Below, piece by piece: positions 1 through 64,000 of a DNA stretch of 64,000 bases. The notes below the pieces were generated by a model that worked only from the letters and a program-made list of their open reading frames with translations, made no database searches and was not told the origin of the DNA. Source of the stretch: Christiangramia fulva (GTDB lineage Bacteria > Bacteroidota > Bacteroidia > Flavobacteriales > Flavobacteriaceae); NCBI RefSeq assembly GCF_003024155.1, contig NZ_CP028136.1:3906001-3970000 (forward strand). The letters are read 5' to 3'. Made by a program: the position numbers and the translations under genes. The stretch's first letter is position 1. Every line of letters starts with the position of its first letter.

Positions 1-933
1 ACCTATATTATACCGATCAAAATAATCTTTGATATCCCAATCGATCTCAGTTGAAACAACATAACAGTTACTTGCAAGATATTCGGCTAATTTTGTTGGG
101 AAACAAACTCTATTTACAATATGATCTTTTCTAATTAAGAATCCTGCCTTACACTCAGCTATGTATTTGGCTACCTCCTCGAATTTATGGCTGGAAACAA
201 ATTCTATATTAGAGCTAGGTATGTTCTTTGCTAAAATTTCCGTCCGCTCATCTCTACTGATTACTCTAAATTTCAGTGATGAATCCCTTTTGTACAGTTC
301 GTCCCAAATTTCGGATACAAGGTCCAAGGCCTGCCACACTGCCCCGGAACCTAAATAACAAAAATCGATAGCCTTTTGAACATCATAGTCTCCAAAAACA
401 GTGGTATCAACACAGGTAGGTGCAGCAAATACTTTCTCTATTTGTAATCGAGATTTTACTAGACTATTCATCCTGTGTGAAACAGTTACTACGAGATCAA
501 TATTTTTTATCATCGTTTTCTTTATAAACCATAATAAATCAACTTTTTTATTCTGGATAAAAGAGTTTTCAGAAAATGTTTTCTCTTCTGGAACACCATT
601 TATAAACCAAACAGTTTTCTCAGCTTCCAAACTGTAACCAAATTCCAGAGAAGAAAATCCAATTAGTCCTAGAAAACTCAGGTCAGAATTTCCAATAAAA
701 TTTTTGATAGCACGGTTTGTTAAAAAAAAATGCTGATATCTATGCTCTAGAATCAAAGTCTTATTGAAAGAATATTCCGAAATAAATAAATCGGAATAAT
801 ATTTTCTATCTCCCTCATTAACCCGTGGAGATATCCAAATAAAGTTAATTTCAGTATATCTTTCTTTTAGGGTCTCAAATAAAAATGCAAGTCGTGCTCT
901 TTCCAGAGGTCCTCTGTAAATGATTAGATTCAT
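1..933 (-). CDS. Glycosyltransferase family 4-like protein, 3' end cut by window edge
   Basis: An open frame of 311 codons runs from ATG at 933 to the window edge without a stop, so the C-terminus is missing. It starts MNLIIYRGPLERARLAF. The later part has the look of the C-terminal Rossmann half of GT-B enzymes: a YLGSGAVWQALDLV stretch, then FPTKLAEYLASNCYVVSTEI, which matches the P-x-K-x-x-E-Y sugar-nucleotide-binding pattern of GT4. The ATG overlaps the wecB stop codon (ATGA), so the two genes are translationally coupled in the polysaccharide operon. Its likely job is to add one sugar to the repeat unit on the cytoplasmic side. Donor and acceptor cannot be read from sequence. Confidence 0.8.
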   Translation of the reverse strand, partial: MNLIIYRGPLERARLAFLFETLKERYTEINFIWISPRVNEGDRKYYSDLFISEYSFNKTLILEHRYQHFFLTNRAIKNFIGNSDLSFLGLIGFSSLEFGYSLEAEKTVWFINGVPEEKTFSENSFIQNKKVDLLWFIKKTMIKNIDLVVTVSHRMNSLVKSRLQIEKVFAAPTCVDTTVFGDYDVQKAIDFCYLGSGAVWQALDLVSEIWDELYKRDSSLKFRVISRDERTEILAKNIPSSNIEFVSSHKFEEVAKYIAECKAGFLIRKDHIVNRVCFPTKLAEYLASNCYVVSTEIDWDIKDYFDRYNIG

Positions 934-2060
934 ACCAAATTTTTCTTTTCCTGAAGTATTGAAACTATCTGTTTCGCAGCGGTTCCATCTCCATAGGGAT
1001 TAACAGCATTTGCCATTTTATCATAAATTTCCTTATTAGACAATAATTCCTGCACCGCATTAATAATATTTGATTTGTTGGTCCCTACCAATTTCACTGT
1101 TCCATGTTTAAGAGCTTCCGGCCGCTCTGTATTATCCCTCATAACCAAAATAGGTTTCCCCAAACCGGGACCTTCTTCCTGTACTCCACCCGAGTCAGTA
1201 AGAATAAGTGTGCTCCTTTTCATTGCACTAATAAATTCTGGATAGCCTAAAGGTTTTATTAATTTAACATTTTCAAGATCAGACAAATATTCTCTCACCG
1301 TTTCCTGTACATTAGGATTTAAATGCAATGGGTATATAAAATATACGTTAGGATTGGAATTGGCAAGGGCTCTAATTGCCTCACTGATTCCAATAAATCC
1401 TTTCCCAAAATTTTCTCTTCTATGTCCTGTAATTAGGACTAGTTTTTTTTCTTTTAGACCCCCGGTAAAGAAAGCCTCAAGTTCTTCAGGATATATATTC
1501 TCTTTGGTTACCTTCTCCGCTGAAAATAATAAGGCGTCTATAACTGTATTTCCTGTAACAAACACCTTTTCTTTAGTGACATTTTCCTGCAGTAAATTAT
1601 TTTTATTGTTATCCGTAGGAGCAAAATGAAAATCTGCAATCTTTGAGATCAAATTCCTGTTCACTTCCTCCGGCCATGGAGAAAGATTGTTATAAGTACG
1701 CAATCCGGCTTCTACATGAGCTACCTTTATTTTATTATAGAAGGCGACCAACGAAGAGATGAAGGCTGTTGTTGTGTCTCCCTGAGTAATTAAAAGATCT
1801 GGGGATATTTTATTAAGAACAACCTCAAGCCTTTCTATGCATAAGGCAGAAAGAGAAGACAAAGTTTGATTAGGTTTCATTAATTCCAGATCATAATCCG
1901 GGGATATCTCAAACCATTCAAGAATTGGCTCCAGCATTTCCTTATGTTGACCAGTTGAAATAACAGTAACATCTAAGAACCCATTCTTCTCCAATTCCTT
2001 TATTATTGGCGCCAACTTTATCGCCTCTGGTCTTGTACCAAATATAACTGCTACTTTCAT
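930..2060 (-). CDS. wecB: UDP-N-acetylglucosamine 2-epimerase (non-hydrolysing)
   Basis: Interconverts UDP-GlcNAc and UDP-ManNAc in the cytoplasm. The 376-aa length is normal for the family. Visible signatures are GTRPE (8-12), QGDTTTAF with Asp95, HVEAGLRT with Glu117, PEEVNR with Glu131, GHRRENFG with His213, and DSGGVQEEGPGLGKP near 289-303. These residues fall at the same numbering as in the well-studied E. coli enzyme. It sits between a GT2 gene (17 bp upstream) and the edge GT4 gene (ATGA overlap). No dedicated ManNAc dehydrogenase lies next to it, so ManNAc may be used directly or oxidised by the tviB-type dehydrogenase at 17787. Identification is secure. Confidence 0.95.
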   Translation of the reverse strand: MKVAVIFGTRPEAIKLAPIIKELEKNGFLDVTVISTGQHKEMLEPILEWFEISPDYDLELMKPNQTLSSLSALCIERLEVVLNKISPDLLITQGDTTTAFISSLVAFYNKIKVAHVEAGLRTYNNLSPWPEEVNRNLISKIADFHFAPTDNNKNNLLQENVTKEKVFVTGNTVIDALLFSAEKVTKENIYPEELEAFFTGGLKEKKLVLITGHRRENFGKGFIGISEAIRALANSNPNVYFIYPLHLNPNVQETVREYLSDLENVKLIKPLGYPEFISAMKRSTLILTDSGGVQEEGPGLGKPILVMRDNTERPEALKHGTVKLVGTNKSNIINAVQELLSNKEIYDKMANAVNPYGDGTAAKQIVSILQEKKNLV

Positions 2061-2077
2061 AGTTTTTCCTGAATTTT

Positions 2078-2935
2078 TTAAAATTTCGTTCTTATTAATT
2101 TGAGTAAAGGTTTTAATGCGGGAGCCATTAAAAAGGCTTTCCGATAATAGCTGTAGGCCTCCTTCTTTTCCCCTATGGCGTTCGCATGATACGCCGCAAT
2201 GTTATAGTAATTAAATAAATCCTCTTTACTTCTATTCAGAAGAGAGAAATGCTTATCGAGAATTCCTTTAGTGCCCTGATAGATAGCCCGATGGTTAGTT
2301 CTGATCCTTTCACCTGTATGCAGGTGTATTTTTAGTAAAGCTTCAGAAATGTGTTTAGACAGAAAATTGTGTTCCATACAAAAAGGAACAAGTCTCATAA
2401 ATAACTCCGTATGCTGACCTGAAGCAAGATCTATGTCATAACCACCAACGCGTCTAAAGCATTCTTTCCTTATCATGAAACTTCCAGCAACAAATGAACC
2501 AGTGATATTGGAAAACACAGGACCTAAATCTGAGGGCATTTTTGATGTAATTAATTTATTTTCCTGCCATTGTTCAAAACCACAGCAAACAATACCAGTA
2601 TCATCATTCTCAATTTCATCCGCAAACTTTTTCAGTAAATCCGGCTTCATTTCATCATCACTGTCCAAAAAAACCAGGTATTCACCTATAGCCGCTTCTG
2701 CTCCCACATTTCTCGAATCACCTGCTCCTGTATTATTCTTTTTGATAAAGCTTATTCGTCTATCCTGAAGAAAACTCTCAACAACCTCCTCAGTACCATC
2801 TTCAGAACCATCATCAACGATTATAAGCTCCCAGTCGAAATGTGTTTGCTGCATTACACTCTCAATTGCCCTTTTTAATAAAGAGCCTCTATTATATGAA
2901 GGTATTACGATACTTTGGGTTACTGTTTTACTCAT
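2078..2935 (-). CDS. Glycosyltransferase family 2
   Basis: A GT-A inverting glycosyltransferase. The N-terminal nucleotide-binding start is SIVIPSYNRGSLLKRAIESV (8-27), followed by IIVDDGSEDGT (38-48) and the metal-binding FLDSDDE (89-95). At 285 aa it is a typical single-domain, soluble enzyme with no obvious membrane segment. The C-terminal part carries a helical, TPR-like stretch (YYRKAFLMAPALKPLLK). It lies 9 bp from the flippase gene and 17 bp from wecB, so it belongs to the polysaccharide operon. Probable role: transfer of one sugar onto the lipid-linked repeat unit. Donor is not predictable. Confidence 0.9.
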   Translation of the reverse strand: MSKTVTQSIVIPSYNRGSLLKRAIESVMQQTHFDWELIIVDDGSEDGTEEVVESFLQDRRISFIKKNNTGAGDSRNVGAEAAIGEYLVFLDSDDEMKPDLLKKFADEIENDDTGIVCCGFEQWQENKLITSKMPSDLGPVFSNITGSFVAGSFMIRKECFRRVGGYDIDLASGQHTELFMRLVPFCMEHNFLSKHISEALLKIHLHTGERIRTNHRAIYQGTKGILDKHFSLLNRSKEDLFNYYNIAAYHANAIGEKKEAYSYYRKAFLMAPALKPLLKLIRTKF

Positions 2936-2944
2936 AAAAATACT

Positions 2945-4411
2945 TTAAATCACTTTGGGCTTCTTTTTTTGGATAAAAATTTTTTTTGCCAACTTCAACT
3001 CTTCTAAGCCCAACAAATAGCCTATAAGGTAATAGATCATTATACCGCACAATGTAGGAATTAGCAACCTCAAAATGGCAGTCGAAAAAAAACTTTCAAT
3101 AGTTTTTTGAATATAAAAAATACTCAGGCCCATGATGATAGTACTCCCAGTAGCATTAAAAAGATTTTTAAACATCTCTAATATGGATACATTGATCTGT
3201 TTGCCCGCAAAATAAAAGCTGGGTAAGACACTCAACAAGGTTACAATGGCATATGCCATTGCCAAACCGTTTAATCCTCCTAATTTAAGCCCCATTATGA
3301 ATGCTCCTATATTTGTAATGCTTCGTATTATGGATATCCTCAACGAAATTTCAGGTTTTCCAAGAGAATTGAATATCACACCGTTGAGAGTAAAAACAGA
3401 CTGTATCGCCCCTATAGCTGCTAAAATTCTAATAATCGGTATCATTTGAACCCAATTTTCGCCAAACGTGACTAAAACAAATGGTTCTGCCAATATTGCT
3501 AATCCCATCATTAAGGGAAAAGTTACAAAAGCTATGAGCCGAGTGGCCTTAAGGTAAATGCTCTTTATTTTTTCAACTTCGTTCTGAAGAAGTGAAAATG
3601 AAGGAAACATAACCTTTCCTATTACTCTGGAAATATTCCTAAGAGGAAGCATCATAATGGCATACGCTTTTGAATATATGCCCAAAGGCCCGTCTCCTAA
3701 AAACTTCCCTATGATTAAATTATCAGCATTTCTACTCCAGTAATTGATCACAGAATCACCAGCCATATTAAAACCATTTTTTGCCAAAGCACGGAACGAT
3801 GAATAATAAAATTTGGGTTGTTGCCGAACGGGAAATAATACCATTACTAATAAAGTAGTAATAATCTGTTCGGATAATATTTTTGACAAAATACTCCAAA
3901 CTCCAAAGCCTAAGTAGGCCATGGCAATCGCAATCGTAGAACTGACTATTGTAGATACTATTGACGCTATTGTATTTTTTTTGAACTCCATAGCTTTTAT
4001 GATCATCGCCTGGTTGACACCCCCAAAAGCCATAATCAAGAAAATAGGAGAATAGACCTTTGTTATTTTACTTAAAATTGCTTCTCCATAGAAATCGGCT
4101 ATAAGACTGGAAAAAAAGAAAAAAATACCCGTGAGAACTAAACCTGAAATGATATTGAATGTAAATACTGTGTCAATATCTTTTTTAGATATTGATTTCT
4201 TTTGTATTAGGGCATTACTAAAGCCCAGATCGACAAAAATTTTAGCAAAACCCGTAAAAACGGCTATCATCCCAATAATACCAAATTCCTCAGGCGTAAT
4301 TAAACGAGCTAATACAAAGGTCACCAAAAGGTTTAATACCTGGGTACCCCCCTGATTAAAAAAGCTCCAGATAACCCCAACCTTTGTTTTTTGCAGATGA
4401 TTTCTCATCAA
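2945..4411 (-). CDS. Polysaccharide flippase, Wzx/MOP superfamily
   Basis: A 488-aa integral membrane protein with about 12-14 hydrophobic segments. The start WSFFNQGGTQVLNLLVTFVLARLI is typical of the MOP/polysaccharide-synthesis family (Polysacc_synt_3 type), and LITPEEFGIIGMIAVFTGF matches the conserved first loop and second helix. It would move the undecaprenyl-PP-linked repeat unit across the inner membrane. Its start codon overlaps the stop of the upstream GT4 gene by 4 bp. No Wzy polymerase is visible in this window, so that gene may lie beyond the left edge. A gene symbol (wzx) would be reasonable but orthology is not checked. Confidence 0.88.
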   Translation of the reverse strand: MMRNHLQKTKVGVIWSFFNQGGTQVLNLLVTFVLARLITPEEFGIIGMIAVFTGFAKIFVDLGFSNALIQKKSISKKDIDTVFTFNIISGLVLTGIFFFFSSLIADFYGEAILSKITKVYSPIFLIMAFGGVNQAMIIKAMEFKKNTIASIVSTIVSSTIAIAMAYLGFGVWSILSKILSEQIITTLLVMVLFPVRQQPKFYYSSFRALAKNGFNMAGDSVINYWSRNADNLIIGKFLGDGPLGIYSKAYAIMMLPLRNISRVIGKVMFPSFSLLQNEVEKIKSIYLKATRLIAFVTFPLMMGLAILAEPFVLVTFGENWVQMIPIIRILAAIGAIQSVFTLNGVIFNSLGKPEISLRISIIRSITNIGAFIMGLKLGGLNGLAMAYAIVTLLSVLPSFYFAGKQINVSILEMFKNLFNATGSTIIMGLSIFYIQKTIESFFSTAILRLLIPTLCGIMIYYLIGYLLGLEELKLAKKIFIQKKKPKVI

Positions 4412-5691
4412 GCATCATTTTTTAAAGCCTCATAATAAATTCCTTCCAATCTTTTGCCAAGATGGATTATGTCAAAGTTCTTGACAACATACTCTCTTCC
4501 TTTTGCCCCCATCTCCTCCCTTATCGTTGGATTGTTAATCAAAAAATCTATTTTATCACAAAAGCCTTTAATATCACCTTCTGGAAGTACAAAACCCGAT
4601 TCCTGCTCTAAAATACCAAATCTCATTCCTCCGGCTGTGCTAACCAATACTGGCATCTGCATAGCCTGAGCTTCTTGAATGACCAGCCCCTGTGTTTCTG
4701 CTCTTTTATTCTTATCTGTTAGTCCCGGAGAAACAAAAATTTGACTACGCCTAAAAATTTTAATTATTTCATTCTGTTTTAAGCTTCCTCTTACTTTTAA
4801 ATATGATTGTAAATTATATTCTCTTATTAAACTCTCAATATGGCTTCTTTCTTTTCCTTCTCCTATCATTTCAAACTCAATATTCTTGATCTTTTTTGTA
4901 TTTATTAAAAAATTTGCTATTTCAACAAATAAGTGTGGACCTTTCCAAAAGACCAATCTACCACAGAAAACAATTTTCACATTCCTAGAATCATTTATAC
5001 AACGACCATCAAATAGATTGGTATCTAATGAAACAGGCAACAAATGAATAGGCTCATAACCTGGTTCGATTTTTAAAAGTAAACTCTTGGCATATAAATT
5101 ATTCGTGGTAAGAATGCTGTTACTACTAAATAACTCTTTATATCTCTTCCTATTCTTTTTTATTTCGGAAACCACCATGTCATGACCATGAAAGCTTGTT
5201 ATTAATTTGGTTTTTTTAAAGAAACCCACCTCTTTGGCCTTGAAAAAGATATCACTTGTGAAACCAAAATGAGCATGTGCAATATCAAAATCATCTTGGA
5301 ATCGATTAATCCACGACCCCTTGTAAAAAGCTGCTAGATTAAGAGACTCTTTACCATATTTAAATGGATTTAAAAGATTCAATAGGGTTATTTTTTTCTT
5401 AAAATTATGACTCCTTAGGAGCTTTAAAAATTTTATAAATCGTTTCCCTAGATTTGGTGGCATATTTATGAATTCTACCCTATTCATCAAATCATATTCC
5501 TCTATTTGATTTTGGAGTGGGGTTTTTTTATAATTGATTGCAAGAATTCTTAAGTAATGCCCTTGATTAATCAAATAAATTATTTGGTTCAAAATGAAAG
5601 TCTCAGAAATAGTAGGAAAATTTCTAACAATAAATAATATTTTTAATTTTTTGGTATCATTGACCTCTTCTGTTTTGCACTGTGGAGACAT
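4408..5691 (-). CDS. Glycosyltransferase family 4
   Basis: A 427-aa GT-B enzyme. The N-terminal domain opens LKILFIVRNFPTISETFILN, a pattern seen in colanic-acid and exopolysaccharide GT4 enzymes, and contains AHAHFGFTSD and SFHGHDM. The C-terminal domain starts near VKIVFCGRLVFWKGPHLFVE and holds the GT4 E-x7-E-like region TQGLVIQEAQAMQMPVLVS followed by TAGG. It overlaps the flippase gene by 4 bp and lies 21 bp from the sulfotransferase. It most likely builds the repeat unit from a nucleotide sugar. Linkage and sugar are unknown. Confidence 0.9.
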   Translation of the reverse strand: MSPQCKTEEVNDTKKLKILFIVRNFPTISETFILNQIIYLINQGHYLRILAINYKKTPLQNQIEEYDLMNRVEFINMPPNLGKRFIKFLKLLRSHNFKKKITLLNLLNPFKYGKESLNLAAFYKGSWINRFQDDFDIAHAHFGFTSDIFFKAKEVGFFKKTKLITSFHGHDMVVSEIKKNRKRYKELFSSNSILTTNNLYAKSLLLKIEPGYEPIHLLPVSLDTNLFDGRCINDSRNVKIVFCGRLVFWKGPHLFVEIANFLINTKKIKNIEFEMIGEGKERSHIESLIREYNLQSYLKVRGSLKQNEIIKIFRRSQIFVSPGLTDKNKRAETQGLVIQEAQAMQMPVLVSTAGGMRFGILEQESGFVLPEGDIKGFCDKIDFLINNPTIREEMGAKGREYVVKNFDIIHLGKRLEGIYYEALKNDA

Positions 5692-5712
5692 AGATCTTTA
5701 TTTTTCAAACTA

Positions 5713-6705
5713 TTAAAACAAGGCTACTGCACGAGAAAGATAGATCCTATTATAACAATAAGTTCTTAAGCTCTCATAACTGTTTCTTCTTAATTTCTTT
5801 TTAGTATCTAATTTTTCATACTTGAAGCGGTCAAGAACATGTGGAAACAATTTATTTACAAATGCTATCTCTAGTGGGCATATCTCCTTTTTCCAATTAT
5901 ATAATTTTTCATCTGATATTCCTGAAAATTTCATATCCGTTGTGCTATTACCCTTCCAGCTATTACCATTATTTATGGTGGGTACTAGCATCTTTGAATT
6001 AAAGGTTATATTCAAGTTTTCACACATGCGCCTAAGAGTATTTTCTGGTCGGCTAATTAGATCTTCATATTTTATGATTTCATAATTATCAATAAGTCTC
6101 TCATTCCGGTCCAAATAATAATAAGACTCATATAGGGCCTTAATAGGTTTATCCAAAAAAGGATACTTTTTCTTCCCTTTATATTTTCTTAGTGATACCA
6201 AATTAGAGTAAGGATTACGGATTATGTGGATAAATTTGGCTTCAGGATAAATTTTTTTTAGATCTGCAGCAAACTCCATATTTTCAACAGATTTCTCAAC
6301 AAACCTTTGAGTATCCCTTAAGGAATGATTACCCTTATAAGATATAAAAACGGCTGAGAAATAATCTTCCAGAAATCTCTTTTCATTCATACATGATTGA
6401 TTCTTCTCGATTTCTTTTTGAAACCGATCTTCATCAAACATATCAATAGTTAAGCTATCTGAATATTTGTCAACATTTATATTGCTTTTTCTGATCCAAG
6501 CAAGTCCTTTTTTTTGTGCCTCGCCAAAGTGCAAAGATTTTGGATTTTGCTTCCTGTAGGGATATCTTATACCATAATCTAGAATTTGAAATGGATGAGT
6601 TTCAATTGGAAGAACGGCATATCTGGAAATCCCATCAAATAGAGCCCTAATTAAGCTAGTTCCCGATTTGTGAGCTCCCAATAAAAAAATAGGGTCTGGT
6701 CTCAT
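5713..6705 (-). CDS. PAPS-dependent sulfotransferase (Sulfotransfer_3 type)
   Basis: A 330-aa enzyme expected to move sulfate from PAPS to a carbohydrate. The 5'-phosphosulfate loop is clear at LGAHKSGTSLIRALF (9-23). The 3'-phosphate-binding region is IIRNPYSNLVSLRKYKG (161-177) with the expected Arg163 and Ser167. There is no signal peptide, so it should act in the cytoplasm on nucleotide- or lipid-linked sugar. The same operon encodes a full PAPS-making set (cysD, cysN, cysC) and the PAP phosphatase cysQ. No PAPS reductase is present, which supports sulfation rather than assimilation. The substrate is inferred to be the polysaccharide repeat unit. Confidence 0.88.
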   Translation of the reverse strand: MRPDPIFLLGAHKSGTSLIRALFDGISRYAVLPIETHPFQILDYGIRYPYRKQNPKSLHFGEAQKKGLAWIRKSNINVDKYSDSLTIDMFDEDRFQKEIEKNQSCMNEKRFLEDYFSAVFISYKGNHSLRDTQRFVEKSVENMEFAADLKKIYPEAKFIHIIRNPYSNLVSLRKYKGKKKYPFLDKPIKALYESYYYLDRNERLIDNYEIIKYEDLISRPENTLRRMCENLNITFNSKMLVPTINNGNSWKGNSTTDMKFSGISDEKLYNWKKEICPLEIAFVNKLFPHVLDRFKYEKLDTKKKLRRNSYESLRTYCYNRIYLSRAVALF

Positions 6706-7197
6706 GATTTTTTTGATTTTTGAAGATGTATATAAATGACATAGCTTTAGTTACTATTTACCAAATTTTCATACTTTATTTTTTCTGGCATATTGTAATA
6801 AATCTCCCCGACTATTTTCTTAAAATTAAGAATAGAGTAGAAAGAATAGTCTATAATATTAATTTATTGGGTTTATTATATAACCATCTCCACTAAGACA
6901 GTTTCGTTAGTATTTGCATCTATTATATGGGCCTGCCGGTAATACGGTTGTCCTTTTAGGAATCGTGTATCAAACGGGGCAGGGTTCTAATCTTGAAATG
7001 ATTCCTTTTGCATTTTTTATTTTTTTATACTTCATCAATTCTTTCTAATTTCCTTTTTTAATTTAGATTGCACTTATTAAGCTCTAAACCTTTAAAAATA
7101 TTTTACTATTCTTCAAACTAAATTAGAACTCATAGCTTACCAAAATCCATTGCATAAGTTTCAGTCCTTAATAGATTATATGAAAACTAGCTATTTC
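6706..7197. other. Non-coding gap with a cysN relic
   Basis: This is an AT-rich stretch of 492 bp in an otherwise tightly packed operon. The only recognisable content is the decayed cysN 3' fragment at 6876-6994, listed separately. No clear promoter, terminator or complete small gene was seen in the rest. Confidence 0.7.
6876..6994 (-). pseudogene. Decayed 3' fragment of a cysN-like gene
   Basis: Read on the minus strand, these 119 bp align codon by codon with the last 40 codons of the intact cysN at 10569. The relic gives KIRTLPRLIHDS-stop-KDNRITG, then after a 1-bp deletion IDANTNETVLVEMVI-stop. The intact gene reads KIRTTNRLMLDSYRDNRITG and then IDENTNETVAAGMIV-stop. The relic has an internal stop and a frameshift, so it is dead. 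Many differences are synonymous third positions, so it is an old or foreign copy rather than a recent duplication. It shows that a cysN end once lay beside the sulfotransferase. Confidence 0.85.
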
Positions 7198-8064
7198 CTA
7201 CTGTAGATTTTTCAAGTCATTGGATAATTGAAGTGAAAACCTAGATGAGCCGTACTCGTTCAAATGATGCGAATCCAAAAAAAGTGAATCATCATATTGC
7301 ATTTGGGAATAATCCAAAGTAATAATCCCTCTTTTGGCTAATTTTGACTTTTCTTTTAAAAATGCATTTTTGAATTCCTTAGGGACTCTTTTCAAATAGG
7401 AAGGATGCAATGGAGTACTTACTAGAAATAATTTTATTCGATTTTTAATTGTAAAATTAACTATAGAGTCAAGATACTTCAAAGAAACTTTTGAAATATC
7501 CGCCTGTTTCTTATTATGAAAAAAGTGGATTCTAATTTGTCTTTCTGCATTTTTAACATTAGAATATTCAAAATTTGTATAATCCCCCTCCCAATTTTCT
7601 TTGAAATGGGGAAACAAACATAGTTCCTTGAATTTTGTTTTAATGAGCCCATGGTAATCCACCGGTACCATCTTCGATAGCTCCGGATATTTTATAAGAG
7701 AATAATATCTTTTGAACATTTCATGGGACCATCTACTATTCGATAATTTGTAGTCATTATAGCTTGATAAATTGTTATAGGAAAAACCTAGAAGAACGGT
7801 ATCTACCTTGGGATGCCGATTGAAAAAACGTTTGAGCTTTAAAAAAGTAATAACGTAAGGCTCTGAAGTTTGAGAAATATTTCTTGCTTTATAAAAATAT
7901 TTGGGGTCCAAAGCTTTCTGAAGGTGAGAATCCCCCAAGATGAGCGTATTGCTATCCGTACCAAAGGCATCAATCAAATCCAGTTTATTATAACCGTACA
8001 TAACTCCCATGTAAGAAAGGAATAACAAACCATAGAGAGATAAAGTTTTTAGAAATTTAATCAT
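7198..8064 (-). CDS. SGNH-like membrane-anchored protein, probable polysaccharide O-acylation partner
   Basis: A 288-aa protein with one N-terminal hydrophobic segment (about 7-25) and the rest predicted outside the inner membrane. Block I of SGNH hydrolases appears as LILGDSHLQKAL (Ser46 in GDSH, 44-47). Block V appears near the end as DSHHLNEYG (264-272), giving the catalytic Asp/His pair. It lies 6 bp after a second, divergent SGNH-like gene and close to an MBOAT acyltransferase, the layout known from AlgI/AlgJ-type O-acetylation. Inferred role: accept an acyl group delivered by the MBOAT protein and place it on the polysaccharide. Exact family not recognised. Confidence 0.7.
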   Translation of the reverse strand: MIKFLKTLSLYGLLFLSYMGVMYGYNKLDLIDAFGTDSNTLILGDSHLQKALDPKYFYKARNISQTSEPYVITFLKLKRFFNRHPKVDTVLLGFSYNNLSSYNDYKLSNSRWSHEMFKRYYSLIKYPELSKMVPVDYHGLIKTKFKELCLFPHFKENWEGDYTNFEYSNVKNAERQIRIHFFHNKKQADISKVSLKYLDSIVNFTIKNRIKLFLVSTPLHPSYLKRVPKEFKNAFLKEKSKLAKRGIITLDYSQMQYDDSLFLDSHHLNEYGSSRFSLQLSNDLKNLQ

Positions 8065-8070
8065 TATAAC

Positions 8071-8985
8071 CTACCTATTTTGAATATCTTTGATCCATTC
8101 CGCTATCTTTTGAGAAACTTTATACCCCGATTTCTTGTATAAATGATTCCCATCGGTAAAGTCATATAGGCTATCTTTTATAACCAGGTATGGAATATCA
8201 AATTTCTTGGAAAGGTTTCTCATCTTCGTGTCAAAGTTGGGATCTAATTGATCTTCCAATTCAAGAAAAGGTGCCGAAACTGGTAATCTAACTAAATATA
8301 CCTTCCCGTGCTGCTTTAAGAATCTAATAGTTTTTTCAAGATATCTTAGACGAAGTTTCGATTTTTTATAATCCTTCAGTTTTTTACTGTAACTCTGAAG
8401 TTTCCGTTCTACCCTATCCCGATGGTCCTTGTCCTTCATTGATATATTCACCTCATACCAACCGTTTGCATGTAATTTTTCATTGCTTACATAATTGAGT
8501 TTTTTGGTGATAAGATAGATATATTTATAAGGATATTCGTATAAAAGATATTTAATGTTGGGATCCTGATTAACATCCTCAACAGAAGCTAATGCAAGAT
8601 TATTTTCTCTGTAGTTCGAAGAATCTTCCGGGTTCTCCGCCCGGCTAGCAATACTATAGGGGTCGACAGTAACTATAAATACTCCATCTTTAGTACCAGG
8701 ATCCAACTTGTTTTTTATGCTTCTAAGATAGACAGGACCGTAGGGACTGTGAGCTACTGTGAACGCGTAATTGTATATATCATTCCTACCTAATACCTCA
8801 TTAAGAACTGCCGGTTGCACTCCCTGAGCTGCCTTGGAAGTTCCCAGAACCAGGGATGATTGCCTGGGACTGGTAAACCTCGTATAGAAAGGATCTGAGT
8901 TTCCATCTGCCAAAGTGAAAATAAAGTAGCCACCGATAGCTAAGAATAAAAGAAATAACAAAATCTTTTCAATAAATAATTTCAT
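8071..8985 (-). CDS. SGNH-like membrane-anchored protein, second copy
   Basis: A 304-aa protein with an N-terminal transmembrane anchor (about 5-26) and an outward-facing domain. The block I equivalent is LVLGTSKAAQGVQP, with Ser50 in GTS (48-50) in place of GDS. The block V equivalent is FTDGNHLYKKSGY, with Asp278 and His281. It resembles its neighbour at 7198 in layout but little in sequence, so the two are old paralogues or independent members. A 95-bp gap separates it from the MBOAT gene. The pair plus MBOAT suggests a periplasmic O-acyl transfer module; hydrolase activity cannot be excluded. Confidence 0.7.
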   Translation of the reverse strand: MKLFIEKILLFLLFLAIGGYFIFTLADGNSDPFYTRFTSPRQSSLVLGTSKAAQGVQPAVLNEVLGRNDIYNYAFTVAHSPYGPVYLRSIKNKLDPGTKDGVFIVTVDPYSIASRAENPEDSSNYRENNLALASVEDVNQDPNIKYLLYEYPYKYIYLITKKLNYVSNEKLHANGWYEVNISMKDKDHRDRVERKLQSYSKKLKDYKKSKLRLRYLEKTIRFLKQHGKVYLVRLPVSAPFLELEDQLDPNFDTKMRNLSKKFDIPYLVIKDSLYDFTDGNHLYKKSGYKVSQKIAEWIKDIQNR

Positions 8986-9080
8986 AAATACAAATTCTAA
9001 TTTTTAATATTCGTGGAATATTGAAAAATAGCCAAGGTTAAAGGTTAAATATGTAATCTGAATTTCTCCAAGACTTTTTC

Positions 9081-10517
9081 CTAAAATTGAAAATAAATAA
9101 AGGCTTGTTCCTTACCATCAAAAAGAAATATCAAAATTGAAATAAGAAAATAAAAACTCCATCTGAAAACCCTTTTACGATTAAAGCCTAAACGTTCTAT
9201 GGCATATTCATTGTTTCTCCCATTCCATTCCACAATTATAAAGAATAGAACCAAAGAAATAATCATACGGGGAAATACCGAGGGAAAAGAAAATAAAGAG
9301 GACGAAAACATACTTTTTAGATAGTTAAAGGCATGTGACAAGTTTTCAGCTCGAAAGAAAATCCAGGCTATTACTGTTAAGAAAAAAGTCAACCCAATTT
9401 GAAAAAACTCCTTTAGATTAGGTAAGGTTCGATTTTCTGCCACAATACCCAGATGTGTTCTATTCTTACCAGATAACAACAACGGAAGAAAATAAAGAGC
9501 ATTTAAAAACCCCCAAATAATAAAAGTCCAGTTCGCCCCATGCCAAAATCCACTGACAACAAATATGATAAAGGTATTTCGCACCTTCTTAGCTGTACCT
9601 CCTCTACTACCACCTAAAGGAATGTATAAATAATCCCTGAACCAGGTTGACAAAGAAATATGCCATCTTCTCCAAAATTCTGCTATATCTCGTGAAAAAT
9701 AAGGGAAGGCAAAGTTTTGCATAAGGTTAAAACCGAATAATCTGGCGGTTCCAATTGCGATATCAGAATATCCGGAGAAATCCCCATAGATTTGAAAAGC
9801 AAAAAACACGGCTCCCAGAAATAAGGTACTTCCATTGTATTCTCCAGAATGGTTAAAAATCATGTTAGCATATTCTGCACAATTATCTGCTATCACTATC
9901 TTTTTAAAAAGCCCCCATAGTATTTGTCTTAGTCCGTCTACAGCCAAAGCATAGTTGAACTCTCTCTTTTTAGAAAATTGGGGTAAAAGATTCGAGGCGC
10001 GCTCAATAGGGCCAGCTACTAACTGCGGGAAGAAACTAACGAAAGCCGCAAAGGATATAAAATCCCGGGTGGGCTTTAATTGTTTTCTATAGACATCAAT
10101 GGTATAACTGAGAGTCTGAAAAGTGTAAAAACTTATTCCAACCGGTAAAATAATTTGCAAAGTGTTAAATCCTAATGTCGCCTTAAGTCCTGGAATAACG
10201 TCATATAATGAACCCAGAAAGAAATTATAATATTTAAACACCCCTAACAATCCAAGATTTATTATTAAACTCGACCATAAGAGCATTTTTCTTTTACTTG
10301 GAACTTCTTCCTTTTCTAAAGCTCTGCCGATGGAAAAATCAACAAGGGTACTGAACAAGATTAGAGACAGAAATCTCCAGTCCCACCAGCCATAAAAAAC
10401 GTAGCTTGCAATAGCTACAAAAAGGTTCTGCCACTTAAGGTTTTTATTGAAAACAAACCAGTAGAGGAGAAAAACTACTGGAAGAAAAACTGCAAAGGTT
10501 ATGGAGTTAAATAACAC
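9081..10517 (-). CDS. MBOAT family O-acyltransferase (AlgI/DltB-like)
   Basis: A 478-aa polytopic membrane protein. The family core is unmistakable: GPIERASNLLPQF (169-181), FQIYGDFSGYSDIAIG (241-256), FWRRWHISLSTWFRDYLYIP (281-300), and FWHGANWTF with the invariant His326. Such proteins pass acyl groups, usually acetyl, from a cytoplasmic donor across the membrane to polysaccharides or teichoic acids. The two SGNH-like genes directly downstream are the likely periplasmic partners. It lies 51 bp after cysN and is in the same transcription direction as the whole polysaccharide locus. The acyl group and acceptor are inferred. Confidence 0.93.
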   Translation of the reverse strand: MLFNSITFAVFLPVVFLLYWFVFNKNLKWQNLFVAIASYVFYGWWDWRFLSLILFSTLVDFSIGRALEKEEVPSKRKMLLWSSLIINLGLLGVFKYYNFFLGSLYDVIPGLKATLGFNTLQIILPVGISFYTFQTLSYTIDVYRKQLKPTRDFISFAAFVSFFPQLVAGPIERASNLLPQFSKKREFNYALAVDGLRQILWGLFKKIVIADNCAEYANMIFNHSGEYNGSTLFLGAVFFAFQIYGDFSGYSDIAIGTARLFGFNLMQNFAFPYFSRDIAEFWRRWHISLSTWFRDYLYIPLGGSRGGTAKKVRNTFIIFVVSGFWHGANWTFIIWGFLNALYFLPLLLSGKNRTHLGIVAENRTLPNLKEFFQIGLTFFLTVIAWIFFRAENLSHAFNYLKSMFSSSLFSFPSVFPRMIISLVLFFIIVEWNGRNNEYAIERLGFNRKRVFRWSFYFLISILIFLFDGKEQAFIYFQF

Positions 10518-10568
10518 TGATACTTACGGTTTTAAGTTTGTCGGTATCTTTTTTATGAACATTATTTC

Positions 10569-11825
10569 TTAAACTATCATCCCCGCCGCAACGGTTTCAT
10601 TAGTATTTTCATCAATTAAAATAATACTGCCCGTAATGCGGTTATCGCGATAGGAGTCGAGCATCAGCCTATTAGTTGTCCTGATCTTTACACGAGCGAT
10701 ATCATTCATTCCAAGATCCTTTTTCTCCATATTTCGATTATAAGAATTGATATCTATCTTATACACCACCTCTTTGATCATGGCACGTTGCTCTTTGGAG
10801 GTATGCATAACAGTGTATTTAGCCCTGGGTTTGGCTGGATCATTATTTAGCCAGCAGAGCATCACATCAAATTCCTGCTCACCTTCCGGCTGGTTATTTT
10901 TCTTTACAATCATATCACCCCGACTTACATCTATATCATCTTCCAAAGTCATTGCTATTGACATGGGAGCATAGGCTTCGTCAACTTCTTTTTCCCCGGC
11001 ATTCATAGATTTGATCTTAGAGGTAAAGCCTGAAGGTAATACGGCAACTTCATCTCCCGTTCTATAAATACCACTGGCAACCCGGCCGGCGTAACCTCTA
11101 TAATCCCTGTGCTCCTCACTTTGTGGCCTCAATACTGTCTGAACGGGAAAGCGAGCATCAATTTTATTTATATCACTACTAATATGAAGGGTTTCCAAAA
11201 TATTTAAAAGGGTACCGCCTCCATACCAGTTCATATTTTCAGACCTGTTTACCACATTATCTCCCAAAAGGGCGCTAATAGGAATAAAACGCACATCTTT
11301 CATTAAAAGTTTCGAGGAAAATTCTTCAAACTCTCCAATGATCTCATTGAATCTATCCTCAGAAAAATCAACAAGATCCATTTTGTTCACACATACGATC
11401 AAATGAGGAATATTCAGCAATGATGCAATAAAAGAGTGTCGTTTTGTCTGCTCTATCACTCCATGCCTGGCATCGATTAGGATCACAGCAGCATTTGCAG
11501 TGGAAGCACCAGTTACCATATTTCTGGTATATTGAATATGCCCTGGGGTATCGGCGATAATGAACTTTCTCTTAGGCGTTGTAAAATACCTGTAGGCCAC
11601 ATCTATAGTGATCCCCTGCTCGCGCTCATCCCGAAGTCCATCGGTAAAAAGCGCCAGGTCCACTCCTTCATGGCCTTTCTTTGCACTTGTCGCACTCACC
11701 GACTCCAGCTGATCTTCAAAAATAGATTTAGAATCGTATAGCAGGCGACCAATTAAGGTACTTTTACCGTCGTCTACGCTTCCTGCTGTTGTAAATCTTA
11801 GTAGTTGGTTGTTATCAATTATCAT
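10569..11825 (-). CDS. cysN: Sulfate adenylyltransferase large subunit (GTPase)
   Basis: GTP-hydrolysing subunit of ATP sulfurylase, which with CysD makes APS from ATP and sulfate. GTPase motifs are in place: GSVDDGKS (15-22), GITIDVAYRYF (71-81), DTPGH (92-96), NKMD (147-150). The length of 418 aa is right for stand-alone CysN without a fused APS kinase, which is encoded separately here as cysC. In many bacteria cysD and cysN are adjacent; here a GxxExxY gene flanked by short repeats separates them. A decayed copy of its 3' end lies at 6876-6994. Confidence 0.96.
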   Translation of the reverse strand: MIIDNNQLLRFTTAGSVDDGKSTLIGRLLYDSKSIFEDQLESVSATSAKKGHEGVDLALFTDGLRDEREQGITIDVAYRYFTTPKRKFIIADTPGHIQYTRNMVTGASTANAAVILIDARHGVIEQTKRHSFIASLLNIPHLIVCVNKMDLVDFSEDRFNEIIGEFEEFSSKLLMKDVRFIPISALLGDNVVNRSENMNWYGGGTLLNILETLHISSDINKIDARFPVQTVLRPQSEEHRDYRGYAGRVASGIYRTGDEVAVLPSGFTSKIKSMNAGEKEVDEAYAPMSIAMTLEDDIDVSRGDMIVKKNNQPEGEQEFDVMLCWLNNDPAKPRAKYTVMHTSKEQRAMIKEVVYKIDINSYNRNMEKKDLGMNDIARVKIRTTNRLMLDSYRDNRITGSIILIDENTNETVAAGMIV

Positions 11826-11873
11826 AGGTAAACATATTTTTTAATCTAATCTAAATATCAGGCTCAATTATTT

Positions 11874-11903
11874 CACGGATTTTGGCGGATTACGCCGATT
11901 TTG
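11874..11903 (-). repeat. Short array of a CGGATT-containing unit, 3' side of the GxxExxY gene
   Basis: On the plus strand, reading towards the gene, the motif CGGATT/CGATT recurs about every 9-10 bp (CACGGATTTTGG, CGGATTACGC, CGATTTTG). The array contains the stop codon of the GxxExxY gene at 11890-11892. The array at 12283-12318 has the same motif in inverted orientation. Confidence 0.7.
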
Positions 11904-12282
11904 TATTGATGAATCTTTTCCAAACGAGGCTTTTTTGTCCGAAGTTCACTAATAAACCCAAGGGCAGTTCAGTGGACCTTAAATAATTTATAACCTGAGC
12001 TTCGGCATCTTTAATCAGAAATGAAGCAGCTTTTATTTCAATAAGGATCTTTTCAAAACACACAAAATCAGCAACAAAAAATTTCTTCATCGGCTGTCCG
12101 TCATACATTAGTTTCAATTTTAATTGTTTCTGAAAATTAATTTTCTGTGAATTAAATTCCTTTTCCAAAGCCTCCTGATAAACTGATTCTAAAAAACCCG
12201 CTCCAAGATTTCGATGCACCTTCATGCACGCACCAATGATCTTGTAGGTTTCTTCCTCGAAAAGTAATTTATTGTCTCCCAT
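11890..12282 (-). CDS. GxxExxY protein (PD-(D/E)XK nuclease-like)
   Basis: A 130-aa protein of the GxxExxY family (PDDEXK_3). The name motif is GFLESVY (29-35), preceded by VHRNLGA. A nuclease-like core follows: Asp72 in VADFVC and the ExK of LIEIKAA (Glu82, Lys84). The molecular role of this family is not established; a nuclease fold is inferred from the motif spacing. It interrupts cysD and cysN. Its ATG directly abuts one repeat array and its stop codon lies inside another, and the upstream cysD stop codon lies inside the first array. That makes it look like an inserted cassette rather than a native member of the sulfate-activation operon. Confidence 0.85.
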   Translation of the reverse strand: MGDNKLLFEEETYKIIGACMKVHRNLGAGFLESVYQEALEKEFNSQKINFQKQLKLKLMYDGQPMKKFFVADFVCFEKILIEIKAASFLIKDAEAQVINYLRSTELPLGLLVNFGQKSLVWKRFINTKSA

Positions 12283-12318
12283 CCAATCCGTGCAATCCGT
12301 ATTAATCAGTGCAATCAG
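12283..12318 (-). repeat. Short array of a CGGATTGCA-like unit between cysD and the GxxExxY gene
   Basis: On the minus strand the sequence reads CTGATTGCA, CTGATTAATA, CGGATTGCA, CGGATTGG and then the ATG of the GxxExxY gene. The TGA stop of cysD (12315-12317) is part of the first unit. It is inverted relative to the array at 11874-11903. Confidence 0.75.
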
Positions 12319-13220
12319 AAGTATCCTTGGCGCTTCCTATCCTCCATCGCAGTCTCACTCCTTTTATCATCGGAACGATCTCCCCGTTCGGTTTTTCTCA
12401 TTGCAGAAACTTCTTCAACAATTTTTTCAAGGCTGTCTGCATCCGATTCTATGCCGCCGGTAATGGTGATATCTCCCAGGGTCCTAAAACGGATCTTCTT
12501 TTTCTCGATTTTTTCTCCTTCTTCCAGGTTCAGATATTCCGAAACCGGGATCCAGGAATTGTTCCTGAATACAACTTCCCTTTCATGGGCAAAATAAAGC
12601 GAAGGAATACTGATGTTTTCCCGTTTTATATAGTTCCAGACATCCATTTCGGTCCAGTTGCTTATAGGAAATGCTCTGAAATGCTCACCTTCGAAATGTT
12701 TTCCGTTCAATAAATTCCACAGTTCCGGACGCTGATTTTTAGGATCCCATTCCCCGAAATCGTTTCGGTGGGAAAAGAACCTCTCCTTCGCACGTGCTTT
12801 TTCTTCATCCCTACGTCCGCCTCCTATCGCGCAATCAACCTTATTTTCTTCGATCGCATCAAGAAGTGTGGTGATTTGAAGTGCATTACGTGTAGCATTC
12901 TTACCTTTTTCCTCAGCGACTCTTCCTTTATCAATAGATTCCTGGACAGAACCAACAATTAATTTCGCCCCCAGGTTTTCTATAAGGTCATCCCTGAATT
13001 TTATCGTTTCAGGAAAGTTATGCCCGGTATCCACATGCATCAGAGGAAACGGAATTTTACTTGGATAAAAAGCCTTTTTGGCCAGGTGCGTGACTACAAT
13101 AGAGTCCTTACCTCCTGAAAACAGAATTACAGGATTCTCGAACTGCGCCCAAACCTCACGAAGTATAAAAATCGCTTCCGATTCAAGTTCATCCAGATAA
13201 TTCAGATAATATTTACTCAT
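12315..13220 (-). CDS. cysD: Sulfate adenylyltransferase small subunit
   Basis: ATP-pyrophosphatase-fold subunit that forms APS from sulfate and ATP together with CysN. With the ATG at 13220 (MSKYYLNYLDELESEAIFIL) the protein is 301 aa, matching the family. The PP-loop SGGKDS is at 35-40, followed by MHVDTGHNFPETI. The C-terminus RKRQGYF is the usual ending, so the gene is intact even though its stop codon falls in a repeat array. A longer in-frame start at 13256 would overlap cysC and is rejected. It lies one base after the cysC stop codon. Confidence 0.96.
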   Translation of the reverse strand: MSKYYLNYLDELESEAIFILREVWAQFENPVILFSGGKDSIVVTHLAKKAFYPSKIPFPLMHVDTGHNFPETIKFRDDLIENLGAKLIVGSVQESIDKGRVAEEKGKNATRNALQITTLLDAIEENKVDCAIGGGRRDEEKARAKERFFSHRNDFGEWDPKNQRPELWNLLNGKHFEGEHFRAFPISNWTEMDVWNYIKRENISIPSLYFAHEREVVFRNNSWIPVSEYLNLEEGEKIEKKKIRFRTLGDITITGGIESDADSLEKIVEEVSAMRKTERGDRSDDKRSETAMEDRKRQGYF

Positions 13221-13221
13221 T

Positions 13222-13812
13222 TTATTTGATTTCGAGTTTTTTTTGCAAAAATACAATTATTCTTTCAGCCGATTTCCCGGCCTCTTCTTCTTTGGTATTT
13301 ATTTCAATATCAGGATTTTTAGGAGCCTCATAAGGCGCGTCAATTCCTGTAAAATTCCTGATCTCTCCTGCTCTCGCCTTTTTATACAGGCCTTTTACAT
13401 CCCTGGCCTCACAAACTTCCATAGGTGTATTTACATAGATTTCAATAAAATCATCGTCCCCTATGATATCTTTTACTACCTGCCTGTCGGCCTTTAGCGG
13501 GGAAATAAAAGAGGCGATCACAACAGTGCCGGAGTTTACAAAAAGTTTGGCAACTTCAGAAATTCTTCTAAGGTTTTCTCTCCTGTCTTCCGCATTGAAC
13601 CCCAGGTTACTATTGAGTCCTTTCCGGATGTTATCACCATCCAGGGAAAAGGTATGAATACCGGCTTCAAAAAGTTTTTTTTCAACCATATTGGCCAGAG
13701 TCGATTTTCCCGAACCGGAAAGTCCGGTGAACCATACAACGAAAGATCGGTGTTTTTTTAAATCCTGCCGATCTTTACGGCATATATGGAAATCATGTGG
13801 AACTATATTCAT
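13222..13812 (-). CDS. cysC: Adenylylsulfate kinase
   Basis: Phosphorylates APS to PAPS, the sulfate donor for sulfotransferases. The Walker A loop GLSGSGKST is at 30-38, followed by the APS-binding stretch SLDGDNIRKGLNSNLGF and the FISPLKADRQ segment conserved in APS kinases. Length of 196 aa is normal. Its start overlaps the end of the DUF2061 gene by 20 bp, and cysD follows one base after its stop. In this locus it links APS made by CysDN to the sulfotransferase at 5713. Confidence 0.96.
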   Translation of the reverse strand: MNIVPHDFHICRKDRQDLKKHRSFVVWFTGLSGSGKSTLANMVEKKLFEAGIHTFSLDGDNIRKGLNSNLGFNAEDRRENLRRISEVAKLFVNSGTVVIASFISPLKADRQVVKDIIGDDDFIEIYVNTPMEVCEARDVKGLYKKARAGEIRNFTGIDAPYEAPKNPDIEINTKEEEAGKSAERIIVFLQKKLEIK

Positions 13813-14248
13813 CTTTTGATTTTATTTCGTGACTACTTCGCTGTTCAAGTCCATAATCGGAATGATACCAAACGCGTTCATGCAAATAATACAACAACAT
13901 TTTTGTAAATACCTCTACAACTCCAATTTTAAGTCCTGTAACAGGATTTCCGGTTAAAATCCATGCTAAAGTCATGGTGTCTAAAGTGCCTACAATTCTC
14001 CAGGTCACCGTTTTGGCGATATGACGCTTTCTGCTATCTCCATTTTGAGTAACTCCGGCCTTGATATTGAACCATACTCTCTCGTGAAGATAATACAGTA
14101 CCATTTTAGTGATCACCTCGGTAAATCCAATCTTCAAGCCCATCCAGGGATTTCCAGTAATGACCCATGAGAGGGTAATGGTATCGAGTGTTCCCACTAT
14201 TCTCCAGGTAACCGATTTAGCGATATGTCTTTTATAAGTTTTAGCCAA
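13793..14248 (-). CDS. Tandem DUF2061 membrane protein
   Basis: A 151-aa protein made of two copies of the DUF2061 domain, residues about 6-60 and 74-128. Both copies share KRHIAKxVTWRIVGTLDT, then TGNPxxGLKIG and KMxLYYLHERVW. Each copy has hydrophobic stretches that could form one or two membrane segments. The function of DUF2061 is unknown. Its place between cysQ (8-bp overlap) and cysC (20-bp overlap) suggests a link to sulfate activation, perhaps in sulfate entry or PAPS/PAP handling, but that is inference from position only. Confidence 0.85.
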   Translation of the reverse strand: MAKTYKRHIAKSVTWRIVGTLDTITLSWVITGNPWMGLKIGFTEVITKMVLYYLHERVWFNIKAGVTQNGDSRKRHIAKTVTWRIVGTLDTMTLAWILTGNPVTGLKIGVVEVFTKMLLYYLHERVWYHSDYGLEQRSSHEIKSKDEYSST

Positions 14249-15032
14249 TTGCGGAAACCAAAAAATAATTATTTAAGAGCTTCTCACGATTATAAAGCAT
14301 TTCTTCACCCGTCTTTTGATCGATCACCTTTAAGCCAACCGCTTTACATATTGCCTGTCCGGCAGCTGTATCCCACTCCATAGTAGGAGCGAAACGTGGA
14401 TAAACATCGGCTTTCCCTTCGGCAACAAGACAAAATTTTAAAGAACTTCCCTTGGAAACAACCTCAGTTTCTTTTTCATATTTTTTCTCAAGTATAGAAA
14501 TGTAATTCCTTGTTTCTTCATTCATATGGGAGCGACTTCCAACCACCTGAATTTTATCAGTAACCTTTTTAGGCCCAATTTTTTCAGAATTTGAATGATC
14601 GAAAGAATTAAAATCGGCTTCTACTTTTTGCCGGTATGCGTTTTCTTTATCGGCATAATATAAAAGATTTTGCGCCGGCACATAGATCACCCCCATTACC
14701 GGCAGTTTGTCTTCAATCAAAGCAATATTGACGGTAAATTCACCATTGCGTTTTAAAAATTCTTTAGTACCATCCAAAGGATCCACAATCCAGCATTTTT
14801 TCCAGTTTTTTCGTTCTTTATAGTCGGTTTGTTTATTTTCTTCACTGATGATTGGAATATCAGTAGATTTGAGATACTCATTTATCGCTACGTTTGAAGC
14901 GGTATCAGCAGTTGTAAGGGGAGAATTATCTCCTTTTTCCTCCACGTTAAATTCCCCGGAATTATAAATGCTCATAATTTCTTTTCCTGCATCAAGAGCA
15001 GCTTTGATGGCGATTCCTAAATTTTTATCCAT
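14241..15032 (-). CDS. cysQ: 3'(2'),5'-bisphosphate nucleotidase
   Basis: Removes the 3' phosphate from PAP (and PAPS), relieving product inhibition after sulfate transfer. It belongs to the lithium-sensitive inositol-phosphatase-like family: ISEEN with Glu64/65, DPLDGTKEF (84-92), and the late EWDTAAGQAI motif. At 263 aa it has the expected length and no signal peptide. The 8-bp overlap with the DUF2061 gene and the neighbouring cysC and cysD put it in the sulfation module. Upstream of its start lies a six-octamer repeat array that forms the far edge of a four-helix-bundle gene cassette. Confidence 0.95.
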   Translation of the reverse strand: MDKNLGIAIKAALDAGKEIMSIYNSGEFNVEEKGDNSPLTTADTASNVAINEYLKSTDIPIISEENKQTDYKERKNWKKCWIVDPLDGTKEFLKRNGEFTVNIALIEDKLPVMGVIYVPAQNLLYYADKENAYRQKVEADFNSFDHSNSEKIGPKKVTDKIQVVGSRSHMNEETRNYISILEKKYEKETEVVSKGSSLKFCLVAEGKADVYPRFAPTMEWDTAAGQAICKAVGLKVIDQKTGEEMLYNREKLLNNYFLVSAIG

Positions 15033-15045
15033 TGTCTTTTATATT

Positions 15046-15093
15046 GTGACGCTGTAATGTTGTGACCGAGTGATCATGTAACGCTATGACCTT
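15046..15093 (-). repeat. Six octamers, GTGACNNN type, far side of four-helix-bundle cassette A
   Basis: On the plus strand the sequence divides cleanly into GTGACGCT, GTAATGTT, GTGACCGA, GTGATCAT, GTAACGCT, ATGACCTT. It lies just upstream of cysQ. It reads towards the cassette gene and is inverted relative to the large array at 15531-15714, which carries the same GTGA core on the minus strand. Confidence 0.75.
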
Positions 15094-15201
15094 GAATTTA
15101 CCTATTTTCTGCATCTCTTCTTAGCATCTGTTACTGATCATTGCATTACTTGATCCATTACAACTCACTTTAAACTATTTATCAATTTTAACAACATTCT
15201 T

Positions 15202-15501
15202 CTAATATTGTTCTTCCAATTCTTTATTTTCCTTTATAAATCCCAGTCTTAATGGGATTTCCAGTTGAGTTTCTACTTCTGCTAATGAACCCAAAGAAAT
15301 ATAAAGAAACCTACTAAATTCTTTACTTCCTTTTCTTGCAGCACCTTCACCAATATTTGAAGGAATAGGAACGGTCGCTCTCCTCAACTGACTTATCAAT
15401 CCAAATTTTTCATCTGCAGGAAAACGTCTGGTCACCTCGTAAACCGCAACAACGAAATCAATACTTTTTTTATAAACTGTTAAATCTTTATGTGATTTCA
15501 T
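15202..15501 (-). CDS. Four-helix-bundle protein (23S rRNA IVS/Avd-like), 3' frameshift
   Basis: A 99-aa open frame of the four-helix-bundle family (TIGR02436/PF05635). Typical features are HKDLTVYKKSIDFVVAVYEV at the start, LISQLRRATVPIPSNIGEG (about 35-53), and GSLAEVETQLEI. The frame stops early after LEEQY. The +1 frame carries straight on with NNIRRMLLKLINSLK-stop, ending at 15165, which is the usual end of this family. A single extra base therefore probably truncates the last helix. The family is known from 23S rRNA intervening sequences and, as Avd, from diversity-generating retroelements; no reverse transcriptase is seen here. It is flanked by octamer arrays. Confidence 0.82.
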   Translation of the reverse strand: MKSHKDLTVYKKSIDFVVAVYEVTRRFPADEKFGLISQLRRATVPIPSNIGEGAARKGSKEFSRFLYISLGSLAEVETQLEIPLRLGFIKENKELEEQY

Positions 15502-15530
15502 TTCAAAAATTCAAATTTCTCTCCCTATTT

Positions 15531-15714
15531 TACATCACAAGATCACTTCATTACTCCATCACTCCTTCACTCCATCACTCCATCACTCCATCACTTCATC
15601 ACTCCATCACTTCATCACCCCTTTACTTCATCACTCCATCACCTCTTCACCCCTTCACTTTTTCACTTTTTCACTTCTTCACTTCTTCACTTCTTCACAT
15701 CTTCACATCTTCAC
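15531..15714 (-). repeat. 23 in-phase octamers, GTGATGGA type
   Basis: On the minus strand, 184 bp divide into 23 consecutive octamers with consensus GTGAWGRA (for example GTGAAGAA, GTGATGGA, GTGATGAA), with only a few GTAA variants. The array starts at the TAG stop codon of ugd (15714-15716) and ends about 30 bp before the start of the four-helix-bundle gene at 15501. There are no unique spacers, so it is not a CRISPR. A long plus-strand open frame here is only translated repeat. Confidence 0.92.
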
Positions 15715-17108
15715 TAACTCCCTATCGCGTAAAATTCAAAACCTATCTTTTCTTTCGATTTTCTTTCCAGCATTCTGCGTCCGTCAAAAAGGAATGCCGG
15801 TTTCAGCATTTCATCATATATCTTTTGCCAGTCATAATCTTTAAACTCATCCCATTCGGTAAGAACTGCCACCGCATGAGCTTCTTTGGTCACTTCGTAA
15901 GGATCTTTAACCACTTTTACCCTCTTCCTGTTTTCTTCTTCGGAACGGGTATTCAAATAATCCAGGTCGGCATAAACCTGTTCTTCTTTTACTTTTGGAT
16001 CGTAAACTACAATTTCAGCCTGTTCATTCAGCAGATAATCGGCTACATAAATAGCTGCCGATTCACGGGTATCGTTGGTATCTTTTTTAAATGCCCAGCC
16101 CAGGAAGCCTATTTTCTTGCCGGAAACAGTATTGAAAAGCGTTCGAACCATATTGGCCGCAAATCTTCGCTTCTGATGATCATTCATAAGGATGACCTGT
16201 TCCCAGTAATTTGCCACTTCATTCAGACCGAAACTTTTAGCAATGTAAACCAGATTCAGAATATCTTTCTGAAAACAACTTCCACCAAAACCTACCGAAG
16301 CTTTTAAGAATTTAGAACCTATTCGTGAGTCCATTCCCACGGCTTTCGCTACTTCATTTACATCGGCGCCCGTCTTTTCACAGAGTTCACTCATCGCGTT
16401 GATGCTTGAAACTCGTTGTGCCAAAAAGGCATTGGCAGTTAATTTTGACAATTCAGAAGACCAGACATTTGTGGTTAAAATATGATCTTTCTCTACCCAG
16501 TGAGCATAGACATCGACAAGGGACTGGACTGCATCTTTACCCGCCTCGGTATCAATATCTCCGCCAATAAGCACGCGATCAGGATCCAGCAGATCTTCTA
16601 CCGCGGTACCTTCAGCAAGGAATTCAGGGTTGGAAAGTATTTGATAATTAACTCCGTTTCCTGTATTGGTTAAAATATTTTTTAAGGTTTCGGCAGTTCT
16701 TACAGGCAAAGTCGATTTTTCAACTACAATCTTATCTGTCGTTGAAACACGTGCGATTTGGCGTGCACAAAGCTCGATATATTTTAAATCGGCAGCCATA
16801 CCCTTTCCAATTCCATAGGTCTTGGTAGGAGTATTCACCGAAATAAAGATCATTTCTGCCCTATCGATCGCAGCATCGATATCGGTAGAAAAGAATAAAT
16901 TTCTACCTCTTGCCTCTTTTACAATATCTGAAAGTCCCGGTTCATAAATGGGAATATTCTCCACATTTTCATCATTCCAGGCTGCAATTCGTTTTTCGTT
17001 GATATCAACTACAGTTACATTGATCTCAGGACATTTTTGCGCGATAACGGCCATTGTTGGACCTCCCACGTATCCTGCACCGATGCAACAGATGTTTTTT
17101 ATATTCAT
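15714..17108 (-). CDS. ugd: UDP-glucose 6-dehydrogenase
   Basis: Oxidises UDP-glucose to UDP-glucuronate using two NAD+. The Rossmann motif is GAGYVGG (10-16), the linker ESTLPV-like region is [12 protein letters not shown] (129-140), and the catalytic Cys278 lies in [10 protein letters not shown]. At 464 aa and with [20 protein letters not shown] at the start it resembles the longer, animal/plant-like subgroup rather than the short bacterial type. It provides uronic acid for the polysaccharide. Its stop codon abuts a 23-octamer repeat array and its start is 9 bp from another array (17118-17149), so small-gene cassettes border it on both sides. Confidence 0.93.
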
Positions 17109-17117
17109 TTCCTAAAA

Positions 17118-17149
17118 GTTAATTAGTTAAATGGTTAACTGGTTAATTG
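17118..17149 (-). repeat. Four octamers, GTTAACTG type, far side of cassette B
   Basis: On the plus strand: GTTAATTA, GTTAAATG, GTTAACTG, GTTAATTG, in perfect 8-bp phase. It lies between the ugd start and the end of the four-helix-bundle gene at 17176. The GTTAA core on this side faces the similar array at 17560-17600 in inverted orientation. Confidence 0.75.
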
Positions 17150-17175
17150 GAAAGTCCAAACAGTTTATCTCCATA

Positions 17176-17553
17176 TCAACTTTTTAATTCATTTTGATTT
17201 CTTAAATACTTTATGTAACCATTAATCAATCTTATGCACGAGTCGGTTATCTCTCTTATTTTTTCTAAAACTTCATTTTTTATATATCCACAGTCATTAG
17301 CTTCTATAGAATGATCAAGTACTTCAGCTACCGAACCTCGGGCGTTTAAAAGAAACCTGATGTTTTCTTTATAATGATACCTTCCCCAGCCTTCGGCAAT
17401 ATTTGCAGTTGCTGAACGGGAAGACCTTAAAAGCTGTGAATGAAGATCATATTTTTCAGAATCAGGCAAATTAGACAAAATCTGTTCTTTAATTACTTTC
17501 TTCAACTCAAAACACTTTTTCCAACACTCAAGCTTTTCAAAATTTTCAGCCAT
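17176..17553 (-). CDS. Four-helix-bundle protein (23S rRNA IVS/Avd-like)
   Basis: A 125-aa intact member of the four-helix-bundle family. Helix signatures include FEKLECWKKCFELKKVIKEQ at the start, LHSQLLRSSRSATANIAEGW (about 37-56) and LLNARGSVAEVLDHSIEA. The sequence differs strongly from the two other family members in this window, so they are not recent tandem copies. No function can be assigned; family members form pentameric helical bundles that bind nucleic acid in retroelements, or occur in rRNA intervening sequences. It sits alone between tviB and ugd with GTTAA-type octamers on both sides. Confidence 0.88.
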   Translation of the reverse strand: MAENFEKLECWKKCFELKKVIKEQILSNLPDSEKYDLHSQLLRSSRSATANIAEGWGRYHYKENIRFLLNARGSVAEVLDHSIEANDCGYIKNEVLEKIREITDSCIRLINGYIKYLRNQNELKS

Positions 17554-17559
17554 GGTTTC

Positions 17560-17600
17560 GTTAATTGGTTAGTTAGTTAATTGGTTAACTGGTTAACTCG
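17560..17600 (-). repeat. Five octamers, GTTAACCA type, upstream of cassette B gene
   Basis: On the minus strand: GTTAACCA, GTTAACCA, ATTAACTA, ACTAACCA, ATTAACGA, then AACC and the ATG of the gene at 17553. All units are in 8-bp phase. It forms an imperfect inverted pair with the array at 17118-17149. Confidence 0.75.
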
Positions 17601-17671
17601 TCAAACATTTTTGTTTTTGGCATTAGGTTTAAGTTTTCAACTTTTAAGTATTGCTAAGTAAAAACAAACGA

Positions 17672-17789
17672 TTCACAAATTCCAAATCACTAATCACCAT
17701 TCCCCGATTAACCATTTCCCAATCACCAATCACCAATCACCAATCACCAATCTCCAATCCCCGATTAACCATTCCCCAATCACCAATCA
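17672..17789 (-). repeat. About 15 heptamers, GTGATTG type, at the 3' end of tviB
   Basis: On the minus strand GTGATTG repeats about every 7 bp with variants GGGAATG and GTTAATC and two 8-bp slips. The TGA stop codon of tviB (17787-17789) is part of the first unit. Unlike the other arrays the period is seven. It lies outside the GTTAACCA array, so two different arrays stand between tviB and the cassette B gene. Confidence 0.88.
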
Positions 17790-19118
17790 CAGCTTCCTAT
17801 CACACCTATCCCCTAAAACTCCCTTGACATCATAAACCACAGCACTTTCAGTCTTTAAAGCATCTAATTCGAGATCAAGGAATTCTTTATGAGCGACTGT
17901 GAGCACTATAGCGTCAAATTTTTGCTGAGGTAATTTACTGGTGGTATTAAGGCCGTATTCATGTTTCACTTCCTCCGGATTGGCAAGCGGATCGTAAATA
18001 GTCAGATTCACTCCATACTCCTTAAGATTCCTTACCACATCAACCACTTTGGTATTGCGGACGTCGGGGCAGTTTTCTTTAAAGGTGATACCCAAAATCA
18101 GAATATTGGCTCCTTTCACTTTAAGATCATTCTGAAGCATTAGTTTTACAACTTCCCCGGCCACATATTGCCCCATACTATCATTCATTCTTCGTCCAGC
18201 AAGGATGATCTCGGGATGATAACCGATCTCCTGTGCTTTTTGAGCCAGGTAATACGGATCTACACCTATACAATGGCCACCCACCAATCCGGGTTTAAAT
18301 GGTAAAAAATTCCACTTGGTACCTGCTGCTTCCAGGACATGCTGAGTGTCGATACCCATCATATTAAAGATCTTCGCCAGCTCATTGACGAAAGCGATAT
18401 TAATATCGCGCTGCGAGTTTTCAATGACCTTGGCGGCCTCAGCCACTTTGATAGTGGGCGCGAGATGGGTGCCGGCAGTGATCACAGATGCGTAAAGTTC
18501 ATTTACTTTCCGGCCGGTTTCCGGAGTAGAACCCGCGGTAACTTTTAGAATTTTCTCAACAGTATGCTCCTTGTCGCCGGGATTTATCCTCTCAGGTGAA
18601 TAGCCTACAAAGAAATCCTCGTTGAATTGGAGTCCGCTGAATTTTTCCAAAACCGGAACACATTCATCTTCGGTCACACCGGGATATACGGTAGATTCAT
18701 AAACCACGACATCTCCTTTTTTCAGAACTTTCCCAACCGTTTCACTACTTTTATAAAGCGGAGTAAGATCAGGACGGTTATTTTTATCTACCGGAGTAGG
18801 CACGGTAATGATATAATAATTGCAGTCTTCAATTTGGCTGAGATCTGTAGTACAAAACAAACCATTTTCAACGGACTTATCCTTTTTAAGAACTGACTGA
18901 AGTAAATCATCTTCCACTTCCAGCGTGGAATCTTTTCCTTTCATCAATTCATTCACCCGCGCCTGGTTGATATCGAAACCCACAACCGGATATTTAACAG
19001 CAAATAATCTGGCCAGCGGAAGACCTACGTATCCAAGACCAATGACGGCTAATTTAGGACTTGGGGAGCCAGTGTTCTGGGGACTGGGTGATTCTTTTTT
19101 ATTTGGTATAGTATTCAT
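17787..19118 (-). CDS. tviB: UDP-N-acetyl-hexosamine 6-dehydrogenase (TviB/WbpO type)
   Basis: A nucleotide-sugar dehydrogenase that oxidises C6 of UDP-GlcNAc or UDP-GalNAc. The Rossmann start is AVIGLGYVGLPLARL (25-39), with VYESTVYPGVTED (139-151) and catalytic Cys283 in GGHCIGVDPYYLAQKA. The HEPG-like GKxxE pattern of ManNAc dehydrogenases is not obvious, and the sequence reads closest to the Vi-antigen/WbpO group. With the epimerase at 20075 it would give UDP-GalNAc-uronate. The N-terminus is odd: residues about 9-22 (Ser/Pro rich) are encoded by array-like octamers, so a cassette edge seems to have extended the coding region. Confidence 0.88.
   Translation of the reverse strand: MNTIPNKKESPSPQNTGSPSPKLAVIGLGYVGLPLARLFAVKYPVVGFDINQARVNELMKGKDSTLEVEDDLLQSVLKKDKSVENGLFCTTDLSQIEDCNYYIITVPTPVDKNNRPDLTPLYKSSETVGKVLKKGDVVVYESTVYPGVTEDECVPVLEKFSGLQFNEDFFVGYSPERINPGDKEHTVEKILKVTAGSTPETGRKVNELYASVITAGTHLAPTIKVAEAAKVIENSQRDINIAFVNELAKIFNMMGIDTQHVLEAAGTKWNFLPFKPGLVGGHCIGVDPYYLAQKAQEIGYHPEIILAGRRMNDSMGQYVAGEVVKLMLQNDLKVKGANILILGITFKENCPDVRNTKVVDVVRNLKEYGVNLTIYDPLANPEEVKHEYGLNTTSKLPQQKFDAIVLTVAHKEFLDLELDALKTESAVVYDVKGVLGDRCDRKL
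19057..19088 (-). repeat. Four octamers, GGACTKGG type, inside the tviB 5' end
   Basis: On the plus strand: GGACTTGG, GGAGCCAG, TGTTCTGG, GGACTGGG. They lie within the coding sequence for the N-terminal extension of TviB and match the cassette C octamer (GACTTGGR) in inverted orientation. Confidence 0.65.
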
Positions 19119-19156
19119 TTATATATAGATCTTTTTTATATTGATTTATTTAACCT

Positions 19157-19188
19157 GGCGACAGGGAGACTGTGGGACGGGGGGAATT
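19157..19188 (-). repeat. Four octamers, GGAGACTG type
   Basis: Plus strand: GGCGACAG, GGAGACTG, TGGGACGG, GGGGAATT. Same core as the cassette C arrays, inverted relative to the array at 19911-20062. Confidence 0.65.
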
Positions 19189-19249
19189 TTTTATTAGTTT
19201 TAGTATTCATATTTTTATTGAGAGCTTTCTTTCAATTTTTATTTGACAT

Positions 19250-19281
19250 GGCGACTAGGGTGACTTGAGAACCGGGAGAAT
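19250..19281 (-). repeat. Four octamers, GGCGACTA type
   Basis: Plus strand: GGCGACTA, GGGTGACT, TGAGAACC, GGGAGAAT. It starts almost identically to the block at 19157 (GGCGACAG), so the two are probably copies. Confidence 0.65.
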
Positions 19282-19360
19282 ATTTATTAATTTGTTCAAT
19301 ATTTCTATAATTTTTTCTATTCATTTTTTCTGAATTTTAAACTAAATAATTTTAGTTAAG

Positions 19361-19455
19361 CACTCTCCTCTTCCCCAAGTCTCCTAGTCTCCCAGTCCCC
19401 TTTTTCTCCTTGTCTCCCCTTCTCCAAGTCTCCTCTTCTCATTTTCCCCCTGTCC
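19361..19455 (-). repeat. Eleven or twelve octamers, GACTTGGA type, just after the cassette C gene
   Basis: Minus strand units include GAAGAGGA, GACTTGGA, GACAAGGA, AGACTAGG and AGACTTGG with one 1-bp slip. Orientation matches the upstream array at 19911-20062. It begins a few bases after the stop of the four-helix-bundle gene at 19461. Confidence 0.8.
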
Positions 19456-19460
19456 AAATC

Positions 19461-19835
19461 TTAAAGCGTCCATTTATTCGGATTAATAATCATCTTTACT
19501 ATCATTCCTAAAATGCTGTTATATTTTGTATAAATGTCAGAATGTTCATTTTCAGCTATATATTTACAAGCCAGGGCATAATCAAGCCAAACCTGAGTTT
19601 CTGCGGCTTCACCTTCAGAATCTGAAAGTTTAGCGACAAAAGCCTTTTCGTACCTGCGTTTGCGCCATGCTTCGGCTAAATTACCGGAAACCGATCTCGA
19701 GGACCTTCGTATCTGATCAGTAAGTGAATATGTTTCATCTTTTGGAAAGGTTTTGGACAGATTATAAATTTCCATTCCAGCTTCAAAAGAAAGCTGATAT
19801 ACCCTTAGATCTTTATGCGTATTAATTTTTTCCAA
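19461..19835 (-). CDS. Four-helix-bundle protein (23S rRNA IVS/Avd-like)
   Basis: A 124-aa intact four-helix-bundle protein. Diagnostic stretches are THKDLRVYQLSFEAGMEIY near the start, SLTDQIRRSSRSVSGNLAEA (about 37-56) and LSDSEGEAAETQVWLDYALA. The start METKIN-like MEKINTHKDL is preceded by AT-rich DNA and then a 19-octamer array. It is the third such gene in 4.5 kb, and its sequence is divergent from the other two. Position between tviC and tviB gives no functional clue; the surrounding arrays suggest it arrived as a separate unit. Confidence 0.88.
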   Translation of the reverse strand: MEKINTHKDLRVYQLSFEAGMEIYNLSKTFPKDETYSLTDQIRRSSRSVSGNLAEAWRKRRYEKAFVAKLSDSEGEAAETQVWLDYALACKYIAENEHSDIYTKYNSILGMIVKMIINPNKWTL

Positions 19836-19910
19836 TTTCCTTAACTACTCACTTTTTAAGATCCCTTTGCTTATAATTTCTCTAAACCTTTTTTATTACT
19901 ATACTATTCT

Positions 19911-20062
19911 CCCTCTCTCCTTTTCTCCCAGTCTCCCAGTCTCGTTGTCAGAAATTCTCCTCTTCCCCAAGTCTCCTCTTCCCCAAGTCTCCTCTTCCCC
20001 AAGTCTCCAAGTCTCCTGTTATCCCAGTCTCCTCTTCCCCTAGTCCCCCAGTCTCCAAGTCT
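19911..20062 (-). repeat. 19 in-phase octamers, GACTTGGA type
   Basis: On the minus strand, 152 bp divide into 19 consecutive octamers with consensus GACTTGGR, alternating in part with GAAGAGGA (for example GACTTGGG, GAAGAGGA repeated three times). Phase is kept across the whole block. It begins 12 bp after the stop codon of the tviC-type epimerase (20075). Confidence 0.92.
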
Positions 20063-20074
20063 TCAATTTTTTCT

Positions 20075-21091
20075 TCACAAATTCTCCCAATACCACTTCA
20101 CAGCCTCCTTTAATCCTGCTTCTATGTTGTACTGCGGATCATATCCCAATAACTTTTTCGCTTTTTCTACCGAAGCTAAAGAATGCGGAATATCTCCAGG
20201 ACGATTTGGCCCATGTTTGACCTCCACATTTTTAATTTCCGCATCATATTCTGAAAGGTATTTTTTCAAGAGCTGTGTTAATTCCTTCAAATTGGTACGG
20301 TCACCCACCGCTGTATTATAAACTTCATTGACAGCTTCCTCATTTTTCGTAGTCAAGGCAAGCAGATTCATCTGAATAACATTGTCTATATAAGTGAAAT
20401 CACGCGAATAAGTTCCGTCGCCATTGATCACCGGACTCTCATGCTTCATGAACTGCATCACGAATTTTGGAATTACCGCGGCATAAGCACCATTAGGATC
20501 CTGTTTCCTTCCGAAGACATTAAAATAGCGCAAACCTATACTGTCCAAACCATAGGTTGAGCTGAAAATATCAGCATATAATTCATTGACGTACTTTGTA
20601 ATCGCATAGGGCGATAAAGGCTTTCCTATGATGTCTTCAACCTTAGGAAGATTTTCTGAATCACCATAGGTAGACGAGCTGGCGGCGTAAACAAATCGCT
20701 TAACACCGGCATCACGACTGGCTACCAACATATTCAGAAATCCGGTCACGTTAACCTCATTGCTGGTTATCGGATCTTTCAGGGAGCGCGGCACGGAACC
20801 TAAAGCGGCTTCGTGGAGTACAAAATCTACTCCTCCACAGGCTTTTTTACAGGTTTCCAGATCACGTATATCACCTTCCATTAATTCAAAGGAAGAATTA
20901 CCGGTTAAAGCCTCGATATTTTTACGGTGTCCCGTAGCAAAATTATCAAGACATCGCACCTCAGATCCCAGTTCTAACAATGTTTCGCAGAGATTAGAAC
21001 CAATGAATCCGGCTCCGCCGGTTACTAAAATTTTAGAGGAAGAAATTATTTTTTTCTGTTCTTCAGAAATCAAGAGATTGAATTTTAACAA
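20075..21091 (-). CDS. tviC: UDP-N-acetylglucosamine 4-epimerase (TviC/WbpP type SDR)
   Basis: Extended short-chain dehydrogenase that interconverts UDP-GlcNAc and UDP-GalNAc (and their uronates in the Vi pathway). NAD-binding GGAGFIGS is at 25-32, the Ser-rich active-site strand is [10 protein letters not shown] (136-145), and the catalytic pair is Tyr162/Lys166 in [14 protein letters not shown]. The stretch [16 protein letters not shown] is characteristic of the WbpP/TviC subgroup. It precedes the TviB-type dehydrogenase in the operon, separated by cassette C. The symbol follows this subgroup; substrate specificity is inferred. Confidence 0.88.
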
Positions 21092-21179
21092 TTGCAGTTC
21101 GCAAATATAAAATATCTCATTTAAGAATTGTTAAAGACGCTCTTAAAGAATTGCCAAAAATGAGTCAATTTTTACCTGA

Positions 21180-22049
21180 TTATCTGAGCTCAAGAAGATA
21201 TTTACCGTAGTCACTTGCTTTGAGATTTTCGGCAAGTACTTTCAACTGTTCCCTGGTAATAAAATTTTTCCGAAAGGCGATTTCCTCGAGACAGGCAATT
21301 TTTAAGCCCTGCCGCTTTTCTATAGTCTGAATGAAATTAGCTGCTTCCAATAAGGAATCATGCGTTCCCGTGTCCAGCCAGGCGAAACCCCTTCCCATTA
21401 ATTCCACATTTAACTGATCTTTTTGAAGATAATGTTCATTTACCGTGGAAATTTCCAGCTCTCCCCTATCACTCGGCTTAATTTGTTTGGCTATTTCAAT
21501 TACAGAATTCGGGTAGAAATAAAGTCCGGTAACCGCGTAATTACTTTTCGGTTTGGAAGGTTTTTCCTCAATACTCAAAGCCTTCCCCTGAGAATCAAAA
21601 TTTACCACCCCGTAGCGTTGTGGTTCATTTACATAATACCCAAAAACAGTAGCTTTCTGGCCAAGCTCGCAATTTTTAGCAGCAGCCCCCAATAAAGCGC
21701 TCATTCCCTGACCATAGAAAATGTTATCCCCAAGCACAAGGCAAACACTCCCGTCGCCAATGAATTCTTCCCCAATAATAAAAGCTTCAGCAAGTCCGTT
21801 AGGTTCAGGTTGTTCGGCATACTGGATATTCAATCCCAAATGGGAACCATCGGAAAGCAATTTTTTGAAATTCGGGAGATCCTCGGGAGTGGAGATCACT
21901 AAGATCTCCCTGATCCCGGCCAGCATCAAAACAGAAATGGGATAATAGATCATCGGTTTGTCATAAACCGATAACAATTGTTTGGAAACGCCTTTGGTTA
22001 TGGGATATAACCTGCTTCCTGTTCCGCCTGCCAGTACAATTCCTTTCAT
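21180..22049 (-). CDS. rfbA: Glucose-1-phosphate thymidylyltransferase
   Basis: Makes dTDP-glucose from glucose-1-phosphate and dTTP, the first step to dTDP-deoxysugars. The nucleotide-binding start [19 protein letters not shown] (8-26) and [11 protein letters not shown] follow the family exactly, and the length of 289 aa is normal. Other landmarks are LGDNIFYG and [12 protein letters not shown]. Its start overlaps the rfbB stop by 4 bp. Genes rfbC and rfbD are not in the window, so the dTDP-4-keto-6-deoxyglucose made with RfbB is either finished elsewhere or used by other enzymes, for example an aminotransferase route. Confidence 0.96.
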
Positions 22050-23101
22050 TCTGAATATTGTTTTTCATAATATTCCCGATAGGTGCCGGAAATCACATGC
22101 TTCAGCCATTTTTCATTGTTCAAATACCAGTCAATGGTTTGTTCAATCCCCTGTTCAAAATTATGAGCCGGCAGCCAGTTCAATTCTTTTTGAAGTTTTG
22201 AAGAATCAATGGCGTACCTTCTGTCATGACCCGGACGATCTTTAATGAATTTCATCAGTTTTTCTGAAGTTCCTTTTTCGCGGCCTAATTTCTCATCCAG
22301 TTTTTCACAAAGGAGCTTCACCACTTCGAGGTTTTTCTTTTCGTTATTACCGCCTATGTTATAGGTTTCCTTATTCTTTCCTTTATGAAAAATAAGATCG
22401 ATTGCCTCCACATGATCCTGCACAAAAAGCCAGTCGCGGGTATAAGCCCCATCACCATAAATTGGAAGATCCTTATTTTCAATAATATTATTGATCATCA
22501 GCGGAATTAATTTTTCCGGAAACTGATACGGTCCGTAATTATTGGAGCAATTAGAAATGACATAAGGAAGTCCGTAAGTTTCACCGTAAGCCCTAACGAA
22601 ATGATCTGAACCTGCCTTGGAAGCTGAATAGGGAGAATTCGGATCGTAGGCCGTAGTTTCGGTGAAATATCCCGTTTCGCCCAAAGTTCCATATACCTCA
22701 TCGGTACTGATGTGATAAAATAATTTTCCTTCGAAATCATCCTTCCATAGGTCACGAAAGGAATTCAGCAAATTAAGGGTTCCGATAATATTCGTTCTTA
22801 CAAAAGCCAGCGGATCTTTTATCGAACGGTCAACATGCGACTCTGCCGCGCAATGTATCACGTTCTGAAACTGATATTTTTGAAAAAGGTCTTCTATAAC
22901 TTCTGCATCGGTAATATCAGCTTTAATAAAATGATAATTCTCCTTATCTTCAATATCCCTTAAATTCTCGAGATTACCCGCATAGGTAAGCGCGTCAAGA
23001 TTAAAGATTTGATAATCGGGATATTTATTTACAAAATGACGAACGAGGTGGGAACCAATAAATCCGGCTCCACCGGTGATTAAAATAGTAGTATCTAACA
23101 T
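22046..23101 (-). CDS. rfbB: dTDP-glucose 4,6-dehydratase
   Basis: Converts dTDP-glucose to dTDP-4-keto-6-deoxyglucose. The extended SDR signatures are [15 protein letters not shown] (10-24), the catalytic STDEVYG (132-138) with Asp134/Glu135, and Tyr158/Lys162 in [13 protein letters not shown]. Length of 351 aa is typical. It overlaps rfbA by 4 bp and begins 15 bp after the LacI-type regulator gene, so all three are probably co-transcribed at the head of the polysaccharide operon. Confidence 0.96.
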
Positions 23102-23116
23102 TACTGATTTTTATTT

Positions 23117-24124
23117 TTAAAAAGAAGTAGATTCCAAATGTACCAAATTGGTAGCAATTACCTTTTCGCTATACCGACCTGCGGTGGCCTTCCCTTCCAG
23201 CCTGTCGCTCAATAGCTGCATCGCTTTTTCTCCAACTTCCTGCGGGTGCTGCTCCACATAACTTATAGACGGGGTTAAAAATTCTGCCACTTCCTTACTT
23301 ATATAACCAATGATCTTAAGTTGTTCGGGAATTTTAATATTCTCTTCATAAGCGATTCTTGCCGACATAATAGCGCTTTCAAAATCGGTGCACAATAAGG
23401 CCTCTATCTTTTTTGTGGATATTAAATCTTTGATCTTCTGTTTTAATACATCGGCTTTTGAACTTACCGCCAGCTTTAGTTCTTCTCCATCCGGCATCGC
23501 CCTTTCGTGACCTTTAATTCGGGATTTTCCAACTCCCAGATGATGTATGGCCGAAACCACTCCTATATCATGTATCCCTTTCGCGCGGAAAAATTTGGTA
23601 GCGTCATAAAAGCTGTTTTCGTCATCTACGCCAACTTTATCGGCAGGAAGTGGCACATTAATGCGATCATAAAGCACCACGGGGATCTCATATTCTACCA
23701 GGTTAAATAAATGATCGTACTCTTTTTTTCTTTGAGTTTCTTCAGAAACAGCTATTAAAACCCCGTCAACAAACCCGGAAGTCAAAAGCTCACAAATTTG
23801 CTTTTCCCTATCCAGCGATTCATTTGAAATATAAGTGATCACCTGCAGATCATGTTTTTGAGCCTCGGCTTCCATTCCCGAAAGCACTCGTGCAAAAAAG
23901 CTGTTTGAAATATTAGGAATAACAACTCCTATAGTCCCTGTTTTACTTTTTTTAAGATTTACGGCTACCGGATTTGGTTTATAATTATGGAGAGCAGCCA
24001 GCTCTTTTACTCTTTCAGCAGTTTTAGGACTAATCTCGGGACTGTCGTTCAGGGCTTTTGAAACGGTTGAAACCGAGACATTCAGCAATTTTGAGAGCTC
24101 CTTTAAAGTGATTTTGGTTTTCAT
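23117..24124 (-). CDS. LacI family transcriptional regulator
   Basis: A 335-aa repressor-type protein. The N-terminal LacI helix-turn-helix is ITLKELSKLLNVSVSTVSKA (5-24), followed by the hinge region YKPNPVAVNLKKSKTGTIGV. A periplasmic-binding-protein-like sensor domain fills the rest (VVIPNISNSFFARVLSGME; ALLCTDFESAI). It is the first gene of the leftward operon and lies divergent from the DUF393 gene across a 122-bp spacer. The ligand is probably a sugar or sugar phosphate, and the operon itself is the obvious candidate target, but no operator was recognised. Confidence 0.92.
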   Translation of the reverse strand: MKTKITLKELSKLLNVSVSTVSKALNDSPEISPKTAERVKELAALHNYKPNPVAVNLKKSKTGTIGVVIPNISNSFFARVLSGMEAEAQKHDLQVITYISNESLDREKQICELLTSGFVDGVLIAVSEETQRKKEYDHLFNLVEYEIPVVLYDRINVPLPADKVGVDDENSFYDATKFFRAKGIHDIGVVSAIHHLGVGKSRIKGHERAMPDGEELKLAVSSKADVLKQKIKDLISTKKIEALLCTDFESAIMSARIAYEENIKIPEQLKIIGYISKEVAEFLTPSISYVEQHPQEVGEKAMQLLSDRLEGKATAGRYSEKVIATNLVHLESTSF

Positions 24125-24246
24125 AGACGCCGCGAAATTAATTCATAAAGATTAAAAATTTTCTGTTCAGCGGCAATTAAAATACGAATTTCAGGTTTGC
24201 ATCACGTAAATTATTTTCTGTACTTTATATTCAAATTAGATAAATT

Positions 24247-24711
24247 TTGTTCGGAAAGATCCATAAAACCAGTTCTTTACCTACTCAGCCGGTGTTGGTG
24301 TGGGATGGGAAATGCGGTTTCTGCAAATTCTGGAAAACCCGCTGGCAGGCACATTCGCCTACTACCATCAGATTTTGCACCTTTCAGGATTGCGCCGAAG
24401 AATTCCCCGACATTCCGCTGAAAGAATTTAAAAAAGCCAGCCGCCTTATCGAACCTGATGGAAAAGTTTACAGCGGCCCCGATTCCGCCTATCGAATTTT
24501 ATGGCACCAGGGGGATCAAAAATGGCATAATTGGTATTTTTCTTATAGTTGGTTCAGAAAGATCAGTAATCTTGGCTATAATCATATCGCTAAAAACCGC
24601 CACTTTTACTTCAGGCTTACGAAATTTTTGGTAGGCAAAGATCCTTTAAACTTCAAATTCTACTGGCTTTTCTATCTTGGCATACTCGTTTTAATTATCA
24701 TTTTATTATGA
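24247..24711 (+). CDS. DCC family thiol-disulfide oxidoreductase-like protein (DUF393)
   Basis: A 154-aa protein with the family motif VWDGKCGFCKFWK, giving the Asp20 and Cys23-x-x-Cys26 of the DxxCxxC signature. The C-terminus is a single hydrophobic segment (YWLFYLGILVLIIILL), so it is tail-anchored. The start is uncertain: the frame opens after a TAA at 24241 and the first usable codon is TTG at 24247, 19 codons before the conserved Asp; no ATG precedes it. The ATGA overlap with the next small gene indicates coupled translation. Biochemical role of DUF393 is not established. Confidence 0.8.
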   Translation: MFGKIHKTSSLPTQPVLVWDGKCGFCKFWKTRWQAHSPTTIRFCTFQDCAEEFPDIPLKEFKKASRLIEPDGKVYSGPDSAYRILWHQGDQKWHNWYFSYSWFRKISNLGYNHIAKNRHFYFRLTKFLVGKDPLNFKFYWLFYLGILVLIIILL

Positions 24712-24854
24712 GATTTCCCAAATCTTACTGGTTCTATATCATTGCCGCGCTTATTACCATTATTGGCCTGGTAACGGGATGGTATTTCTTTCTCCTCATC
24801 ATTTTTCCTTTAGGATTATTCAGCCGAAATAAAGGAAATGATAATGAAACTTAA
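24708..24854 (+). CDS. Small membrane protein (48 aa)
   Basis: A short open frame starting at the ATGA overlap with the DUF393 gene. The product begins MRFPKSYWFYIIAALITI, is almost wholly hydrophobic through two likely membrane segments (about 7-22 and 23-37), and ends in a charged tail (SRNKGNDNET). The overlap, the good hydrophobic pattern and the charged ends argue for a real gene. It may be a partner of the DUF393 protein in the membrane. No family is recognised. Confidence 0.65.
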   Translation: MRFPKSYWFYIIAALITIIGLVTGWYFFLLIIFPLGLFSRNKGNDNET

Positions 24855-24959
24855 AGAAGAAGCTCAACCAGAGTTAAACTTATCCTAAACCCGCGTGAGA
24901 GTTTGTGATTGCCGCGATACAGACGTATTTTAAATTCGAATGTTCAAAATTACCAACTA

Positions 24960-25280
24960 ATGAAACGAAAAGGTACATTATCGCAGACCATAAACATGCT
25001 GAGACTGGAAGAAGGATATGAAGAAGATTTCAATTTACTGGATGAAAAACTGAAATCGAAATCTGAAAAAGAAAAGTTCTTATCTGATGATTTTGTGGTT
25101 GATGAAGTTTACCGCTTCGAAGGTGCTTCAAACCCCGGCGACGAGGCTATTTTATATGCCATTAGCACTTCATCGGGCAGAAAAGGAATTCTTGTGGATG
25201 GTTATGATTACACTTCCGGACAGGTTTCCGAAGAAATTCTCAAGAAACTTGACCTTCGAAAAAATAGGCCGATAAGTTAA
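24960..25280 (+). CDS. Small conserved flavobacterial protein (often labelled PRPP synthetase)
   Basis: With the ATG at 24960 the product is 106 aa and starts MKRKGTLSQTINMLRLEEGY. It matches in pattern a short family common in flavobacteria: a TLSQ-IN start, EEDFNLL, DDFVVDEVYRFEG in the middle, then AILYAISTSSGRKGILVDGY. Database records often call it phosphoribosylpyrophosphate synthetase, but at this size it lacks the PRPP synthetase fold, so that name should not be trusted. A longer TTG start at 24909 adds 17 residues that look non-conserved. It sits upstream of dps and may share stress regulation. Confidence 0.72.
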   Translation: MKRKGTLSQTINMLRLEEGYEEDFNLLDEKLKSKSEKEKFLSDDFVVDEVYRFEGASNPGDEAILYAISTSSGRKGILVDGYDYTSGQVSEEILKKLDLRKNRPIS

Positions 25281-25358
25281 TCTTATTATTCCTTCTTTTA
25301 AAGAAGTAACAATCGCCCTAACTTTAAATGACAAATTCAAAAAAAAATAAAAAAAACT

Positions 25359-25850
25359 ATGAATTATTTAGGTTTAGATTCAACCAAAACTAAAAATACA
25401 GTTGAAGAATTAAACGTATTATTATCTGATTATCACTTATATTATCAAAAATTAAGGAATTTTCACTGGAATGTAATCGGAAAAAATTTCTTTGACCTTC
25501 ATGAGAAATTCGAAGAATTATATGACGATGCAAAACTGAAGGTGGATGAAATAGCGGAACGAATTCTTACACTTCGCCATGAACCTATGAGTAATCTCAG
25601 TGATTACCTGAAACATTCTAATTTAGAGGAGTCTGAGAGTGATATTACCGACAGTGAAATGATAGAAAGATTACTTCAGGATCACGGTCTTTTACTGAAA
25701 CAAATGAGAAAAGTAGTGAAAACTGCAGATGCAGCTGGTGATGAGGGAACTATTGATCTTATTGGTGGCTACATCAGGGAACTGGAAAAAACCAGCTGGA
25801 TGTTAGATGCCTGGAAAATGAAAACTTCCGAACATCATGAACCGGCTTAA
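25359..25850 (+). CDS. dps: Dps-family ferritin-like DNA protection protein
   Basis: Forms a 12-subunit iron-storing shell that protects DNA during starvation and oxidative stress. The ferroxidase ligands are visible as His36 in RNFHWNV, His48 in DLHEKFEELYDD, and Asp63/Glu67 in KVDEIAERIL. The spacing matches canonical Dps. The protein is 163 aa with an acidic, mostly helical sequence. The upstream spacer is AT rich and contains TAACTTTA, one base off the Bacteroidota -7 element. It precedes an MscS-type channel gene by 28 bp. Confidence 0.94.
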   Translation: MNYLGLDSTKTKNTVEELNVLLSDYHLYYQKLRNFHWNVIGKNFFDLHEKFEELYDDAKLKVDEIAERILTLRHEPMSNLSDYLKHSNLEESESDITDSEMIERLLQDHGLLLKQMRKVVKTADAAGDEGTIDLIGGYIRELEKTSWMLDAWKMKTSEHHEPA

Positions 25851-25878
25851 TTTCCGGTTTTCAACTTTATAAAATTAT

Positions 25879-26757
25879 ATGCAGGAATTTGACATTCAGG
25901 ATTCAGTAAAAGGCATCTGGGACAAATTAGGCGGATGGCTGGACTCAATAATAATAAATCTGCCTAATTTCTTTTTGGCGGTAATAGTTTTCATCATTTT
26001 TATCTTCATCGCGAAGTATGTGGGGAAAATTTTTGACCGCATCTTTAGAAACCAGATAAAACAGAATTCCATCAGGATGATGGCTATTAAAGTAATAAAA
26101 GCCATCATTATCATGGTGGGATTTTTTGTTGCTTTAGGCTTACTGAACCTCGATAAAGTTCTTACTTCTGTACTGGCTGGTGCCGGAGTTGTTGGTCTGG
26201 CGATAGGTCTGGCCTTACAGGGAACTTTAAATAATACTTTCTCAGGGGTTATTCTGAGTTTTCTGCCCGAAATCCAGATTGGCGACTGGGTAGAAACCAA
26301 CGGGTTTGCCGGCTCTGTGACTGAGATCAATCTTCGTAATATCGTGATCAAACAATCGGACAATAATTATGTGGTCATCCCTAATTCCAAGATCGTGGAA
26401 GAACCCTTTAAAAATTTTTCCCGCACGCCGCGGTCAAGGATATTTGTAAATTGTGGTGTGGGCTATAGTTCAGATCTTGAAATGGTAAGGGACCTTACCA
26501 CCAAAACCATTCAGGATAATTTTCCACAACGCGGAAATGAAGAAGTTGAATTCATGTACCAGGGATTTGGAGACAGTTCGATCAATTACGTGGTGAGATT
26601 TTGGGCCGATGTCACTAAAAACCGTGATATTTTAATCGCACAGCACAAAGCTATTATAGCAATCAAGAAAGCTTACGATGCGAATGGTGTCAATATTCCA
26701 TTCCCAATCAGAACTATCGATTTTAAAAATTCGCTTAATCTTGATAATAAAGGATAA
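25879..26757 (+). CDS. Small-conductance mechanosensitive channel (MscS family)
   Basis: A 292-aa MscS-like channel. There are three hydrophobic segments in the first half (about 30-50, 70-88, 95-130). The pore helix AGAGVVGLAIGLALQGTLNN is the Ala/Gly-rich TM3 of the family, followed by the beta domain with DWVETNGFAGSVTEINLR and VIPNSKIVEEP. It would release solutes under hypo-osmotic stress. It lies 28 bp after dps on the same strand and ends in front of a strong bidirectional terminator, so dps and this gene may form one unit. Confidence 0.93.
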   Translation: MQEFDIQDSVKGIWDKLGGWLDSIIINLPNFFLAVIVFIIFIFIAKYVGKIFDRIFRNQIKQNSIRMMAIKVIKAIIIMVGFFVALGLLNLDKVLTSVLAGAGVVGLAIGLALQGTLNNTFSGVILSFLPEIQIGDWVETNGFAGSVTEINLRNIVIKQSDNNYVVIPNSKIVEEPFKNFSRTPRSRIFVNCGVGYSSDLEMVRDLTTKTIQDNFPQRGNEEVEFMYQGFGDSSINYVVRFWADVTKNRDILIAQHKAIIAIKKAYDANGVNIPFPIRTIDFKNSLNLDNKG

Positions 26758-26799
26758 AAGACTTTCCAGTAAAATTTTAAGCTGAAAAGAATATTTTAA

Positions 26800-26858
26800 T
26801 CAGGCAAAACCTGTTTCCTTTTCTGATCACTTCAGATCTTGAAACAGGTTTTGCCTGA
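26800..26858. terminator. Bidirectional terminator hairpin
   Basis: Perfect 18-bp inverted repeat, TCAGGCAAAACCTGTTTC at 26800-26817 and its complement at 26841-26858, with a 23-nt loop and A/T tracts on both sides. It lies between the convergent MscS gene and the metallophosphoesterase fusion gene. Confidence 0.9.
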
Positions 26859-26879
26859 AAATTTAAAAATGGAATTTTC

Positions 26880-29800
26880 CTAAAATTTTAATCCGAGGCT
26901 AAAGGAAAAACGCGGCTGATCACCACCGCCGAAAAGACTGAATTTCCCCTGGATCGCTTCAGTTCCGTTTATCCAAAAACCTCCGCCGTAGCTGTCGTGC
27001 CAGCTATTGCTGTCTTCTCCTTCAACATACACGCGGCCAAGGTCATAACCTCCAAAAATTCCTATCTGCAACGGAAGAAAATTGGTTTTAATGGTATTGA
27101 AGCTATACCTGAGATCCGCACCCGTTCCTAAAGAACTTTTCCCGCTGAATCTTTCAAACCGGTATCCGCGCAACCCGGAAGAAGCGCCCATGGTCGCAGC
27201 CTGGTAAAATTCAAAATCATCTCCTAAATTGATGTGTGCATCCAGCCTTGTTTTTAATACCAGTTTCCGGTTTCGTGTCAGCGCGTTATAAAAACCGATA
27301 TAAGGTTTAAAATAACCGTAAAACCTGCTGGGATCGGCGGTATTTATTTTTCCGCCAATATTAAGTTCGAAGCGCATTCCCCGTGTGGGATTCAGAACAT
27401 GATCATAAGATTCGTATCGATAAAGCGCGTCAAGACCGGCAAAATATTTCCGGTCAAAAACATCAGAATTTGAAGTAGCATATTCTTCAGAAATAAAGCG
27501 GTTAGGCTCATCAGCCACTTTAATACTTTCAAAATTTGCCATATATCTGAATAGACTGCCAAAAGGCGTTTTATTGATAAATCCTCCCTCTACCCCTATT
27601 CTATTCATTCCTACCCTGTTGTAATCAAAACCTACATCTTCCGGATAGTTAGTTTCATTTCCGAAGCCAAAGAAATTGTCGCTCCAGTTGTTGTTGGTGA
27701 GATGCGCCCCAATAAGCAGGTTATAATTTCCCAGAATCGTGGCGAATTCTCCCTTATAATCGGCTTTTAAACCATTCGTTGCGGAATGATATTCCACTCC
27801 AAGAGTATGCTGTGAGGTAAAAGGATTTCGTTTGAACTTATTGATGGTTTTTATAAACTCAAGGCTGGCAACAAAATCTTCATCAGGATTAAAACCAAAA
27901 TCAGGCAAAATACTTCCCGAAGCATAGGTCTTTTTATCTTTATCGTAGGTATTTATTTCGTAATCATCGGTAAATCGAAATTTGGCATTACCGGCCTTTT
28001 CTATTGTGTTTGGCAGGGATTTATAATCGTATAACTTGAGTTTTTGATTGTTCTCAATTGAATAAATGTCATTATCGTGGCCGCCAATAATCCGAACAAA
28101 GATTTTACCCGGGCCCTTCCCGGTTACACTTATTTTATCATCATCGTCAAGAGCATAGATCCAGATCTCTTTTGTTTCCTTTGGTTTATATATCTTTTCG
28201 CTGAGGATTTCTGCTCGTTTTCCATCTTTCTTGCGGGAGATGGTAACTTTTGTTGTACCATCTGGAAGTCTTTGCACATCTACAAAATCATCTTTATCGG
28301 TGCCGGTTACAATGGCAAGTTTCGCCAGGTGTTTATAATATCTTTCGGCAATTTCGACGATATTATCGCGCCTGCCTTTAACGTTTTCTATGAGCTCCTG
28401 TGTGGCCTCTCCCCGCGTTTCTTTAGGCAATTGTTCAAAGGCTTTTTCAATTACTTCATCGGTCACATGCTCTTTGATGAACTTTGCCTGCTCTATCCAG
28501 GCTGCTTTTCCCGTATTCTGAATGAGCTGACGGTCAAGTCCCAGGGAAGCAATATTGAACCATTCCACATTTTTTATATCCTTTCCATAGACTGAAAACT
28601 GGTTCGCGAAACCGCTAATCGCGCGAAGGGTTCCAAAAAAGGCACCATCAAAATTTGAAAAAACCTGGTCTCTATCCCTGGGAATAGGTTCAAAAATATG
28701 TTTCCCATTATCTTTTTCAATTTCTGCCCAGCGCCACTGATCCTGATGACGGTCCCAATCACCAATGAGCATATCGAAAATCCGCGCACGCACATAAGCG
28801 GGTTCATCTAAGGTATATTTCTCATCCCGCCGTAATCTTTCAAGCATTCCGGAAGTACTTACAATATCATGGCCCGGGGCCCCAAAACTTTTATAATTTA
28901 TCCAGCCTTCTTCAGGCCTTTCAACCAGCATATAAATATCATCCCCCTGTACTGCATTATATTTTCCAAGGGCATCCTGTTTTGGCAAATAATATAATTC
29001 AGGGTTCGTGTGATAAACATGTGCCGCATCACTTAAAGTAGGAATGGTGAGAAAACCGTAAGGATGTGCGGCCGTATAAAAATCTCTCACCAGGTTCTCA
29101 GCGACAGTGTTATCCAGTTTATTCTCCACACTTTGATTTTTAAAAGCCACACTTTGTAGAAATCTCAAGGCATCTTTTCTCACCCTTCTCATATTGTATT
29201 CCCTACCAAGACTGTCTTTTAATCTCAGCGAAACAGTTTGGTGACCACCGCCTTCCCTCACGACTTCAAGGCCTCCGTGAAGAGTATCAAGATCGGCAAC
29301 CGGCAAGGTGACATTGGTGGCATAGAGTTTTCGATAACGTTCTCCCCACACCGTATGATGAACTGCGCCTTTTCCCGAACCCGCTTCTTCTTCAGAATAA
29401 ATAGAAGCCGTCATTGTTTTAGGAAAATGATCAGGATAATCTTTAACCTTGTATGGAATGGGTGTTTTAAAAATTTCTTTCCGGTACAAAAGTTTTGCTT
29501 TATTGTCTTCGTTACCGTAGTAACTTATCCATGAAGAGCCATCTTTAAAAACATCCAAAACGGCAAAGCCCTGACCGTTATATGCAAAAAGGCCGTCATT
29601 GCTAAGTGAAACATAGGTGGCCTTTGAGCCCGCGCCAGAAACAACCTGGTGAATGCTGTCATGTTCAATATACTGCAGGGTATGCTCATGACCAGAAACA
29701 AAGATGATACGTTCTTTACTTCCGCTGCTGGCTATGGCTTCAAGGCGGTTTGCCAGGGATTTATAGCGGTTATTCTGCGCATCCTGTATAGAGACCCCGC

Positions 29801-30605
29801 CGGTAGTACGAATAAGTGTGGCCAGGGATCCCAAAATGGGAATTGGGATTTTTTTCTGCGACGGATAAAGGTGCCGGTCAAAGTTATATTGTCCCCCATG
29901 AACCCCATTGGTATATAGCGGATGGTGGAGCGCAATAATGATGGTTTTATTCTGATTTTTTTTGATCTCTGATTGTAATTCCAAAAACATGGCTTCCCTG
30001 GTTTTTAACTGACAGCCATCGTTAATAGTGGGATTGCGATCCCAGTCTTCCAAATACCACTGGGAATCTATTACGAGCAACTGGATGTTATCAGAAATAT
30101 CTACCGATTGAAAACCGCAACCAACTTCTGGTATCCATTGCAGGGAATCGCCGTAAGTTTCTTTCAAATAATTTTTCTGTCTTCGTAAACCTGCGAGTTT
30201 TTTATTGTACCAGCCGTGATTTCCAGGAATAAAAATAACATGACCTTCATAATTTTCAATAGCATCCAGTTGAGCGTCCAACCGGTATTCTGAAGCCTCA
30301 CGACCGGGAGCATTTTTTACGGGCATTCCGGCGGGATAAATATTATCACCAAGAAAAATGGTATAATTTTCAGGTTTATGAACCGAATCCAGGAAGCTCT
30401 TTAAAGCCAGTAAGCCAAGGGAAGTTCCACCCGGAGGAGAATATCCGGCGTCGCCCACCAGGTAGAATGACTTTTCTATTTCTTTATTTTGAGGATAACC
30501 AAAATTTGAATGTGGCTCACCTTCACGATATTGCGGATGTACTGTAGAACAGGAAAAAACGACTATTAGTACTGCGAAAGCAGCTAAAAGGTTAAATCTT
30601 TTCAT
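26880..30605 (-). CDS. Metallophosphoesterase / kinase-like / outer-membrane barrel fusion lipoprotein
   Basis: A 1241-aa protein with three parts. The N-terminus is a lipoprotein-type signal ending VVFSC (Cys19). A calcineurin-like phosphoesterase follows: GDAGY (51), GDNIYP (86-91), GNHGW (128), HHPLYTNG (226), GHEH (304-307), so all metal ligands are present. A middle region of about 400 residues contains MLIGDWDRHQDQWRW (around 610-624) and PIPRDRDQVF. The last ~350 residues look like an Omp85/surface-antigen beta-barrel (TRGMRFELNIGG; SSGLRGYRFERF; FGGGDQPRFSFSLGLKF). It is probably an outer-membrane phosphatase; the substrate is unknown. The phosphoesterase-barrel combination is known in Bacteroidota; the kinase-like reading of the middle part is my inference. 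Confidence 0.85.
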   Translation of the reverse strand: MKRFNLLAAFAVLIVVFSCSTVHPQYREGEPHSNFGYPQNKEIEKSFYLVGDAGYSPPGGTSLGLLALKSFLDSVHKPENYTIFLGDNIYPAGMPVKNAPGREASEYRLDAQLDAIENYEGHVIFIPGNHGWYNKKLAGLRRQKNYLKETYGDSLQWIPEVGCGFQSVDISDNIQLLVIDSQWYLEDWDRNPTINDGCQLKTREAMFLELQSEIKKNQNKTIIIALHHPLYTNGVHGGQYNFDRHLYPSQKKIPIPILGSLATLIRTTGGVSIQDAQNNRYKSLANRLEAIASSGSKERIIFVSGHEHTLQYIEHDSIHQVVSGAGSKATYVSLSNDGLFAYNGQGFAVLDVFKDGSSWISYYGNEDNKAKLLYRKEIFKTPIPYKVKDYPDHFPKTMTASIYSEEEAGSGKGAVHHTVWGERYRKLYATNVTLPVADLDTLHGGLEVVREGGGHQTVSLRLKDSLGREYNMRRVRKDALRFLQSVAFKNQSVENKLDNTVAENLVRDFYTAAHPYGFLTIPTLSDAAHVYHTNPELYYLPKQDALGKYNAVQGDDIYMLVERPEEGWINYKSFGAPGHDIVSTSGMLERLRRDEKYTLDEPAYVRARIFDMLIGDWDRHQDQWRWAEIEKDNGKHIFEPIPRDRDQVFSNFDGAFFGTLRAISGFANQFSVYGKDIKNVEWFNIASLGLDRQLIQNTGKAAWIEQAKFIKEHVTDEVIEKAFEQLPKETRGEATQELIENVKGRRDNIVEIAERYYKHLAKLAIVTGTDKDDFVDVQRLPDGTTKVTISRKKDGKRAEILSEKIYKPKETKEIWIYALDDDDKISVTGKGPGKIFVRIIGGHDNDIYSIENNQKLKLYDYKSLPNTIEKAGNAKFRFTDDYEINTYDKDKKTYASGSILPDFGFNPDEDFVASLEFIKTINKFKRNPFTSQHTLGVEYHSATNGLKADYKGEFATILGNYNLLIGAHLTNNNWSDNFFGFGNETNYPEDVGFDYNRVGMNRIGVEGGFINKTPFGSLFRYMANFESIKVADEPNRFISEEYATSNSDVFDRKYFAGLDALYRYESYDHVLNPTRGMRFELNIGGKINTADPSRFYGYFKPYIGFYNALTRNRKLVLKTRLDAHINLGDDFEFYQAATMGASSGLRGYRFERFSGKSSLGTGADLRYSFNTIKTNFLPLQIGIFGGYDLGRVYVEGEDSNSWHDSYGGGFWINGTEAIQGKFSLFGGGDQPRFSFSLGLKF

Positions 30606-30661
30606 AAAGAAGTTTGGTTGAAATTTTTTGTATTTTGGTAATCATTCTAACGAAGCCTAAT

Positions 30662-31846
30662 ATGAACAACCTTATTGAGAAAGCCGATAAATTTGTAGAA
30701 GATCTATTTAAGGAAAAGCTGCCCAATACCTTTATTTATCATAATTATCAACATACCCTGAGAGTAGTTAAAAGTACTAAAGAAATTATCGATAATTCTG
30801 AAATTAATGTTAAAGAGGAAGAGCCGTTATTACTGGCCGCATGGCTGCATGACACCGGTTATACACAGGCATATCGAGGTCATGAAAAAAAGAGCGCTGA
30901 AATTGCCGAATCCTTTCTGAAAAAAAATAATGCCACACCAGAACTAATAGAAAAGGTAAAACAGTATATAATGGCTACTAACTTCAACTCCCAACCAAAA
31001 GGTCTGGAAGAAGAGATCATCAGGGATGCCGACTCTTCACATTTTGGAAAGGATTATTTTGAAGAAACCAGTGAGCTTTTGCGGCAGGAACTGGAAATGC
31101 ATAATATTAAAAATTTCACCAATAGCGAATGGTTACAGGAAAACATAAGGGTATTGACCGAAAAACATCAGTATTATACTGATTATGCCATAAAAGAATG
31201 GCAGCCAAAAAAGGAAGAAAATCTTCTCGAGCTTATCGAAAGTAAACATAAACGCGAAAAAAAGTTAAAAAAGGAAGAGCATAAGGCCCGTATGAAGGCC
31301 AAATTTAAAAATGACAATCCAGAAAGAAGTATTCAAACCCTCTTTCGTATTACCCTAAGAAACCATATTAAATTAAGTGATATAGCTGATACCAAAGCGA
31401 ATATTCTACTCTCGGTGAATGCCATCATTATTTCGCTGGCCATTGCGAACCTCATTCCAAAACTTGAAGCGGCATCAAATAAACACCTTCTTATTCCATC
31501 CCTGATCTTAATCCTTTTCAGCGTTGCCTCTGTGATCCTTTCCATTATGTCTACACGGCCCAATGTAACGAGTGGCGAATTCACCAGGGATCAGGTTAAA
31601 AACAGGGAAGTAAACCTGCTTTTTTTCGGAAATTATCATAAAATGCCTTTTGATCAGTTCAAATGGGCCATAAATGAATTGATGGAAGACAAAGATTATG
31701 TATATGAAATGCTAATGCTGGACCTTCATCTTCTTGGGAAAGTCCTCCATAAAAAATACCTGCTGCTAAGGCTTACTTATACCGTATTTATGGTAGGAAT
31801 AATTATTTCGGTAATTGCTTTTATCCTCGCTTTTTACCTAATGTAG
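30662..31846 (+). CDS. HD phosphohydrolase fused to PycTM (Pycsar-effector-like) membrane domain
   Basis: With ATG at 30662 the protein is 394 aa. Residues 1-190 form an HD domain: His27/His31 in IYHNYQHTLRV, the HD pair in AAWLHDTGY (63-64), and Asp122/124 in RDADSSHFG. After a charged Lys/Glu linker, residues about 222-394 match the PycTM/DUF5706 domain: TLRNHIKLSDIADTKANILL, then two membrane segments and a third near the C-terminus. PycTM proteins are membrane effectors of the Pycsar phage-defence system, triggered by cyclic pyrimidines. No cyclase is nearby, so a defence role is unproven. The start at 30614 is rejected as upstream of any ATG. The 3' end overlaps the convergent GAF gene by 9 bp. 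Confidence 0.85.
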   Translation: MNNLIEKADKFVEDLFKEKLPNTFIYHNYQHTLRVVKSTKEIIDNSEINVKEEEPLLLAAWLHDTGYTQAYRGHEKKSAEIAESFLKKNNATPELIEKVKQYIMATNFNSQPKGLEEEIIRDADSSHFGKDYFEETSELLRQELEMHNIKNFTNSEWLQENIRVLTEKHQYYTDYAIKEWQPKKEENLLELIESKHKREKKLKKEEHKARMKAKFKNDNPERSIQTLFRITLRNHIKLSDIADTKANILLSVNAIIISLAIANLIPKLEAASNKHLLIPSLILILFSVASVILSIMSTRPNVTSGEFTRDQVKNREVNLLFFGNYHKMPFDQFKWAINELMEDKDYVYEMLMLDLHLLGKVLHKKYLLLRLTYTVFMVGIIISVIAFILAFYLM

Positions 31847-34204
31847 TTCTTCCATAAGATCTTCATAGGTGATGGTTTCATTGCTTTCTCCGGAATGCGG
31901 GGAATAGAGAATATTAACGCGTATCGCTTTTAACCCAACCACTCCCTGGACATCTTCTAGTTCCAGTAATTCCACTTCATCCCCCAGGTAATTTTTGGCC
32001 TGGAGGTATTTTATATATTGAAGATATTCCCCTTCATCGCTCGGCTGTGAATAGACAATGGTCATTTTCCCCTTTTGGGTCACCCGCTCTTCGGTCCCCT
32101 TCACAAAAGCTTTATCTATTCTTTTCTTAATGATCTCGTACCTCGCGTTATAGGTGCCGTCCACATCAAATTTTTTCTCGTCCATGCGATAACGAATGCT
32201 CATAGTACTGTTATAGACCAAAATAAGCGAGGCGGCATCTAACTGAATAGGAGTACTTTCCTGTAATTCATAAAAACGATTTTCCATTTCACACATGGTA
32301 CTTAACTGCCATAACCTCAAATTAAAAAGATAGACCTTATTGAAAGGTTTCTTATTGACCATAGAAGCTCCTATATAAATATTATGGTCAACTCCGTCAG
32401 TTTTGTATCTTTCAAAATAATGCGGATATATTTTTTGAGCCTGAACCTGTTTTTTATCAATATACCGCGACATGGTACGATTGATCTGCTGAACGGTCTC
32501 ATCGTATTTTTTTCGGTGATTATAGACAATGCCCGTTTCAGGGTTTAGTTTTTCCTTATATTCCTTGACCATTTTCCTGATCTCATCAGACTGCTGCTTT
32601 AAATGGCTCATTAAAGGATTGACTTCTTTCTGAAGCAGGTTAAAAACCTTCTGTTCACTACTGGCATTGAGTTTTTGCTCAAGTTCTTCCTTAAATTCGG
32701 AAATGCGGTATTTTACCTGATCATAAATAGGTAACTCTTCTATTTTATAGGCTTCATCAATGATGTTCAAAATTAATTGCAGCTGGTCGAGCAGGTCTTT
32801 CTGGATCGCGTCATTACGAGCTTCTGAAGAGGCTACAATATCGATCTGCCCATACAGCGGATACACATCTTTAAAACTGATATCTTTAAAAGAAGCCAGT
32901 CCGTCTTTATCCATGTCCTTAATGAACTTTTTCGCCTCTCTTTCAAAAACCCAGAGAACACTGGGATGTATTGAGGTACACTCGCTCTGTATTACCGCTT
33001 TTATACGGTTTTCAAAATCATTTCGGTTACGCTCTACCGTCGAGACGATATACGGAAGGATATCATTTAATTTAATGGCATTAATAGAATTCAGCTCATT
33101 TTTTCGCTCAGAAACCAGCTCCAAAACACCAAGCAACTTTCCATTTTTCGCAACCGGGGCCAGGAGACAGCTTTTCACATTATTTTTTTTCAGGTTCTTT
33201 GCCAGCAGATTATCATTGTTCTTTACGTAAGAATCTACATTTGAAATTGTGAAAAAAGTGTTCTTATTGATAAGCTTTTGAAAACCCTCTTCACAGATTC
33301 CCGTACTGCAATCATTCACGAGTTCGTCATCCAAAATAAAACTGTTGGCCTCTTCATTATTCATCCTTTCAAAGATCATATCGCGAGGATTAAAAACAGT
33401 AAAACCTACACGCAGATCAGAAATTTTATAAATAGACCGGAATATTTCTTCCAGTTTATGCAATTCTTCGGCTTCATTCACCTCTTCAAAAAGGAGCGTT
33501 GTTTTTAATTCGGAAATGGCATCATCTATAGTGACATCGGTTAAATTGAGAACTGTAAAACCTTTGAAAGTGTAGCTTTTTGGCGGAATTTTTTCTTTCC
33601 AAATTTCTACTTCGTTCACATTTTGCACAAGAAGGTCCACATCTTGTTGAGTGATTTTTGGAGCATCATCTGCCGGAATAATTTCTACAAAATCTGCGTT
33701 TATGGCAATACGATAATGTTTGATAATTCCGTCCTCATCTGGAATATCGTAATAAAGAGGACGGGAAATATCAAATTCATAGCCATAATATTGCTTAAGT
33801 ATTTGAATGCAGGCAAAAATGTAGATATTATCATCATCAATATTACGCAAATCAAGTTCAAAATCGTCACCGGCGGTTTTCAGGATCTGCCTGAAACGCC
33901 TTGAAGAATTGAAAATAATATTATGAAAAGGCACAGAAGCGGCTTTGATCTCATTCTTGGTAAGAATACATGGGAAAAGATCATTCAGCAGCACCTTTAT
34001 GGGTTCCTTATATTTTTTTAACAGTTTTAGATCTGTGAAACCTTCTTTTAGCTCCGGAAATTGAGAAACATGTTCAAGCACTTTCTCTGTATATTCTCTG
34101 GAAATGTCGCTTTTTATATTACCTATTTCCTTTTCGTATTGCTCCAGGACCTTGTGAAAACTTATCTGGATATCGAAAGGAAAATCTTTCAACTTTTGCT
34201 TCAT
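31838..34204 (-). CDS. Large GAF-domain protein
   Basis: A 788-aa, probably cytoplasmic protein. A GAF-like sensor domain is visible around 255-390 (FEEVNEAEELHKLEEIFRSI; SCLLAPVAKNGKLLGVLELV). The N-terminal ~250 residues and the C-terminal ~400 residues, rich in coiled-coil-forming Glu/Lys/Gln stretches (LNASSEQKVFNLLQKEVNPL), belong to no family I recognise. There is no histidine kinase, HTH or EAL/GGDEF output. It is convergent with the HD-PycTM gene, overlapping by 9 bp. A role as a small-molecule sensor, perhaps of cyclic nucleotides, is possible but only from the GAF domain. Confidence 0.72.
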   Translation of the reverse strand: MKQKLKDFPFDIQISFHKVLEQYEKEIGNIKSDISREYTEKVLEHVSQFPELKEGFTDLKLLKKYKEPIKVLLNDLFPCILTKNEIKAASVPFHNIIFNSSRRFRQILKTAGDDFELDLRNIDDDNIYIFACIQILKQYYGYEFDISRPLYYDIPDEDGIIKHYRIAINADFVEIIPADDAPKITQQDVDLLVQNVNEVEIWKEKIPPKSYTFKGFTVLNLTDVTIDDAISELKTTLLFEEVNEAEELHKLEEIFRSIYKISDLRVGFTVFNPRDMIFERMNNEEANSFILDDELVNDCSTGICEEGFQKLINKNTFFTISNVDSYVKNNDNLLAKNLKKNNVKSCLLAPVAKNGKLLGVLELVSERKNELNSINAIKLNDILPYIVSTVERNRNDFENRIKAVIQSECTSIHPSVLWVFEREAKKFIKDMDKDGLASFKDISFKDVYPLYGQIDIVASSEARNDAIQKDLLDQLQLILNIIDEAYKIEELPIYDQVKYRISEFKEELEQKLNASSEQKVFNLLQKEVNPLMSHLKQQSDEIRKMVKEYKEKLNPETGIVYNHRKKYDETVQQINRTMSRYIDKKQVQAQKIYPHYFERYKTDGVDHNIYIGASMVNKKPFNKVYLFNLRLWQLSTMCEMENRFYELQESTPIQLDAASLILVYNSTMSIRYRMDEKKFDVDGTYNARYEIIKKRIDKAFVKGTEERVTQKGKMTIVYSQPSDEGEYLQYIKYLQAKNYLGDEVELLELEDVQGVVGLKAIRVNILYSPHSGESNETITYEDLMEELH

Positions 34205-34313
34205 AACCCGATAATTTAGATAAAAATAAATTTAAATAAAGGCCTAAAGTGGCTGTAACAAAGAAATTAACAATATTTTATTAAATCGGCATGACTATGA
34301 AAAAGGAGTTCTT

Positions 34314-34321
34314 TACTTTTG
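34314..34321 (+). promoter_or_regulatory. Bacteroidota -7 promoter element (TACTTTTG)
   Basis: Exact match to TAnnTTTG, 20 bp before the ATG of the TlpA-like gene, giving a short leader. Confidence 0.6.
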
Positions 34322-34340
34322 TGAAAAATAAATTTTAAGA

Positions 34341-35468
34341 ATGAAAAAATTAGTAATAATAGTTTCTGCAATTACGATGGTTTTTGCCGCCTGTGAAAAG
34401 GATAAAGGATATTATCTCTCAGGAAATACTGAAGGATTTGAAGACGGCACCAAGGTGTATATTTCAGAACTTGGTGAAGACACCCGTGCTCCCAAGGTTG
34501 TTGACACAGCCGTAATTAAAAATGGACATTTTGAAGTTGATCTTGAAGATACCGATGTTCCAAACCTTGGTTTCCTAAGATTCGAAGGCTCAAATGGCAG
34601 CGTCTTATTTATCGAGGAAAATCAAAAAATAAGCTTTGATATTAATAAAGACAGTATTCAAAATGCTAAGGTTTCTGGCGGAAAAGAGAATGCCGCTCTC
34701 AATGAATATATGGGGCATTTAAAAGATCTCAACCAGAAATATATGAAGTTACAGGCCGATTCAAGAGAGGCTATGATGAAGCAGGATACCGCAGCCCTGG
34801 AAAATATGCAGGCCACGCAAATGGAATTGCGCGACAACGATAAGGTAAAAAAAGAAGAGATATTCAAGAATAATAAAGATTCTTTTGTAGGCCTTATGGT
34901 GCTTACCGATATGCTGAACATGAAAACTCATTCAGCTACTGAAGTGAAGAAAATGTATGAAGAACTTTCAGACCGGATAAAACAAACACCTCTGGCTAAA
35001 AAGCTTAAGGAAAACCTGGATCAAATGAGTGCCACTGATGTTGGTAATAAAGCTCCGGAATTTTCGGGTCCAAATCCTGAAGGAAAAGAGATCAGCCTTT
35101 CCGAAAATATGGGAAAAGTGACCATAGTCGATTTCTGGGCCGCCTGGTGTAAACCCTGTCGTGCCGAAAGTCCGAATCTTGTAAAAGTCTACAATAAATA
35201 CAAAGATCAGGGTCTAAATATCATAAGTGTTTCTTTAGATCGACCCGGCCAGAAAGACAAATGGGTTGAAGCTATTAAAGAAGATAATCTTGGAGCCTGG
35301 AACCATGTTTCTCACCTTGAATTCTGGAAAGAGCCTATAGCAAGGAAGTATGGAGTTACGGCTATCCCGGCTACTTATATTCTTGACGATCAGGGTGTGA
35401 TCGTAGCGAAAAATCTTCGCGGAGACGATCTTTCGAATAAGATTGGAGAGTTATTGAGCAAGTCTTAA
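34341..35468 (+). CDS. TlpA-like thiol-disulfide oxidoreductase lipoprotein with DUF4369
   Basis: A 375-aa lipoprotein: the signal ends MVFAAC (Cys18). Residues about 25-115 match DUF4369 (LSGNTEGFEDGTKVYISEL; FLRFEGSNGSVLFIEENQ). A helical linker follows, then an AhpC/TSA-TlpA thioredoxin domain with FWAAWCKPCRAE (Cys270-x-x-Cys273) and the cis-Pro loop VTAIPATYILD. It should act in the periplasm on protein or small-molecule disulfides. It is monocistronic: a TAnnTTTG promoter element is 20 bp upstream and a terminator hairpin follows. Confidence 0.92.
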   Translation: MKKLVIIVSAITMVFAACEKDKGYYLSGNTEGFEDGTKVYISELGEDTRAPKVVDTAVIKNGHFEVDLEDTDVPNLGFLRFEGSNGSVLFIEENQKISFDINKDSIQNAKVSGGKENAALNEYMGHLKDLNQKYMKLQADSREAMMKQDTAALENMQATQMELRDNDKVKKEEIFKNNKDSFVGLMVLTDMLNMKTHSATEVKKMYEELSDRIKQTPLAKKLKENLDQMSATDVGNKAPEFSGPNPEGKEISLSENMGKVTIVDFWAAWCKPCRAESPNLVKVYNKYKDQGLNIISVSLDRPGQKDKWVEAIKEDNLGAWNHVSHLEFWKEPIARKYGVTAIPATYILDDQGVIVAKNLRGDDLSNKIGELLSKS

Positions 35469-35490
35469 AAGACCAACTACCAACTCTTTA

Positions 35491-35561
35491 AAAAAGAGCT
35501 GTCTGAAAAGTTTCTAAGGCAATATTCAGCCTGAAATTGGAACTATTCAGACAGCTTTTTT
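35491..35561. terminator. Bidirectional terminator hairpin
   Basis: Inverted repeat AAAAAAGAGCTGTCTGAA-like arm (35491-35507) and TTCAGACAGCTTTTTT (35546-35561), stem of 10-11 bp with A and T tracts. It separates the convergent TlpA-like and SIMPL genes and overlaps the last codon of the latter. Confidence 0.85.
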
Positions 35562-36249
35562 ATTTCAGTTCGAAACTGATATTCACCCTTATTTTCACTT
35601 CCAGTTCACCGGGGGCAATAGTTTGCTGTTCACCGGTTGCCTTCATCTCCATAGCTTCGTCCATTCTGTACATAGGCTGAACCTGGTTGTAATCAACCTG
35701 GTTTATAGAAACTGCTTTCCCCACTTCCTGCTCCAGTGGATTTGCCAGTTCCCCAGCAATTTCTTTGGCATTCAAAACAGCTATTTTACGGGCTTCCTTT
35801 TCATATTCTTCAATTTCAGAAGACTTAAACTGGATTCCATCAATGCGGTTCATGCCGTTATCAAGCAATCCTTTCATGATCTTCTCGTATTTTGTGATAT
35901 CATGAAGCGTGATGGAAATCGCCTGATTGGCGACGAATTTTTCAGTGCGATCCTGCCCGTTATTGTTATAGATATACCTTTTATTCAGATTTAGATAATC
36001 GGTTTCAATATCCTTTTCGGCAATTCCCTGGGATTTGAGGTATTTTATAATCGCATTTACCACTTTATCATTTTCAGCTTTTACCGCAGCCGCCGATTCC
36101 CCCTCATGTTCAATGCGTGATTTAATCACCACTTCATCGGGTTTTACCTTTACAACTCCTTCCCCTACCACATTTACGGTAGACTGGCAATTTTCCTGGG
36201 CCATAAGAGGCGCAGTGATCAATAGCAATAGAATGACTAATTTTTTCAT
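35560..36249 (-). CDS. SIMPL domain-containing periplasmic protein (DUF541)
   Basis: A 229-aa exported protein with a signal peptide (MKKLVILLLLITAPLMAQE, cleavage after AQ or MA). The SIMPL domain fills the rest: STVNVVGEGVVKVKPDEVVI at the start, KYLKSQGIAEKDIETDYLNL, and ALN-like IAVLNAKEIAGELA. SIMPL proteins (for example BP26, YggE) form ring-like oligomers in the periplasm with poorly defined roles in envelope or oxidative stress. It lies 47 bp from the rhomboid gene on the same strand and may be co-transcribed with it. Confidence 0.92.
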   Translation of the reverse strand: MKKLVILLLLITAPLMAQENCQSTVNVVGEGVVKVKPDEVVIKSRIEHEGESAAAVKAENDKVVNAIIKYLKSQGIAEKDIETDYLNLNKRYIYNNNGQDRTEKFVANQAISITLHDITKYEKIMKGLLDNGMNRIDGIQFKSSEIEEYEKEARKIAVLNAKEIAGELANPLEQEVGKAVSINQVDYNQVQPMYRMDEAMEMKATGEQQTIAPGELEVKIRVNISFELK

Positions 36250-36296
36250 AGTATATTGTTTTAGTTGAGTAAAGATAATCCAAGAAAGATACCAAA

Positions 36297-36944
36297 CTAG
36301 ATCTTACCTGTACGTTGCAGATAAAAAAGAATGAGGATAGGCAGCGCGAGGAGAACGACCATTAGAAGATGCTCCGTAAAAACCCAGGGCGCAAAGATCA
36401 TTGTAATAAAATAACCGCCCATGGCCCCGCCAAAATGAGCATCGTGGCCAATATTGTCCCGCCGGCGTTTCATTCCGTAAATGGTATAAAAAAGATAACC
36501 TATCCCAAAAATATAGGCCGGAATAGGAATAAAAAAGAACAAACCAAGCATCATATCCGGTTGCAGTAAAATAGCCGAATATAAAATGCCCATTACCGCG
36601 CCGCTCGCTCCCACGGCTGTGTAGCTATAATCGTTCTTATGAAAATAATAGGATAGAAAATTACCCAGCAACAAACTACCCAGGTAAACCACCACAAAAG
36701 CAGTAGTGCCAAGGCCATAGATCACCACATTGGCAAAAAAATAGAGGGTTAACATGTTCACCAGCAAATGGCTGATATCCACATGCAGGAATCCGGAAGT
36801 AAAAATTTGATGATAGGCGCCGGATTTTATATTGGCAATATTGAATTTGTATTTATTAAAGAAGTTTTCATCATTGAATCCCTTGAAAGAAATTACAGCA
36901 GTAATACCAATAATCGCAAGGGTTACCAGGTTCAATTCTCCCAT
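36297..36944 (-). CDS. Rhomboid family intramembrane serine protease
   Basis: A 215-aa membrane protein with six predicted helices. The catalytic serine is Ser114 in the GASGA motif (VGASGAVMGILYS), the catalytic histidine is His170 in HDAHFGGAMGGY, and the upstream HLLVNM holds the supporting Asn63. These meet all active-site requirements. It would cut membrane-embedded substrates. It is divergent from the acyltransferase gene; the two promoters have -7 elements placed back to back within 19 bp. Confidence 0.93.
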   Translation of the reverse strand: MGELNLVTLAIIGITAVISFKGFNDENFFNKYKFNIANIKSGAYHQIFTSGFLHVDISHLLVNMLTLYFFANVVIYGLGTTAFVVVYLGSLLLGNFLSYYFHKNDYSYTAVGASGAVMGILYSAILLQPDMMLGLFFFIPIPAYIFGIGYLFYTIYGMKRRRDNIGHDAHFGGAMGGYFITMIFAPWVFTEHLLMVVLLALPILILFYLQRTGKI

Positions 36945-36963
36945 GTTTACTGAAGTTTAGTGT

Positions 36964-36971
36964 CAAATATA
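36964..36971 (-). promoter_or_regulatory. -7 promoter element (TATATTTG) for the rhomboid gene
   Basis: CAAATATA on the plus strand, i.e. TATATTTG on the minus strand, 20 bp before the rhomboid start at 36944. Confidence 0.6.
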
Positions 36972-36974
36972 CCA

Positions 36975-36982
36975 TATATTTG
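36975..36982 (+). promoter_or_regulatory. -7 promoter element (TATATTTG) for the acyltransferase gene
   Basis: Exact TAnnTTTG match 14 bp before the ATG at 36997. Together with 36964-36971 it forms a near-palindromic CAAATATACCATATATTTG. Confidence 0.6.
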
Positions 36983-36996
36983 CGTAAAGAATTTTT

Positions 36997-37902
36997 ATGC
37001 AAGGAATAGTTTTCTGGTTAATTTACCCGCTACTCTGGTTTATTTCCATACTCCCTTTTCCCGTTTTTTATTTTTTTTCTGATATGGTTTTTGTGCTGGT
37101 TTATCACCTTATTAGGTACAGGCGCAAAACCGTAACCGCTAATCTTCGCCTTGTTTTTCCTGAAAAATCTTCGGAAGAGATCGCCACAATCCGTAAAAAA
37201 TTCTACCGGCATATGTGCGATATGTTCCTGGAAATGATCAAAAGCATAAATATTTCAAAAAAAGAATTGAAAAAGCGTTTCACTTTTACCAATCTTGAGG
37301 CATTGCGCGAGATGGAAAAACTTGATAAAAGCATTATCATCATGTGTGGGCATTACGCCAGTTATGAATGGATGCTTTCCCTGCAGTTATACGGACTCAA
37401 ACATAAATCCTTCGGAATTTACAAAAGCATTAGAAACAGGTATTTTGACCGGCTTGTGAAATCGATTAGAAGCCGCTTTAATGCCGAACTTATAAGCACT
37501 TATAAAGCTTCAGAATTTATCAGGTTTAACCAGGAAAGTGGCCAATTAGGGACTTATGCAATGATTGCCGATCAATCTCCGAAACTCGAACGGGCAAAAC
37601 ACTGGATCGATTTTATGGGAATTAAGGCGCCGGTTTTTGAGGGTTCTGACCGTTTTGCACGAAAATTAGATATGGCCGTTGTTTACCTTCACGTCGAAAA
37701 ATTCAAAAGGGGGTATTACGAGGCTACTTTTATTCCAATTACAAGCAACGCCCCAAAAGAGCCTCCACATTTTATTACCAAAAAATTCATCCAACTTCTG
37801 GAAGAACAGATCAAAAAAGCTCCGGAATATTATCTATGGACCCATAAACGCTGGAAACACAAAGATCAACCTATTTCTTCTCACGCTGAAGTTATCGATT
37901 AG
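36997..37902 (+). CDS. Lysophospholipid/lipid A acyltransferase (LpxL/HtrB family)
   Basis: A 301-aa inner-membrane acyltransferase. There is an N-terminal membrane anchor (about 4-38), the RRKTVTANLRLVFPEKS stretch typical of the family, and the H-x4-E catalytic motif as His119/Glu124 in CGHYASYEW. Residues DQSPKLERAKHWIDFMGIKA match the conserved DQ region of lipid A acyltransferases. It adds a secondary acyl chain to lipid A, or in Bacteroidota possibly to ornithine/other aminolipids. It overlaps the convergent glmM gene by 4 bp. Confidence 0.9.
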   Translation: MQGIVFWLIYPLLWFISILPFPVFYFFSDMVFVLVYHLIRYRRKTVTANLRLVFPEKSSEEIATIRKKFYRHMCDMFLEMIKSINISKKELKKRFTFTNLEALREMEKLDKSIIIMCGHYASYEWMLSLQLYGLKHKSFGIYKSIRNRYFDRLVKSIRSRFNAELISTYKASEFIRFNQESGQLGTYAMIADQSPKLERAKHWIDFMGIKAPVFEGSDRFARKLDMAVVYLHVEKFKRGYYEATFIPITSNAPKEPPHFITKKFIQLLEEQIKKAPEYYLWTHKRWKHKDQPISSHAEVID

Positions 37903-39284
37903 GCGATAATATCTTCTATTTCTTTAATCATTTTCTGCGCAAGTTCGTCGGCTTCCTGTTGTGATTTGGCTTCGGTATAAATTCGAATAATTGGTTCGGT
38001 ATTCGATTTACGCAAATGAACCCAGTTTTCGGGAAAATCGATTTTCACTCCATCAACCGTTGAAATCTCCTGGTTCGAATGGCGTTTTTCAACAGCCCTA
38101 AGAATTCCATCCACATCGAGATCGGGAGTCAATTCGATCTTGTTTTTACTCATAAAGTAAGAAGGATATTCTTTTCTTATTTCAGAAACTTTCTTTCCTT
38201 TTTCGGCGAGATAGGTAAGGAACAATGCCGTTCCTACAAGGCTATCGCGGCCATAATGCGCCTGCGGATAAATGATGCCCCCATTCCCTTCTCCACCTAT
38301 AATTGCATTGGTATCTTTCATCAATTTTACAACATTTACCTCACCAACGGCACTTGCCTTGTAATTACCATGATGTTTTTGAGTAATGTCACGCAAGGCC
38401 CTTGAGGACGAAAGATTGCTTACGGTATTTCCTTTCTCCTTGGAAAGAATGTAATCTGCACAGGCAACAAGGGTGTATTCTTCTCCAAACATTTCACCGG
38501 TTTCATCAATAAATGCCAGGCGGTCAACATCCGGATCTACCACGATCCCGAGATCGGCCTTTTCTTTTTTCACCAGATTGCAGATATCGGTTAGATGCTC
38601 TTTTAGAGGCTCCGGGTTATGCGGAAAATGACCATTAGGTTCACAATAAAGTTCCACGACCTCAACGCCCATTTTTTTAAGAAGGGCCGGAATTGCAATT
38701 CCGCCTGAAGAATTTACCGCATCTACAACGACTTTAAATCCGGCATTTTTAACTTTATCAATAGCTACCATTTTCAGTTTAAGCACTTCTTCAATATGAA
38801 GATCGATATAGTTCTCCTTCACCGAAATCTTGCCGAGATCATCCACTTCAGCAAATTCAAGGGTTTCGGCTTCTGCTATCTTTAGTATTTTAGCCCCTGC
38901 CTCGGCATTCAGAAATTCCCCTTTATTATTCAGAAGTTTTAAAGCGTTCCATTGCTTAGGGTTATGGCTGGCGGTAAGGATGATCCCTCCATCGGCTTTT
39001 TCAAGAGGTACGGCAACTTCAACGGTAGGAGTGGTGGAAAGACCTATATCAATGACATCTATTCCAAGACCAACGAGAGTGTTCATCGTAAGATTTTGTA
39101 TCATTTCACCGGAGATCCTGGCATCCCTTCCAACCACGACCGTAATTTTATCTTTTTGAAGTTCCTGTTTCAGCCAGGTACCATAAGCGGCGGCAAATTT
39201 TACAGTATCTATAGGAGTTAAATTGTCTTTTTCCCTTCCCCCAATGGTTCCACGAATTCCTGAAATAGATTTTATTAAGCTCAT
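37899..39284 (-). CDS. glmM: Phosphoglucosamine mutase
   Basis: Alpha-D-phosphohexomutase of 461 aa that converts GlcN-6-P to GlcN-1-P on the way to UDP-GlcNAc. The start at 39284 (MSLIKSISGIRGTIGG) is chosen because it begins the family's first domain and lies 21 bp after a TATATTTG promoter element; the 115 extra codons upstream are not conserved in type. The phosphoserine loop is TASHNPKQWN (Ser106), the metal loop is VVDPDVDRLAF, and the sugar loop EGNGG appears in GGEGNGGIIYP. A phosphomannomutase role is the main alternative. It would feed the UDP-GlcNAc used by wecB and tviC. Confidence 0.85.
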   Translation of the reverse strand: MSLIKSISGIRGTIGGREKDNLTPIDTVKFAAAYGTWLKQELQKDKITVVVGRDARISGEMIQNLTMNTLVGLGIDVIDIGLSTTPTVEVAVPLEKADGGIILTASHNPKQWNALKLLNNKGEFLNAEAGAKILKIAEAETLEFAEVDDLGKISVKENYIDLHIEEVLKLKMVAIDKVKNAGFKVVVDAVNSSGGIAIPALLKKMGVEVVELYCEPNGHFPHNPEPLKEHLTDICNLVKKEKADLGIVVDPDVDRLAFIDETGEMFGEEYTLVACADYILSKEKGNTVSNLSSSRALRDITQKHHGNYKASAVGEVNVVKLMKDTNAIIGGEGNGGIIYPQAHYGRDSLVGTALFLTYLAEKGKKVSEIRKEYPSYFMSKNKIELTPDLDVDGILRAVEKRHSNQEISTVDGVKIDFPENWVHLRKSNTEPIIRIYTEAKSQQEADELAQKMIKEIEDIIA

Positions 39285-39305
39285 TACTGATTTTCTAATT
39301 TTTGA

Positions 39306-39313
39306 CAAATATA
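39306..39313 (-). promoter_or_regulatory. -7 promoter element (TATATTTG) with -33 TTTG for glmM
   Basis: CAAATATA on the plus strand, followed after 21 bp by CAAA at 39335-39338, giving the TTTG-N21-TATATTTG layout on the minus strand. Confidence 0.65.
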
Positions 39314-39380
39314 CATGTACGTAAAGTGAAGCGCCAAAACTTAACATAAATTTACCCCTGATATTTGTACCTTGAACCAC

Positions 39381-39983
39381 ATGAATTTCCTTGCGCATAT
39401 CTATCTTTCCGGTGATGACGATCTGCTGAAAATTGGCAATTTCATTGCAGATTCCATAAAAGGCAAAAAATACCTGAAATATCCTCCAAGAATTCAGGAC
39501 GGCATCATTCTGCACAGGGCCATCGATTATTTTACCGATACCCACCCCGTCTTCAGAAAAAGTGTGCAGAGGCTTTTTCCTGCTTACAGGCATTATAGCG
39601 GAATTATCGTGGATATTTTTTATGATCATTTTCTTGCGGCAAACTGGGAAGATTATTCTGATACTCCACTAAAAGATTATTCAGAAAATTTTTACAGGCT
39701 TCTTGATGAAAATCAGGAATTACTGCCTATAAAAGTATTGAATTTCATGCCCTATATGATTGAAGAGAACTGGCTTTACAGCTATCGGAAAATTGACGGC
39801 ATACAAAAAGTCCTGAACGGAATGAACCGCCGAACAGGCAGGAAATCAGGAATGAATATGGCAGTAAAAGAACTTGAAGGATCCTATCCATCTTTTGAAA
39901 ACGAATTCCGCTTATTTTTTGAAGAACTTCAGGATTTCAGCAGAATTAAAATAACACAGATAGATAAAAAGAAAGACCGGTAA
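39381..39983 (+). CDS. Acyl carrier protein phosphodiesterase (AcpH-like)
   Basis: A 200-aa HD-like hydrolase of the ACP phosphodiesterase family (DUF479). The start MNFLAHIYLSGDDDLLKIGN, then FIADSIKG, QDGIILHRAIDYFTDTHP, and IIVDIFYDHFLAANW follow the family pattern with the expected His/Asp residues. It removes the 4'-phosphopantetheine group from ACP. An upstream TTG at 39372 would add three residues and is not needed. It ends within a terminator hairpin shared with the convergent astacin gene. Confidence 0.9.
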   Translation: MNFLAHIYLSGDDDLLKIGNFIADSIKGKKYLKYPPRIQDGIILHRAIDYFTDTHPVFRKSVQRLFPAYRHYSGIIVDIFYDHFLAANWEDYSDTPLKDYSENFYRLLDENQELLPIKVLNFMPYMIEENWLYSYRKIDGIQKVLNGMNRRTGRKSGMNMAVKELEGSYPSFENEFRLFFEELQDFSRIKITQIDKKKDR

Positions 39984-39996
39984 AAACCAGTCTTTC
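39971..39996. terminator. Bidirectional terminator hairpin
   Basis: GAAAGACCGGT and ACCAGTCTTTC form a stem of about 10 bp with one mismatch and an AAAA loop. The stop codon of the AcpH-like gene lies within it. Confidence 0.7.
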
Positions 39997-40019
39997 CTAG
40001 ATATTTCTATACAAATTTT

Positions 40020-41144
40020 TTATCTAACGTATCTCCAATGACCGCTTATAAGCTCAACTTCGCGCCATTGTTTTCCTTTAAAAACCCACCATTTATCATC
40101 TTTACGAAGAACGGTAACACCTTCAATGGTATAGGTTTCTCCATTTATATAATTAGTAGTGGTAGTGGTGGTTGTTCCCCCAGTAGTGGTGGTGGTTGTC
40201 CCTGAAGTATCAGTAGTTCCTAAGGAAGTGTCGGTAGTTGTGGAAGAACTACTTGTATCAACAGGTCCGGGATATAAAACATTAATTCCCTCGATATCAC
40301 CGGCTGAAAGTCCGCTTCTCTGCGCATAAAAAGTCGATCCATCTAATTTGGTAATAGTGGGCAATCCATTTGCGGAAAAAGAATAGGAACTATATAACAT
40401 TATAGAGCCAAAATCAAGATTTGAAGTATATTCAGCTCCATCCCATCCGGCTTCCTGGTAAGTATAGAAATTATATTCCCTGCCAGAAACGATATTATCA
40501 TAATTAATAATGATCGCATTATCTCTATCTACACGGCTCTGTTCATGCCATAAACCAACAGCATGGCCAATCTCGTGAATCGCGTTTCCGGTTGAGCAGG
40601 CATCGGCGAGCGTGATATTCTGGCGTCCGCCTACCATTCCCACGTAAGAAGAACATCCTGAACCCGGAGTAAAATAGATATAATTGGATTCTGAGGTGTG
40701 TTGTACAAACCTTACTGCGGTATTTGCTTCCCAATGTCTCATCGCGTCTAGTACACGCGCCTGATTAGGAAGGGAAGGGTCAATTTCATAAAAAACCGTA
40801 TTGTTTGGCCAAATGAACTGAGTTCTTCCAACACTTCTAGTAACAGGCTGAGGCAGAATACCGGGATCCAGAATAAGGCCTAATGGCTTAAAGGAAGTTC
40901 GATTTTCAGGAAGAAGGATATCACCCTGGTACACATATTTTCCATTAATAGATTCAACGGGAAGTTTTCGTTCCCCGAAGTACACGTCTACTGGATCTCC
41001 AAATTGGTCTGGAAAAGCCATTTCGGTAAAGTCATCTTTAAAAGAGGCATTTACACTGTTGTCCTGAGAGGTCTCCAGAGGTTCCTGGCTACAGGCGAAA
41101 AGACCGAATACGGCCACGCCCAAAAGTAATTTTGCACTTTTCAT
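40020..41144 (-). CDS. Astacin-family (M12A) metalloprotease lipoprotein
   Basis: A 374-aa secreted zinc protease. The lipoprotein signal ends GLFAC (Cys18). A pro-region follows, then the catalytic domain beginning near WPNNTVFYEID. The zinc site is HEIGHAVGLWHE (190-201) and the Met-turn is SIMLYSS. After LYPGP comes a Ser/Thr/Gly linker of about 40 residues (TTTDTSLGTTDTSG and Thr runs), then a 45-residue Trp-rich end (YTIEGVTVLRKDDKWW). The paralogue at 41383 shares everything but the linker. The leaders of both genes share CCTACTT just before ATG. Confidence 0.93.
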   Translation of the reverse strand: MKSAKLLLGVAVFGLFACSQEPLETSQDNSVNASFKDDFTEMAFPDQFGDPVDVYFGERKLPVESINGKYVYQGDILLPENRTSFKPLGLILDPGILPQPVTRSVGRTQFIWPNNTVFYEIDPSLPNQARVLDAMRHWEANTAVRFVQHTSESNYIYFTPGSGCSSYVGMVGGRQNITLADACSTGNAIHEIGHAVGLWHEQSRVDRDNAIIINYDNIVSGREYNFYTYQEAGWDGAEYTSNLDFGSIMLYSSYSFSANGLPTITKLDGSTFYAQRSGLSAGDIEGINVLYPGPVDTSSSSTTTDTSLGTTDTSGTTTTTTGGTTTTTTTNYINGETYTIEGVTVLRKDDKWWVFKGKQWREVELISGHWRYVR

Positions 41145-41336
41145 AAGTAGGTAATTAAGTTAAACTTGAGATCTAAAGCAGATTTGGGAATAAACTTGAG
41201 ATCAGTTTTCAATTCATTTAATCGGGTAATTTTTGCTTTTTATCGATAGTTAAAATTTGTATTAGTCCTATTTCTTAAAATTTATGGTGTGTAATTATTC
41301 TACAAAAACTGAGATTTTAACATTTTATTTACACAT

Positions 41337-41374
41337 AAATTTTCCTGGTGAAAGAACCTTCACCAGGAAAATTT
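41337..41374 (-). terminator. Terminator hairpin downstream of the second astacin gene
   Basis: AAATTTTCCTGGTGAA (41337-41352) pairs with TTCACCAGGAAAATTT (41359-41374), a 16-bp stem with a 6-nt loop, directly after the stop of the gene at 41383. Confidence 0.88.
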
Positions 41375-41382
41375 TCTATTTA

Positions 41383-42414
41383 TTAAAACATATAATGCCA
41401 ATAATTATCTATTAGTTCTACCTGTCTCCATCCCCGGCTGGAATAATACCACCACATTCCCCAGTTTCTCAAAACAGTCAGGCCTGCAATTGTATAATAT
41501 TCACCGTCAATATAGGTGGCAGTTGTACCCGGAGAAGGATAAATGGAATTAATCCCATTTATATCTCCATTAGAAAGAGCGTTCCTCTGTGCGGTATATA
41601 AAGAACCATCTACTTTAGTTATTGTAGGCTGACCATTACTGCTGAAAGAATAGGGGCTATACATCATAATAGAGCCAAAATCTAATTGTGTGGTAAGCTC
41701 TTTTCCGTCAAAACCGCTTTCCTGGTAGGTTTGAAAATTATATTCCTTTCCACTTTCAATATTGTCAAAATGAATGGTAATGTATTTATCTCTATCTACC
41801 CTGCTCTGCTCATGCCATAGTCCAAGGGCATGGCCAATCTCATGAATTGCATTTCCAGTGGAACAGGCATCTGCCAGGATAAGATCCTGTTTTCCGCCCA
41901 CCATTCCTATATAAGATGAACAGCCAGATCCAGGCGTGAAATAAATATAATTAGATTCGGAAGAGCGTTCTACAAAGTTGATATTCGTATTCGCTTCCCA
42001 GTGGCTTATGGCATCATAAACCCTGGACTGGTCTGGAAGTTTACTATCAATCTCGTAATAAACGGTATTGTTTGGCCAATAACCGGAAGTTCTCGCAACA
42101 CTTTTACTGGCTGGGGTCTCCCCTTTCTCATAAACCAGTTTCTCCTGGCTTTTGGAAATGCCATTAGAAGGAAGAAGGATGTCGCCCTGGTAAATAAAAT
42201 GGGTACTGGTGCGTTTAACAGGCATTTTTCTTCCTGCATAATAAATGTTCATTACCTCTCCCTTTGAACCCGGAAAAGCAACTTCTGTGTTTGCATCGAG
42301 TAATTTAGAATTTGAAGTCTGATCTGGGGTTACAGTTTGATCTTCAATCGGATCTTTGCTACAGGAAGCCAGTATTACTACCGATAGCAAAAAAAACAAT
42401 TTTAATTTTCTCAT
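41383..42414 (-). CDS. Astacin-family (M12A) metalloprotease lipoprotein, paralogue
   Basis: A 343-aa protein, start at 42414 chosen because MRKLKLFFLLSVVILASCSK is a clean lipoprotein signal (Cys18) and the leader matches its paralogue. The zinc site is HEIGHALGLWHE (191-202) with the Met-turn SIMMYSP. It lacks the Thr-rich linker of the neighbour but keeps the Trp-rich C-terminal module (YTIAGLTVLRNWGMWWYY; WRQVELIDNYWHYMF). It is separated from its paralogue by its own terminator and 240 bp, so each gene is probably expressed on its own. Confidence 0.92.
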   Translation of the reverse strand: MRKLKLFFLLSVVILASCSKDPIEDQTVTPDQTSNSKLLDANTEVAFPGSKGEVMNIYYAGRKMPVKRTSTHFIYQGDILLPSNGISKSQEKLVYEKGETPASKSVARTSGYWPNNTVYYEIDSKLPDQSRVYDAISHWEANTNINFVERSSESNYIYFTPGSGCSSYIGMVGGKQDLILADACSTGNAIHEIGHALGLWHEQSRVDRDKYITIHFDNIESGKEYNFQTYQESGFDGKELTTQLDFGSIMMYSPYSFSSNGQPTITKVDGSLYTAQRNALSNGDINGINSIYPSPGTTATYIDGEYYTIAGLTVLRNWGMWWYYSSRGWRQVELIDNYWHYMF

Positions 42415-42865
42415 AAGTAGGTTTCTCTTTTTGTATTTTAATATTTCCTTTTGTTTTCGAACTTTAAAAAGCAAAGGTTATTCCAAAATTTTTAACTTTT
42501 TCTATAGTTAAATATTTAACAGTTAAATTCTTACAAATACCTTTTTGAAATAGTTTTTTCGAGGTTTGGGTTCCCGAATACTTATAATTCTTTTTATTCT
42601 TATTAGTTCTGAAAAGCACTTATTTTTCAATGCTTTTCAAAGATTTAAACATTCACTTCAACTTTACATCAAACTGATGTTCAGGTACTAACATAGGATA
42701 TTTTTAATATTTAACGCAACATTTTAAACTTTAACAAATAAAAAAGCTGTCCGGAAAGCTCCAGACAGCTCATTACATCATCCAAGAGGATGATTAAATT
42801 AACCCGCAAAATTAGTCACCCCCCGGTCAAATAATTCAGTCGGGTTAATGTTTGATCGGTTTCCT
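42415..42865. other. Non-coding gap between astacin and TSP3 genes
   Basis: 451 bp of AT-rich DNA. It holds the terminator at 42741-42770, a second inverted repeat (TTAACCCG near 42798 with CGGGTTAA near 42840), and the presumed promoter of the astacin gene at 42414. No gene was seen. Confidence 0.7.
42741..42770 (-). terminator. Terminator hairpin downstream of the first TSP3 lipoprotein gene
   Basis: AGCTGTCCGG and CCAGACAGCT (one mismatch) with loop AAAGCT; on the minus strand it is followed by a T tract (TTTTTTATTTG). Confidence 0.82.
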
Positions 42866-44497
42866 CTATTGAGGATCACATATATTTACTTTTACCCTTA
42901 CATAGATTGGATAAGTAAATGAACCCTCAACGGTCATGTTATCATCACTTTGATCGGTGCAATATACATCTCCTCCATTTGAATCAGAAATTTCAATCAA
43001 ATATTCGTTTACGGTTGCTGTTCCCGTGTTAAAAGAATATTCAACTCCACTTCCTGTTAAGGTGATTCCAAATGTACCTGAGTTAGGACCATAACCAGTT
43101 CCGGTATCCTCCAATAAAGGAATACCTGTATCTGTATTTACCTCCAGGAAATCACCATTAAAGGAATAATCTAAACTTGGATCTCCAGGAGTCGCTGCTC
43201 TAAATTCACATGCCTGATCGGGATCAGAAATGGAAAGATTACAAGCGGTTACTGAATTACAGGTATTGGTCGCATCATCAGGACAATCATCCTCACTATT
43301 AATTATACCATCACCATCGCAATCTAATCCTGCATATCCTGCTGCATCTGGATCACATTTATTTGCAATTTGATCACCATCACAGTCAAAGGTAGCATAA
43401 TTTGGATTATCTGGATCACATTTATTTAACAGATCGTCATTATCACAATTAGCATTAGGATCAGAAAGGTTACAGGTTGGACCTCCACCTCCACCGGCAA
43501 GTGCATCTTCGCATTCACCAATTAGTAAATGCAGATACTCTGCCGTTTCGCCATCACCATTCAAATGGTTTTGGATCATCTCCCAGCTAACCGGATACTC
43601 AATTGGCGTATTATCAATGTCACCATAGTTACCGGTCCAGTCTTCAGGATAAATGAATAAAGTCAGGTAAGGTGAATCTGCAGGAAGATTATCAGGTTTT
43701 CCTGGTACTACCAAACATAGTGGATCGGCGTAATAAAGTGGATTTTGTGGATCATTGTTATAATCGCCAACTGTAGGCATTGCATTATCTTCCAAATGGT
43801 TGTAAAGTTTTACTTCATCTGGAGTTCCATACGCATAGAATAAATCTACCGAATAATTTGCAACATAATGTCTTCCGTCTGCATTACAGTAGTTTAAGAA
43901 TAAACATAATGGATAAACCTTTTTAGGCATAATATCAAAGAATACATAGCCGTATTCGTTAGCCATACGACGGTCAAAACACAAAACATCTACCTCAATA
44001 TAAGGCTTACTGCCATCCTGCACATCAAAAGAAATTGGAAGTGCCTGATCTACGTAGCCGGCAAAATCTGCTTCAGGTGTTGCTACTGGTGCAGCCCAAA
44101 TTAATTCATGAGCTGAATCAAAAACTTTAAACTCGTTTAAGGTCACATTCACACTTCCTTCATTTGGAACAGGAATTTTCAAATCTTCAGAATAATCTGT
44201 AAAGTATCCATCACTATCATGAAGAATGGCTACAGTTGTGTTGTAATCATTTCCGCCATAAGAGAAACTTATCTCTGCTGTTGCAGGAGTGGTGGCAGAA
44301 CAATTTGGAATTTCATCAAAAGCTGCTTTACTCATCGACCGGTTTGCAAGATCGTTCAACACAGCGCTGAATGTTAAATCTACAGATTTAGCATTCTGCT
44401 GAGGATCGTCCATCACTCCGGATTCTTCTTTACTACATCCTGCTAAGAGAAGCACTAAAACTCCTATATACAGAAAGTAATTTTTTATATTTTTCAT
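42866..44497 (-). CDS. Secreted lipoprotein with thrombospondin type-3-like repeats
   Basis: A 543-aa lipoprotein (signal ends LLLAGC, Cys21). The first ~320 residues form a domain shared with the neighbour at 44574: [65 protein letters not shown] do not recognise the family. Then come Asp-rich TSP3-like calcium-binding repeats (CDPDNPNYATFDCDGDQIAN; CDGDGIINSEDDCPDD), and a C-terminal domain of about 130 residues without recognised family. It is probably displayed on the outer membrane. Tandem paralogy with 44574 points to a recent-to-moderate duplication. Confidence 0.82.
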   Translation of the reverse strand: MKNIKNYFLYIGVLVLLLAGCSKEESGVMDDPQQNAKSVDLTFSAVLNDLANRSMSKAAFDEIPNCSATTPATAEISFSYGGNDYNTTVAILHDSDGYFTDYSEDLKIPVPNEGSVNVTLNEFKVFDSAHELIWAAPVATPEADFAGYVDQALPISFDVQDGSKPYIEVDVLCFDRRMANEYGYVFFDIMPKKVYPLCLFLNYCNADGRHYVANYSVDLFYAYGTPDEVKLYNHLEDNAMPTVGDYNNDPQNPLYYADPLCLVVPGKPDNLPADSPYLTLFIYPEDWTGNYGDIDNTPIEYPVSWEMIQNHLNGDGETAEYLHLLIGECEDALAGGGGGPTCNLSDPNANCDNDDLLNKCDPDNPNYATFDCDGDQIANKCDPDAAGYAGLDCDGDGIINSEDDCPDDATNTCNSVTACNLSISDPDQACEFRAATPGDPSLDYSFNGDFLEVNTDTGIPLLEDTGTGYGPNSGTFGITLTGSGVEYSFNTGTATVNEYLIEISDSNGGDVYCTDQSDDNMTVEGSFTYPIYVRVKVNICDPQ

Positions 44498-44540
44498 AAT
44501 ATCTTATTTAAATTTTGAATAATTGTGGTAAGAATAAAAA

Positions 44541-44565
44541 GCCTGTCCCAGAAACCGGGACAGGC
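44541..44565 (-). terminator. Terminator hairpin between the two TSP3 lipoprotein genes
   Basis: GCCTGTCCC (44541-44549) pairs with GGGACAGGC (44557-44565), 9 bp perfect, loop AGAAACC; a TTTTTATTC tract follows on the minus strand. Confidence 0.88.
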
Positions 44566-44573
44566 TATATTAT

Positions 44574-46280
44574 CTATTCACTATCAATTCCGCAGGTTAC
44601 GGTATGAACAATGATCCAGAAATCACCTGTATAATCCACATCTGTGAATTCATAGGTGGTAGTTCCGGCATCAACTTCACTGTTCATATTATACTGACCA
44701 GGAGCTTTTGCTTCAATTCCTGGCATACTATCGGTAATATTTACATGAAGTTCATCCAGTGTATAACCGCTATTCATAGTTATCATTAAATGAATATCTC
44801 CTTCACCATCTACCGATATGGTAGCAGTTCCCACTAAGGTACCTTTATCTATATTATTTTGACCGGCACCGGCATAAATATCAAGGGTAGTTTCTTCCTG
44901 ACCTTCAGCAAATTGTTCTACCCAACCCCAACGGGTTACACCATTTATAGAGTTAATAGTATGGTCTCCCCACATAAAGGCGGTTTCACAGGTGTCTTCG
45001 TTTTCATTTTCTGGACAACCGTTATTATCAACGGTTCCAACTACATCAACACATTCATCATCACAATCCATTACTCCATCACCATCTGTATCGGTAGAAC
45101 AATCATTAAATGGACATCCTCCATTTTCAACAGGTCCTGCGACCTCTGGACATGCATCACAATCTCCAAGCACGCCATCTCCGTCAGGATCTGCACCTAT
45201 ACAATCATCATTAGGCATACATCCATTAGGTTCTGTACCATAAGTATCTGGACAGTCATCATTTTCATCAGGAACACAGTCTCCATCACGATCACCGGGA
45301 ACTGGAATTCCCTGACAGTCATCACTAGGAATATCACAACCTAAAAATATGTGGATATATTCAGAAGAACCATCGTCGTTAAAAGTACTTTCAATATCAC
45401 TCCAATCTAGTTCAACCCAAGCTGTTGGAGTTTCGTCTATCGTACCGTAATAGCCAGACCAGCTTAGTGGAGTAACCCTATAACGTAAATAATTCATTTC
45501 TGCATCTTCAAATGGAGAATCTGGAATCAATACGCATAATGGATCAGCTGAATTGTTATTAGTATTTACCGGCGCAGCCTCATTAGTATAAAGGTCTATC
45601 CATTCAGTTCCTGTCCAGTATTGTATATCAAGGTCATAATTAGCAACATAGTGTCTTCCTTCTCCTGTACAGTAATTCGCGAAGAAACAAAGTGTCGTAC
45701 CTTTATTAGGCATAATATCAAAGAAAGGATAACCATATTCATTTACCAGTCTTCGGTCAAAGCATAAAACATCTACATTAATATATGGCTTTGTACCGTC
45801 CCTAACATCAAAGGTCATAGGTAGAGCCTGGTCTACGTAACCTGCAAAATCAGCACCTTCTGAAGCGACAGGTGCTGCCCAGATAAGGTTATGTGAAGCA
45901 TCATATACTAAAAATTCATTTAATGTAACTGTAACGCTTCCTCCATCGCTTATAGGAATTTTAAGATCTTCAGAATAATCGGTAAAATAACCGTCATCAT
46001 CATGAAGTATGGCAACTGTAGTGTTATACTCGGTTCCGCCATAAGAAAAACCAATTTCAGCTGTTGCTGGTGTTGCTTCAGAACAATCAGGTATTTCATC
46101 AAAAGATGCTTTTGACATTGACCTGTTGCTCAAATCATTTAAAATAGTCGCGAATTTTAACGAGACTGACTGGTTTTGTGTATCGCTAAGATCTCCCGTT
46201 GGGGTGTCTTCTTTGCTACACGAAGTCATGAGCATCGCTGCCATAGCGATCATGCCCATCCATAATTTAAAATTTTTCAT
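44574..46280 (-). CDS. Secreted lipoprotein with thrombospondin type-3-like repeats, paralogue
   Basis: A 568-aa lipoprotein (signal ends LMTSC, Cys21). The N-terminal ~320 residues are clearly homologous to the protein at 42866 ([40 protein letters not shown]). The TSP3-like block is longer here, about residues 335-430, with repeated DxDGDGxxDxxD and GCP spacing ([31 protein letters not shown]). The C-terminal ~130 residues differ from the neighbour. Function unknown; calcium binding is expected from the repeats. A conserved leader stretch upstream is repeated 345 bp away before a micro-ORF. Confidence 0.82.
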
Positions 46281-46334
46281 AATTAAGGTTTTTGATTAAA
46301 ATATTTAGAATGGTTTTTGAAATTAATTGCTTTG

Positions 46335-46402
46335 AAAACCGGGTTGAGTAAAACATGGAATACGAATTACCGAGATGCATAATTCTACTCAACCGGTTTT
46401 TT
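46335..46402. terminator. Long hairpin upstream of the TSP3 lipoprotein gene
   Basis: AAAACCGGGTTGAGTA (46335-46350) pairs with TACTCAACC-GGTTTT (46386-46402) around a 35-nt loop. A T run follows on the plus strand and a weaker one on the minus strand. On the minus strand it would end the micro-ORF transcript before the lipoprotein gene, or act as an attenuator. Confidence 0.6.
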
Positions 46403-46562
46403 ATTTGCTGTTTATAGCCAGGAACGGCCATATGAGGATCATCTAATTTTCAGAATACAAGTGCGTATTTGAGAATTATTTGTAACAGGATGCCTTATTC
46501 TATAAAGAATAGAAATAATAAAAAGGAACCTGAAATTTTGGAAATCTTAGAAAGTGACCGAC

Positions 46563-46625
46563 TTACGGATCTAAATCAGCCGTATCATCTTTCTTTCTAC
46601 ATTTTGCAAGTCGTGTTTTCTTCAT
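46563..46625 (-). CDS. Possible 20-aa micro-ORF
   Basis: The open frame MKKTRLAKCRKKDDTADLDP starts at 46625. It is short and charged, and alone would not be credible. It is listed because the DNA before it (ACCATTCTAAATATTTT, then A-rich, then ATTATG) nearly repeats the leader of the lipoprotein gene at 46280. It may be a leader peptide, a start-site relic of a third paralogue, or chance. Confidence 0.3.
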   Translation of the reverse strand: MKKTRLAKCRKKDDTADLDP

Positions 46626-46894
46626 AATGACAAAGTTTTGGTTAAAAAATATTTAGAATGGTTAATAAATAATATATACTACTTCCAAAAAGGAAGTTCA
46701 ATTTCTGTTACAATATGGTTTTGAGATTTGGGGGGAATTTAAGGGGGCAATCATTAAGAAGTTAAGGGGTGACTTCTCTTTTTAATTCCAATGTAAATGT
46801 AAGAAACAACTTCTTTAACTCGAATGGGGGAAAACCCGTAGATTTTGTTTTAACCCCTTGTTTAACAATATTTTGTGCTCTAATTAACACCCCT

Positions 46895-47914
46895 TTATGA
46901 CGGCGAAGTATCTAACATATTATGGTGAATAGCATACACAACGCTTTCTAATATGGTCTCAGAATTTGTTCTTTTAATAATATTTGAGCGATGCTTCTCA
47001 ATTGTTTTTGGCGAGATGCATAGCGCCTTCGAAATTTCCCTGGTTTTATAGCCTTTGCAAAGAAGACCTATAATTTCTTTTTCTCTTTTTGTAAAGCTGA
47101 AATCGGTCATTTCACTATTCTCTTCAAAGCACTTTTGTACCTCCCGGGAATTTGATCCCACTTTTTCGGTTATTACCTGCTCCTCTCCCATAAAATCGAT
47201 GAGCATGATAAATTGATCATGTATATCTCTACTGAGTTTGGAAAAACTAATCCGGGCATCGCGAATTTTTTCATTCTGAATAAGCAGAGAAGTTGAAGTT
47301 ACCGCTTTCATATGTTTTCCACGGGCAAAATTGCGCAGGCTGCTCTTAACTTTTGCCTTATTCTCAATATTTACCAAATCGGTAAGCCTTAAACTGGATT
47401 CTCCATCAATTTTAAAGGTCTGCCTGAAGTTGTCATTCATGGCGATGATTTTATCCTGTTGTAACAAAACCACTGGTTTGCCAATGATGTTAAACAAACC
47501 CATAAAACATTCATACCAGTAATTAAGGTTTTGTGGCCTTGTTTTAATGGCTTTTCTAAGGATATCCGCAATTACTTCAGTGCCTGTTTTCTCTTGGATT
47601 ATTGCGTCTATTACATTTTGATATTTCCTTTTTAGAACAGCTATTTCTTCTTTACCTGCATAGACGATCAGGTATGATTTTGTAAGGAAATGAGTGGCTT
47701 TAAAATTTCTCAAATTTTTAAAATCTGAAGTTCGATTATAACAGGTCTTATCAAAAAAGATCACATCGGGAAGTAAATTAAGAGCCAGGGAATAACCAAC
47801 GTGTACCGATTTTTCCCAGGTTATTTCATATTGGGTAATTGTTTTCTCTTTGATCGATTCGACCAGATCAACATTCCTGCTTATGATTAAAAGCTGTTTC
47901 CTTTCCATTGTCAC
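46895..47914 (-). CDS. LuxR-type transcriptional regulator with PAS-like domain
   Basis: A 339-aa regulator. The first ~120 residues (LLIISRNVDLVESIKEKTIT; LNLLPDVIFFDKTCY) have the look of a degenerate response-regulator receiver. A PAS-like region follows around 140-230 (NIIGKPVVLLQQDKIIAMND; FRQTFKI). The C-terminal LuxR/GerE helix-turn-helix is FTKREKEIIGLLCKGYKTRE plus ISKALCISPKTIEKHRSNII. It lies next to the secreted-lipoprotein block on the same strand and could control it, but no binding site was found. The upstream region is shared with uvrA. Confidence 0.88.
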   Translation of the reverse strand: MTMERKQLLIISRNVDLVESIKEKTITQYEITWEKSVHVGYSLALNLLPDVIFFDKTCYNRTSDFKNLRNFKATHFLTKSYLIVYAGKEEIAVLKRKYQNVIDAIIQEKTGTEVIADILRKAIKTRPQNLNYWYECFMGLFNIIGKPVVLLQQDKIIAMNDNFRQTFKIDGESSLRLTDLVNIENKAKVKSSLRNFARGKHMKAVTSTSLLIQNEKIRDARISFSKLSRDIHDQFIMLIDFMGEEQVITEKVGSNSREVQKCFEENSEMTDFSFTKREKEIIGLLCKGYKTREISKALCISPKTIEKHRSNIIKRTNSETILESVVYAIHHNMLDTSPS

Positions 47915-48305
47915 AAATCATTAGTAATTAGTAAATAATATTCCATCAACACATAATAAAGCCGCGATACCGCAGCAGGCTAATGTCTATTTTTAAAGAT
48001 TTGGGGGTGAATAAAGAAGATTCAGGGGAATGGTAGGGAAATCAAATATAGGTGTTTTCACTGATATGTGATTAGAAATTAATGTAATATAATACTCACA
48101 TTCAAGTAGTTATAAAACTGATGAGTTACCTTTTTTATGAGGTATCATTCGCGCTTTGGCAATGATTTAATACTTCATTAAATTAACTTTCACATTTCAC
48201 AGCAACTTTAGAAAGAAAAATTTACAGAGATCTTAACACTGATGACTTTTAAGATACTTTCTAATTTTCATTACAATAAGTACCTTTGCCCTCTTGATGA
48301 AATTT
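47915..48305. other. Divergent spacer between the LuxR-type gene and uvrA
   Basis: 391 bp of mostly AT-rich DNA. The uvrA -7 element is at 48281-48288. No gene, strong hairpin or LuxR-type operator was recognised. Confidence 0.7.
48281..48288 (+). promoter_or_regulatory. -7 promoter element (TACCTTTG) for uvrA
   Basis: Exact TAnnTTTG match 18 bp before ATG 48306. This favours 48306 over starts at 48294-48297, which would fall at or before the transcription start. Confidence 0.62.
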
Positions 48306-51134
48306 ATGACGAAATCTGAAGATTCAATAGAAGTATTAGGAGCCCGAGTTCATAACCTGAAAAATATAGATGTAAAAATTCCCCGAGAGAAGCTGGTGGT
48401 GATCACCGGCCTTAGCGGTTCAGGTAAATCTTCCCTCGCTTTTGATACTATTTATGCGGAAGGACAACGAAGGTATATTGAAACTTTTTCGGCTTACGCG
48501 AGACAATTTTTAGGAAGCCTGGAAAGGCCTGATGTAGATAAAATTGAAGGCCTCTCGCCGGTAATTGCCATCGAGCAGAAAACAACCAGTAAGAACCCGC
48601 GAAGTACCGTTGGAACCATTACTGAAATCTATGATTTTTTAAGACTTCTTTTCGCCCGGGCTGCTGACGCCTACAGCTATAATACCGGCGAAAAAATGGT
48701 AAGTTATTCCGATTCTCAGATCAGGGAACTCATCCTGGAGAATTTCAACAATCAGCGGGTGAATATTCTGGCACCGGTTATTAGAAGCCGGAAAGGTCAT
48801 TATCGCGAACTTTTTGAGCAGATTGCAAAACAGGGATTTTTAAAAGTCCGTGTAGATGGTGAGGTGATGGATATCGAAAAAGGAATGAAGCTGGACCGCT
48901 ATAAAACCCACGATATCGAAATCGTTGTGGACCGACTTAAAATTGAAGATAAAATAGACTCCGACAAACGCCTGGAAGAAAGTATCAAAACCGCCATGTA
49001 CCATGGTGACGATGCCCTGATGATCCTGGAACAGGATTCCGGCAAACTTCGGTATTTTAGTCGAAATTTAATGTGCCCCACGACAGGGATCAGTTACCCG
49101 AACCCTGAACCCAATACCTTTTCTTTTAATTCTCCAAAAGGAGCCTGTCCTACCTGTAACGGGATTGGAACCTTGTACCAGGTGAATGTGGATAAAATTC
49201 TTCCAGACCGGTCTAAATCTATTAAAAGCGGAGGTATCGCGCCTCATGGTCCTCAGAAAAAAAACTGGATCTTCTCGCAATTAGAATTGATAGCTGAAAG
49301 ATTTGAGTTCAGTTTGAGTGATCCCATTAAAAAAATTCCGGAAGAAGCGCTGCAGATGATTTTATATGGCGGAAAGGAAAAATTCTCCCGAGAATCAAAA
49401 GCGCTGGGCATTACCCGTGATTACAAAATAGATTTTGAAGGAGTTGCCAGTTTTATTGAAACCACTTATAAAAATAATGATTCCACGTCCCTAAGAAGAT
49501 GGGCAAAAGAATACATGGATAAAGTTACCTGCCCCGATTGCCAGGGTGCACGGCTCAAAAAAGAAGCGCTTTATTTCAGAATTTACGATAAGAATATCGC
49601 TGAACTTTCCTCCCTCGATATTACCGATCTTAATGTTTGGTTCGATAATATTGAAAAACACCTCAGCGAAAAACAGTTAAAGATCGCTTCTGAAGTGATC
49701 AAGGAAATAAGAACGCGTCTTCAGTTTCTAATAGATGTGGGACTTACTTATCTTAACCTCAACCGGGGTTCTAAATCGCTTTCTGGTGGTGAAGCTCAGC
49801 GAATCCGGCTGGCGACGCAAATAGGTTCCCAACTTGTTGGCGTGCTGTATATCCTCGATGAACCAAGTATTGGCCTGCACCAGCGGGATAATGAAAAACT
49901 TATAAATTCACTTGAATCCCTTCGGGATATAGGCAATACAGTCATCGTTGTTGAACACGACAAAGACATGATAGAACGTGCTGACCATGTGATCGATATT
50001 GGACCGCGGGCAGGAAAGCATGGCGGGGAAATTATCAGCGAAGGTTCTCCCGCAGAATTGAAGCAACATGGCACCCTTACCGCACAATATCTGAACGGCC
50101 AGAAAGAAATTCCTGTTCCGAAGAAAAGAAGAAAAGGAAATGGTAAAACCATAGAACTAAGCGGTGCGACCGGTAACAATCTTAAAAATGTAAGCGTCAG
50201 CATTCCTTTGGGAAAAATGATCGCCGTCACCGGCGTTTCGGGAAGTGGAAAATCCACGCTGATCAACGAGACACTCTACCCCATCATGAATGCCCATTAT
50301 TTCAATGGCGTTAAAAAACCCAAACCATTTAAAAAGATCAAAGGCCTTGAATATATAGATAAGGTAATTGACATCAATCAATCTCCTATTGGCAGGACAC
50401 CAAGATCAAATCCTGCAACATATACCGGCGTGTTTTCAGAAATTCGCAGCCTGTTTGCGAAAACTCCTGAAGCCCTAATACGTGGTTATAAACCCGGTCG
50501 CTTTAGTTTCAATGTAAAGGGAGGTCGCTGTGAAACCTGTAAAGGCGGCGGTTTGCGTGTTATAGAAATGAACTTTCTGCCCGATGTGTATGTTGAATGT
50601 GAAACCTGCCAGGGAAAACGTTTTAATCGGGAAACGCTGGAGATAAGGTATAAAGGTAAATCTATTGCCGACGTGCTGGAAATGACCATCAACGAAGCTA
50701 CTGAATTTTTTGAAAATATCCCTAAAATTCATCGTAAGCTGAAGACGATCCAGGATGTGGGCCTGGGTTACATCAGTCTTGGTCAGCAAAGTACCACATT
50801 GTCTGGTGGCGAAGCCCAGCGCATAAAACTGGCAACAGAACTTTCCAAACGCGATACCGGGAATACTTTTTATATCTTAGACGAGCCTACAACAGGTCTT
50901 CATTTTGAGGATATCCGTGTGTTGATGGAGGTTTTAAATAAATTAACCAATAAAGGGAATACCGTCCTGATCATAGAGCATAATATGGATGTGATAAAAA
51001 TGGCCGACCATATTATTGATATTGGTTATGAAGGCGGAAAAGGCGGCGGAAAAATAGTGGCTACCGGAACTCCCGAAGAAATTATTAATCATAAAAAAAG
51101 TTACACAGCTCAGTTCCTGAAAAAGGAATTATAG
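48306..51134 (+). CDS. uvrA: Excinuclease ABC subunit A
   Basis: DNA damage-recognition ATPase of nucleotide excision repair. With ATG 48306 the protein is 942 aa and starts [20 protein letters not shown]. The first Walker A is [13 protein letters not shown] (34-46), the second is [11 protein letters not shown] (about 635), both with paired [17 protein letters not shown] and [17 protein letters not shown] signature motifs. Zinc fingers are at [11 protein letters not shown] and [14 protein letters not shown]. Length and motifs are complete. A LOG-family gene follows after 19 bp and may be co-transcribed. Confidence 0.98.
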
Positions 51135-51153
51135 CTTTTACTGTTTAAAAAAT

Positions 51154-51843
51154 ATGAGAGCACATCAAAGTAATAAAGCCTGGAATGAGATCAAAACCAA
51201 TGATTCCTGGGCTATTTTTAAAATAATGGGGGAATTTGTAAATGGCTATGAGAAACTTAGCCAGATTGGTCCCTGTGTGTCGATTTTTGGATCGGCAAGG
51301 ACCAAGCCCGATATGAAATATTACAAGCTAGCCGAAAAAGTGGCCAAGAAAATTGTAGACCACGGTTATGGTGTGATCACCGGCGGTGGCCCCGGTATTA
51401 TGGAAGCAGGAAACAAGGGAGCTCACCTTGCCGGAGGAACTTCGGTGGGACTGAACATCGAGCTTCCATTCGAGCAACATGATAATCCGTATATAGACAG
51501 TGATAAAAGCCTTGATTTCGATTACTTTTTTGTGCGAAAGGTAATGTTCGTAAAGTACTCTCAGGGTTTTGTGGTGATGCCCGGCGGCTTCGGTACACTG
51601 GATGAATTATTTGAAGCGATCACCCTTATTCAAACCCATAAAATTGATAAATTTCCTATTATTCTTGTGGGAAGCGAATTCTGGGGCGGACTTGTGGACT
51701 GGATCAGGACCACGCTTTGCGACAGTTTCAAAAACATTAGCGAAGCAGATATCGATCTTGTCCAGGTCGTAGATACAGAAGATGAAGTCCTGGAAATCCT
51801 TGATAAATTCTACGACGAATATAACCTAAGTCCTAATTTCTAG
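51154..51843 (+). CDS. LOG family protein (cytokinin-riboside phosphoribohydrolase-like)
   Basis: A 229-aa protein with the two LOG signatures GGGPGIMEAGNKGA (77-90) and MPGGFGTLDELFEAITLIQT (142-161). The family cleaves nucleoside 5'-monophosphates to base and ribose phosphate; older notes call it lysine decarboxylase, which is not supported. It is cytoplasmic. It follows uvrA by 19 bp on the same strand, a common flavobacterial arrangement that may only reflect shared transcription. Confidence 0.92.
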   Translation: MRAHQSNKAWNEIKTNDSWAIFKIMGEFVNGYEKLSQIGPCVSIFGSARTKPDMKYYKLAEKVAKKIVDHGYGVITGGGPGIMEAGNKGAHLAGGTSVGLNIELPFEQHDNPYIDSDKSLDFDYFFVRKVMFVKYSQGFVVMPGGFGTLDELFEAITLIQTHKIDKFPIILVGSEFWGGLVDWIRTTLCDSFKNISEADIDLVQVVDTEDEVLEILDKFYDEYNLSPNF

Positions 51844-51918
51844 TTAAGACCTTTATCGAAGGTTTGAAACTTTGATTATATTTAGCGCTGATTGATAAGC
51901 AGCCTAATCGCATAATCC

Positions 51919-54729
51919 TTGAGACACCTTCGGTTATTCCTAATTTTCTTCCTTTTATATGGTGGGCTTTCTGCGCAAAGTACCATCAGTATAAATGCGC
52001 GTCTTTTAGACAGTTTGCGAAGTCTTGAAGTGAGTCAGGATATCACTTTCGTCAATACTGAAAACAGGCCGCTTGAAACCCTGTATTTTAACGATTGGAA
52101 TAATGCGTTCAGTACCAAAACATCAGCCCTCGCAAGAAGATTTGCTGAAGATTACAAACGCCGCTTCCATTTTGCCAGGGATGAAGAACGAGGACATACA
52201 GCTATTCATGAGATCAAAAATCTTCATGGCGACACCTTAAAATGGGACCGGCCGGGAAATGTTCCTGACCTTCTTCGGGTAAACCTGAAGCAGCCTTTAG
52301 CACCGGGAGATTCGATAAAGCTTCATTTTGATTACACTTTATTTTTTCCTTTAAACAAGTTTACGCGCTATGGAGTAGATGAAGAAGGAAATTATAAACT
52401 TCGCTACTGGTATCTGGTGCCTGCACCGCTACAAAATGGCTGGAAATTATATAGCCATCAGGATCTGGGACTGGAATTTGTACAGCCCTATGACATAAAT
52501 ATTGAGCTTAATATTCCCACACAATTCTATGCCGTTTCCGGTTTAAACCTTACCCGTACAATTACCAGGAAAGGTTTTAAAACTATAAAATTTGAAGGAG
52601 ATGACCGGATGGACAGCAAACTGTACATCACGAAATCTTTCATTTTTGAATCTATTTCTGCCGGAAATAACAATTTCATTACCAATATTGAAGATGAAGG
52701 CATAGAATTCAATACCAAGAAATCTATTTTAAGAAGAGAGCTAAATTTCCTTGAACAAAGACTCGGGGAATATCCTCATCAGAATCTTTTTATTACCCAG
52801 GAAGATTATCTTAATAATCCTATTTACGGGCTAGTCCAGCTACCTGCTTTTATAAGACCTTTCCCTGATGGTTTTCAATATGATCTCAAAGTTTTCAAAA
52901 CCCTGGTCTATTATTACCTTCAAAACAGCCTTTTATTGAATCCTCGTACCGAAAAATGGGTGATCGATGCCATTGCTATTTCCCTCATAATGGATTATGT
53001 GGATGAATACTACCCAAACATGAAACTTTTGGGAAATCTTAGCAAAGTGATTGGCATCCGGTGGTTTCACGCCGCCGATCTGGAATTCAACGACCAGTAC
53101 CCGTTTCTATATATGAACATGGCACGCCTCAACCTGGACCAGCCGCTTTCCACTTCCCAGGATTCCCTGGTAAAATTCAATAAAAATATTGCGAATGCCT
53201 ATAAGGCCGGGGTGGGAATGAAGTATTTAGAGGATTTTCTTGATGATGAAGTTGTAAAGAAATCTATTTCAGAATTCTATTCAAAATATAAGCTAAAACC
53301 GGTGAGCGATGAAGATTTTGAACGTATACTTCGGAAAAATGCCGACAAAGATATTTCCTGGTTTTTTAATGATTATGTAGAAACTAATAAAAAGATTGAT
53401 TTTAAAATAACGCATGTAAAGAAAATGGAAGATTCTTTGCTCGTAACCGTAAAGAACCTTTCTAATAATCACATGCCTATCAGCCTGTATGGACTTAACA
53501 AAGATAGTATTGTCTTTAAAACCTGGATCAAAGATGTAACTCACTCAAAAGAGGTAATGATCCCTTCTGATAATATCCAACGTCTGGCTCTTAATTACGA
53601 ACAGAAGATTCCTGAATATAACCAGCGAAATAATTATAAAGCCGTTACAAGTCTTTTAGATAAACCACTGCAAATACGCCTTTTACAGGATGTCGAAGAT
53701 CCTCGGTATCATCAGGTTTTTATGATGCCTGAGTTTGAATACAACCTTTATGACGGAATTGCCATTGGTCCGAAACTGTACAATAAAACAATTCTCAGCA
53801 AGACCTTTAATTTTATGATTGCGCCAAAATATGGGTTTAACAGCAATACGGTGGTAGGGTCAGCTGCTTTTGTCAACACAAACCAGTTCAAGAACAAGAA
53901 CCTGTATGCCATTACTTATGGGATTAGTGGTAACCGCTTTTCTTACGGGTATGGGCTTTTTTATAAAAGATATTCCCCTTTTCTTAAATTCAATTTCAGA
54001 ACTTCCTATTTAAGAAGTAATGAGAGACAACAATTACTTATAAGGAATGTGAATGTGCAACGGGATCAAAATCCTGATGCACCGCTTCAACAACCCGATT
54101 ACAATGTTTTTAATGTTAATTATCGCTACAGCAATCCTAATTTTATCAAATATTTTACCACTTCCCTGGATTATCAGCTATCCGATAAATTCAGTAAAAT
54201 GTCTTTTACGGCCGAATACAGGAATCTTTTTAAAAATAACCGGCAGTTAAATATTCGTTTTTTCACCGGTGCTTTTCTTTTTAATGACGCTAAGGCCAAT
54301 GATTATTTTAGTTTTGCTCTTGACCGTCCCACAGATTACTTATTCGATTATAATTACTACGGAAGAAGCCAGGGAAGCGGGCTATTTAGTCAGCAAATCA
54401 TTATGGCTGAAGGTGGATTCAAATCTAAATTACAGCCTAAATATGCCAATGAATGGATGATGAGCCTAAACGCGAACACTAATCTTTGGAAGTGGATCTT
54501 TATATATGGCGATGTTGGAATTGTTAAAAATACAGGATTCAACGGTGAACTTATGTATGATTCAGGGGTAAGAATAAGCCTTGTTCAGGATTATTTTGAA
54601 TTTTTCTTTCCTGTTTATTCTAACCTGGGCTGGGAAATAGCCGATCCAAATTACGATCAGAAAATACGTTTTATCGTGTCCCTGGATCTAAATACTCTTA
54701 TAAGGCTTTTTACACGCCGCTGGTATTAG
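51919..54729 (+). CDS. M1-aminopeptidase-like outer-membrane protein without a catalytic site
   Basis: A 936-aa exported protein; the only good start is TTG at 51919, giving signal MRHLRLFLIFFLLYGGLSAQ. Residues about 20-540 resemble M1 (gluzincin) peptidases of flavobacteria. However, the HExxH position reads VFKTLVYYYLQNSLLL and the usual WxxEG reads WVIDAIAISLIMDYV, so zinc ligands and catalytic Glu are absent. From about 590 to the end, alternating aromatic strands (LYAITYGISGNRFSYGYGLF; FLKFNFRTSYL; IRFIVSLDLNTLIRLF) suggest a beta-barrel. Likely a non-enzymatic envelope protein. Confidence 0.75.
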   Translation: MRHLRLFLIFFLLYGGLSAQSTISINARLLDSLRSLEVSQDITFVNTENRPLETLYFNDWNNAFSTKTSALARRFAEDYKRRFHFARDEERGHTAIHEIKNLHGDTLKWDRPGNVPDLLRVNLKQPLAPGDSIKLHFDYTLFFPLNKFTRYGVDEEGNYKLRYWYLVPAPLQNGWKLYSHQDLGLEFVQPYDINIELNIPTQFYAVSGLNLTRTITRKGFKTIKFEGDDRMDSKLYITKSFIFESISAGNNNFITNIEDEGIEFNTKKSILRRELNFLEQRLGEYPHQNLFITQEDYLNNPIYGLVQLPAFIRPFPDGFQYDLKVFKTLVYYYLQNSLLLNPRTEKWVIDAIAISLIMDYVDEYYPNMKLLGNLSKVIGIRWFHAADLEFNDQYPFLYMNMARLNLDQPLSTSQDSLVKFNKNIANAYKAGVGMKYLEDFLDDEVVKKSISEFYSKYKLKPVSDEDFERILRKNADKDISWFFNDYVETNKKIDFKITHVKKMEDSLLVTVKNLSNNHMPISLYGLNKDSIVFKTWIKDVTHSKEVMIPSDNIQRLALNYEQKIPEYNQRNNYKAVTSLLDKPLQIRLLQDVEDPRYHQVFMMPEFEYNLYDGIAIGPKLYNKTILSKTFNFMIAPKYGFNSNTVVGSAAFVNTNQFKNKNLYAITYGISGNRFSYGYGLFYKRYSPFLKFNFRTSYLRSNERQQLLIRNVNVQRDQNPDAPLQQPDYNVFNVNYRYSNPNFIKYFTTSLDYQLSDKFSKMSFTAEYRNLFKNNRQLNIRFFTGAFLFNDAKANDYFSFALDRPTDYLFDYNYYGRSQGSGLFSQQIIMAEGGFKSKLQPKYANEWMMSLNANTNLWKWIFIYGDVGIVKNTGFNGELMYDSGVRISLVQDYFEFFFPVYSNLGWEIADPNYDQKIRFIVSLDLNTLIRLFTRRWY

Positions 54730-54883
54730 CAATTTTCATAATCTTTGGAGGTATTTAATTATCTTCAAGATTTATGTAATAATAATGAGTTAATTTTTAT
54801 TATAAATAATAAATAAAGGTTAAAATTAAATTATTATCAATAAATGAGCGAATTAATGAATTGTATTTAATCATAGATTTCGT

Positions 54884-54891
54884 TACATTTG
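54884..54891 (+). promoter_or_regulatory. -7 promoter element (TACATTTG) for the E1 gene
   Basis: Exact TAnnTTTG match 21 bp before ATG 54913. A possible TTG start at 54889 lies inside this element, which rules it out. Confidence 0.62.
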
Positions 54892-54912
54892 TTACGATTC
54901 AAAAACTATTGC

Positions 54913-57312
54913 ATGCAAAGCGAAGCGCAAACTGAACATTCAATATCATTCGACGAATTCAAGTCACAGGTACTCGAAGATTATCGCATAGCCGTGACAA
55001 GCAGGGAATGTAGCCTTTTGGGAAGACGCGAAGTCTTAACCGGAAAAGCGAAATTCGGCATTTTCGGTGATGGCAAAGAATTACCTCAGCTTGCAATGGC
55101 AAAATCTTTCAGGAATGGCGATTTCCGTTCAGGTTATTACCGCGACCAGACTTTTATGATGGCGATCGGCGCACTCACTCCTGAACAATTCTTCGCCGGA
55201 CTTTATGCCGATACTAACATGGAAAACGAACCCATGTCTGCAGGACGGCAAATGGGAGGTCATTTTATGACCTTCAGCCTGGATGAAAATGGCGAATGGA
55301 AAAACCTTCTCGAACAAAAGAATTCAAGTGCCGATATTTCTCCTACGGCTGGACAAATGCCAAGATTACTGGGACTTGCCCTTGCTTCCAAAATATACAG
55401 AAATGTTCCGTCAATTCCTTCTGAAAATTTTTCAGATAACGGCAATGAAATAGCCTGGGGAACCATCGGAAACGCCAGTACCAGTGAAGGCCATTTCTGG
55501 GAAACCGTCAACGCGGCGGGTGTACTGCAGGTGCCAATGGTGATAAGTGTTTGGGATGACGAATACGGCATTTCGGTACATGCGAAACACCAGACCACTA
55601 AAGAGAGCATTTCTGAAGTTTTAAAAGGTTTCCAAAGAAATGAAGATGAAAATGGATATGAAATCATGGTCGTAAACGGCTGGGATTATCCTGCTTTGGT
55701 AGAAACCTACGAAAGAGCTTCTGAAATTTCAAGAAATGAACATTGTCCCGTACTCATTCATGTTGTGGAACTTACACAACCACAGGGACATTCCACCTCA
55801 GGTTCTCATGAACGCTATAAAAGCGAAGAGCGGTTAGCCTGGGAAAAAGAACATGACTGTAACTTGAAATTTCGAAACTGGATAATCGAAAATGATGTTG
55901 CTTCTTCTGAAGAACTCGATAAACTGGAAAAGGATATTAAAAAAGAGATCCGTGGTGCAAAACAGCGTGCCTGGAATTCTTACCTCCAGCCAACGGTTCA
56001 AAAACAAAAAGAACTTCTTAAGATACTGGAGGAACTTGCAGCTAATAGTCCAAATGGCAATTTCATCAATTCCAACAAAAAAGAGCTTGCATACAATCGG
56101 GAGCCTTTAAAGAAAGACCTCGTTTCTGTTGCTCGAAGATCGCTGAGATACGTGTTAGGTGAAGAAAATGTGGCGAAACCAAAATTGATAAACTGGCTAG
56201 ATGATTTTGCGACTCAAACCAATTTAGAATATCATTCCAATCTTTATAAGGAAGAGAATATTACCACTGAGATCCTTCCCACTTATGATGAAAACGCACA
56301 GGAAGTGGATGCCCGCATCGTCCTAAGGGATAATTTTGAGAGTATTTTCAGCAACAGGCCGAACACTCTTATTTTTGGTGAAGATTCCGGAGAAATCGGT
56401 GATGTAAACCAGGGTCTGGAAGGTCTTCAGAAAAAATTTGGAAAGTTCAGGGTTTCCGATACGGGAATACGGGAATCTACTATTCTCGGCCAGGGAATAG
56501 GAATGGCAATGCGAGGTTTAAGGCCAATAGCCGAGATCCAGTATCTGGATTATGTGATGTATTGTCTGCAAACCATGAGTGACGATCTGGCTACCCTGCA
56601 TTATCGCACAAACGGAAAACAAAAAGCACCGCTTATTGTAAGAACCCGTGGTCACAGGCTGGAAGGGATCTGGCACAGCGGCTCCCAAATGGGAGGATTA
56701 TTAAATCTCTTAAAAGGAATGTATTTCCTGGTTCCCCGAAATATGACCAAAGCAGCAGGTTTTTACAACCAGTTACTCGACCTCGATACCCCGGCACTTA
56801 TTGTGGAATGCCTGAATGGATACAGGTTAAAAGAAAAATTGCCGGAAAATCTGGGCGAATTCAAAACACCTATCGGGGTAGTGGAAACCCTGAGAGAAGG
56901 CAGCGATATAACACTTGTTTCTTATGGTTCTACCATACGTATTGTGGAGGAGGTAGCTCTTGAACTTGCCGAAGTTGATATAGATGCAGAGATTATAGAC
57001 GTTCAGTCTCTCCTACCTTTCGATACTGCTCATGACATCGTGAAAAGCGTGGAGAAAACCAGTCGGTTGTTAGTGATCGATGAAGATGTGCCGGGAGGAG
57101 CATCGGCGCATATCATGCAACAAATACTCGAGGTTCAAAATGCGTACAGGTATTTAGACAGCAAACCTCAAACTTTAACCGCTAAACAACATCGACCTGC
57201 CTACGGTAGTGATGGTGATTATTTCTCAAAGCCTTCAGCTGAAGATATTTTTGAAAAAATCTATGCGATGATGCATGAAAGCGATCCTCGAAAATATCCG
57301 AAATTGAAATAA
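54913..57312 (+). CDS. Branched-chain 2-oxoacid dehydrogenase E1, fused alpha and beta subunits
   Basis: A 799-aa thiamine-diphosphate enzyme. The alpha half (1-~330) has AWGTIGNASTSEGHFWE with the ThDP/Mg region, and THSTSG-like QPQGHSTSGSHERYKSEE. The beta half begins near ARIVLRDNFESIFSNRPNTL and holds the VFGEDSG-like LIFGEDSGEIGDVNQG, EIQYLDYVMYC, and the C-terminal transketolase domain (DIDAEIIDVQSLLPFDT). It decarboxylates branched-chain 2-oxoacids from Val, Leu and Ile, feeding branched fatty acids typical of flavobacteria. Separate-subunit forms are common elsewhere; the fused form is usual in this phylum. Confidence 0.9.
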   Translation: MQSEAQTEHSISFDEFKSQVLEDYRIAVTSRECSLLGRREVLTGKAKFGIFGDGKELPQLAMAKSFRNGDFRSGYYRDQTFMMAIGALTPEQFFAGLYADTNMENEPMSAGRQMGGHFMTFSLDENGEWKNLLEQKNSSADISPTAGQMPRLLGLALASKIYRNVPSIPSENFSDNGNEIAWGTIGNASTSEGHFWETVNAAGVLQVPMVISVWDDEYGISVHAKHQTTKESISEVLKGFQRNEDENGYEIMVVNGWDYPALVETYERASEISRNEHCPVLIHVVELTQPQGHSTSGSHERYKSEERLAWEKEHDCNLKFRNWIIENDVASSEELDKLEKDIKKEIRGAKQRAWNSYLQPTVQKQKELLKILEELAANSPNGNFINSNKKELAYNREPLKKDLVSVARRSLRYVLGEENVAKPKLINWLDDFATQTNLEYHSNLYKEENITTEILPTYDENAQEVDARIVLRDNFESIFSNRPNTLIFGEDSGEIGDVNQGLEGLQKKFGKFRVSDTGIRESTILGQGIGMAMRGLRPIAEIQYLDYVMYCLQTMSDDLATLHYRTNGKQKAPLIVRTRGHRLEGIWHSGSQMGGLLNLLKGMYFLVPRNMTKAAGFYNQLLDLDTPALIVECLNGYRLKEKLPENLGEFKTPIGVVETLREGSDITLVSYGSTIRIVEEVALELAEVDIDAEIIDVQSLLPFDTAHDIVKSVEKTSRLLVIDEDVPGGASAHIMQQILEVQNAYRYLDSKPQTLTAKQHRPAYGSDGDYFSKPSAEDIFEKIYAMMHESDPRKYPKLK

Positions 57313-57336
57313 TTCTTCTAAAATTTTCAAATTTGG

Positions 57337-57363
57337 GCCATGATTTTTTCATGGCTTTTTTAT
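57337..57363 (+). terminator. Rho-independent terminator after the E1 gene
   Basis: GCCATG (57337-57342) pairs with CATGGC (57350-57355), loop ATTTTTT, followed by a run of eight T. Confidence 0.82.
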
Positions 57364-57372
57364 TTTTAATAG

Positions 57373-58255
57373 ATGCTGAATTTTGAAAAGGAAAAAATAT
57401 CGAAACTTATAGAAGATCATGAGCAGTCCGGTACTTTTTTTAAAGTAGGCGGATTGAATATTTTTCAGGCTGGACCGTGGCCAGGGAGAGCCTGTGTTGT
57501 GTTTGCACGGAGTACCCACATCCTCTTTTCTTTATCGCAAGCTTCTGAAGTCTTTAGACGAAAAAGGATTCCGTGGAATCGCGATTGATTTTCCGGGCTT
57601 CGGACTTTCCGACAGGCCAGCCGATTTTAACTATAGCTTTCAAGGATTTTCGGAATTTATAGCCAGGGCAGTCAAAATTCTTAAATTAGATAAATTTCAC
57701 CTGGTGGTCCATGACGCCGGTGGGCCGCCCGGATTTCATTTCGCTGCAGCACACCGTGAAAAAATAAAATCCCTCAGTATTCTCAATACCTGGATTGATG
57801 TCGTAAATTTTAAGAAACCCTGGATGATGAAACCTTTGGAATTTGATCTACTGGGTGAAATTGAATTAAAAAGCATCAATTATTACTCGTGGTACATCAT
57901 GTTTTCTAAAATTGGGGTTTTAAGCTCCCGTCAAATTTCTAATGAAGAAATCGCCGTTTACGTAGATTTGCTGAAAAGAAAGGATAAGGGAAACGCATTT
58001 CTTAAATTCATGAGAAATTATGATGATTCCGCAAATTTCCGAAATTCATGTATTCCTGCCATTCAAAACACTCCATATCCCGTACAGCTTATTTGGGGAG
58101 CAAAAGACCCGGCCCTAAAAGCTGAAAAATATATCCCTGAATTTCAGAAATTTGGAAGTGTAGATAAAACTATAAAGCTGCCATCCAGGCATCTCCTGCA
58201 GGAAGAAGTTTACAATGAAATTGCCCGAAGCATTTATGAATTAGCACAAATTTAG
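57373..58255 (+). pseudogene. Haloalkane-dehalogenase-like alpha/beta hydrolase, frameshifted
   Basis: Two overlapping frames make one protein. The first (from ATG 57373) gives the N-terminus to about GGLNIFQAGP; the second takes over as GQGEPVLCLHGVPTSSFLYR and runs to 58255. Dropping one base near 57478 (in CCGTGG) joins them as AGPGQGEP, the expected sequence. The rest is complete: oxyanion HGVP, nucleophile-type Asp in VVHDAGGPPG, acid in IWGAKDPALK, and His in SRHLLQEE. The gene is otherwise well kept, so this is either a very recent inactivation, programmed frameshift or a base-call error. It lies 10 bp after a terminator. Confidence 0.85.
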
Positions 58256-58281
58256 AGCTCCCTTCTTCCGACTTTTCAGGA

Positions 58282-59121
58282 CTAAGGAATCCATTTTTTA
58301 TCAAAATTCGGCTTTCTTTTTTCAAGAAAAGCATCTCTTCCTTCCTTCGCCTCATCGGTCATATAGGCGAGGCGCGTAGCTTCACCGGCAAAAACCTGCT
58401 GCCCAACCATTCCGTCATCGGTAAGATTCATGGCGAATTTCAGCATTTTAATGGATGTTGGTGATTTGGCCATTATTTCCTGGGCCCATTCATAAGCCGT
58501 ATCTTCTAATTCATCATGCGGGATCACGGCATTTACCATACCCATTTCATAAGCTTCCTGCGCGGAATAATTTCTGCCTAAAAAGAATATTTCCCTGGCC
58601 CGCTTTTGTCCTACCATTTTGGCAAGATATGCTGAACCATAACCGGCATCAAAACTGGTCACATCGGCATCGGTTTGTTTGAAGATCGCATTTTCTTTAC
58701 TGGCAAGCGTTAAATCACAAACCACATGAAGACTGTGTCCCCCGCCAACAGCCCATCCGGGAACAACGGCTATCACTGCTTTGGGCATAAAACGAATAAG
58801 ACGCTGTACTTCCAGAATATTCAACCGATGATATCCGTCTTCCCCCACATAGCCCTGGTGCCCTCGTGCCTTCTGATCACCGCCGCTACAAAATGCCCAC
58901 TTTCCGTCTTTGGGTGAAGGACCTTCTGCCGATAATAATATCGCTCCCACCGAAATATCTTCATGGGCATCATGAAAAGCATCCAAAAGTTCTGAAGTAG
59001 TCTTTGGTCTAAAAGCATTTCGGACTTCAGGACGATTGAAAGCAATCCTGGCTACTCCGTTAGCTTTTTTATAGGTGATATCTTCGTATTCTTTTACTGT
59101 TTTCCACTCAATTTTAGCCAT
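58282..59121 (-). CDS. menB: 1,4-dihydroxy-2-naphthoyl-CoA synthase
   Basis: Crotonase-fold enzyme that closes the naphthalene ring of menaquinone. The 279-aa sequence has the MenB hallmarks: AFNRPEVRNAFRPKTTSELL, AFCSGGDQKARGHQGY, VVPGWAVGGGHSLHVVCDLT, and TDADVTSFDAGYGSAYLA with the active-site Asp. Length and C-terminus (KRKPNFDKKWIP) are normal. No other men genes are in the window, so the pathway is spread over the genome. It is convergent with the hydrolase gene, 26 bp apart. Menaquinone as the respiratory quinone fits the Bacteroidota assignment. Confidence 0.97.
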   Translation of the reverse strand: MAKIEWKTVKEYEDITYKKANGVARIAFNRPEVRNAFRPKTTSELLDAFHDAHEDISVGAILLSAEGPSPKDGKWAFCSGGDQKARGHQGYVGEDGYHRLNILEVQRLIRFMPKAVIAVVPGWAVGGGHSLHVVCDLTLASKENAIFKQTDADVTSFDAGYGSAYLAKMVGQKRAREIFFLGRNYSAQEAYEMGMVNAVIPHDELEDTAYEWAQEIMAKSPTSIKMLKFAMNLTDDGMVGQQVFAGEATRLAYMTDEAKEGRDAFLEKRKPNFDKKWIP

Positions 59122-59186
59122 AGTCGTTAATTTTGGACTAAAATACGAATAAGATTAAAATGCTTAACCTGAAGATATATTTTCAT

Positions 59187-59220
59187 AAAAAAACCGATCT
59201 TGAATCAGATCGGTTTTTTT
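59187..59220. terminator. Terminator hairpin downstream of the SusD gene
   Basis: AAAAAAACCGATC (59187-59199) pairs with GATCGGTTTTTTT (59208-59220), 13-bp stem, 8-nt loop. It lies 20 bp after the SusD stop on the minus strand and can work in both directions. Confidence 0.9.
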
Positions 59221-59240
59221 TAATATTTAGATACAATTAT

Positions 59241-60728
59241 TTACTCCGCATCCCACCATACGGGTGTAACCGGTGTCTCTTGATATTGTGACACCACATC
59301 TCCATTTCGATTGATTTCGGAGGACGGATAAGTCGCTCTTCTGAACCACATTCCCGCATAATCTCCACTTCTTCCTTCTTCCTTAGCAACGCTAAGTCCT
59401 GTAAAGACATCGTCTGAAAAATCATATCTTCGGAAATCTACAAATGTTTCAGGATTAAGAAAGTTATGAATGTATTTCTCCTTCATAATATAATTAAGCA
59501 TCAAATTATCAACTCCAACATCTATTGAAGGATCACTAAGATAAGCTGAACCATCTACACCATATTTTTCCATACTTGCCTGAATTCCTTCTATATAATC
59601 AGCATAGCCTTCAGGAGTCGTACCTGAACTGGTAGTGGTCCCTCCATTCGCTAAAAATTCAGCTTCTGCTTTAATAAATTCCAATTCAGCATAGGTCATA
59701 ACGACTATTGGAGCATCAACTCTGGTATAATATCCTCCATCTACAAACTGAACGTTTGCAGGAGTACCATCAGGAGCCACACCTCCACCGCCGCTAACAT
59801 ATCCTTTCCACTCGGTATCATCGGGGTTATCAATCACCCCAAAAACTGGTAAACGCGGATCGATTTCTAAATCAGTACTTTGAAAGGGATAATAGTCACC
59901 ATTCATCATGCTTACAATCTGGCTGGCTAAATCATTATGATAATTTCCGGTATTTCTGGATAAAATTTCCAGAGAATATCTTGGATTGATATTTCTATCG
60001 TTATAGAACATCTGGAAATCATCGGCATTAGAAGTAAACCCATTTTCGGCACTGGCTAATACCTCCTGAGGAGAAACAACCCCTTTGTTAACTAAATGCA
60101 ACTGGTATCTCGCTTTAAAAGAATAAGCAGCCTTCAACCATTTATCAAGATCACCGTGATAAATCAAATCTTCACTTCCCAAAGTTATTGGTGAATCATC
60201 AGGCTCCTGTAATGCCGCGATAGCGCCATCCAAAAGTGATATAATGGTATTGTAAGCTTCTTCCTGACTGTCAAAAGCCGGGAAAAGGTTATCATCACCC
60301 ATAGATGCTTCAGACAAAGGAATATAATCCCAGGTATCTGTAGCAATACCAATATTGATAGCTTTCAGAATATCAGCTACTGCTCCATAATGAGTGGCAC
60401 CGGCAGCTTCAGCCTTTTGCTTGATCACTTCAAGATTCGGAAGTACATACAAATAAATATTTGTCCATAAACCGGATGCTGTGGTTTCGTCTGCCGCGGT
60501 GCCACCCTGACCGACGAAATATTGAGTGTAGTTTCCAAAAGTTAATTCGGCTGAATATTGCCCTTCCACGGTATGAAAAATCGCCGGAGCCAATAGATCA
60601 TTAATTCTTAGCTGATCTTTTGTTGCCGTCCCGGAAGGGGTATTGACATCGAAATATTCTTCACTACAAGAAATACTTCCCAATAGTAAGATTAAACAGA
60701 TTAATTTGTAATAAGTCTTCATATTCAA
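59241..60728 (-). CDS. SusD/RagB family nutrient-binding lipoprotein
   Basis: A 495-aa surface lipoprotein; the signal ends LGSISC (Cys21). It is of the SusD-like_2 type: DVNTPSGTATKDQLRINDLL, LAPAIFHTVEGQYSAEL, YNTIISLLDGAIAALQ, and LDKWLKAAYSFKARYQLHLV with the TPR-like core, plus KEKYIHNFLNPETFVDFRRY near the end. It caps the SusC transporter encoded 5 bp upstream. No glycoside hydrolase, sulfatase or hybrid regulator is nearby in the window, so the substrate may be a peptide or an unknown glycan; SusD_2 members are often linked to non-starch substrates. Confidence 0.93.
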   Translation of the reverse strand: MNMKTYYKLICLILLLGSISCSEEYFDVNTPSGTATKDQLRINDLLAPAIFHTVEGQYSAELTFGNYTQYFVGQGGTAADETTASGLWTNIYLYVLPNLEVIKQKAEAAGATHYGAVADILKAINIGIATDTWDYIPLSEASMGDDNLFPAFDSQEEAYNTIISLLDGAIAALQEPDDSPITLGSEDLIYHGDLDKWLKAAYSFKARYQLHLVNKGVVSPQEVLASAENGFTSNADDFQMFYNDRNINPRYSLEILSRNTGNYHNDLASQIVSMMNGDYYPFQSTDLEIDPRLPVFGVIDNPDDTEWKGYVSGGGGVAPDGTPANVQFVDGGYYTRVDAPIVVMTYAELEFIKAEAEFLANGGTTTSSGTTPEGYADYIEGIQASMEKYGVDGSAYLSDPSIDVGVDNLMLNYIMKEKYIHNFLNPETFVDFRRYDFSDDVFTGLSVAKEEGRSGDYAGMWFRRATYPSSEINRNGDVVSQYQETPVTPVWWDAE

Positions 60729-60733
60729 TTTTT

Positions 60734-63700
60734 TTAAAATCCTAATGTAAGTCCAACAGAATAGATTTCTGCAAGTGGTGTGCTCAAACCAGCAAAACCA
60801 TATACGTTGCTTCCTGCACTGTATTGGTTTCCTTCCGGATCATAGCCATCATAAGGCGTCCAGATTATTATATTTTGTGCACTTCCCGAAATCGAAAATT
60901 TATCTGCATGTAGAGTTTTTAGGATGTTTCCTTTAAATTCATAACCTAATGAGATATTGCGTAATTTTACCCAGGATGCGTCCTGCACTAAAATCTCTGC
61001 AGCGCGATTATAAGCGGTCGAACTTCTATAGTAATTCTGATCTATTAAAACTTCCTGGTTATTTTCAGTATAACCCCCGTTTCCATCATCCATAACTCCA
61101 TTGAGTACTGTTGTTTGGTCCCTGAATTCGGTAACTTTCAGAATTCCGTTTCTTAAAGAATTTCTTCTTCCCGAGTCATAAAGATCTCCTCCTTTTTTCC
61201 ATTCAACCAGGAAATCAAAGTTTATACCCTTATAACTTAACCTGTTCCCAAAAGAAGTAGTAAAGTCGGGAAAAGCATTCCCCACCTTCACCCTTTCGTC
61301 AAAATTTATTTCCGGAAGTCCATCTTCACCTATATATCGGCGACCATTTTCATATCGCCAGGTGTACCCGTATAATGAGCCCAGTTTATCTCCCTCCCGA
61401 ATCTCTGAAGTAATTCCCGCGAAACCGGAATCGGCAAAAATCAGGGCCTCTATATCATCTGGTAATTCAACTACTTTCCCTGTGTTTGTTGAGAAAGTTA
61501 AAAAAGTGTTCCATGTGAAATCTCCCTCATTAAGAAGATCATAAGAAATCATCAATTCATGGCCCCAGGATCTAAATTTTCCGGCGTTTCTCACGATTCC
61601 TGATAAGCCTGTGGAATAAGCTGTGCCTACAGTAAAAATTTGATTATTCACAGTAGTTCTATAATAGGAATAATCTAAGCGAAGACGGTTTCTGAAAAAT
61701 CGGAAATCACCTCCCACCTCAAAAGATCTGTTTTTTTCAGGAAGTAACAATGGATCTCCTATTGAAGTATCTGCTCTATATCCACCAGTTCCACCAAAAG
61801 GAAAATTACCATCGGTAACAAAATAGCTTCCAACCTGCCCAAATAGAGGTCCTTTACCAACTTCAGCCCAGGAGGCACGAAGTTTACTAAAAGAAAGGAA
61901 ATCACTATTGTCATCTATCAACTTATGAAAATCGTAAGCTAAACTTACCGAAGGATAGAAGAATGATCGGTTCTCTTTTGGAAGGGTGGAAACCCAGTCA
62001 TTTCTCCCAGTAACGGTAAGGAATAGATCGTTATTATAATCGAGTTTCAGTTCCCCAAAAACACCAACGTTGCGAATCTGATCCTCGGTTTTATTTCCAA
62101 AAATATTAGTCGTATTAGAAATATCATTAATTCCAGGAACATTAAGTCCCTCTCCCCTTATATAAGCATAATCATGCTTAGTATCAGAGATCTGGTTACC
62201 AAGAGTCAATGAGGAATGGAATTTATCGGTCCAGTCTTTTGTGAAATTAACCAGTAAATTAGATTCCAAACCTAAAAAATTATTTACCTGATCGAGCACA
62301 AAACCTCCTACCTGAGACCCGACATCAAGATCAGGTGGTACAAATCTGTTCCTATTGTCAGAGTAATTATCTACCTGGGCAGAATAAGTGACATTCATCC
62401 ATTCTTTCGGATTCCAGTTTATCATAACATTCCCGATCCAACGATTTACATCATCTATTAAAGGACTCTTTTCCAGTAAATACCGCGGATTGTCAATAAT
62501 GCCAAAAGAATAGTTTCTTTGCGTTCCATCCGGATTTAGATAATCATTGATCGGAAAAGTAGCTGAATAGTAGGAAAGCGAGCTAAATACCGATTTATCT
62601 CCACCATTACCGCGGGCTCCTCCACTGTTAGCATAAGTGACCGATGTATTTATATTAAGGTTATCGTTAATTTTATAACCTGCTTTTAATCTTAAATTCG
62701 TTTTATCATAGTAGGTATTCGGAAGAACTCCCTCTTCACTATCATTCCCGACAGAAAAATAATAATTCATCTTTTCTGTCGCCCCACTTACACTAAGATC
62801 AACCTGTGTTAAAACACCAGTTCGGAAAAGATCATAAGGATCATAAAATCTATCACCGGTCAGGTCTACTACACTGCCATCATCCATAGTATAAGAATCC
62901 TCACTATACCTGGGCCCCCAGGAATAGAAAGAAGTACCCCCTAAACGAGTGAAACCAGTTTCAGTTTCTGGAGTATAAAGCGTTCTTGGTGCACCGCTAT
63001 ATCCTTCCCGATATGTTTTCTGTAGATCAGGAGTCTGAGTAATTTTCTTATAACTGGTTGAAGCTGATAAATTTATTTTTGCTTTTCCTAATTTCCCTTT
63101 TTTTGTGGTAATTATTATAGCTCCGTTGGCAGCGCGAACTCCATACAAAGCTGTCGCAGCGGCACCCTTTAAGACGTTGTAAGACTCGATGTCTTCAGGA
63201 TTTAGATCGGCAGCCCGATTAGTAAATGAAAACTGTTCCGCACTATTGGGAGAGTTTGAACCTGCACTTGGACGTACGTCTCCGGAAAAGGTTGAGTTAT
63301 CCATTGCCAATCCATCAATGACAATTAATGGCTGGTTACTTCGCTGTGGGTTAATTGAAGTAATCCCCCTAATAAGAATATCAACTCCACCACCAGCAGT
63401 CCCGGAGCTCTGGTTAATTTGAACACCAGCTACCCTTCCCTGAAGTCCCTGGATCGCGTTGGTATTACCTTTAAGATTTACCTCATCTGCATCTACCTTA
63501 GATACAGAATATCCCAGCGACCGGGTCTCTCTTTCGATGCCAAAAGCAGTTACTACTACTTCTTCAAGGGAGTTCTGGTCAGGAGTCATCGTAACATTAA
63601 TTGTCGAACTCGTGACAGGTACTTCCTTTTTCTTATACCCCACAAAAGAAAAAACCAGAGTACTTCCCTGATCTGCTTTAATTGAATACATACCGTCAAA

Positions 63701-63868
63701 ATCGGTTGTCGTTCCAGTGTTTGTCCCCTTGATTAGGACGGTGACACCTAACATAGGTGCTCCGTTTTCGTCTGTAACTTTACCCTTTACAGTGGTTTCC
63801 TGGGCACTCAAAACCAGACTGAAAAAGGTTGAAAAGAAGACAAAAAATAAAGTAATTTTTCTTGTCAT
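60734..63868 (-). CDS. SusC/RagA family TonB-dependent transporter
   Basis: A 1044-aa outer-membrane transporter. The start at 63868 (MTRKITLFFVFFSTFFSLVL) gives a clean signal peptide; a longer start at 63913 does not. A carboxypeptidase-like beta-sandwich follows (VKGKVTDENGAPMLGVTVLI; TTTDFDGMYSIKA), then the TonB box region LEEVVVTAFG, the plug with LQGRVAGVQINQSSGTAGGG, DILIRGITSINPQR, and VLKGAAATALYGVRAANGAI, and a 22-strand barrel ending TPLAEIYSVGLTLGF. It imports a ligand presented by the SusD partner downstream. The upstream region has a palindrome at 63922-63942. Confidence 0.95.
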   Translation of the reverse strand: MTRKITLFFVFFSTFFSLVLSAQETTVKGKVTDENGAPMLGVTVLIKGTNTGTTTDFDGMYSIKADQGSTLVFSFVGYKKKEVPVTSSTINVTMTPDQNSLEEVVVTAFGIERETRSLGYSVSKVDADEVNLKGNTNAIQGLQGRVAGVQINQSSGTAGGGVDILIRGITSINPQRSNQPLIVIDGLAMDNSTFSGDVRPSAGSNSPNSAEQFSFTNRAADLNPEDIESYNVLKGAAATALYGVRAANGAIIITTKKGKLGKAKINLSASTSYKKITQTPDLQKTYREGYSGAPRTLYTPETETGFTRLGGTSFYSWGPRYSEDSYTMDDGSVVDLTGDRFYDPYDLFRTGVLTQVDLSVSGATEKMNYYFSVGNDSEEGVLPNTYYDKTNLRLKAGYKINDNLNINTSVTYANSGGARGNGGDKSVFSSLSYYSATFPINDYLNPDGTQRNYSFGIIDNPRYLLEKSPLIDDVNRWIGNVMINWNPKEWMNVTYSAQVDNYSDNRNRFVPPDLDVGSQVGGFVLDQVNNFLGLESNLLVNFTKDWTDKFHSSLTLGNQISDTKHDYAYIRGEGLNVPGINDISNTTNIFGNKTEDQIRNVGVFGELKLDYNNDLFLTVTGRNDWVSTLPKENRSFFYPSVSLAYDFHKLIDDNSDFLSFSKLRASWAEVGKGPLFGQVGSYFVTDGNFPFGGTGGYRADTSIGDPLLLPEKNRSFEVGGDFRFFRNRLRLDYSYYRTTVNNQIFTVGTAYSTGLSGIVRNAGKFRSWGHELMISYDLLNEGDFTWNTFLTFSTNTGKVVELPDDIEALIFADSGFAGITSEIREGDKLGSLYGYTWRYENGRRYIGEDGLPEINFDERVKVGNAFPDFTTSFGNRLSYKGINFDFLVEWKKGGDLYDSGRRNSLRNGILKVTEFRDQTTVLNGVMDDGNGGYTENNQEVLIDQNYYRSSTAYNRAAEILVQDASWVKLRNISLGYEFKGNILKTLHADKFSISGSAQNIIIWTPYDGYDPEGNQYSAGSNVYGFAGLSTPLAEIYSVGLTLGF

Positions 63869-63921
63869 AATACTAAATTGGTTAAACTGTTTCGGTAAAT
63901 ATATATAAAACATATTTTAAT

Positions 63922-63942
63922 TTCCTTTTCAATTAAAAGGAA
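63922..63942. promoter_or_regulatory. Palindrome upstream of susC
   Basis: TTCCTTTT and AAAAGGAA are perfect 8-bp arms around a 5-bp centre, 54 bp before the SusC start. It could be an operator or only an AT-rich inverted repeat. Confidence 0.35.
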
Positions 63943-64000
63943 TAGCCTTTTCAAATTTCTTTTCGTTTAATCCGTAATTTTAAAATTTCAGATTTTTATT

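Follow-up and report, generated by a model that had tools for sequence, protein, structure and literature searches.

The four small units lying between the polysaccharide and sulfation genes of an operon in Christiangramia fulva probably belong to a widespread class of mobile cassettes that carry a single gene each. Such a cassette would comprise one small open reading frame (ORF), encoding either a four-helix-bundle (4HB) protein or a GxxExxY protein of the PD-(D/E)XK type, and two arms in which a short word is repeated. The periodic arms of 4HB cassettes would usually have a word of 7–8 bp, and the two ends would typically be opposite in orientation. Cassettes of this kind occur in many bacteria, and we found no published description of them as one class.

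Four cassettes and their arrays in C. fulva

In the window, by which we mean the whole 64,000-nucleotide stretch of DNA that was analyzed, gaps of the operon house one GxxExxY gene and three 4HB genes, all on the operon strand (Table 1). Profile matches agree with the sequence-only reading of these genes; the short 4HB copy in cassette 2 matches no further than position 89 of a profile that is 106 (Pfam) or 109 (TIGR) positions long. The C. fulva genome has 17 4HB and 4 GxxExxY genes in total. Tandem gene duplication, already discounted in that reading because the small proteins are mutually divergent, is rejected: two of the three pairs of window 4HB proteins are 35 and 31 per cent identical, and the arm words differ.

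Table 1. Cassette genes, arms, and periodic stretches in the window.
Feature	Position	Strand	Description
Cassette 1 gene	11890..12282	-	GxxExxY, TIGR04256, PF13366 PD-(D/E)XK; cysD–cysN gap
Cassette 1 5' arm	12283..12317	-	CGGATTGCA-type units; first unit opened by cysD stop TGA (12315–12317)
Cassette 1 3' arm	11866..11889	-	Inverted, AATCCG words; ahead of cysN (10569–11825)
Cassette 2 gene	15202..15501	-	4HB, TIGR02436/PF05635, C-terminally short; ugd–cysQ gap
Cassette 2 5' array	15543..15716	-	8-bp units GTGATGGA, GTGAAGAT; ugd stop codon included
Cassette 2 3' side	15034..15190	-	Degenerate direct words, then inverted GTCAC-type (by eye); ahead of cysQ (14241–15032)
Cassette 3 gene	17176..17553	-	4HB, TIGR02436/PF05635; tviB–ugd gap
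Cassette 3 outer 5' array	17685..17790	-	7-bp GTGATTG units; tviB stop codon (17787–17789) inside
Cassette 3 inner 5' array	17560..17596	-	8-bp GTTAACCA-type units, gene-proximal
Cassette 3 3' array	17117..17150	-	GTTAACCA-type, direct to inner 5' array, core palindromic; ahead of ugd
Cassette 4 gene	19461..19835	-	4HB, TIGR02436/PF05635, TTG start; tviC–tviB gap
Cassette 4 5' array	19907..20066	-	8/16-bp units GGAGACTT, GGGGAAGA; begins ~12 nt past tviC stop
Cassette 4 near 3' array	19364..19440	-	Direct to 5' array
Cassette 4 far 3' side	about 19150–19185, 19250–19280	-	Two inverted array copies, AT-rich spacer (by eye)
Array words within tviB start	19060..19118	-	Code ESPSPQNTGSPSP; absent from relatives compared
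Periodic stretch	15513–15751		Score 0.91, period 8
Periodic stretch	17664–17810		Score 0.83, period 7
Periodic stretch	19361–19457		Score 0.67, period 8
Periodic stretch	19980–20078		Score 0.69, period 8

Periodicity was scored in 64-nt windows for periods of 6–10 across the whole 64 kb, with 20 block-shuffles of the window as the reference. Only four stretches score 0.62 or more (block-shuffle maximum, 0.55), and all of them are at 4HB genes. The proposal that tandem arrays surround each small gene thus stands for the 4HB cassettes (scores of 0.67–0.91), whereas the array of the GxxExxY cassette is short (3.6 units, at 12284–12316) and falls below the bar. The arrays had also been read as pointing inward, as inverted repeats. 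The GxxExxY cassette conforms to this description, and so, by eye and with 3' words that are degenerate, does cassette 2 (150-nt scores: inverted 10.0, direct 10.5). In cassettes 3 and 4, by contrast, the arrays closest to the gene on either side repeat each other in the same orientation (24.0 and 25.5 for direct matches, 9.5 and 8.0 for inverted). Cassette 3 has two 5' arrays with unlike words, one beside tviB and one beside the gene. The array core GTTAAC is self-complementary, and in cassette 4 inverted copies are present at a greater distance on the 3' side and, at 19060–19098, within the first part of tviB. As had been noticed, the sense-side array lies at or within 12 bp of the upstream stop codon: the stops of cysD (TGA), ugd (TAG), and tviB (TGA) are inside or abut an array, and about 12 nt separate the tviC stop from the array that follows it. 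Arrays near stop codons can alter the ends of core genes, as at the start of tviB and, by eye, the end of hisH, which is a warning for the reading of such ends.

Empty, occupied, and reused junctions

The arms and the ORF behave as one block, present together or absent together. The ugd–cysQ gap of 681 bp in C. fulva corresponds to gaps of 2, 2, and 11 bp in relatives (3/10 relatives' ugd loci compared; in the other seven, a gene other than cysQ is next), and the tviC–tviB gap of 956 bp to gaps of 2, 4, 12, and 14 bp (four of the seven tviC loci compared). The cysD–cysN junction, which holds the GxxExxY cassette in C. fulva, is empty in six of nine relatives, holds an intact 4HB cassette in one (G019), and retains array remnants in two (G004 and G009).

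A survey of the genus covered 24 genomes, with a junction called empty if it had no match among the matches listed. It yielded 150 listed cassettes, of which 141 were parsed and fall, among the matches listed, at 28 sites. They stand directly after a stop codon, mostly within operons and in the sense direction (24 sites in sense, one in antisense), although codirectional adjacent gene pairs are common regardless (36/46 in the window). Occupancy is patchy: at least 8/23 genomes at ruvX–def, 6/24 at hisH–hisA, 8/24 at mvd–mvk, 12/23 at sufA–sufB, 3/22 at fadA–acd, and 8/24 at ruvC–hemN, each figure being a lower bound. Among the matches listed, the gap is 0, 1, and 7 bp in 3/10 hisH–hisA junctions without a cassette; sufA–sufB also lacks a cassette in some genomes of the genus, and there the empty gap is filled by a small hairpin of variable sequence.

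Several sites carry unrelated 4HB genes at one junction in different genomes. 4HB proteins at the same site are often 70–95 per cent identical, so many sites are inherited, and several junctions scored as empty in the sufA–sufB and hisH–hisA comparisons hold remnants. Part of the patchy occupancy is therefore explained by loss; the host tree, built from one gene, is weak and does not settle gain versus loss. Cassettes decay in place, leaving remnants, and junctions are reused, once by the other protein family. The same genes at the same sites in all relatives would have spoken against mobility; relatives differ, though many sites are shared by descent. No target duplication was noticed by inspection at the sufA–sufB, hisH–hisA, ugd–cysQ, tviC–tviB, and cysD–cysN junctions, and we found neither a transposase for the cassettes nor a fixed terminal sequence common to them, the word differing from cassette to cassette.

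Only two bounded pairs of copies emerged from the comparison. In one (L465/L478), two cyanobacterial genomes have a 438-bp cassette, 93 per cent identical between them, at unrelated sites, and homology stops at the arms; the L465 copy is broken by an internal stop. The other (L461/L462) is a near-identical pair within a genome, 576 bp long and 99.8 per cent identical, with TAGGGCTGTTTCATTCT ends outside the arms, and this extra terminal repeat is a MITE-like carrier. Cassette ORFs are under purifying selection (median dN/dS of 0.080; 0/83 usable pairs above 0.5). Copy numbers of 4HB and GxxExxY genes correlate at 0.65, uncorrected for phylogeny.

Arms, proteins, and competing explanations

Within a cassette, one arm matches the other. 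Own arm pairs have a mean energy of -20.9 kcal/mol, compared with -9.3 for partners from other sites and -10.9 for shuffled arms, and in 119/120 cassettes the own arms pair better than their shuffled mean. Swapping arms between cassettes at the same site worsened the match in 39/39 pairs with unrelated 4HB proteins and in 142/146 pairs at 30–60 per cent identity, and it made no difference among close relatives (own arms better in 53/118 pairs at 75–85 per cent identity and 15/29 above 85 per cent). Inverted matches between left and right arms exceed z = 3 at 14/29 Bacteroidota 4HB loci, 17/29 GxxExxY loci, 7/21 small DUF559 loci, 53/76 loci of a wide set, and 21/29 cyanobacterial loci; direct matches do so at 4/29 4HB, 8/29 GxxExxY, and 9/21 DUF559 loci. 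Among 30 rbfA control loci, the corresponding counts are 0 inverted and 1 direct, and no flank is strongly periodic. In the proposed comparison with random genes, modified to 110-nt flanks and a single control gene, arrays and matching arms are far commoner at 4HB and GxxExxY genes than at rbfA. In the first test, only 8/49 loci had an inverted score above the 99th percentile of other pairings, orthologs being part of that comparison pool. Arm word and protein also travel together, in that related proteins at unrelated sites bear the same word.

The matching arms could act in RNA, pairing in the operon transcript with the ORF in the loop and being excised by RNase III, as in the intervening sequences (IVSs) of 23S rRNA. 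Predicted folds across the genus pair the arms over at least 10 bp in 105/129 cassettes, against 26/129 with a swapped right arm; size and protein family match the Coxiella 23S IVS (PMC4990558); and the hairpin in the empty sufA–sufB gap would fit as well. However, mismatches between 4HB arms show no excess of G:U (147, versus 179 A:C; 26 versus 48 in the cyanobacterial set alone), and in two of the window cassettes the nearest arrays are direct. In all four window cassettes, arm pairing across the ORF is above the mean of 30 arm-shuffles, yet within the shuffled range (20 versus a mean of 8.7 and a maximum of 25; 39 versus 28.0 and 62; 32 versus 14.6 and 37; 41 versus 36.9 and 86). An Rfam search of window positions 11000–21000 returned no match, and a search of 20 wide-set loci returned tRNA and Acido-Lenti-1 and nothing else. 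We consider excision from RNA unlikely; because G:U is not in excess, DNA-level ends fit the data better than RNA pairing. Of the initial idea of mobile cassettes whose arms pair in RNA, mobility is supported by the empty junctions, the patchiness, the unrelated occupants of one junction, the words that accompany a protein to other sites, and the L465/L478 pair, and RNA pairing fares poorly.

A control role for the arms is another reading on which they would not be ends. The TRAP protein binds repeats in mRNA, and a ring of 4HB proteins might likewise bind the repeated word in its own leader. Word and protein do correlate; the entries of the two solved relatives contain five chains each; and on the sense strand, periodic 5' arms are rich in G (G exceeds C in 12/18, 16/19, 44/56, and 17/25, as against 2/13, 2/19, 8/48, and 4/23 periodic 3' arms). 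Such autoregulation leaves the second, inverted arm and the similar arms around GxxExxY genes unexplained, and we regard it as improbable; it would in any case be compatible with mobility. Scarcely credible is the opposite reading, in which these are old operon genes passed on by descent and the arrays arose by slippage and play no part in movement. Orthologous 4HB genes do sit at many shared sites, and long arrays resemble slippage products, but the words on the two sides of an ORF match and vary from one cassette to another, the rbfA flanks lack both inverted arms and strong periodicity, junctions close to 0–14 bp when empty and receive unrelated proteins, and L465/L478 contradicts it. The cassettes might instead have been passengers of ordinary elements (MITEs, plasmids, or phages) whose ends have since decayed, as the ends beyond the arms of L461/L462 would suggest. 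With homology in L465/L478 stopping at the arms, we think this quite unlikely, although the bounded pairs being only two, the choice between carriage and own movement turns on few events.

For mobile cassettes with DNA-level ends, we propose that the arms would be recognized by the cassette's own protein, because words track proteins and the mismatches are not biased toward G:U; each 4HB protein is accordingly predicted to recognize its own arm word. The cassette would use host transcription, which would account for its sense orientation, and the arrays may grow by slippage after insertion. To our knowledge, the 4HB protein lacks a catalytic site, and the cassette may therefore be moved in trans by a helper; a nuclease of the GxxExxY or DUF559 type is more likely in that role than a reverse transcriptase. 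More tentatively, the small protein and its word arrays may together make up a self-contained unit, inserting at operon stop codons and encoding no transposase, integrase, or reverse transcriptase itself, in at least three unrelated families (4HB, GxxExxY, and partly DUF559), and many cyanobacterial and Xanthomonas heptamers may be its ends or scars. This would unite three puzzles, namely, the 4HB (IVP/S23p) proteins, the intergenic heptamers of operons, and the small PD-(D/E)XK genes dispersed among operons, and would give many insertions natural before-and-after junctions.

Relation to known systems

The nearest relative is the 23S rRNA IVS. That of Coxiella has 428 nt, a 28-bp stem of terminal inverted repeats, and an S23p ORF (PMC4990558). 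The cassettes share its PF05635 family, size (medians of ~430–440 bp), sporadic occurrence, and central ORF, and typically its terminal inverted repeats. They differ in lying after stop codons between protein genes rather than in an rRNA helix cut by RNase III, in ending in word arrays, and in showing no sign of RNA-level selection; with protein genes as flanks and Rfam blank at 11000–21000, an rRNA-helix insert is rejected. A PF05635/TIGR02436 ORF is found in cassettes 2–4, with GxxExxY in cassette 1, and complementary termini are found genus-wide, whereas cassettes 3 and 4 have direct repeats as their nearest arms. Avd of diversity-generating retroelements is a distant 4HB relative, and one window protein matches NF033474 and bAvd, in both cases below the cut-off, but the C. 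fulva genome has no RVT_1 match and 4HB and RVT_1 copy numbers correlate at 0.03, so that a retroelement with its own reverse transcriptase is rejected. MITEs are likewise small and patchy with inverted ends; the cassettes lack a common terminal sequence, have a word each, and carry an ORF under purifying selection. A MITE with a fixed, shared terminal inverted repeat does not describe them, the exception being L461/L462, carried by its extra ends.

Cyanobacterial STRRs are 7-bp hairpin-forming repeats between operon genes, such as hupS–hupL, and in these respects resemble the arms; the part of PMC2670836 available makes no link to a 4HB gene. The heptamers GGGAATC and GGGGA(C/T)T of Xanthomonas and Nostoc have been interpreted as G-quadruplex formers, with no boxed gene mentioned in the available part of that account (PMC4692102). 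Most cyanobacterial arms consist of other heptamers, and the window arrays of 7–8 bp units of other sequence. Among three words that we take to be STRRs, two occur at 0/29 cyanobacterial loci and CCCCAGT/GGGGACT in the arms of one (L456), where GGGGACT/GGGGATT arms flank a 4HB gene. Some of the published heptamers look like cassette arms.

Cassettes of the window and of its source genome

As the sequence-only reading had proposed, four gaps of the polysaccharide/sulfation operon hold one GxxExxY gene (TIGR04256) and three four-helix-bundle (4HB, TIGR02436) genes, all on the minus strand. We refer to each such open reading frame (ORF), together with the arm of repeated short words on either side of it, as a cassette, and number the four in the order of the table.

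Small genes of the four window cassettes
Cassette	Gene	Position in the window	Strand	Location
1	GxxExxY	11890-12282	minus	gap of polysaccharide/sulfation operon
2	4HB	15202-15501	minus	gap of polysaccharide/sulfation operon
3	4HB	17176-17553	minus	gap of polysaccharide/sulfation operon
4	4HB	19461-19835	minus	gap of polysaccharide/sulfation operon

Every stretch with the top 6-10 bp periodicity of the window (at least 0.62; shuffled maximum 0.55) adjoins one of the three 4HB genes. The arrays start where they had been said to start: cysD, ugd, and tviB each have their stop codon within or right at an array, and the tviC array begins about 12 nt further on. The proposal that the arrays of the two sides are inverted and read inward holds only in part, as the arrays closest to the gene are direct repeats in cassettes 3 and 4, but cassette 4 also has inverted copies farther out. 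The tviB gene carries an N-terminal extension (19060-19118), ESPSPQNTGSPSP, encoded by array words; its relatives start a few residues ahead of the Rossmann motif.

The 4.38-Mb genome, a single contig that includes the window, has 17 TIGR02436 and 4 TIGR04256 genes. Most of its other 4HB genes, judged by reading their flanks, have a short word on both flanks, extending from the upstream stop codon to just ahead of the next start, and the word differs from cassette to cassette. The neighbors are core genes (hisH/hisA, ruvX/def, sufA/sufB, fadB/fadA, lepA/yebC, ruvC/hemN, and folD/ffh, names mostly assigned by reading translations). The inverted arm match is better than that of >95 per cent of other partners in 11 of the 17 4HB genes; the inverted score exceeds the 99th percentile in 8 of 49 scored loci, against a comparison pool that includes orthologues. 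Two tandem GxxExxY genes (loci L019 and L020, genome positions 4136607-4137508) are 98 per cent identical and adjoin a gene that, by eye, we take to be an hsdS tail; the sequence repeated in their flanks points to a tandem duplication. An in-frame G/C-rich repeat encoding SPSLPSPQGPQGPSPSLPSP lies in the gene that precedes the 4HB ORF at another locus (L008, near 38655) and recalls the arms around DUF559 (PF04480) genes.

Among 80 Bacteroidota genomes, TIGR02436 is found in 61, TIGR04256 in 39, and PF04480 in 45, with some PF04480 matches falling in long ORFs. An inverted match between 110-nt left and right flanks (z > 3) is present at 14 of 29 4HB, 17 of 29 GxxExxY, and 7 of 21 small DUF559 loci, and at 0 of 30 loci of the control gene rbfA. 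Periodic flanks occur at 18 of 29 4HB loci (mainly period 7), and at 3/29, 2/21, and 0/30 loci of the other sets in the same order. Both features are therefore far commoner beside 4HB genes than beside the control, as had been predicted. Direct matches (z > 3) number 4/29, 8/29, 9/21, and 1/30, and a locus's own arms outscore >95 per cent of swapped partners in 13/29, 14/29, 6/21, and 3/30 cases; under a looser periodicity bar, 2 of 30 rbfA 5' flanks score as periodic. The DUF559 set comprises the 21 of 30 loci that were scored, ORFs longer than 260 aa or close to a contig end being left out. These arm scores, based on local alignment, replaced a first periodicity/duplex pass that gave duplex z < -3 in 7 of 29 4HB loci. 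Six small DUF559 loci (L269, L272, L273, L279, L280, and L285) have inverted arms of a different build, self-complementary G/C-rich hairpins.

A wider set of 4HB loci (76 of 80 scored; Bacteroidota, Anaerolineae, Omnitrophota, KSB1, Nitrospirae, Desulfobacteraceae, and others) has inverted arms in 53/76 and periodic flanks in 38/76 loci, counts that include near relatives and hence loci that are not independent. In the cyanobacterial order of Gloeocapsopsis (29 of 30 loci scored), inverted arms are found in 21/29 loci and periodic flanks in 24/29, of which 21 are at 7 or 14 bp; one locus, L456, has GGGGACT/GGGGATT arms. A KSB1 metagenome-assembled genome has two Acido-Lenti-1 RNA copies, 0.5 kb apart, close to a 4HB cassette (L364:2986-3604).

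Occupied and empty junctions in the genus

A 4HB match is present in 23 of the 24 genomes of the genus, and copies per genome range from 0 to 17 among the matches listed (150 of a larger total; 141 parsed, 120 with scorable arms, and 129 folded). The ORF starts a median of 37 nt past the stop of a codirectional upstream gene and ends a median of 38 nt ahead of the next start codon; 13 of the 141 parsed cassettes have internal stops. On both sides, 129 of the 141 are flanked by genes in their own direction, but codirectional neighbors are common anyway (36 of 46 adjacent pairs of the window). The stronger fact is the sense bias: the 141 cassettes fall into 28 sites, 20 of them common to more than one genome, and 24 sites are sense, 1 is antisense, and 3 (sites 23, 24, and 26) were called mixed by a 300-nt neighbor search. 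One of these calls is wrong, since site 23 is window cassette 4, with a codirectional tviB at 342 nt. Flipping of the ORF between its arms was considered and rejected: no orientation polymorphism is seen among the genus cassettes, because all nine antisense cassettes belong to one site.

Occupancy of six junctions over the 24 genomes ranges from 3/22 to 12/23, empty meaning no match among the matches listed, so the relatives do not all carry cassettes at the same sites. Empty junctions of relatives, which the sequence-only reading had expected to reveal clean insertion points, have gaps of 0-14 bp at hisH|hisA (0, 1, and 7 bp at 3 of 10 junctions read), ugd|cysQ (2, 2, and 11 bp in 3 of 10 relatives' ugd loci read), and tviC|tviB (2, 4, 12, and 14 bp in 4 of 7 tviC loci read); at the remaining ugd and tviC loci, another gene follows. 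The gap at cysD|cysN is 28-76 bp in six of nine relatives read. One relative (G019) has an intact 4HB cassette there, and in two others (G004 and G009) the junction measures about 168 bp and contains array words resembling those of G019; this junction is thus used by two protein families, GxxExxY in C. fulva and 4HB in G019. For the window sites, 30 loci were read out of about 100 matches listed.

Without a cassette, sufA|sufB measures about 50-62 bp and contains a small hairpin, whose sequence varies among species (L052, L061-L064, L069, and L071). In occupied genomes, the cassette begins at the stop codon and reaches as far as the native sequence ahead of the start codon; a 138-bp remnant persists in one genome. 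Decay in place is common, as remnants were found at several junctions scored as empty. On a sufA/sufB host tree, we count 3-8 changes per junction (family labels, 7 and 8 at two sites), numbers that rest on a weak tree in which 5 of 20 inner branches are well supported. At mvd|mvk, two genomes (L185 in G007 and L190 in G021) have other small open frames in place of a 4HB cassette.

Arms, movement, and the choice between RNA and DNA

Purifying selection acts on the cassette ORF: dS was usable in 83 of 171 same-site pairs, and these give a median dN/dS of 0.080. Several sites are occupied in different species by 4HB proteins that lack BLAST similarity to one another, each with its own arms. Swapping arms between cassettes of the same site weakens the match in 39 of 39 pairs of unrelated 4HB proteins, in 142 of 146 pairs at 30-60 per cent identity, and in 69 of 100 at 60-75 per cent, and makes no difference above 75 per cent (53/118 and 15/29). 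The arms therefore go with the cassette and not with the site. For 4HB proteins at least 70 per cent identical at sites without flank homology, the mean arm score is 15.9 (random, 9.15), and 0.81 of 16 such pairs exceed the random 95th percentile, although the pairs reuse loci (L336 and L391) and represent fewer than 16 independent events. Word sharing is weak at 60-70 per cent identity (0.31 of 86 pairs) and near nil below (0.13 of 1627 at 50-60 per cent; 0.06 of 6452 at 40-50 per cent). Three loci from KSB1, Nitrospirae, and Desulfobacteraceae (L364, L389, and L390; 66-72 per cent identical) have GGCACAAAG-type words in common. Across the phylum, the words of GxxExxY loci resemble one another more closely (every rbfA control is exceeded by 22 of 29 loci), and a search for words common to 4HB and GxxExxY cassettes found weak sharing.

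The comparison yielded just two bounded pairs. Loci L465 and L478, from different genomes (G144 and G143), have 438 bp in common at 92.9 per cent identity, terminating within GGCAAAA arms, and flanks without similarity, which we interpret as a cassette move between unrelated sites; the L465 copy is broken. The other pair, L461/L462, lies in one genome of the order of Gloeocapsopsis (G149) and consists of 576 bp, 99.8 per cent identical, with a 4HB cassette inside. Because TAGGGCTGTTTCATTCT ends bound this repeat outside the arms, it was probably moved by a MITE-like carrier. A further candidate (L459/L460 in G115) is a near-identical 3.5-kb duplication and was set aside as uninformative.

The arms had been suggested to pair in RNA, like an intervening sequence (IVS). 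Predicted folds do pair them, in 105 of 129 genus cassettes versus 26 of 129 with swapped arms, and the G-rich arm is the 5' arm on the sense strand. Selection for an RNA stem, however, is not supported by the arm mismatches (alignments scoring <12 left out), which show no excess of G:U-compatible over A:C changes in 4HB arms (147 vs 179; 26 vs 48 in the cyanobacterial set alone) and 37 vs 33 in GxxExxY arms. The comparison thus gives no indication that RNA pairing is selected for, and it favors arms that are ends recognized or generated as DNA. A reverse-transcriptase helper was likewise rejected: RVT_1 and 4HB copy numbers are uncorrelated (Spearman 0.03), 8 of 13 genomes with at least 10 4HB genes lack an RVT_1 match, and the C. 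fulva genome has none, so the cassettes can do without a resident reverse transcriptase. GxxExxY and 4HB copy numbers correlate at 0.65 (kinship ignored). Taken with the negative G:U test, these correlations point to a DNA-level cassette that would be moved in trans by a putative helper. Solved 4HB relatives (2rld and 2gsc) have five chains each. An Rfam search of the cassette region gave no match.

Relation to published repeats and to intervening sequences

The repeats alone and the protein alone are already in print. Arrays of 7-bp repeats are described as favoring gaps between aligned genes, near stop codons, and as forming inverted pairs often in Xanthomonas and rarely in Nostoc (PMC4692102); cyanobacterial heptamer repeats (STRRs) have been published (PMC2670836), and the 4HB protein is known as that of 23S rRNA IVSs (PMC4990558). 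In the literature searched, a scope that leaves preprints and most subscription journals outside, we found no description joining such repeats with the 4HB protein, nor one of 4HB or GxxExxY cassettes in operons. We propose that some of the published heptamer repeats are cassette arms. The broader reading, a new kind of mobile element made of one protein and its own word arrays, with many heptamer repeats as its ends or scars, is one that we hold tentatively and consider somewhat improbable. Two facts limit both this reading and the link, which we draw for some repeats only: Nostoc seldom has inverted pairs, and of three STRR words looked for, one occurs, in 1 of 29 cyanobacterial loci. Judged by location, the cassettes do not count as 23S rRNA IVSs; we therefore regard them as a variety of small selfish element that stands a fair chance of being a class in its own right.
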